Virus record (IMG/VR): IMGVR_UViG_3300030329_001287
Span: 1 to 23,144 of that record
Reading direction: 5' to 3' (one strand)
From: a virus
Length of the DNA stretch: 23,144 nt
A model generated the notes under the pieces. That model was not told the DNA's origin. It was given only the letters and a program-made list of their open reading frames with translations, and did no database searches. Made by a program: the position numbers and the translations under genes. Every line of letters starts with the position of its first letter. Position 1 is the stretch's first letter. This document shows positions 1 through 23,144 of this stretch, in pieces.

Positions 1-78
1 ATAGCAAACAATCCTAATGATAGTGTATTTGATACCCTGCTTAATTCTGACGGTAATATAGAAGAACTGTTTAGCTAA
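1..78 (+). CDS. C-terminal end of an upstream gene (partial)
   Basis: The first 25 codons of the window are open in frame 1 and end at TAA (76-78). The peptide is acidic and ends in EELFS. It lies 62 bases before the capsid gene, where phages commonly encode a scaffolding protein or prohead protease. Too little is visible to name it; the scaffold suggestion rests on position only. Confidence 0.6.
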   Translation: MANNPNDSVFDTLLNSDGNIEELFS

Positions 79-79
79 T

Positions 80-93
80 ATATTTTAAAATAT
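80..93. repeat. 14-bp perfect AT palindrome upstream of capsid gene
   Basis: ATATTTTAAAATAT reads the same on both strands. It sits just after the upstream stop codon and 47 bases before the capsid start, within the only non-coding gap before that gene. It could be a protein-binding site, part of a promoter, or chance in AT-rich DNA. No convincing -35/-10 pair was found around it. Confidence 0.35.
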
Positions 94-105
94 TTAAAGC
101 TTATT

Positions 106-136
106 AGTTAGACTAAACCCTAAATAAAAAGGAGTC
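106..136 (+). repeat. Leader element, copy 1 (capsid gene leader)
   Basis: This stretch reads AGTTAG, then eight bases, then CTAAATAAAAAGGAGTC. The same arrangement recurs at 2200-2230 with one mismatch in the 17-base part and the same eight-base gap. In this copy GGAG (131-134) is the Shine-Dalgarno site of the capsid gene, six bases before its ATG. A shorter relative, CTAAATAAAGGAGT, precedes the gene at 20821. Confidence 0.5.
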
Positions 137-140
137 AATA

Positions 141-1691
141 ATGGCTTTAAATGATTACGTTCAACTGAGCGAATTGGGGGGTTCTGATGTTCTGGCAACT
201 GGACCAGGTTCTAGTACGAGTAATGTCGATACTGGCGACCTGCGTAGAAAGTATAATTTTGGTGACAGAGTATCAGAGCTAGCGATAGCACAAGACCCTT
301 TCTTTCGTTTCGTTAGTAAAGTAAGTAAAAAACCTACAGACGACCCTTCTTTTAAGTTTACTGAAAAAAGAGGTTCGTACCACAAAAGATATGCATATGT
401 AATGGGATTTGTTAGCAATGGTGCTGATGAATTCGCAGATGCTGAATTAGACCAATCAGATGCTGGAGCAGCAGTTTCAGCTACTGGTCAGAATGTTCAG
501 CTATATATGGCAACTGACTATAAATCTGAAGGAAACCTTCAAAACGTATATGGCAATACTGCCAACGATTGGTCTGTAGGAGCATCAGGAACTTCTCCTA
601 CGTTTTTCCTTCCTGGTCAAATAGTAAAAGTTCCAGTTTCTACAACTGGTGGTGGCGGTGGTGTAACTACTGGATATCACTTAGTTAAAGTTACAAATGT
701 TATAACAGGATTAACTAAAGATAGTAAGGAATGTGCAAGAGTAGATGGAAAAATAATTAAGTTTCATACTGGCGCAAATGAGTTATCATCTTTCCATACT
801 AATAATTTTGGTCCTGGTGGAGCTGCTGGAGATGAAGTTGTGGCTGATGTTTCAATTACAGACCTTGAAACTAGACGTTCATATGTAGTTGGTACAGTTC
901 ATGATGAAGGAAGTGGATATCCTGAAACATGGAAAGACCAACCATATAGTACTCAATATGGTATAACTCAAATCTGGAAAACTTCAATGGCTATGACAAA
1001 TACTGCTCGTGCTACTTCATTAAAATATGAAGGGAATGAGTGGGCTCGTATTTGGAAAGAAAAACTAATTGAGCATAAATGGGATATGGAAGCTTCATTG
1101 TTGTTTGGTTCTCAAAATGAGACATATAGAACAACTCAAGGTGCAGTTGATTATATACTTAATTATGGTAATCAGTTTTCTTTACCTATAGCTAGTAAAA
1201 CATCAGATGATTTCTTAGATGACATGTCTAACTATTTAGACCCAAGATATAATAATAGTGGTGCTACTGTATTTTTTGTTAGTACAGCTGTTTATAATTG
1301 GATGCATAAGTTAGGTGGTTATATTAAGAATACTGCTAATTTAGCTACTGATGGTAATGGTTATGGTTTATTATCTGCTGATTTTGCAATGTCAGGTAAA
1401 AAGCAAATCTTAGGTGTAGATATTACTACATTTAATACACCTTATGGTGATATGAATGTTGCTAGAAATATCCACTTAGATGGCACTAATATTGCAATGT
1501 TAGGTGTTAATATGAAAAACTGTGCATATAGACCATTGATTGGTAACGGATTGAACCGTGATACATCCGTCTACGTAGGGGTTCAAACTTTAGAGAATTC
1601 TGGAGTTGATAGAAGAGTAGACTTAATCTTAACAGAAGCTGGGATGGAATGGTCAATGCCTGAATCTCATGCTATCTGGTTAAACTCTTAA
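141..1691 (+). CDS. Major capsid protein (HK97-fold, SU10-like type)
   Basis: This 516-aa protein is the probable major head subunit. Residues about 34-80 (RRKYNFGDRVSELAIAQDPF, followed by a KPTDDP...F...EKR pattern) match from memory an N-terminal signature of capsid proteins in the SU10-like group common in environmental phages. The region around residues 278-330, with GITQIWKTS, KLIEHKWDME and LLFG, also fits that family. Residues about 120-255 look like an insertion and include a run of five glycines (about 171-175). The ATG has GGAG six bases upstream. It is followed at once by a small decoration-like gene. The family call comes from motifs, not a database search; the capsid role is fairly secure and the subfamily less so. 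Confidence 0.78.
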   Translation: MALNDYVQLSELGGSDVLATGPGSSTSNVDTGDLRRKYNFGDRVSELAIAQDPFFRFVSKVSKKPTDDPSFKFTEKRGSYHKRYAYVMGFVSNGADEFADAELDQSDAGAAVSATGQNVQLYMATDYKSEGNLQNVYGNTANDWSVGASGTSPTFFLPGQIVKVPVSTTGGGGGVTTGYHLVKVTNVITGLTKDSKECARVDGKIIKFHTGANELSSFHTNNFGPGGAAGDEVVADVSITDLETRRSYVVGTVHDEGSGYPETWKDQPYSTQYGITQIWKTSMAMTNTARATSLKYEGNEWARIWKEKLIEHKWDMEASLLFGSQNETYRTTQGAVDYILNYGNQFSLPIASKTSDDFLDDMSNYLDPRYNNSGATVFFVSTAVYNWMHKLGGYIKNTANLATDGNGYGLLSADFAMSGKKQILGVDITTFNTPYGDMNVARNIHLDGTNIAMLGVNMKNCAYRPLIGNGLNRDTSVYVGVQTLENSGVDRRVDLILTEAGMEWSMPESHAIWLNS

Positions 1692-1697
1692 GGAGGT
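1690..1697 (+). promoter_or_regulatory. Very strong Shine-Dalgarno site overlapping the capsid stop codon
   Basis: AAGGAGGT overlaps the last two bases of the capsid TAA and lies five bases before the ATG at 1703. An eight-base match to the 16S rRNA 3' end, together with immediate coupling to the capsid gene, predicts high output of the downstream protein, as expected for an abundant virion subunit. Confidence 0.7.
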
Positions 1698-1702
1698 AGA
1701 TA

Positions 1703-2200
1703 ATGAGTGTTAATATACCTTTATATGGGCAAAATAAAGATGGTGGTTTTCTTGGAAATCGTTCTGCTGGAAGCGTTATACAAACTTCTGGCGGAGAAAG
1801 CCTTAGCTTAAGTGCTAGTGATGCAGGTTCTATTGTTATAATCACTGGTGGAGTTAATGGTGCATGTGCTATATCTTTACCTGCTGGAGAAGATGGAATG
1901 ACTTTTGAGTTTTATCTTAAAGCAGCTAATGGTAGTGGGGATTGTGACATTGATGCTAAAGATACAAGCACAAGGCATGACTATTTCTTAGGAATGGTAA
2001 CGCACCATGAAGCTGATGCTGATACAAATACTCCTTTTGCAGCAGCTACAAATGACCAATTAACTTTAGCAGCAAGTAAAGGTGACGTAGGTGATTATAT
2101 GAAAATCGTCTATGGAGCTGGACACTGGTTTCTAACAGGTCATACTGGCGATGCAGATGGTTGGGTTGTAGGTACTGCTTCTGCTAATAATAGTGATTAA
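1703..2200 (+). CDS. Small virion protein, candidate capsid decoration protein
   Basis: This 165-aa protein has no family I can name. It is rich in Gly, Ala, Ser and Asp, has no membrane segment or signal peptide, and alternates short hydrophobic strands, which suggests a compact beta fold. A stretch near residues 48-80 (IITGGVNGACAISLPAGEDG) and a later W-x-V-x-G pattern resemble small structural proteins of tailed phages. It directly follows the capsid gene with an eight-base perfect Shine-Dalgarno match, and the pair is closed off by the hairpin at 2226-2276. Position and predicted high expression favour a decoration or head-stabilising protein; this is inference. Confidence 0.65.
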   Translation: MSVNIPLYGQNKDGGFLGNRSAGSVIQTSGGESLSLSASDAGSIVIITGGVNGACAISLPAGEDGMTFEFYLKAANGSGDCDIDAKDTSTRHDYFLGMVTHHEADADTNTPFAAATNDQLTLAASKGDVGDYMKIVYGAGHWFLTGHTGDADGWVVGTASANNSD

Positions 2201-2230
2201 GTTAGCTTAGTAACTAAATAAAAATGAGTC
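2200..2230 (+). repeat. Leader element, copy 2
   Basis: AGTTAG, eight bases, then CTAAATAAAAATGAGTC. This repeats the capsid leader (106-136) with G replaced by T, which destroys the GGAG ribosome site. AGTTA (2200-2204) can also pair with TAACT (2211-2215). The last bases run into the 5' arm of the adjacent hairpin. It looks like a duplicated capsid leader that no longer serves a start codon. Confidence 0.45.
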
Positions 2231-2276
2231 TCCCCTTTCCTTTTGGGTGTTTCTCCGAGAGGGAGGGGGCAGGCTT
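2226..2276 (+). terminator. Long GU-rich RNA hairpin after the capsid gene pair (terminator or processing site)
   Basis: In the + strand transcript 2232-2247 pairs with 2254-2269: 16 consecutive pairs closing a six-base loop (2248-2253). After a one-base bulge (C2270), 2226-2231 pairs with 2271-2276. Seven of the 22 pairs are G-U. The block is about 60% GC in otherwise AT-rich DNA. Only three T follow, so it is not a textbook intrinsic terminator. T7 has its late terminator just after its capsid gene, which makes a terminator or RNase III-type site plausible here. Confidence 0.6.
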
Positions 2277-2296
2277 TAAGATAAAGGAATTTAAAT

Positions 2297-2776
2297 ATGG
2301 CTTCAACGGTAACAGCCTCAACATTAACCGTAAAGATTACTGAGAGTATTAAATTAAATGGCAAGCAACAAGGTGGAACTAGTAGTATTAATATAGCTTC
2401 TGTAAATGAAATATCTTCAAGAATACTAACTATTACAACTACTGAGGCAGTTATAGCTACATTTAGTTCAGCTGTTGCTTCAGCTGGACATTATGTTGCA
2501 GCTGATGTAAGATATATGAGATTCACTAATCTTGATGATACAAATTTTATCACATTGACATTTAGGAATCAAGATAATGATGAAGTTGCTATTAAGCTTG
2601 ATGCAGGACAATCTTTTATTTGGAATGGAGATAATGCTAATGGTATGTCAGCTGTCTTCAATGCAACTGAAGATGCTGATGCTGCATCTGATACAGCTTT
2701 TGGAAGCTTGACAAATCTTCAAGCAGATGCAAATACTGGTTCATGTGATTTAGAAGTCTTTATAGCGAGTGTTTAA
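2297..2776 (+). CDS. Small virion protein of unknown function, beta-rich
   Basis: This 159-aa protein begins MASTVTASTLTVKITESIKL and contains a strand-rich core (VRYMRFTNLDDTNFITLTF, then KLDAGQSFIW near residues 100-115) ending in DLEVFIAS. Similar small proteins occur in the structural regions of environmental phages, but I know no assigned function. No transmembrane segment, signal peptide or catalytic motif is visible. AAAGGA lies about ten bases before the start, and the gene is the first after the hairpin. Its stop overlaps the next start as TAATG. A minor head or tail component is the likeliest role. Confidence 0.65.
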   Translation: MASTVTASTLTVKITESIKLNGKQQGGTSSINIASVNEISSRILTITTTEAVIATFSSAVASAGHYVAADVRYMRFTNLDDTNFITLTFRNQDNDEVAIKLDAGQSFIWNGDNANGMSAVFNATEDADAASDTAFGSLTNLQADANTGSCDLEVFIASV

Positions 2777-3816
2777 TGGCAACATTTGAAGAAAAAGTAG
2801 AAGGTTTAACAAGCATAACAATAACTAATGCATCGACTCCAACTCAGAATGAATTGTCTGAGATGCTTGTTGATGGTGTAGTAGATGTAGTTAATAAGGT
2901 TACAACATTAAAGCCTGATGAATTATCTAAGTTCACTTTAACTACACATTCAACTGGTTCTGTTGAAAAGAAGGGTAAAATATTATCTGTATTGAGAGAG
3001 CATAATAGTGTTGATATATTAAGAATATGTACTCCTATAAGCCCTTCTATGAGATATGAGGCAACAGATACAGATAGTTTATATTATAGGTCTAAATATA
3101 ATCCTGGTTATTATGAATTAGATGGAAGCATTCATTGTGTACCTGGAGCATCTGGCTCAGGAAATAATGATATAGTAGTAACTCAAGTGAACTATGATAC
3201 TGGTTTAGTTTATAGTGATACTTATGGAGCAGGTAATATTGAAAACTTTCCTGTCGATTATGAATATTTAGTAGTATTGTATGCCTCTGCTATGGCATGT
3301 ATGGCAGCTGCTTCTGGAATACATGGTAGTTTACCTAGTAAGCCAACAGCTCCAACTTCTCCTAATTTCGTAGATTCGGAAACTGTATTACCTAATGTAC
3401 CTCAGTATATAGCTCCTGTTTTAGATTTTAGCATGACAGCTCTTGACTCCAAACTAAATGATGAAGATATAGAGATGTCTGAAAAAGAAATGGAAAAGAT
3501 TGATAAGAGGATGGATAAGTTTAGAGCAGAGCAGGATAACAATCAAAAATCATTTACTAAAGAATTAGAAGTATTCAAAGCTGACTTAGATATGTTAGTT
3601 AAGAATTCAGATAGAGCTACTCAAGTTATGGTAGCTGAATATAAAAGTGAAGTAGAGAAATATCAAATGGATACAGCTCAATACACAGCTTCACTACAAG
3701 AAGAAATGACTGAATACAAATGGTATATAGAACAATATGTAGCATTAATGAATCAGTATAATAGTGGTATTATAGGTCAAAGGCCTAAACAAGCTCAAGA
3801 AGAAGGAGGTGAGTAA
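2776..3816 (+). CDS. Neck/head-tail structural protein with C-terminal coiled coil
   Basis: This is a 346-aa protein in two parts. Residues 1-200 start with helices (NELSEMLVDGVVDVVNKVTT), then strands, a YYELDGSIHCVPG element and ENFPVDYEYLVVLYASAMAC near 155-175. That order resembles gp4/gp11-type connector proteins, weakly. Residues about 225-326 are highly charged with heptad-like spacing and no proline, so they should form a long coiled coil. A proline-rich linker (about 187-215) joins the two. The start is TAATG with only a weak ribosome site, so it is probably coupled to the upstream gene. Alternatives are a scaffold-like or internal head protein. No enzyme motif is seen. Confidence 0.6.
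   Translation: MATFEEKVEGLTSITITNASTPTQNELSEMLVDGVVDVVNKVTTLKPDELSKFTLTTHSTGSVEKKGKILSVLREHNSVDILRICTPISPSMRYEATDTDSLYYRSKYNPGYYELDGSIHCVPGASGSGNNDIVVTQVNYDTGLVYSDTYGAGNIENFPVDYEYLVVLYASAMACMAAASGIHGSLPSKPTAPTSPNFVDSETVLPNVPQYIAPVLDFSMTALDSKLNDEDIEMSEKEMEKIDKRMDKFRAEQDNNQKSFTKELEVFKADLDMLVKNSDRATQVMVAEYKSEVEKYQMDTAQYTASLQEEMTEYKWYIEQYVALMNQYNSGIIGQRPKQAQEEGGE
3803..3812 (+). promoter_or_regulatory. Ten-base perfect Shine-Dalgarno site
   Basis: AAGGAGGTGA is fully complementary to the usual 16S rRNA 3' end and lies inside the last codons of the upstream gene, with GGAGG six bases before the ATG at 3816. It is the longest such match I found in the window and suggests that the downstream family member is made in quantity. 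Confidence 0.65.
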
Positions 3817-4319
3817 TGGCAAATGATGGTATAGCTAATATAAGTGCCTCTATATTAAGTGATATAGCTAAAAGCTCTATTGGTGGTAGTATGAATTATT
3901 CACCGATAGATACTGATAGATGGGTATATACTGAAAGAGTAGTAAGTAATGCTTCTGAGCCATTATTACCAACTAGTCAACCATATGCTGAGCAATATGC
4001 ACATACTGAAGCTCAAAAAACAGTTGCAGCTGGAGATAAATATAGATGGCTAGCTATTAAAAATACAGGAACTAAAGATGGTATTGCATCTACAACAGAA
4101 GGTATTGTTATATCTTTAGATGGGGATGCAGCAGCTTATGATGAAGCAGAGGGTATATTTATAGATGCAGGAGATTTATGGATAGGTAAGTTTCCTTCAG
4201 CAACAACTCAAGCAGATATATATTCAGCGTCTGTAGCTGTTACTAATGGTAGTCCTAGTGGTGCTGGTACCTCAGTAGTGTTATGTCAAATTGCGGCTAT
4301 AATGGAAGATATAGGATAG
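3816..4319 (+). CDS. Virion protein family member A (three paralogs in the window)
   Basis: This 167-aa protein is homologous to the products at 11515-12021 and 12030-12521. The shared core is residues 78-128: WLAIKNTGTKDG, then GIVISLDG, then EGIFIDAGDLWIGKFP. It is followed by SASV (137-140) and an I-A-A-I-x-x-D ending. No signal peptide, membrane segment or catalytic motif is present, and the alternating strands suggest a small beta fold. It sits between the coiled-coil neck protein and the adaptor, and has the strongest ribosome site in the window. An abundant surface or decoration protein fits, but the function is unknown. Relative to copies B and C this member has a YDEAEG stretch where they read NL.DG. 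Confidence 0.7.
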   Translation: MANDGIANISASILSDIAKSSIGGSMNYSPIDTDRWVYTERVVSNASEPLLPTSQPYAEQYAHTEAQKTVAAGDKYRWLAIKNTGTKDGIASTTEGIVISLDGDAAAYDEAEGIFIDAGDLWIGKFPSATTQADIYSASVAVTNGSPSGAGTSVVLCQIAAIMEDIG

Positions 4320-4326
4320 GAGAAAC

Positions 4327-4608
4327 ATGACAGTTAAAGAATTAATGGAAAGATGCGGTATGGTAGAGACAGGAAAAGCTGTAGCATATATTAAAGATGG
4401 GCTAGAAGAGATAAATATGTTAACTGAAGTCCATACTAGAGTCGAAAGATTTGATATAACTAAAGACCAAAGATTTTACACTTTACCATTAGATATGGTT
4501 AAGATGATAGATGTTAGAGGTAAGAATAATTTAAACTCAAAGGACGAGTATAGAACTATATCAAGAACTATACATAAACCAAGAGTTAAAGATGGAGATA
4601 ATACTTAA
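4327..4608 (+). CDS. Head-tail adaptor, N-terminal half (T7 gp11 / P22 gp4 type)
   Basis: This 93-aa product matches only the start of a connector protein. Residues 1-35 form helices (KAVAYIKDGLEEINMLTEVH), followed by VERFDITKDQRFYTLPLDMVKMIDVRGKN; the Y-x-L-P-x-D-x-x-x-x-x-x-V pattern is typical of gp4/gp11-type adaptors, which form a 12-subunit ring under the portal. The protein stops after IHKPRVKDGDNT and the next gene begins in the overlapping TAATG with what reads as the rest of the fold. AGGAG lies four bases before its ATG. Either the adaptor is naturally made as two chains or a sequence change has split it. The family call is from pattern recognition. Confidence 0.65.
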   Translation: MTVKELMERCGMVETGKAVAYIKDGLEEINMLTEVHTRVERFDITKDQRFYTLPLDMVKMIDVRGKNNLNSKDEYRTISRTIHKPRVKDGDNT

Positions 4609-5318
4609 TGGCTACTTCAAAGCACTATGCATATTATTTAGAAGGTAATCAGCTTGCATTAATTGAAAAAGATGTAAGCTTCGATAATGATGTAGATAGT
4701 AAAGATTATGGCCCTGGAGCTTCAAGACAAAGATGGGAGTCGCCTAAAACTACAGTTGCAGATGGTTTAGAGATAAAATATACTTATGCTTTAGATTACA
4801 CTATAAATAGGCAGGTTACAGATTTAACTATAACAGGCTATAATAATAATGCTAGTGGATATTTAAGATTGATTGATGCAACATCTAGCTATACTGATTT
4901 TGATAGCAATAACGATGTTGGAGATTATTTTGTATTAACGAATGCAGGTAAATGGAATGGCCTTCATAAGATAACTGCATTTGAAACTGCTGGTTCATCA
5001 AATAATGTAATTGTAACAGACACTAAGGTTCCAGTTGAGAGTATAACTGCTGGAACTTCTTATATTGATTTTGAAGAAACACCTAAGATGTTTTATGATG
5101 TAACTGTAATATCAGATGAATCATTTAATATAGAATTACCTTCTTATCTCTCAAAAGCTTTAGTATATTACATGAAGGCAAAACTAGCAGAAGATGCTCT
5201 TAACGTAGAAGCCAGAGAGTATCTAATGCGAGAATTTAAGAAAATGATAGAGAAGTATGAAAACTCAAGAATTAGTGGACTAAGGATTATGTCTCCTGGT
5301 TCACATGCAATAAGATAA
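4608..5318 (+). CDS. Head-tail adaptor, C-terminal half with inserted domain
   Basis: This 236-aa product appears to continue the adaptor encoded just upstream. Residues 6-65 (YAYYLEGNQLALIEKD, then a W-E-S-P element and GLEIKYTYA) read like the central strands of gp4/gp11-type proteins. Residues about 85-155 form an extra beta-rich stretch with YFVLTNAGKWNGLHKITAFE, probably an inserted domain. Residues about 175-220 are the helical end usual for these adaptors (SKALVYYMKAKLAEDALNVE, then EYLMREFKKMIEKYENS). It starts at TAATG, with GGAG about twelve bases upstream, so coupling is likely. Taken with the upstream gene the joined length is near 330 aa, longer than T7 gp11 (about 196 aa), which the insertion would explain. 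Confidence 0.65.
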   Translation: MATSKHYAYYLEGNQLALIEKDVSFDNDVDSKDYGPGASRQRWESPKTTVADGLEIKYTYALDYTINRQVTDLTITGYNNNASGYLRLIDATSSYTDFDSNNDVGDYFVLTNAGKWNGLHKITAFETAGSSNNVIVTDTKVPVESITAGTSYIDFEETPKMFYDVTVISDESFNIELPSYLSKALVYYMKAKLAEDALNVEAREYLMREFKKMIEKYENSRISGLRIMSPGSHAIR

Positions 5319-5322
5319 AATA

Positions 5323-5356
5323 GTACATTCACGGTCAAGCTAAGACCTTAAAGTAC
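5323..5356 (+). promoter_or_regulatory. Two-tier stem-loop in the leader of the adhesin module
   Basis: GGTC (5333-5336) pairs with GACC (5344-5347) around a seven-base loop, and GTAC (5323-5326) pairs with GTAC (5353-5356) outside an internal loop. It lies in one of the few real intergenic gaps (5319-5375), just before AAAGGAG and the ATG at 5376. It could moderate translation or be a weak terminator without a T tract. The stem is short, so confidence is low. Confidence 0.35.
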
Positions 5357-5375
5357 AACTCGAAAGGAGAATAAA

Positions 5376-5741
5376 ATGGCAAATAGAAGGCAAGGTGGAG
5401 CTCAACATTTCACTGTACAAGAAGCGCAAAATGCTACATTAGGGCAAGTTGGTTCAATGTATAATGATGGAACCTCAGCAATGGTAGCTCCTACAGACCA
5501 CGTATTCGTGGCAATTACATTTATAACAGATACAACTTTTGATGCCTCTGGCGGCTTGATAGCAGTTGATTCAGATAGATTTATTAATACTGAAGCTGCA
5601 TCAAATCCATTATCAGGTAGTTCAGGCGGAGTAGAGTTAGATGCCAGTAATACATTTCCAGCAGGATTGACTATATATGGACGTTGGACTGAAATAGACC
5701 CAGCTAGTGGTTCTGGATTAATTGCATACATAGGTAAGTAA
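5376..5741 (+). CDS. Small virion protein of unknown function
   Basis: This 121-aa protein has no family I recognise. It begins MANRRQGGAQHFTVQEAQNA and continues with short strands separated by Gly, Ser and Ala (HVFVAITFITDTTFDASGG, then TIYGRWTEIDPASGSGLIAY near the end). The pattern, including the W-x-E-I-x-x-x-S-G-x-x-I-A-Y-I-G ending, is like short phage structural proteins found beside tail or fibre genes. It has no membrane segment. AAAGGAG precedes the ATG, which is the first start after the adaptor pair and a small leader hairpin. Its stop overlaps the next start (TAATG), placing it at the head of the adhesin module; it may be a fibre base or a small virion protein. Confidence 0.6.
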   Translation: MANRRQGGAQHFTVQEAQNATLGQVGSMYNDGTSAMVAPTDHVFVAITFITDTTFDASGGLIAVDSDRFINTEAASNPLSGSSGGVELDASNTFPAGLTIYGRWTEIDPASGSGLIAYIGK

Positions 5742-6904
5742 TGGGTCTTGGATTTGGTTTAAGTTTAGCGAAGAGTGGATTAACTACACCTGGAATAGTC
5801 ACAGACAATTTAGTATTAAAGCATAACTATAATGCTAGTGGCAATATACCTGTATCTGATGGTGCAGCGTTTTTTAATGGGACTGCTGATTATATACAAA
5901 TAGCTGAAAAATTTGAGAATAATCTTTTTACTGTAAGTGCTTGGATTAATATGGCAGCAGTAGATACTGAATCTCAAGCAATATTTAGTAATAGGGGTTC
6001 TTCAAGTGAAGGATTTATGTGTTATCTTAATTCAAATGAGAGACCAACTATTAAATTTGAGGGTACTCCTATCACAGGAAATACTGTGTTGTCAGTTAAT
6101 AAATGGTATCATTTAGCATGGACTTATGATAATACTACTTTGAAAATTTACATTGATGGAGTATTGGATAACTCTGGTACGCATACAAGTTCTGATATAG
6201 CAGGAACTGCTAATGCTAGAATAGGTAAAAATGCCTATGATAGTCATCCATATCTTTGGAATGGTCACATATGCAATATGGGTATATGGTCAAAAACATT
6301 AAGTCAAGCTGAAATCAAATCAATCATGTGGAAGAATTATGCAGGATTAACAGATACTGAAAAAACAAGCTTAGTATCATGGTGGAATTTAGATACACCA
6401 ATAACTGAAGATTATAATGCTCTTGGAGAAGGTGATGATTCCCCATCAACAATAGATGGTTTGGTTTTAGATAATCATGATACAACATTTACTGAAGTAA
6501 GTGTTACTAACAGTGATTTTACATCTGGTAGTGGAACGAGTATAACAGGATGGACTAATACAGCTGCTAATAAATGGGAAATATCAGGAAGCACAATGAC
6601 ATCTCCTAATGGAATATCATTAATTTCACAAGATGTTTTGACTGATGATATAGCACATAAGTTAGTAGTAAGAGCAAAAAATACTATACCAGGCTCTACA
6701 GCTAGACTATCAGCATATTTTGGTGCAAATAATTTTGCTATTCATAATTTAACAGATGATTTTCAAGAATATACATTTCATGGATATCAAGATAATGATA
6801 CAACGCTTTTCTTGTATAATCCTACTGGAGCAAGCAGTACTAATGTAACAATAGATTGGGTTAAACTTTATAAATATGATGGTAATGTGGGAGTATTAGT
6901 ATAA
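5741..6904 (+). CDS. LamG-domain tail fibre/adhesin protein
   Basis: This 387-aa protein has a LamG (concanavalin-A-like) domain at residues about 43-200. The signs are FFNGTADYIQIA, FTVSAWINM, a W-Y-H-L-A-W-T-Y-D strand, LKIYIDGVLD, ARIGKN, and the closing GHICNMGIWSKTLSQAEI. Such domains bind sugars and are common in phage receptor-binding proteins. Residues about 257-375 (NSDFTSGSGTSITGWTN to VTIDWVKLYKY) look like a jelly-roll carbohydrate-binding module. The short hydrophobic N-terminus (GLGFGLSLAKSG) may anchor it to the virion; it does not look like a cleaved signal peptide. It is coupled by TAATG to genes on both sides. Host-surface glycan binding is inferred from the domain. Confidence 0.78.
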   Translation: MGLGFGLSLAKSGLTTPGIVTDNLVLKHNYNASGNIPVSDGAAFFNGTADYIQIAEKFENNLFTVSAWINMAAVDTESQAIFSNRGSSSEGFMCYLNSNERPTIKFEGTPITGNTVLSVNKWYHLAWTYDNTTLKIYIDGVLDNSGTHTSSDIAGTANARIGKNAYDSHPYLWNGHICNMGIWSKTLSQAEIKSIMWKNYAGLTDTEKTSLVSWWNLDTPITEDYNALGEGDDSPSTIDGLVLDNHDTTFTEVSVTNSDFTSGSGTSITGWTNTAANKWEISGSTMTSPNGISLISQDVLTDDIAHKLVVRAKNTIPGSTARLSAYFGANNFAIHNLTDDFQEYTFHGYQDNDTTLFLYNPTGASSTNVTIDWVKLYKYDGNVGVLV

Positions 6905-9900
6905 TGCCAGCTACTATACAAACAATAGAAAAACCTTTAAGAGCCAGAGCATGGGATACATCTACATCTACTCAAGTAGTATCACAAAATATGGTTACAA
7001 ATGGAGATTTTGCTTCTAATATAACTGGATGGGATGAAGTTTCTGTAGGAGCAGGAGAAACTGCCCCTCGATTTGATGCAAATGATGGTGTTAGTAGTGG
7101 TGGGTGTTGCGAAATACTTGTTACGGATGGTGGCTATATAGGTATAAAGCAAGATATTACTTTTACGGCTGGAAGAAGATATAGAGTTAGTATTTCAGCA
7201 AAAGCTGCTAGTGGAGATAATGGAAAGCAATTTAGATTTATGGATAATGCGACTGCAACTATTTCACCTTTAGTTGATAGCGGAGACCATATTCATACTT
7301 TAACAGAATCTCATGCTACTTATACTACTGAATGGATAGCAAATGAAAATTCAAATAGAATTAGTATAGTAAGGCAAAGTACTGGAACATGGGAATTCTT
7401 TGTAGATAATATAGAGATTGTTGAGATAGCATCCTTAGGGAATAACAACCATGGGCAAATATACTCAGGTAGAGCATTAGAGTTTGATGGTGTTACTGAT
7501 TATATATCAGTTAATGGAGGTAATGTATTAACTCTTGTAGATTATAGTGCTGGCTCTACTAATGCTGATAGAGCTTGGACTGTAGCTGTCTCTTTTAGAT
7601 TTGATGCAGCAGGCTCTACACATCAACATATACTTGGGTACGGAACATCTAATTCTATAGGTTATCTTTCTGTAACTTCAAATGAGAAATTTGGCTTATG
7701 GAATATGAAATCTAACCCAGATGATGCTTTTATTGAAGCAAGTACTGTTTTAAATATTAATACTTGGTATAGAGGAGTTGCAGTATTTGATGGAGATGAA
7801 ACTGTTAGATTATATGTTAATGGAGTTCAAGATGGAACTGGCACTATAAATACTGCTGGTGCTTATGCAGATTTAGCATTTAAATGGATTGGTGATTGGG
7901 ACCCTGCTCATGCAACAAGAAGACAATTCCCTGGAGCATTATCAGACTTACAATGTTGGAAAGGTGCCTGGACTGCCTCTGATGTTTTATTCGACTATCA
8001 AAACCCTGAACAATTAGCATTAAATAATAGTGGTACATCTCTTACTGAATCTAATTTAAAACTATGGTATCCAATGAATGATGGTCATAGAGGCAATCAA
8101 TCATATATACTTGATGCATCTAATACTGGATTAGGTGATAATCTTGTTACAGACCCAGGATGTAATGCTACTTTAGTTGCAGGTGATAGTCAAGAATTAG
8201 GATGGTCAATTGGAGCATCTGGTGATAGTGTTATGGCGAATGGAGTACTAACATTAAAAGGTTCTGGTGGTAATTCGTATATTGGGCAAAGTGCTATACT
8301 TACTGTTGGAGTTACTTATAAAATAGTTTTTGATGCGACAGTTAGAGCAGGTGAGGGAAAAATAGAAAAGACTGGTGGTGGATTAATGTATAGTATTACT
8401 TCTAGTGGTTCTCATACTGTATATTGGACTGCAGATTCTACTGACCTTAAATTTAATAGAGTTGATACTGCATGCGATATGGATATTGACAATGTTTATT
8501 GTTATCCAGTCAACGATAAAAACCATGGAACAACTGTATTTTATGGTGATGAGCTGATAAGTGATGTTAATAATAGAACTTTTGCATCGTCAAGTAATTG
8601 GGATGGTTCTAATGTGAATACATCTGATGATACTAATGATTTTGTTGAATTTAGTGCAGCTGCTTCTAGTGGAGCAGATGAATCAACAGCATTAACAGCT
8701 TATGATGGGACAACTGTCACTTTTGCAGATAACTATTTAAAAGTTAGGTCAGATAGTGATGGCTCAAATAATCAATATTGCTTTTTAGATGGTGGTGGTA
8801 GTAGTGGTAGTGAGAAATGGGAAGGTTCAATGGTGGCAGGTAGAAGATATAGATTGTCTTATGCTATTCAAGTAACAGCTCGTACTAGTGGAAGTATAAG
8901 GGTAGGAATGTCAAATGATGATGCAGTACAAGCACTTTCAGACTTAACTGTGTATAATGAATATGATGCTGTTCATACAAATGCTACAACTGGTTACGTA
9001 GATTTTACATATTCAACTGCAGACCATGAAAGAATTTCTATAATGACTCCAATAAATAGCGTTGTAACTGCATATTTTGATAACTTTAGTATTAAAGAAA
9101 TAGGTACAGCTACAGGCTGGACAGATGCAGACCAACAATTAACTATACCTCAAACAGCATTACAGTCTTATAATCAGTTAATGTGGTTTGATGGAACAGC
9201 TGATTGTGTGCAAACTTCTCCATCAGGGTCTATTTGGAATGCTAGTGGCAGTTATGGTGATTGGAATAGTGTAAGTTGTTGGGTTTATCAAAATGAAGGT
9301 CAAACTTCTGGAGATTATTGGTCTATAGAAAATGTAATGCCAGCTCTATACTTTCAATCTAATAGTACAAATTATTGGATTGGGTATAATACAGGTAATG
9401 GAGACGTATTTGGAATAGAAACTGCTAAAACTAATATAGATGGTAAATGGCATCATTGGGTTATGAATTGGAAAAGAAATAATAATTCTGCTGATACAGC
9501 TATTAGTGCAAGTGATGTAGAGTTATTTTGGAATGGCGAGAAGCAAACTTTAGCTTATCATACACCAACAACAGATAGTAATCCAGTTAGTCATGCTTCT
9601 GATGCTGATATTAATTTTATGTGCAATTCAGCTGCAAATGCACAATTTGTAAATGGTTCTATTACAGAGATATCTACTTGGACAGACCAATTAACTCTAG
9701 CTGAGGTAGAAGAATTATATAATGATGGTAAAGCATTAGATGCACTTACTCATTCAAATGTTTCTAACTTAACAGCATATTGGAGAAATAATGGATTAGC
9801 TACTTGGACACAATTAAAGGGTAGTAATGGTGGAAGTCCTTCTCCTACAAGTGGTGCTGAAACAATGCTAATCACAGCAGGTGTAGATGCATCAAGAGAT

Positions 9901-10578
9901 TCTCAAGGGTTTATAATGAATAGACAGAGGAATACTAGTAGTTTGAACTTACCTGCTAATGATGGGGCCGAAGATGTTAGAATAGATACTGCTTCTGGTG
10001 CTTCACCAGGTGATAATATTAATTTTGTTTCAAATGCATTTTCATTTTCTTGTTGGGTTAAGCTTCGTTATGCTACTGGGTCTGCTCAAATTGTATTTGA
10101 TAGAGGAGATGGAACTGATGGATTCTTATTGAAAGCTTCAGCTACTGGTATCCCTGTATTTGTTACAGAAAAAGATAATACAGAGACATCATCAACTGCT
10201 TCAGGTAGTAATGGAGGATTATCAAGTGGCGTTATGTCTTTTGACACTTGGTATTTTATATGTGGAACTCATGAAGGTTTAGCCTCAAGTGCAGACCAAT
10301 ATCTCTATGTTGGATGTCCGTCTGCTACAGATTCATCTTTATATTGCGTAGCTCTCCAAGCAAATGGTATTATTATGGACACAAGTGCAGCTGATTTAAG
10401 AATAGGGAGAAGGTATAGTAATACTCTTCCATTTAATGGGGCAATAGATGATTTGATTTTTTATGATAAAGAATTAACTGCATTTGAGTCCGATGGCTCA
10501 GTTGCAGAATCAGGAGATAAAATAACGAGTGGAGAAGTATTAAGAAATTATAACGCAGGGAAAAGGAGTCATAGATAA
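6904..10578 (+). CDS. Large multidomain LamG adhesin/tail fibre
   Basis: This 1224-aa protein is built of repeated sugar-binding-type modules. Domains in order are: jelly-roll-like 29-172 (NMVTNGDF to FFVDNIEIVEI); LamG 190-370 (LEFDGVTDYISV, LYVNGVQDG, GALSDLQCWKG); jelly-roll-like 412-535 (DNLVTDPGC to MDIDNVYCYPV); jelly-roll-like 548-735 (GDELISDVNN to YFDNFSIKEIG); LamG 757-945 (LMWFDGTADCV, WHHWVMNWKR, GSITEISTWTDQLTLAEVEE); and LamG 1010-1224 (FSFSCWVKL, FNGAIDDLIFYDKEL, YNAGKRSHR). The repeated start N-L-V-T-(N/D) and end D-N-(I/V/F) show that the jelly-roll units are related. GGGAG lies about ten bases before the start. The role is host or surface polysaccharide recognition, inferred from the domains. 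No hydrolase motif is seen. Confidence 0.78.
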   Translation: MPATIQTIEKPLRARAWDTSTSTQVVSQNMVTNGDFASNITGWDEVSVGAGETAPRFDANDGVSSGGCCEILVTDGGYIGIKQDITFTAGRRYRVSISAKAASGDNGKQFRFMDNATATISPLVDSGDHIHTLTESHATYTTEWIANENSNRISIVRQSTGTWEFFVDNIEIVEIASLGNNNHGQIYSGRALEFDGVTDYISVNGGNVLTLVDYSAGSTNADRAWTVAVSFRFDAAGSTHQHILGYGTSNSIGYLSVTSNEKFGLWNMKSNPDDAFIEASTVLNINTWYRGVAVFDGDETVRLYVNGVQDGTGTINTAGAYADLAFKWIGDWDPAHATRRQFPGALSDLQCWKGAWTASDVLFDYQNPEQLALNNSGTSLTESNLKLWYPMNDGHRGNQSYILDASNTGLGDNLVTDPGCNATLVAGDSQELGWSIGASGDSVMANGVLTLKGSGGNSYIGQSAILTVGVTYKIVFDATVRAGEGKIEKTGGGLMYSITSSGSHTVYWTADSTDLKFNRVDTACDMDIDNVYCYPVNDKNHGTTVFYGDELISDVNNRTFASSSNWDGSNVNTSDDTNDFVEFSAAASSGADESTALTAYDGTTVTFADNYLKVRSDSDGSNNQYCFLDGGGSSGSEKWEGSMVAGRRYRLSYAIQVTARTSGSIRVGMSNDDAVQALSDLTVYNEYDAVHTNATTGYVDFTYSTADHERISIMTPINSVVTAYFDNFSIKEIGTATGWTDADQQLTIPQTALQSYNQLMWFDGTADCVQTSPSGSIWNASGSYGDWNSVSCWVYQNEGQTSGDYWSIENVMPALYFQSNSTNYWIGYNTGNGDVFGIETAKTNIDGKWHHWVMNWKRNNNSADTAISASDVELFWNGEKQTLAYHTPTTDSNPVSHASDADINFMCNSAANAQFVNGSITEISTWTDQLTLAEVEELYNDGKALDALTHSNVSNLTAYWRNNGLATWTQLKGSNGGSPSPTSGAETMLITAGVDASRDSQGFIMNRQRNTSSLNLPANDGAEDVRIDTASGASPGDNINFVSNAFSFSCWVKLRYATGSAQIVFDRGDGTDGFLLKASATGIPVFVTEKDNTETSSTASGSNGGLSSGVMSFDTWYFICGTHEGLASSADQYLYVGCPSATDSSLYCVALQANGIIMDTSAADLRIGRRYSNTLPFNGAIDDLIFYDKELTAFESDGSVAESGDKITSGEVLRNYNAGKRSHR

Positions 10579-10931
10579 TGTCACATTATGAAATGTATTT
10601 TTGTTTACCAAGTTCAGCATATGATAGTGCTGTTGGTGCTAAGATTAAAGGATTATATCCAGTAGTTGAATCAGTAAATGATGATACTGGTGAAGTTACA
10701 TACAAAGCATCACCAACTTGGCATGATATAATATTTGGTGGTAAGGTAGGTGCTCCAAGATATTCACATGATAGAGCATATTGTATTATTAAAGGTGAAT
10801 GGTCAGTAAAAGATGGAGTGATGTCAGAATTAATAGCATTAGGTGCTAGTAAGAGCTATCCTAACTTTAGTGTACTAACTAAGAGTGAAGCTCAAGCTTT
10901 AGCAGCTAGCTCTACATTTACAGGAGAATAA
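10578..10931 (+). CDS. Small protein of unknown function following the adhesin
   Basis: This 117-aa soluble protein begins MSHYEMYFCLPSSAYDSAVG and contains WHDIIFGGKVGAPRYSHDRA around residues 50-70 and KSYPNFSVLTKSEAQALAAS near the end. I do not recognise a family. The aromatic-rich, mixed alpha/beta pattern suggests a compact fold. AAAGGAG lies about ten bases before the start, which overlaps the adhesin stop as TAATG. Being coupled to the large adhesin, it could be a fibre assembly factor or a small virion component, but nothing in the sequence proves this. Confidence 0.6.
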   Translation: MSHYEMYFCLPSSAYDSAVGAKIKGLYPVVESVNDDTGEVTYKASPTWHDIIFGGKVGAPRYSHDRAYCIIKGEWSVKDGVMSELIALGASKSYPNFSVLTKSEAQALAASSTFTGE

Positions 10932-11111
10932 ATGACTCTAGGAGAGAGAAGAAAAGTTTTAGTTAAGCAGTTAGAAGAAGCTGTTATAAAAGATAATAGG
11001 CTTTCATCAGAGAAATCTGCAAATAGAGAATTGATATCAAGATTGCAAGGTGCAATAGAAGTAGTAGATGCAATAGAAAAAGAGGAAAGTGAAGATGAAA
11101 AATCTGATTGA
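10932..11111 (+). CDS. Short charged helical protein, 59 aa
   Basis: An open frame starts with ATG directly after the upstream TAA and ends at TGA (11109-11111). GGAG (10923-10926) lies five bases before the ATG. The product (MTLGERRKVLVKQLEEAVIK...) is about 40% charged, lacks proline and glycine after residue 5 until mid-length, and should be helical, possibly a coiled coil. It has no transmembrane segment. Its end overlaps the lysozyme start by 17 bases, so the two are likely translated together. It might be a regulator or partner of the lysozyme, but its function is unknown. Confidence 0.6.
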   Translation: MTLGERRKVLVKQLEEAVIKDNRLSSEKSANRELISRLQGAIEVVDAIEKEESEDEKSD

Positions 11112-11502
11112 GAATATTAAAGAAAGTGAAGGATTTGTAGAGCATGTATATAATGATTCACTTGGAATACCAACAATAGGATATGGCTTTGCAATTAAAG
11201 ATTTAATCCTTGATGAAGATATTGCAGAAAAGATATTGCTTAGAAAAGTAAAGAAATTAATCGAGAGAATAGATAAGAAATTTGATTGGTTTAATCTTAC
11301 AGATGATAGTGTTAAGGAAGTAGTTGTGGAAATGTGCTATCAGTTAGGATTAGCAGGCTTTAGTAAGTTTAAAAAGACTATTTCTTATATAGAGAAGAAG
11401 AATTATTATGAAGCATCAAAAGAGATGCTTGACTCAAAATGGGCAAAGCAGACCCCAAATAGAGCAAAGAAATTAAGTAAGATAGTAGAATCAGCAGGAT
11501 AG
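11095..11502 (+). CDS. Endolysin, T4-type lysozyme (glycoside hydrolase family 24)
   Basis: This 135-aa muramidase should cut the peptidoglycan glycan strand at the end of infection. The T4 lysozyme active-site arrangement E-x8-D-x5-T is kept: Glu12 (KESEGF), Asp21 (VYNDS) and Thr27 (PTIGYGF), one residue from T4 Glu11, Asp20 and Thr26. The end, WAKQTPNRAKKLSKI, matches T4 lysozyme's W-x-x-Q-T-P-N-R-A-K. It is shorter than T4 lysozyme (164 aa), so part of the C-terminal helical lobe is trimmed. I chose ATG 11095 because AGAGGA (11081-11086) is eight bases upstream; a GTG at 11089 is too close. No signal peptide is present, so it needs a holin to reach the wall. Confidence 0.88.
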   Translation: MKNLIENIKESEGFVEHVYNDSLGIPTIGYGFAIKDLILDEDIAEKILLRKVKKLIERIDKKFDWFNLTDDSVKEVVVEMCYQLGLAGFSKFKKTISYIEKKNYYEASKEMLDSKWAKQTPNRAKKLSKIVESAG

Positions 11503-11514
11503 AAAGGATAAGAT

Positions 11515-12021
11515 ATGGCAGATGCAGCCACAATATCAATGAGTGCAACTTTATTACCAGATGAAGTACAGAAGACATTAACAGGGTTAACTGCTACATT
11601 TACTCCTGCAGATGCTAATGATAAATGGTTTTATGGACTTGTTAATGTTACTAATTCTAGTGCAGATTTAATAGCTGGTAATTTTCTTTCTACTGCTGCT
11701 GGTATAAATACTGGCTCATCTTCTCCAGCTATAACTACTTCTGACTTAGTAAAGTTTTTATTTATAAAGAATACAGGAACTGCTGATGGTTCTACTGCAT
11801 CAACAGAAAGTATAGTTATATGCTTAGATGGTGGAACAGCAGCTCATAATTTAGCTGATGGTATTGAGATAGGAGCAGGTGAAGCATGGTATGCTAAATT
11901 ACCTAATACTACCGTTGGAAACTTACATGCTGTTTCAGTTGATAGTAATATGTCTGGTAGTGGTAGTGCTGGCGAAGCAAATGTGCAGTGTATAATAGCT
12001 GCAATAATAGATGATGTATAG
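11515..12021 (+). CDS. Virion protein family member B (three paralogs in the window)
   Basis: This 168-aa protein is homologous to the one at 3816-4319 and to the next gene. The shared core is residues 81-130: FLFIKNTGTADG, then TESIVICLDGGTAA, NLADGIEIGAGEAWYAKLP, followed by LHAVSV (137-142) and IIAAIIDDV at the end. It has no membrane segment or enzyme motif. AAAGGA lies about seven bases before the start. It follows the lysozyme gene, an unusual place for a structural protein, and is in tandem with copy C, suggesting a local duplication after an older split from copy A. Decoration or fibre-associated roles are possible. Confidence 0.7.
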   Translation: MADAATISMSATLLPDEVQKTLTGLTATFTPADANDKWFYGLVNVTNSSADLIAGNFLSTAAGINTGSSSPAITTSDLVKFLFIKNTGTADGSTASTESIVICLDGGTAAHNLADGIEIGAGEAWYAKLPNTTVGNLHAVSVDSNMSGSGSAGEANVQCIIAAIIDDV

Positions 12022-12029
12022 GAGTATGT

Positions 12030-12521
12030 ATGGCAAATGATGCTAAATATAAATCAAGAGCTTCAGTCTTTTCAGATGAGATAAAAGCATCTATGAGTGG
12101 TAAGTGCGACTTTAATGTTGAAGGGGCTACTGGGCATTATTGGTTATATGCATCTAAATTAGTTTCAAATAGTAGTGGAGACTTATTAAGCACAGCTAAT
12201 GACTTATTAGGCTCAGGTACGGCTCTTGCTACTAATGATAAGATTCTTTGGATAGCTATAAAGAATACTTCTACCACAGCTACAGATGGAGTAGTTATAT
12301 GTTTAGATGCAGGCACTGCTGCTTGGAATCTTGGTGATGGAATAGCAATTGGAGCAGGTGAAATGATTTGCTTAAAGGTGCCTCAATGCACCGTTGCTGA
12401 TTTACATGCTATATCAGTTACTATGAGTAAAGAAGCTGGAGTTCCTTCTACTACACATGCAGGTGGTGTTACTGTTCAAGTAGCTGCAGTAATAAATGAT
12501 GTATCAGAAGGTGGAGGTTAA
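12030..12521 (+). CDS. Virion protein family member C (three paralogs in the window)
   Basis: This 163-aa protein is the third copy of the family. The matching blocks are LWIAIKNTSTTATDG (residues 73-87), VVICLDAGTAAWNLGDGIAI (88-107), GAGEMICLKVP (108-118), LHAISV (125-130) and VAAVINDV (151-158). Its N-terminus, MANDAKYKSRASVFSDEIKA, aligns with copy A (MANDGIANISASILSDIAKS) better than with copy B, so the three did not arise by simple tandem doubling of one gene. GGAG overlaps the upstream stop and lies five bases before the ATG. The function is unknown; an abundant structural protein is the best guess. Confidence 0.7.
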   Translation: MANDAKYKSRASVFSDEIKASMSGKCDFNVEGATGHYWLYASKLVSNSSGDLLSTANDLLGSGTALATNDKILWIAIKNTSTTATDGVVICLDAGTAAWNLGDGIAIGAGEMICLKVPQCTVADLHAISVTMSKEAGVPSTTHAGGVTVQVAAVINDVSEGGG

Positions 12522-12668
12522 GTGTTAGATACTTTGAGAACAACAAGTGGAGGTGCATTAAGTTTCTTTATACAATGTATGGAATTTATACCAGAATTAG
12601 TTAGAGTTTTAGTAGGAATAGTAACTATAGTCTACTTTGTAGTACAAATAAGGAAAGATTTGAAATAA
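12522..12668 (+). CDS. 48-aa single-pass membrane protein with GTG start (holin candidate)
   Basis: A frame opens at GTG directly after the upstream TAA and ends at TAA 12666-12668. GGAGG (12513-12517) lies four bases before it. The product has a short polar N-terminus, a hydrophobic span at residues about 24-42 (LVRVLVGIVTIVYFVVQ) and a basic end (IRKDLK). This is the layout of one-helix holins or small membrane regulators. It lies about 1 kb after the lysozyme and directly before the phosphoesterase. The holin role is inferred from size, topology and position. The GTG start and short spacing would keep its synthesis low. Confidence 0.62.
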   Translation: MLDTLRTTSGGALSFFIQCMEFIPELVRVLVGIVTIVYFVVQIRKDLK

Positions 12669-12669
12669 T

Positions 12670-13452
12670 ATGAAGAATGATAAGGGTGTAGTACAAAGAG
12701 CTGTTGTAACCCCTGATAAACATTTTCCATTAGCTGACATACCAGCAATCAATTGTCTTAAAAAGACTATTGAAATAGTATGTCCAGATATATATATAGA
12801 CTTAGGAGATGTTGGGGAATGGGAGGCTTTCTCTCATTGGAAATATAAAAGAAAGAAAGTTCCAGCTCTTGAGTTTTTAATAGAAGATTTTGATAGAGAT
12901 GTTCATTATGTTAATAAAGGGATGGATATAATAGATGAATCTCTTGATAAGGTTAATTGTAAAGAGAGATATATTACTGAAGGCAATCATGATAATTGGC
13001 TTAATGATGCAGTGGATAAGTATCCCTATATTCCTAAATACAGGTTTGCAAATGCAGTTAATCTTGATGCTAGAGGATATACTTACTATCCTTTTGGAAA
13101 ACATTTAAAGATAGGTAAATTATACTTTTACCATGGTCATCAATATGGAGGTATGTATCATACGTCTAATCATCTAAGAAAGCTTGGATGCAATGTAATG
13201 TATGGGCATTGGCATGATTTGCAACAAATGTCTGCTACTCATATGGATGGACCTAAGTCAGCATGGAGTATTGGATGCCTTAAAGATATGTCTGGAGAAA
13301 AGAATGAATGGCTTGGTAATCGTAAGATAAACTGGGCACATGCATTTGCAATAGTTGATTTCTTTGAAGAGGGTCACTTTACTGTGCATGTTATACAAAT
13401 AATAGATGGGCAAACTTCTTTATGGGGTGAGCTTGTAGATGGGAATATATAA
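12670..13452 (+). CDS. Calcineurin-like metallophosphoesterase
   Basis: This 260-aa enzyme keeps the five metal-binding motifs of the family: D-x-H (Asp16-Lys17-His18), G-D (Gly46-Asp47), G-N-H-D (105-108), H (His155 in YHGHQ) and G-H-x-H (179-182, GHWH). A di-metal centre would hydrolyse a phosphate ester. The substrate is not evident: phage relatives include nucleases, nucleotide phosphatases and protein phosphatases. It has no signal peptide. Only a distant AAGGAAA precedes the start, which lies one base after the upstream stop, so translation is probably coupled. Its place among lysis and tail genes, rather than with replication genes, is unusual and suggests a late role. Confidence 0.83.
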   Translation: MKNDKGVVQRAVVTPDKHFPLADIPAINCLKKTIEIVCPDIYIDLGDVGEWEAFSHWKYKRKKVPALEFLIEDFDRDVHYVNKGMDIIDESLDKVNCKERYITEGNHDNWLNDAVDKYPYIPKYRFANAVNLDARGYTYYPFGKHLKIGKLYFYHGHQYGGMYHTSNHLRKLGCNVMYGHWHDLQQMSATHMDGPKSAWSIGCLKDMSGEKNEWLGNRKINWAHAFAIVDFFEEGHFTVHVIQIIDGQTSLWGELVDGNI

Positions 13453-13628
13453 TGTTACCAGCAGTTATATGGCTTACTTTAAAACCTTTTCTAGTTAAGT
13501 TTATTATCAAGCGAGGCGGTAAATATGTCTTATTAAAGGTAGGAGACTTAATAGTTGAAACTACCAAAACTAAAGCAGATGATAAGATGTGGGAAAAGAT
13601 TAGGCCTGAAATAGAGAAGTTTAAGTAA
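13452..13628 (+). CDS. 58-aa small protein with hydrophobic N-terminus
   Basis: A frame starts at ATG overlapping the phosphoesterase stop (TAATG) and ends at TAA 13626-13628. Residues 2-18 (LPAVIWLTLKPFLVKFI) are hydrophobic with a proline kink and could lie in or on the membrane. The rest is basic, then mixed charge (KRGGKYVLLKVG, then TKADDKMWEKIRPEIEKF). GGGA precedes the start. It may be a partner of the following 96-aa membrane protein in lysis, but no family was recognised. Confidence 0.58.
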   Translation: MLPAVIWLTLKPFLVKFIIKRGGKYVLLKVGDLIVETTKTKADDKMWEKIRPEIEKFK

Positions 13629-13657
13629 ATTTCTAAAACAACAAAGGAGATAAGTTA

Positions 13658-13948
13658 ATGTTTGATTCATTAATGGGTATCGCAGGTAGTAATGCAGGAT
13701 TATTGTTAGGTGGTGGTTCTGCAGGAGTATGTCTTTGGGTATTAAAGAAAGTACCTAATGACCAAATCTGCAGTATTGTAGAAACATTTTTCTACGGCTG
13801 TGGTAAAGTAATGACTCTAGGATTATCTAAATGGTCATTCACTAAGGATTTGTGGAACAAAACTATAGAGCCTTGGTTTATTGATTTGGTAGATAATGTA
13901 GTAGGTGGAGCTGTTAGAGGCTTTATTAAAGGATTAAGAGTCGACTAA
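13658..13948 (+). CDS. Small membrane-associated protein, holin candidate
   Basis: This 96-aa protein has a hydrophobic glycine-rich segment at residues about 8-29 (IAGSNAGLLLGGGSAGVCLW), a short K-K-V-P turn, a second moderately hydrophobic segment at about 38-56 (ICSIVETFFYGCGKVMTLGL), and an amphipathic end with IEPWFIDLVDNVVGGAVRGF. Two spans with a short turn would fit a class II holin. AAAGGAG lies about eight bases before the ATG. It immediately precedes the nozzle gene (TAATG). Similar small proteins sit near tail genes in environmental phages, without proven function. Because a one-helix candidate also lies at 12522, which of the two is the holin is uncertain. Confidence 0.6.
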   Translation: MFDSLMGIAGSNAGLLLGGGSAGVCLWVLKKVPNDQICSIVETFFYGCGKVMTLGLSKWSFTKDLWNKTIEPWFIDLVDNVVGGAVRGFIKGLRVD

Positions 13949-16900
13949 TGCCTAAAGAAGTCTGGAAAATAGATAAATTCGAAGGGGGGCTAAATAGCCA
14001 TACTGACCCTAAAGATATAAAAAGTAAAGAGCTTGTTGAAGCTCAAGATGTTAATGTATCTAAAGTAGGCCAGTTAAAGAATTTAGGTAAACCTACCACT
14101 AATACTAGTGTCCCATCTAAGAATATAGAGGATTCTAGTCGTGCAGGTATTATTTCAGGCAGAGGATTATATAGAATGGTTAATGATTATTCATTAGGCC
14201 CCCCACAAGATTTAAATTCAGCTGCTACTGTGTCTGTAACAAATACATCAGCAACTGAAGGGACTAAAGCTAGTGCAACATTTATTGTCCAAAGTTTATT
14301 TTATGTATTCGATAATCATCACGGAGAGACTGATAATGCAGGGACATTATCATTTCAATTGAAGGGAGATACAACAAATTTACATACTTCTAGCTTTACA
14401 GTATTAGATATAGATGGAACTCCTAATGAATTCAATAATGAGACTATTGAATCTATGGGTTCAAGTTTTACTTCTCAAAATTCAGCAAGAACATGGTATA
14501 TACCAAGAGGTCAAGTTTCTAAGTATGGAGTAAGCAATCAAGAGGTGCTTGGTAATGGCTCATATTCTGCATATGGATTTCATAGGCATATAAATACAGA
14601 TGGACATAGTGTAATCTTACCTAGAAGGCAAGAACAGGTTGGACTTGTCACAAGTGAGAATCTTGAATATATATTAAGGAGAGAATCTTTTTGTAAAAAG
14701 CTTGTAGCTGTCATAAATGCAGATGGTAGTGCTGTAGTAGATGCTGTATATGATGGTAACGGCAAAATTACTATTACAGCTTCAGCTGTAGGAACTACGT
14801 TGAATGGGAAGCAAATTAAAGGGACATGCAGTAATGCTAGCTTAACTGATGCTGGCTCTACTACAGATATACCTGTTCCTAGTACAGATGAATTTCTTAC
14901 TTTAAAGGCTGCTAATGGTGTTTTTATAATAAGCGGAGATACAGAATTATCAGGCGGTACTGGTTCAATTTCTGATGTATGGACTATCACATTAGATGGA
15001 AATGATGCTAATGGGGATAGGGTACATGTAAGCATTTTCATGAATAGTGGCTCTGGTCAGCAAGGTCCTGTTACTGGAAGCCCTTTTATATTTTCTGGCA
15101 CTAAAGCTGAACTAGCAACTACTATTGCAAGTGCAATAAATGCTATTTCTGGAGTAAGTGCTTCAGCTGGTGGTGCTAGTGGCAATATAGTTACAATCAC
15201 AGCTGGTAGTGCTGGAATAGCTAATGGCTTTACTGTAGAAGCATATGCACTTAATGAAAATGAACCTATATTTGATTATTCTTCTGAAGATGAGCAATTG
15301 TATTTGGTTAATAAGATTGCTTCAACTTCCAGTAGCAATTCAAATCATGATTTAGATATTTATAGACAGTCAGTAATAGATAATTATACGCTTAACCATA
15401 CAGGATGGAGTTGCGCATTCGATATATTCTCATCTAATACAGGTACATGGCATAGAGCAGGGGATGGAGATATTTTTAATGACTGTCAATATTTGCCTAT
15501 AGCGTCTCAATATGGAAATTATGTATGGAGATATGCAAACTTCCCATCTCAAAAGCCTAACCCTATATCTTTTCACAATGGTAATATTACAAGATTTATA
15601 GATGCTAATTTTAATTTACCTAATTATAATCATTTCATAGGACATATAGATAATTCAAAATTTTTCCCTAATTATAAAGCTCATGATGGTACAGAGATGA
15701 TTAGTGGCTATGCTAATCTATATTCTAGTATAAATAAATGGTGGCTATATCATACTAATAAGAACTGGGCTTTTTCCCAATATAGCAATTTAACTCCAAA
15801 ATATGGCTGGGATGATAACACTATTATGGGATTGGCAAAAAGGGGAGATTCAGGTCCCCAAATGTGTTTGATGTATAGTCAATCATATCAAGGTCAGGTT
15901 AATAATGAATTACTTCATGGTGATAATGCTGGTATGTTAATTAATTTTTGGACTAGTGGAAGTAATCAAAGTCCTGATTCTAATTGGTCTGGAAAGATTA
16001 GATTATATGCAGCTGCTATTTATAATGATGGTTCTGAAAGCCTACCTTCTCATCAATTTGAATTTGGATATGGCGATACAAAAGAGAGAGAGTTTGAATT
16101 TGATTCTCCATCTGCTGAAGATGGCTCATCTAGGTTTCCTCTTATTGCTGTACATTTAAGAGCTATGCAAAATGCAGTAGAAGATAATAACGATGCAACT
16201 GGAAATGATTTTTGCTTTGCAGACCCTAGAGTTACTGGTATTAGACTTTATTATACTCATAGTGATGAAAGTTATTCACTATATTGGAGTTTAGGGGCAA
16301 TAGACTTTAGACAAGGATGGGTTTTTGAAGATGGTGGTACTGGATTATTATCTGAGGATGGAGATGACGCTAATGAAAATGCATATTTACTGCACCCTAA
16401 GATAGCTGATTATAAATGGACTAGTATAAATAGCCAGCTAGAATATGACTCTGAAGGTAATGCTCCATTTGATGATAGTAATATGGAGACTCCTAATCAT
16501 TTAGACCCAGGTGATTCTATATGGTACCACGGAACTATGAAGCTTTTTGCTGCAGCAGCTGACTCAGAGTATGCAGCTCATAATGTTATGCCTGGACTTA
16601 CTATGCCTAAAGTCAGAACATATGAAATGATTAATGGTTATGACCCATTAGAGACAACGACATTAGCTTGTAGATATAAGGCTGCTACATTAGCAGGTCA
16701 AAGATTATTTGTAGGTAATATTGAAGTTGAAGAAAATGGAGTAAAGAAATATTATAATGATAGGGTGATATTCTCTCCAGTTGGAAAGCTAGACACATTA
16801 CCTTATCCAACTAATGTATTGGATGTAGATATAAGTGATGGTGATGAAATAATTGCATTAGCCTCTACTGGTGGTAAACTTCTTCAATGGAAAAGAAGAA

Positions 16901-17808
16901 CCCTATATGTAGTAGATATACAATCAGGAATGCCTGATACCTTCTTTGTTTCTGATAGATTTAAGAATAGAGGTTTAATAGATAGAAATCATTTTTGTGA
17001 TATAACTGATGGAGTATTTTGGTTTAATGAATTTGGTGCATGGGTATATGATGGCGAAGAAATTAAAGATGTCTTTAGTGTGGAAGATGATGATATTAAA
17101 CAACAAAGAATAGATGCTACTGAATGGTCTGATTTTGTTTCATCAAGCTCAATGTGTGAATTTAACCCTCATTCTAGAGAGGTTATTATAGTTAAAAAGA
17201 ATGAACAAAGTTCTACAGTTTCAGATGGTGATTGCTATGTATATAATATAGATGTAGATTCATGGTCGTTTGGTAGCGGTAGAATGCATTTAGGGCATAG
17301 CTCTGGGACTAAAGAGTTGACTAATATGGGGAATATAGGTACATTATATCAAGCAGGTTATTTCGCAGAGAATGCAGATAACACCTTAGTAGCCAACTTA
17401 AAGACTTGGGAATATAAAAATCAAAGTACAGATAATTTTAAAATTGTGACGAAGATAACAGATTTAGGTAGTCCAGAAGCCAAGAAAAGTATATTAGGTT
17501 TAGTTGTAAATACTACACAGAAGACTGCTGCATCTACATATAATATATCAGTATCATGGAGAGATGGTGTTGATAAGAGTTGGGAAGATTTAACATCTAT
17601 CTCTAGAGCGTATGATTCTACAGTAGGTCAAAACACTAATCAAGGTTTACAACATAGGATAATGTTCCAACCTCCTGCAGTTAAAGGTATAACAGATTTA
17701 CAGTTAAAATTTGAAGGGAATATTCAAGGTGACTTCGGTATTAACGATATAAGTTTAATATTCAGAAAATATAGAACTTCATCTGTGAATACTTTTACTG
17801 ATGAGTAG
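13948..17808 (+). CDS. Tail nozzle / tail tubular protein B-like structural protein
   Basis: This 1286-aa virion protein probably forms the tube below the adaptor ring. The N-terminus (IDKFEGGLNSHTDPKDIKSK, then ELVEAQDVNVSKVGQLKNLG) is the usual opening of T7 gp12/P22 gp10-type nozzle proteins. Residues about 905-1100 carry the beta-propeller pattern: GQRLFVGNIEV, DRVIFSPVGKLDTLP, GDEIIALASTGGKLLQWKRR, DGVFWFNEFGAWVYDGEEI, and DCYVYNIDVDSWSFGSGRM. It is far longer than T7 gp12 (about 794 aa). Residues about 250-435 appear to be inserted beta domains, including WTITLDGNDANGDRVHVSIF to SAGIANGFTVEAYA. The start overlaps the upstream stop; the end overlaps the next gene by eight bases. The fold is inferred from pattern. 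Confidence 0.75.
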   Translation: MPKEVWKIDKFEGGLNSHTDPKDIKSKELVEAQDVNVSKVGQLKNLGKPTTNTSVPSKNIEDSSRAGIISGRGLYRMVNDYSLGPPQDLNSAATVSVTNTSATEGTKASATFIVQSLFYVFDNHHGETDNAGTLSFQLKGDTTNLHTSSFTVLDIDGTPNEFNNETIESMGSSFTSQNSARTWYIPRGQVSKYGVSNQEVLGNGSYSAYGFHRHINTDGHSVILPRRQEQVGLVTSENLEYILRRESFCKKLVAVINADGSAVVDAVYDGNGKITITASAVGTTLNGKQIKGTCSNASLTDAGSTTDIPVPSTDEFLTLKAANGVFIISGDTELSGGTGSISDVWTITLDGNDANGDRVHVSIFMNSGSGQQGPVTGSPFIFSGTKAELATTIASAINAISGVSASAGGASGNIVTITAGSAGIANGFTVEAYALNENEPIFDYSSEDEQLYLVNKIASTSSSNSNHDLDIYRQSVIDNYTLNHTGWSCAFDIFSSNTGTWHRAGDGDIFNDCQYLPIASQYGNYVWRYANFPSQKPNPISFHNGNITRFIDANFNLPNYNHFIGHIDNSKFFPNYKAHDGTEMISGYANLYSSINKWWLYHTNKNWAFSQYSNLTPKYGWDDNTIMGLAKRGDSGPQMCLMYSQSYQGQVNNELLHGDNAGMLINFWTSGSNQSPDSNWSGKIRLYAAAIYNDGSESLPSHQFEFGYGDTKEREFEFDSPSAEDGSSRFPLIAVHLRAMQNAVEDNNDATGNDFCFADPRVTGIRLYYTHSDESYSLYWSLGAIDFRQGWVFEDGGTGLLSEDGDDANENAYLLHPKIADYKWTSINSQLEYDSEGNAPFDDSNMETPNHLDPGDSIWYHGTMKLFAAAADSEYAAHNVMPGLTMPKVRTYEMINGYDPLETTTLACRYKAATLAGQRLFVGNIEVEENGVKKYYNDRVIFSPVGKLDTLPYPTNVLDVDISDGDEIIALASTGGKLLQWKRRTLYVVDIQSGMPDTFFVSDRFKNRGLIDRNHFCDITDGVFWFNEFGAWVYDGEEIKDVFSVEDDDIKQQRIDATEWSDFVSSSSMCEFNPHSREVIIVKKNEQSSTVSDGDCYVYNIDVDSWSFGSGRMHLGHSSGTKELTNMGNIGTLYQAGYFAENADNTLVANLKTWEYKNQSTDNFKIVTKITDLGSPEAKKSILGLVVNTTQKTAASTYNISVSWRDGVDKSWEDLTSISRAYDSTVGQNTNQGLQHRIMFQPPAVKGITDLQLKFEGNIQGDFGINDISLIFRKYRTSSVNTFTDE

Positions 17809-19519
17809 ACAAAGCCAAATATCTAGAGGTAAAGGTCTACCTCCTACATCTGAAGGCAGAGAAGGTGCATTATCTGTAAGAACTGTAAGAGGTATGGGAA
17901 TACAGCTTGCATATAAATTAGGCTCTAAATGGTACTATACTAAGCTTAATGATAGACCTGTAGATAACGGAACTACCCTTAATACTTCCAAAATGCCACG
18001 AATACCAGGCGAACTATCTCTTAGCCATAGTAAGCTATACGTAAAGCCAAGTTCATCTGAATCTGCTAAAGAAGTTTTATTTAATAATAACAATGCAAGT
18101 ATTGGGGCAGGTAGATTAAGCTTAGATTCTGATAAAACTATTACATCATCTGATGGTGCAGTTATACATATAGATGCACATGATATTACTGATAATTATA
18201 CAGCTACAGGCGGTACTACTACATTTGGACATGTTAAGATTGAGCCTCCTGTATTAAAGGCATCTAATGCTGCAGTTACAACATCTCATGCTGGTACATT
18301 AGAAATAACTGGTCCTCCTTCTGCTGGGCTAAATCAAACAATAACTAATCCTTATGATATATATTTATCCAATGCTAGCTCTAAGATAGGGGCTACTGAT
18401 TTAACTATAGATGTTGCAGGAGGTCAACTTACAATAGAGAGTTCTGCTGCTGGCTTTGCAGACCCAGATTTAATACTTATAGGTAAGCATGATAGCTTAG
18501 TAGGATATGCAACACTTCAATTAGAATCTCATAGGAATGGAACCGATAATAGTCAAGATAATGATATATTAGGTGAGATTGGATTTTATGGCTATAATGA
18601 TAACGGTGATAGAACATTGTATTCTGCATTCTATACTACCGCTCTTGATGTAAGTGATGGAGATGAACGTGCTAAGTTTTACTTTCAGGTTCTAACTAAT
18701 TCTGCTGCTAGTGCAGGCTCTGGTTTACAAACAGGTCTAGCTTTAGATGGTAGTACTACAGATGATATAGTTGATGCTTCTATAGCCTATGGAGCTGCAT
18801 CTACGACTACTATAGCTGGAGACTTAAGTATTTCAGGTGACGAGATAGAAAGCGCTGGAGACCTTCAAGTTGATTGTGGTGGAATCTTAAAGCTAGATGC
18901 ACACACAACAGGAGATGGAGAAGGTGTATACTTTCAAATGGCAGGTACTAGGGTTGCAGATATTAATGTTCATCATTTTGGCACTTATCTTAGAATGTAT
19001 GAAAATGGTGGTAATAGTACTGATGATTACTTTGATATTGGAGTATTTGAGCATGGAAGAACTGAGCTTAGAACTAAAGATAATTCAGCTTCTGCTGCTC
19101 ACTTAGAGATTGATGTTGATGGACATACTAAGTTTGATGGTACTGGAGTTGGATTCGTTAGAACTACTTATGCTGATGCTACTAATGTAACTGTAGATTT
19201 TAGAACAGGAAATAAAGCACATTTAGATATGACTGGTGGAAGTATATCAGGAACATTAACATTACAATTTCCTGCAGTATCAGGTAATTTTATACTAGTT
19301 GTTCAACAAGATGGCTCTACAAGAACTATTAATGCATTTGCCACTAAAGATGAAGCTGGTAATACAGGTGATAATGACGGAGCAGGAGATGGTGCTGTTA
19401 GATGGGCTGGAGGGTCTGCTCCAGATTTAACTGATGGTAGTAATAAAAGAGACATACTTGCATTCTATTGGGATGCTACTGAAGAAGTATGCTATGGACA
19501 AGCAAGCTTAAACTTTTAA
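17801..19519 (+). CDS. Tail fibre-like protein
   Basis: This 572-aa protein starts within the last codons of the nozzle gene (ATGAGTAG overlap). The N-terminus (SRGKGLPPTSEGREGALSVR and KLGSKWYYTKLNDRPVDNG) resembles virion-attachment segments of phage fibres. The middle is long and beta-rich with repeated S-x-x-x-L-x-I/V-D turns, as in fibrous trimers. Residues about 470-572 (LTLQFPAVSGNFILVVQQDG, RWAGGSAPDLTDGSNKRDIL, ATEEVCYGQASLNF) match a C-terminal pattern frequent in phage tail fibres. No endosialidase or lyase motif was seen. It is probably a receptor-binding or side fibre; the receptor cannot be deduced. Confidence 0.7.
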   Translation: MSRQSQISRGKGLPPTSEGREGALSVRTVRGMGIQLAYKLGSKWYYTKLNDRPVDNGTTLNTSKMPRIPGELSLSHSKLYVKPSSSESAKEVLFNNNNASIGAGRLSLDSDKTITSSDGAVIHIDAHDITDNYTATGGTTTFGHVKIEPPVLKASNAAVTTSHAGTLEITGPPSAGLNQTITNPYDIYLSNASSKIGATDLTIDVAGGQLTIESSAAGFADPDLILIGKHDSLVGYATLQLESHRNGTDNSQDNDILGEIGFYGYNDNGDRTLYSAFYTTALDVSDGDERAKFYFQVLTNSAASAGSGLQTGLALDGSTTDDIVDASIAYGAASTTTIAGDLSISGDEIESAGDLQVDCGGILKLDAHTTGDGEGVYFQMAGTRVADINVHHFGTYLRMYENGGNSTDDYFDIGVFEHGRTELRTKDNSASAAHLEIDVDGHTKFDGTGVGFVRTTYADATNVTVDFRTGNKAHLDMTGGSISGTLTLQFPAVSGNFILVVQQDGSTRTINAFATKDEAGNTGDNDGAGDGAVRWAGGSAPDLTDGSNKRDILAFYWDATEEVCYGQASLNF

Positions 19520-20073
19520 TGGCCTTTAAAGATAATACATTAATATTTGAAGATACAAAGATAGTTGATACATATTCAGATATGGAAGTTATGATGAGTT
19601 GGGAAGCTCCTATAATGGAGAAGAGCGCTGAATATATATGTCAATCTAAAGGTGATGTATTGGAGATAGGATTTGGTATGGGTATATGCGCTGATTATAT
19701 ACAAGCCCAAGGAGTTAACTCACATACTATTATAGAGATACATCCACAGATATTAGAGAAATTAAATGCATGGGCTAGTGATAAATCTAATGTTACTATA
19801 ATAGAAGGAGACTGGAGCTCTCTATCTATATCAGATAAATATAACGGTATATTCCTTGATACATTCGGAGATGATAATTTAAGTAGATTTAAAGACTTTG
19901 CAATAGCTAGAGCTAATTCAGGATGCAAGGTTACATATTGGAATAACTTTGAGAGAGAGTATAATCCTTATAGTTTTGATTCTGTTAGTTATGAACAGGT
20001 ATCTATATCCCCTGACAGTAATGTTTATACAGAGATGCAGGATAACTATTATATGCCAAAGGTGATATTATAA
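19519..20073 (+). CDS. SAM-dependent methyltransferase resembling guanidinoacetate/arginine N-methyltransferases
   Basis: This 184-aa protein has an AdoMet-binding Rossmann fold. Motif I is LEIGFGMG (48-55); Glu73 ends strand 2 (TIIE) and would bind the ribose; GDW is 97-99. The block SWEAPIM (27-33), LEIGFGMG, HTIIE, GIFLDTF (110-116) and VTYWNNF (138-144) follows human GAMT (RWETPYM, LEVGFGMA, HWIIE, GILYDTY, LTYCN) in order and spacing. Glu29 and Asp114 align with the GAMT residues that hold the guanidino group. It therefore probably methylates a guanidino group, on a small molecule or on protein arginine as RMT2 does. ATG 19519 overlaps the fibre stop; an upstream in-frame ATG at 19489 lies inside the fibre gene. 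No strong ribosome site, so coupled. The target is unknown. Confidence 0.82.
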   Translation: MAFKDNTLIFEDTKIVDTYSDMEVMMSWEAPIMEKSAEYICQSKGDVLEIGFGMGICADYIQAQGVNSHTIIEIHPQILEKLNAWASDKSNVTIIEGDWSSLSISDKYNGIFLDTFGDDNLSRFKDFAIARANSGCKVTYWNNFEREYNPYSFDSVSYEQVSISPDSNVYTEMQDNYYMPKVIL

Positions 20074-20744
20074 TGCCTACTCTTTCACTTACTGCTGGCG
20101 ATGGTGTTATTTATGAATACAAAACTGATACGTTTGCTAATGTAAGGGCTCTTGGAACTACACCTAAGTCTATTCAATCTAATTCTAATGAGACAATAGA
20201 TAATTCTGTTGTATCTGGTAGAGGTAGTGCTGCCAATAATATCGGAAGATACTATTTTAAGTTTGATTCAAGCAGTATAACTTCAACAGTATCATCTGCA
20301 ACATTGAAAATATATGGACAAGGTCATAGTGGATTAGATGTAATAATACTTAAGAGTTCTCAATCTGGCACTCTTGCACAAGGAGACTTTGATGCAATAA
20401 CTGGAGCGGCTAGTGCATTATCATCTAGTGATGGGGTTGGGGCAGGACGACTTAGCACTGTGTCTGCAGTAAAGAAGTATTCAGCTGTAATAACAACATG
20501 GAGCACTAGTGGATATAATGACATTACATTAACTGCAGATGCATTAGCTGACTTGCAGAGTTTAAGTACTTTTTCTTGCGTTATGATTGGTAATGAGGAT
20601 TATATGGACCAAGCACCAACAGGTAGTAATAGGACAGGATTTCATACAGATGCATATACAGGGACAAGTAGAGACCCATATATAGATTATACATTAGCAC
20701 CAACAGCAACAGAAAACTCAATATTCTTTGGGACGAACTTTTAA
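20073..20744 (+). CDS. Tail fibre-associated protein with jelly-roll (DNRLRE-like) fold
   Basis: This 223-aa protein shows R-Y-Y-F-K-F-D followed by SATLKIYGQGHSGLDVIILK (residues about 60-100), then W...YNDITLTADALADLQ and FSCVMIGNEDY (about 147-172). The order R-x-Y-x-K-F-D, S-A-T-L-x-I-Y, W, then the buried strands is that of DNRLRE-type beta-sandwich domains used in surface and adhesion proteins. It ends in SIFFGTNF, similar to the fibre gene upstream (YGQASLNF). It is coupled by TAATG to the methyltransferase gene. It probably belongs to the fibre apparatus. The domain call is tentative. Confidence 0.62.
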   Translation: MPTLSLTAGDGVIYEYKTDTFANVRALGTTPKSIQSNSNETIDNSVVSGRGSAANNIGRYYFKFDSSSITSTVSSATLKIYGQGHSGLDVIILKSSQSGTLAQGDFDAITGAASALSSSDGVGAGRLSTVSAVKKYSAVITTWSTSGYNDITLTADALADLQSLSTFSCVMIGNEDYMDQAPTGSNRTGFHTDAYTGTSRDPYIDYTLAPTATENSIFFGTNF

Positions 20745-20820
20745 TGAAATCATGCATTGTTTATATGAGAGAAGTCGTTTTATATTTAAAAGTAGATTTA
20801 TATCTAAATAAAGGAGTTAC
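20745..20820 (+). promoter_or_regulatory. AT-rich intergenic leader with possible promoter before the ejection-protein genes
   Basis: This 76-base gap holds TTGTTT (20757-20762) and TATATT (20781-20786) with an 18-base spacer, a fair sigma-70-like pair. Two small inverted repeats follow: TTTTA/TAAAA (20778-20791) and TAGAT/ATCTA (20793-20806). CTAAATAAAGGAGT (20804-20817) resembles the capsid leader and supplies the ribosome site of the next gene. A new transcript for the internal-protein genes could begin here. AT-rich DNA easily gives such matches. Confidence 0.35.
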
Positions 20821-21720
20821 ATGGCTAGGGTAGTATCTAAAAGAAGAGGCAGTCAATATTCACCGCAAGAGCCTCAAAAGACTGCAGGTCAGTATGCTGG
20901 CAACATATTAAAATCTTTATCTAATATAACTCAGATGAAAGATAAGATGGCTGAGTCTAAGATTTCTAAATCAAATTTGCTAGATACTGTTGATTACCAG
21001 TTCACCGATGAATCTGGTCAACTAAAGCAGATGTTTGAAAGAGCTCCATTAGATAGTAGTGGTATACCTATTGTTGGAGATGTTGTAGATTATACTAAAG
21101 GTGCATTTACTCCTGCTTATGAAAGAGTTCAGTTATCAGAGGAGGCTAAACTTGCTTTTACTCCTAAAGAAGCGACTGACATGTTGCTAGATAAAGGATT
21201 CTCTCTTAAAGATACTGACCAGATATTAGGAGAGCATTTCTCATCAGAAGCCGCTTTAATGAAAGCTCCTAGACCTGTAGTCCCTGTAGATGCAGATGAG
21301 TCTTATTTTATTGATAATCTAGATTTACGTAAAAGTATACCTGTAACAAAAACAGAAGAGCTTGCTAACAGTTTAAATGCTTTAGAAGGTTCTTCTAAGA
21401 TTACTGAAGTATCAAATGAGTTAAGTCAAGTTTTAACAGAAACTAGTGATGAAGTATCTAATATAGCTAGTAAAGCTGGCGAGGTAGCAGATGCTAGTGG
21501 TAAGGTTTTACCAAAAGTAGCTCAATTTGCTGGCAATGCAGGACAAGCTTATGGTGTTGTTTCAGGACTATCTAGAGCTAAAAAAGGTTTTGAAGAAGGT
21601 GATACTGAAGAAACAATACAAGGAAGTATACAGGCAGCTTCTCCACTACTTGTTAAAGCAGGACCTGTTGGTTGGGCTGTATTAGGATTAAACTTTTTAG
21701 AAGATTTACTATTCGATTAA
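20821..21720 (+). CDS. Candidate internal virion / DNA-ejection protein
   Basis: This 299-aa protein has a basic N-terminus (ARVVSKRRGSQYSP), mostly helical Ala-, Ser- and Glu-rich sequence, and a C-terminal stretch (about 235-295: AGNAGQAYGVVSGLSRAKKG, then PLLVKAGPVGWAVLGLNFLE) that is amphipathic to hydrophobic. This is the style of ejected internal proteins in short-tailed phages such as T7 gp14, which insert into the host envelope. I find no enzymatic motif. It starts after AAAGGAG and is coupled to the gp13-like gene that follows. The role is inferred from composition and gene order. Confidence 0.58.
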   Translation: MARVVSKRRGSQYSPQEPQKTAGQYAGNILKSLSNITQMKDKMAESKISKSNLLDTVDYQFTDESGQLKQMFERAPLDSSGIPIVGDVVDYTKGAFTPAYERVQLSEEAKLAFTPKEATDMLLDKGFSLKDTDQILGEHFSSEAALMKAPRPVVPVDADESYFIDNLDLRKSIPVTKTEELANSLNALEGSSKITEVSNELSQVLTETSDEVSNIASKAGEVADASGKVLPKVAQFAGNAGQAYGVVSGLSRAKKGFEEGDTEETIQGSIQAASPLLVKAGPVGWAVLGLNFLEDLLFD

Positions 21721-22076
21721 TGAAACAAGAGCTTAGAGATATATCACCAATACAAGCAAAGTATCTAGAGTCTTATTTAAAGAAATCAAAAGATACTGTA
21801 GAAGAATTTTTAGGAGAAACAGGACCAGTTGAGAAGACTGAGTTTGAAGGATTAGGTTGGGTAGAATATAGCAGGCATGATGATATACTATGGGTGCATA
21901 CTGCATATTCTTGTAGACCTCATAATGAAACAAAAGAAGTCTGGAACGGTTTAAAGAAGCTTGCAAAGAACAAAGGTTGCAAGAAAATACAATTTACAAC
22001 AAGACGCAATCCGAAAGCTTTTGAAAGGCTTTTTGATGCAAAAACAATACAATATAAATTAGAGGTAATATTATGA
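21720..22076 (+). CDS. GNAT-fold protein, T7 gp13-like
   Basis: This 118-aa protein starts at ATG 21720, overlapping the upstream stop (TAATG); an in-frame ATG at 21672 lies inside the preceding gene and is less likely. Residues about 45-62 (LGWVEYSRHDDILWVHTAYS) give two strands, then a helix (ETKEVWNGLKKLAKNKGC), a strand (KKIQFTTRR) and FERLFDAKTIQYKLEVIL, which together resemble the core of a GNAT acetyltransferase. The Q/R-x-x-G-x-G/A pyrophosphate loop is not evident, so it may not be active. T7 gp13 has a similar size and lies between the tail tube and internal core genes, as here. Function by analogy: virion assembly. Confidence 0.55.
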   Translation: MKQELRDISPIQAKYLESYLKKSKDTVEEFLGETGPVEKTEFEGLGWVEYSRHDDILWVHTAYSCRPHNETKEVWNGLKKLAKNKGCKKIQFTTRRNPKAFERLFDAKTIQYKLEVIL

Positions 22077-23144
22077 GTAATGCAGCATGGAGGCCAGCAC
22101 AAGGTTCATGGGGAATGTTTGGTACAGCTGGGAGTTCTAGGATAGGCAAGATTAGAAGAGCTGTAGAGACAGCAGGACATGGTGGTGACCCACATAGTGA
22201 TATTGAGGCTCCTTTCTCTGGTGGAACAGCAAAGGGTGAATTACCTACAACATTAGGCTCAGGTTTGGATTTCTTTAGTAAGCAGTCTGGTAGGGCTATA
22301 CCAGGGGCTCCAACAGTTGATGAATATGCAAGGTCAGAAGCTCCATTTAAACAATGGTATGATAAATATAGAGAATTTGCAGTTACTAACCCTATTGAAG
22401 AAATGACAGGTACAGATTCAGCTGGTGAGTTTGTAGAAGCTAGTAGTGAATTAACTGCTTTAGCAGGACCAGATTGGGCAGGCAAAACTGGTTACTTAGC
22501 TAAAGATTCTGGGATTGGTTCTGGTTATACAAGTGCTACGACAGAGCTTAATATAGCTGAAACAGCAAGAGAAAAAGCAATTAAGGATTTAGATGCAGCT
22601 GAACAAGCTGAAAAAGAAAAGTATTTAGGAGCTAAAGAAGATATATCCAGAGCTAGAATGGAAGTTGGGGGTGAGGCTACTGAGCGTGCATTCTCTGAAA
22701 GTGAAGCTGTTAAAGCTGCTACAGGAATGTCTTATTCTGCTCCTGCAGAAAGAGCAGCAGGAAGGCCTATAGGAGAGGTTCAAAGAACTATGAGTGAACT
22801 TGCCCTTAAAGAGCAAGAGGCTAAAACAGCGATGGAAAGCAATATAGAGGAAATTGAAGGTGAAAGAGATGTAGTAGAAACTGATTGGTTAAGCGCTCAA
22901 AATACATATGCAACTGCATTAGATGATTTATTTAATAAGTCTACAACTGCTGTTCAGGGTTTAGATAATATGTTAGAAGGTTTACTTGATGCTCACAGCA
23001 GTGCAAAAGCAACTACTGGAGACCCAACAGCCTTTAGAAATATAGGTGGTGGATATTTCACTGAAGATATATTGCCTGGAGAATCTGCATTAAGAGATAG
23101 GCTTGGAATAGCGGAAGATTTTTCAAGAGCTTTACAAACACAAG
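22073..23144 (+). CDS. Candidate internal core/ejection protein (partial, open at window end)
   Basis: A frame starts at ATG in an ATGA overlap with the gp13-like gene, after AGAGGT, and stays open to the last base: 357 codons without a stop. The N-terminus is Gly- and Pro-containing and soluble. Residues about 160-290 are strongly charged and heptad-like (TARE...AIKDLDAAEQAEKEKYLG, later LALKEQEAKTAMESNIEEIE), predicting a long coiled coil. ATGMSYSAPAERAAG near residue 223 resembles a motif I associate with internal virion proteins. With the gp13-like gene before it, it is likely a gp14/gp15-type ejection protein. Whether it carries a lytic transglycosylase domain lies beyond the window. Confidence 0.68.
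   Translation, partial: MSNAAWRPAQGSWGMFGTAGSSRIGKIRRAVETAGHGGDPHSDIEAPFSGGTAKGELPTTLGSGLDFFSKQSGRAIPGAPTVDEYARSEAPFKQWYDKYREFAVTNPIEEMTGTDSAGEFVEASSELTALAGPDWAGKTGYLAKDSGIGSGYTSATTELNIAETAREKAIKDLDAAEQAEKEKYLGAKEDISRARMEVGGEATERAFSESEAVKAATGMSYSAPAERAAGRPIGEVQRTMSELALKEQEAKTAMESNIEEIEGERDVVETDWLSAQNTYATALDDLFNKSTTAVQGLDNMLEGLLDAHSSAKATTGDPTAFRNIGGGYFTEDILPGESALRDRLGIAEDFSRALQTQ

Follow-up and report, generated by a model that had tools for sequence, protein, structure and literature searches.

A phage needs capsid subunits by the hundred but connector subunits only in small number, and both come from the same late transcript. The locus described here raises the question of what an RNA hairpin does at the border between the capsid genes and the genes that follow them. 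In the window, by which we mean the whole 23,144-nt stretch of viral DNA that was analysed, a major capsid protein gene and a small decoration-like gene are followed by a 96-nt intergenic gap (2201-2296), and the hairpin lies entirely inside this gap (Table 1). A preliminary description of the DNA had noted a strand-specific hairpin within a GC island, 3′ of the capsid gene pair. Its site was confirmed as the gap between gene 1703-2200 and gene 2297-2776, and the hairpin has a GC content of 59% compared with 35% window-wide.

Table 1. Genes and RNA features around the intergenic hairpin, in window coordinates.
Feature	Position	Strand	Remarks
Major capsid protein gene	141..1691	+	Pfam SU10_MCP, PHROG 1328
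Small capsid-associated (decoration-like) gene, 'MYGQNK' family	1703..2200	+	Very strong Shine-Dalgarno sequence; role suggested by position
A/U-rich spacer, stop codon to hairpin	2201..2225	+	25 nt
RNA hairpin	2226..2276	+	22 pairs (7 G-U), bulge C2270; from folding and covariation in relatives
Apical pyrimidine tract UUUCUCC	2250..2256	+	Conserved as UUCYYUYC-like runs across unrelated stems
Spacer, hairpin to start codon	2277..2296	+	20 nt, no U-tract
Modest Shine-Dalgarno sequence AAAGGA	2283-2288	+	Within spacer 2277..2296
Gene directly after the hairpin, family F5	2297..2776	+	Seen after type-A hairpins
Family F1 gene (MATFE...)	2776..3816	+	Usual first post-hairpin gene in relatives

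By its position only, the F1 gene is a putative connector or adaptor gene. Elsewhere in the window, three related small genes (3816-4319, 11515-12021 and 12030-12521) share DNA stretches that are ~69-73% identical (4055-4196, 11763-11904 and 12269-12362). Two adjacent genes, 5741-6904 and 6904-10578, carry Laminin_G_3/ConA-like lectin domains and probably encode receptor-binding or fibre proteins.

A strand-specific fold after the capsid genes

RNAfold of positions 2226-2276 reproduced exactly the pairing that had been proposed, with 2226-2231 pairing with 2271-2276 and 2232-2247 with 2254-2269 around a single bulge at 2270. When folded in a 400-nt context, 21 of the 22 pairs have a probability of at least 0.8 and the innermost G-U pair has a probability of 0.59. 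The 75-nt hairpin stretch folds at −33.2 kcal/mol, compared with −20.2 ± 3.0 kcal/mol for 200 dinucleotide shuffles (z −4.3), none of which was as stable. The reverse complement reaches −12.5 kcal/mol and is not below its shuffles (z +1.0), so the claim of strand specificity also held. Scanning both strands in 60-nt pieces placed the hairpin as the strongest fold of the whole window, at −33.2 against −21.7 kcal/mol for the runner-up, a lead of 11 kcal/mol (0.1 percentile, −20.7). The shuffles, this window-wide scan and the relatives described below rule out a chance fold.

A duplex of this kind might be cut by an RNase III-type enzyme, which would split the capsid mRNA from the downstream mRNA. 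The 22 pairs in the window correspond to about two helical turns and similar helices are found in relatives; moreover, a helix of ~16-22 pairs directly 5′ of a ribosome-binding site is the layout of RNase III sites such as those between T7 late and early genes, and the folding is strand-specific. However, the enzyme needs no conserved pyrimidine loop, and we give this role a small chance. It would be compatible both with a boundary between two parts of the message and with a control element in the leader of the next gene, which are weighed below.

Compensatory changes in the stem

The preliminary description held that selection acts on the + strand transcript, and covariation was looked for in homologous phages 3′ of the capsid gene. 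Compensatory pairing is present there. In nine copies of type A, the hairpin type of the window, 98.2% of cells are paired, compared with 94.8% after shuffling and 38-66% in slid registers. Alignment A1, built by MAFFT without regard to structure from 25 divergent copies of types A-E, has 91.9% of cells paired against 76.8% when shuffled, and its covariation score is 0.63 against 0.31 (0/500 shuffles as high; best slid register, 0.29). Double-sided changes occur in 11 of the 12 basal pairs of A1. A covariance model made from type A only recovers types B, C and E in relatives, at the correct place and on the correct strand, and scores the type-A copies at 58-82 bits when the + strand is read versus 15-28 for the other. 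The lower stem CUGCC / GGURGG, including its G-U pair, is kept in most copies of types A, B, C and E; the window hairpin deviates from it at its bulge. The hairpin is thus a genuine RNA element of the + strand that is under selection.

The same site in related phages

Among characterised phages the capsid protein has one distant relative only, at 24.5% identity. Capsid relatives among viral contigs yielded 80 loci that were kept, and scans with two relatives added more; one of these, used as query, hit no fewer than 599 related stretches on IMG/VR contigs. Removing duplicates left 127 distinct capsid genes, and 89 distinct junctions with the following gene were located. A hairpin below −20 kcal/mol was found in 78 of these 89 when the 150 nt before the next gene were searched, and in 83 the + strand folds more stably than the other (medians −28.1 and −20.7 kcal/mol). 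A strong hairpin is missing from those 150 nt in the other 11, with L011 and L063 carrying theirs further upstream. Nearly all loci share the same gene order, which runs from the capsid gene through one to three small 'MYGQNK' genes and the hairpin gap, ~50-130 nt long, to F5 or F1. No comparable hairpins were found in the other gaps of these loci.

The element occurs once per genome. The type-A covariance model, run on whole contigs, finds one copy per contig on a single strand, all other rows being weak and at chance level. A 19-nt probe from the type-B apex matched 12 stretches of the viral collection, once each, and at least 11 of these are contigs already known through their capsid gene. 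A repeated promoter-like or boundary element is excluded by the single copy, and an integron-like folded recombination site can be dismissed by reasoning from the single copy and the RNA-type G-U bias. All 4227 families of Rfam 15 gave no match above the gathering cut-off in the window or in 19 relatives, and sub-threshold matches were weak and at chance level; a known RNA family was dismissed on this ground. Searches of open-access papers, a set from which many are missing, turned up no account of this hairpin family.

Several other observations were made among these contigs. Among genome contigs, the search for a host gave a single match, to a contig of 9.4 kb from the bin of a Flavobacteriales MAG; this was set aside as too weak for a host assignment. 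Contig G004 (IMGVR_UViG_3300030451_002683, 104488 bases) carries near-identical sequences at 41644 and 97853, ~56 kb apart on one strand; this distance is close to the 50-57 kb size of several relatives, and the contig may be two related genomes joined in assembly. In contig G011, the protein encoded at L207:7628-18331 (− strand), within a stretch of structural genes, is 3567 aa long and carries an FtsK-gamma domain (E 5.5e-25). Because a relative encodes this domain, a KOPS/FtsK-gamma site in the G-rich arm was considered, and was rejected since GGGNAGGG occurs neither in the window nor in contig G011.

A conserved pyrimidine tip

Within the hairpin, conservation is highest in the apical pyrimidine tract. 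Stems vary freely between types and the tip stays, reading UUGGUUGUUUCUCCAA in type A, GGGAUUCUUCUCUCCC in B, GGAYAUUCUCUCCCC in C, GGUGAGCUUCCCCUCCC in D, GAUUCUCUUCUCC in E and UUUUUGCUUCCUUUC in F. Within their apical 26 nt, 47 of 49 main-type hairpins have six or more pyrimidines in a row (median run 10), compared with 13% of 534 other strong hairpins from the same loci (median 4). Likewise, UCC is present in 45 of the 49 and in 20% of the controls. In some lineages the pyrimidine tip is absent, and the site is occupied by a hairpin with a UUCG cap or of the G-run/C-run kind. Since these lineages keep other stable hairpins, what the site seems to need is a stable hairpin in itself.

Pairing of the tip with Shine-Dalgarno sequences was rejected. 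A pseudoknot with the hairpin's own downstream Shine-Dalgarno sequence would have to span a 16-22 bp stem with too short a linker, and such a sequence is missing at that place from lineages such as L028, L265 and L064. For the Shine-Dalgarno sequence of the decoration gene, the sites are uniformly strong, the loops differ and there is no sign of co-variation.

Other lineages (L031:5083-5121, L048, L036, L073, L318 and L336-L354) share a second RNA element, likewise conserved, with the sequence AAUCUGAARUUCGUGAGGUAAUAGCACGAUAUAARGAUU. It sits between the stop codon of the decoration gene and the strong hairpin, and is absent from the window. Its 5-bp stem is paired in 100% of cells and shows compensatory changes (covariation 0.50 compared with 0.18 shuffled), its UAAUA loop is invariant, and it matches once per stretch in the viral collection. 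In the same region, L338, L341, L350, L351 and L354 have long hairpins with loops such as UUUUUCCUCCUUUUUU, which contain the anti-Shine-Dalgarno core CCUCC.

Expression signals on either side of the hairpin

Shine-Dalgarno strength, taken as the energy of the duplex with ACCUCCUUU, has a median of −11.8 kcal/mol before the hairpin compared with −5.7 kcal/mol after it; in the window the values are −12.4 and −5.7 kcal/mol. By this proxy for translation the upstream gene has the stronger sequence in 74 of 79 junctions; as the loci are related, the junctions do not count as independent events. In type F/G junctions (e.g. L028, L265, L064) the post-hairpin gene has no recognisable Shine-Dalgarno sequence, and the capsid and decoration genes have strong ones.

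No U-tract follows the stem in types A-D, which have 0-3 U in the next 8 nt (1-2 in type A; the window reads UAAGAUAAAG), and a consensus terminator scan found none at 2226-2290. An intrinsic (Rho-independent) terminator is therefore rejected. A partial terminator that depends on Rho or a phage factor, positioned like T7 T-phi after gene 10, would agree with a site that follows the capsid genes, and in a few type F relatives 4-6 of the 8 nt that follow the stem are U, so that some lineages may terminate here. However, the lack of a U-tract in the window and in types A-D counts against it, as does the 96-nt gap, in which ~45 unpaired nt leave little space for a rut site. Large readthrough would also be needed, since no separate promoter fits in front of the downstream structural genes. 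We consider such a terminator improbable.

Instead, a stable hairpin without a U-tract between co-directional adjacent genes, together with translation signals that fall across it, points to protection from decay. Of the three roles that the preliminary description had proposed, a 3′ protective or boundary hairpin fits best, given the missing U-tract and the Shine-Dalgarno step-down. Our favoured, still tentative reading is a cis-acting mRNA-boundary element between two expression levels, decay-protective and with a tip that is probably bound by a factor; we would put it a little below an even chance. Several points speak against it. A pure exonuclease block needs no conserved loop, in 11 of 89 junctions the 150-nt search met no strong hairpin, the spacing to the start codon is tight, and, as discussed next, hairpin similarity follows the downstream gene and not the adjacent upstream one.

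Co-inheritance and recombination

The partial rank correlation of hairpin similarity is 0.33 with capsid lineage, 0.15 with downstream sequence and −0.04 with the adjacent upstream small gene. Type A hairpins precede F5, a further point against a boundary that serves the upstream genes. In relatives the hairpin mostly ends 10-22 nt before the next start codon, and mostly begins 5-25 nt after the preceding stop codon (types A, C and D), or more where the second element is inserted.

Because the hairpin stands so close to the start codon and is inherited together with the sequence downstream, a control element in the 5′ leader of the next gene is a serious alternative and the main rival of a protective boundary, although we hold it to be unlikely on balance. 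Here the hairpin would tune translation or 5′ stability from a base lying just beyond the 30S footprint, and the conserved single-stranded pyrimidine tip would be a standby docking site for ribosomal protein S1 or the target of a phage protein in autogenous repression. The pairing of type A with F5 agrees with this. However, the next gene changes with hairpin type (F5 or several F1 subfamilies) and the site stays constant, the hairpin leaves the Shine-Dalgarno sequence unoccluded, and some lineages do without the pyrimidine tip.

The hairpin also coincides with exchange between phages. L209 (NHFY01000002.1) is a natural recombinant that changes parent within or beside the hairpin, being 97-100% identical to L002 up to it and 86-99% identical to L018 beyond; other contig pairs break there too. 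The hairpin might then serve as a recombination joint, in which a short stretch of conserved sequence marks the border where capsid/decoration modules are swapped, and one genome of the group does encode Sak4-like annealing and RusA-like proteins. Selection for DNA homology, however, cannot yield RNA-type covariation with G-U intermediates in many unrelated stems. The breakpoints are probably a by-product, and we regard a joint as very improbable.

Discussion

In our favoured reading, a protective boundary, the hairpin probably marks a change in stability or expression along one long message. A single late polycistronic transcript would span the capsid and decoration genes and those downstream. 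Endonucleases would cut its poorly translated downstream part, the hairpin would halt 3′-to-5′ exonucleases after such cuts, and the capsid part would outlive the rest, giving more capsid than connector protein. As a second layer of control, a trans-acting factor from phage or host may bind the pyrimidine tip. A bound factor is suggested because a protective role alone leaves the conserved tip unexplained. It is possible, if doubtful, that the hairpins form a new family of mRNA control elements in a large group of uncultivated phages with SU10-type capsids, in which a dedicated RNA-binding factor reads the tip of the one hairpin and sets the capsid:connector ratio; lineages would then have exchanged one kind of hairpin for another (pyrimidine tip, UUCG cap, G-run/C-run or the second covarying element) and kept its place.

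What makes the locus worth attention is that an RNA structure under selection, kept at one genome position across the group, sits precisely where Shine-Dalgarno sequences turn from strong to weak. A specific binding factor is predicted from the conserved tip, and the loci gathered here provide alignments on which a model of a new RNA family can be trained. The hairpin family appears to be new as an element, whereas intercistronic boundary hairpins are already known.

T7 has RNase III sites at its late-gene borders and the terminator T-phi, with a U-tract, after capsid gene 10. The hairpin described here resembles both in lying at a late-gene border, past the capsid gene and just 5′ of a ribosome-binding site. 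It differs from T-phi in having no U-tract, and from both in its conserved loop. The mobile PeSL cassettes of T4-type phages combine a promoter with a stem-loop and are repeated within one genome. Like them, our element is a stem-loop at gene borders of exchanged modules; unlike them, it is found once per contig, and the 10-22 nt to the start codon leave no space for a promoter.

The L17 downstream element is a structured 3′-UTR/downstream RNA motif from comparative genomics (PMC2864571), and it shares with our hairpin a covarying RNA structure 3′ of an abundant structural gene. The hairpin differs from motifs of this kind in matching no Rfam family. Decay-protective hairpins that lie between cistrons and have no U-tract are known from E. 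coli, including malE-malF (Dar and Sorek, 2018, PMC5927463), and an intercistronic decay-protective hairpin of the Rhodobacter puf operon is cited in PMC6238624. Our hairpin, which we describe from sequence, differs from these in its phage late operon, its family of covarying stems and its conserved pyrimidine tip. It resembles them in being stable and in lying between co-transcribed genes without a U-tract, and perhaps also in following the more translated gene, if Shine-Dalgarno strength is taken as a proxy.

Follow-up and report, generated by a model that had tools for sequence, protein, structure and literature searches.

What would a methyltransferase of the guanidinoacetate methyltransferase (GAMT) type modify when its gene lies in the tail-fibre operon of a phage? 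The question is raised by an open reading frame (hereafter MTase) in a 23144-base fragment of an uncultured tailed phage, the whole of which was analysed and is called the window below. The window carries an SU10-type major capsid protein; three of its ORFs, at 3816-4319, 11515-12021 and 12030-12521, belong to one protein family. The preliminary description of this DNA considered a GAMT-type enzyme in a phage unexpected. This applies to its setting in a tail-fibre cassette, which is new, and less so to its mere presence, as viral GAMT has already been annotated and published. A protein of an uncultured marine phage, A0A8D9CBY1 (UniProt/BFVD), known from annotation only as 'Putative guanidinoacetate methyltransferase', has 42% identity and a TM of 0.91 to MTase and clearly belongs to the same family. 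In the part of a 2024 ocean survey that was available, viral GAMT (K00542) is given as 85-fold enriched over microbial homologues and as present in nine Arctic virus populations, where it is read as an auxiliary metabolic gene (AMG) for creatine biosynthesis; that part holds no discussion of tail-fibre linkage (PMC11360552). Phage GAMT as a label is already known, and the cassette setting and its reading are new as far as the literature was searched.

The features of the locus are collected in Table 1. An alternative ATG is present at 19489, and the start of MTase was taken as 19519 because the family start MAFKD.. is conserved there among IMG/VR relatives.

Table 1. Coordinates of the methyltransferase, the neighbouring tail genes and selected codons in the window
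Feature	Position	Strand	Basis or remarks
f1, tail-fibre-like protein, 572 aa	17801..19519	+	Ends in TAATG with MTase start; PHROG matches of homologues
GAMT-fold AdoMet methyltransferase (MTase), 184 aa	19519..20073	+	Sequence, profile, predicted structure, conservation in viral rows
Glu29 codon (= human GAMT Glu46)	19603..19605	+	Alignment; invariant in viral rows
AdoMet-binding motif GDVLEIGFGMG, residues 45-55	19651..19683	+	Library match, GAMT alignment, family alignment
Asp114 codon (= human GAMT Asp135)	19858..19860	+	Alignment; invariant in viral rows
f2, virion protein with CBM96-like beta-sandwich, 223 aa	20073..20744	+	Predicted fold; candidate substrate or receptor-binding module
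f2 Arg50 codon, GRG loop motif	20220..20222	+	Invariant in 35/35 aligned f2 proteins
f2 Arg59 codon	20247..20249	+	Invariant in 35/35 aligned f2 proteins

A sequence search against solved structures placed GAMT at the top (E from 3.2e-11 to 8e-11; next match, 0.049). Residues 40-138 of human GAMT (chain 3orh) aligned with MTase residues 23-117 (alignment E=3.2e-11); WE29 matched WE46 and D114 matched D135, and the VLEIGFGMGI motif and GxW were in common. The GAMT motifs reported in the preliminary description, in the right order and spacing, were thus recovered, and judged from the sequence their match is well beyond chance. In the profile search GAMT (E about 3e-25) was far ahead of the next match, KsgA (0.007), so that the best match did not fall to an unrelated methyltransferase class. 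The predicted structure of MTase (mean pLDDT 96) also found GAMT as its best Foldseek match (4e-13, TM 0.83; first non-GAMT match, 2e-7). The assignment of this ORF to the GAMT fold family is well supported by sequence comparison and by the structural model. Its Glu29 and Asp114 align with Glu46 and Asp135 of human GAMT (45 and 134 in rat), the residues that hold the guanidino group in GAMT structures; the equivalence, suggested earlier, is upheld by the invariance of the pair in 58/58 viral homologue rows.

Other methyltransferase classes were rejected. In Pfam and NCBIfam the matches were all partial and confined to the AdoMet core (about residues 43-105); RrnaAD/KsgA was the best, and no GAMT or RMT2 model was among them. 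A KsgA/Erm rRNA dimethylase is not indicated, as Pfam RrnaAD covers residues 43-105 only (25.7 bits vs a gathering cut-off of 24) and NCBIfam KsgA reaches 28.9 bits, far under its cut-off of 171. A canonical PRMT (type I-III, with double-E loop and beta-barrel) was dismissed on the absence of PRMT among the Pfam matches up to E=10 and on the single domain of MTase, and a DNA N6, N4 or C5 methyltransferase on the absence of Pfam/NCBIfam matches and on a motif IV that reads DTFG, not [DNS]PP[YFW] or PCQ.

With GAMT (human 3ORH; rat 1KHH, 1XCJ and 1P1B) MTase shares the fold, the AdoMet motif, the VM..WE.P.M motif, GxW and the equivalents of E46 and D135; when structurally aligned, the two are about 23% identical. 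The phage enzyme, however, is about 50 residues shorter, has about 17 fewer residues ahead of the catalytic Glu, and its gene sits in a tail-fibre cassette. Fungal RMT2, an arginine delta-N-methyltransferase, is reported to be related to GAMT and to act on protein arginine. By its description it has a GAMT-like domain with an N-terminal extension, whereas the phage enzyme is the bare domain. Family, fold and the conserved catalytic pair of MTase can be regarded as established.

The same holds for the linkage of MTase to a tail-fibre cassette. Both its start and its stop overlap the neighbouring gene in TAATG, as had been described. Among 62 non-redundant loci the order f1-MTase-f2 was complete in 45, with f1 upstream in 48/60 and f2 downstream in 48/60; the junctions read TAATG in 40/47 (f1/MTase) and 39/47 (MTase/f2) cases. 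The f1 proteins of the relatives vary from 127 to 1140 aa. The f1 of the window itself had no library match; its homologues in loci L018 and L042 match PHROG tail-fibre families, in agreement with the tail-fibre operon proposed at the outset. The genes directly flanking the cassette come from many families and change between loci while the order inside it holds, and therefore f1, MTase and f2 travel as a unit. In L194, too, f2 is adjoined by MTase.

Fibre or tail genes were found around more divergent enzymes as well. In L066-L070 MTase adjoins an S74-type fibre protein and tail sheath, in L050 a LamG protein, and in L061-L064 a collagen-like tail fibre together with a 2OG-Fe(II) oxygenase and glycosyltransferases. 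Collagen-like fibre genes and glycosyltransferases are also present in L052, which has an f2-like domain, and in L073, where the gene upstream of MTase is outside the f1 cluster, yet matches tail-fibre PHROGs. The one exception is L065, in which MTase is located beside replication genes and not fibres.

It should be mentioned that in L061 (2467-5391) and L064 (4954-7884) the oxygenase and a two-domain glycosyltransferase lie near MTase and the collagen-like fibre, which suggests a fibre-modification island. L073 (NZWA01000020.1), filed as a Flavobacteriales MAG, has an MTase-f2 pair downstream of its collagen-like fibre gene and looks phage-like. The L065 gene (4983-5594) is a divergent E/D enzyme between primase-like and SbcC/D-like genes.

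The downstream partner f2 is a variable protein: the mean column identity of its alignment is 29%, and only Met1, Arg50 and Arg59 are fully invariant. Arg50 is mostly found in the context [GAST]-R-G, and the prediction places it in a loop that links strands 39-48 and 53-65. R-G type motifs are favoured by protein arginine methyltransferases. A search for f2 in cultured phages gave no match. The closest Foldseek matches of the f2 model include the alginate-binding CBM96 7VBO (E 3.8e-5) and a chondroitin-sulfate-binding CBM (about 3e-5), and Pfam CBM96 scores 19.4 bits, under its cut-off of 26. In CBM96 the ligand is held by Lys and Arg residues (PMC9971899). By analogy, the f2 arginines may be kept for binding of acidic glycans, methylation aside. 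A weak HMM alignment brings R50 and R59 near CBM96 Lys27 and Arg36; their exact equivalence was not adopted and is a hint from this single alignment, as the register is unstable in others.

Furthermore, the f1-f2 pair occurs in L171 and L174, two loci of one phage lineage, in which a search for MTase gave no match (59 kb were scanned for L171); R59 and R50, the latter within GRSG, are both kept there. The two arginines thus do not depend on MTase, and a strict dependence of R50 on the enzyme is not supported. Since both glycan binding and the L171/L174 lineage fit without methylation, Arg50 is a candidate methylation site only.

Taken together, we hypothesize, with about an even chance of being right, that MTase is an active GAMT-fold enzyme which methylates a guanidino nitrogen, is produced along with the tail-fibre genes and has as its most likely substrate an arginine in a fibre or receptor-binding protein of the phage itself. 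Own virion proteins are preferred as the target because MTase is locked between two tail-fibre genes. The enzyme would use AdoMet and hold a guanidino group by Glu29 and Asp114; we infer this chemistry, and an arginine as its substrate, from the GAMT relationship. It would be co-translated with the fibre genes as part of the cassette and would act on an arginine side chain of f1 or, more probably, f2, and the shortened region ahead of the catalytic Glu could open the site to a protein substrate. New tails would then carry methylarginine, which might tune binding of acidic surface glycans, and hence adsorption, or fibre stability. By mass spectrometry, methylated Lys and Arg have been reported from the structural proteins, a tail fibre among them, of phages for which no methyltransferase is known (PMC13288928); our literature search brought up no description of a tail-directed arginine methyltransferase in phages. 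Against this reading stand the lineage that keeps the f2 arginines without MTase, the resemblance of f2 to CBMs that bind acidic glycans, and the enzyme of L065, located away from fibres. Bacterial E/D members, moreover, often appear, from domain reading, to be fused to large NRPS/FAAL-like proteins, which suggests that the family might have small-molecule substrates as well.

The L065 locus is also consistent with another explanation, namely that the arginine or guanidino methyltransferase is aimed at a host protein or surface molecule and that the tail operon only ensures late expression. The existence of f1-f2 pairs without MTase points in the same direction. However, the tight and recurrent adjacency to fibre genes across very different neighbourhoods argues for a virion target, and we consider a host target unlikely.

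A further question is whether the chemistry itself has been retained. In an alignment of 42 viral sequences with 31-80% identity to the window protein, E29, D114 and N142 are invariant. The invariance of the AdoMet and active-site motifs among viral enzymes argues for catalysis. A scan of bacterial genomes revealed 129 relatives of MTase, 80 of which were kept; they include members from Nitrospira, Chlamydiae, Verrucomicrobia, Bacteroidota and others and have 30-48% identity to the phage enzyme over the core. At the positions of the catalytic pair, 43 of 79 bacterial relatives have the E/D of phages, 32 have Q/H, two L/H and one the intermediate Q/D, and one was uncalled. Many of the bacterial proteins carry Q/H or are fusions with large proteins, and in Nitrospira, Nostoc and Planctomycetes (bacterial set L073-L152) there are copies within very large open frames of about 1000-2800 aa. 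Because both an E/D and a Q/H class exist among the bacterial relatives, E/D is not forced by the GAMT fold alone. On the tree the Q/H bacteria form one clade (100/99), from which the two L/H rows arose, and therefore one or few evolutionary events are indicated. A Fisher test for the E/D vs Q/H coupling was discarded as independent support, since Q/H marks this single clade. With the exception of the long-branch L065, the viral enzymes occupy a side of the tree separate from the bacterial one (support 88/77), and so there is no indication that the gene was recently captured from a sampled host.

The tolerance of the fold for a changed pair, together with the local KsgA/Erm-like matches over the AdoMet core, leaves some room for an enzyme of altered specificity (e.g., for lysine, an N-terminal amine or another nitrogen of the fibre protein) or for a fibre-assembly helper without guanidino chemistry. 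The viral enzymes, however, never leave E/D, and their invariant motifs do not suit a helper that lacks catalysis. We regard this explanation as quite improbable.

It is similarly doubtful, in our estimation quite unlikely, that the gene is an AMG. MTase would in that case be a genuine GAMT and, in the infected cell, would use guanidinoacetate of the host to form creatine or a different methylated guanidino metabolite. The fold and the catalytic pair are as in GAMT, and viral GAMT (K00542) is given as an AMG in the accessible part of the 2024 survey, for genes that may be of the same family as MTase (PMC11360552). However, the phage gene is embedded in a tail-fibre cassette and not near metabolism genes, and no amidinotransferase (PF02274) for guanidinoacetate supply was found in 27 MTase-bearing records, possibly partial and from hosts not identified, in a search in which the positive controls were matched; a metabolite role is less likely for this reason. 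A search for guanidino (creatine) kinase had no match anywhere and was uninformative. To our knowledge, creatine pathways are rare in bacteria, which also counts against the AMG explanation. The setting of the compared loci speaks for a virion protein rather than a metabolite as the target of MTase.

Returning to the fibre proteins as the target, we tentatively propose, at less than even probability, that this locus represents a widespread marine phage tail cassette that brings along a protein arginine methyltransferase descended from GAMT and not from PRMT. It would act on a receptor-binding module, perhaps at Arg50 in the RG loop of f2, and adjust glycan recognition, and the 'GAMT' AMGs of this family would be misread virion-modifying enzymes. 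If true, the phage would encode a protein arginine methyltransferase dedicated to its own tail, and a GAMT-fold enzyme would be shown to work on protein in viruses. The published creatine-biosynthesis reading of ocean-virus GAMT genes would then be corrected, and the cassette would be tied directly to the methylated virion proteins recently reported from phages by mass spectrometry (PMC13288928).
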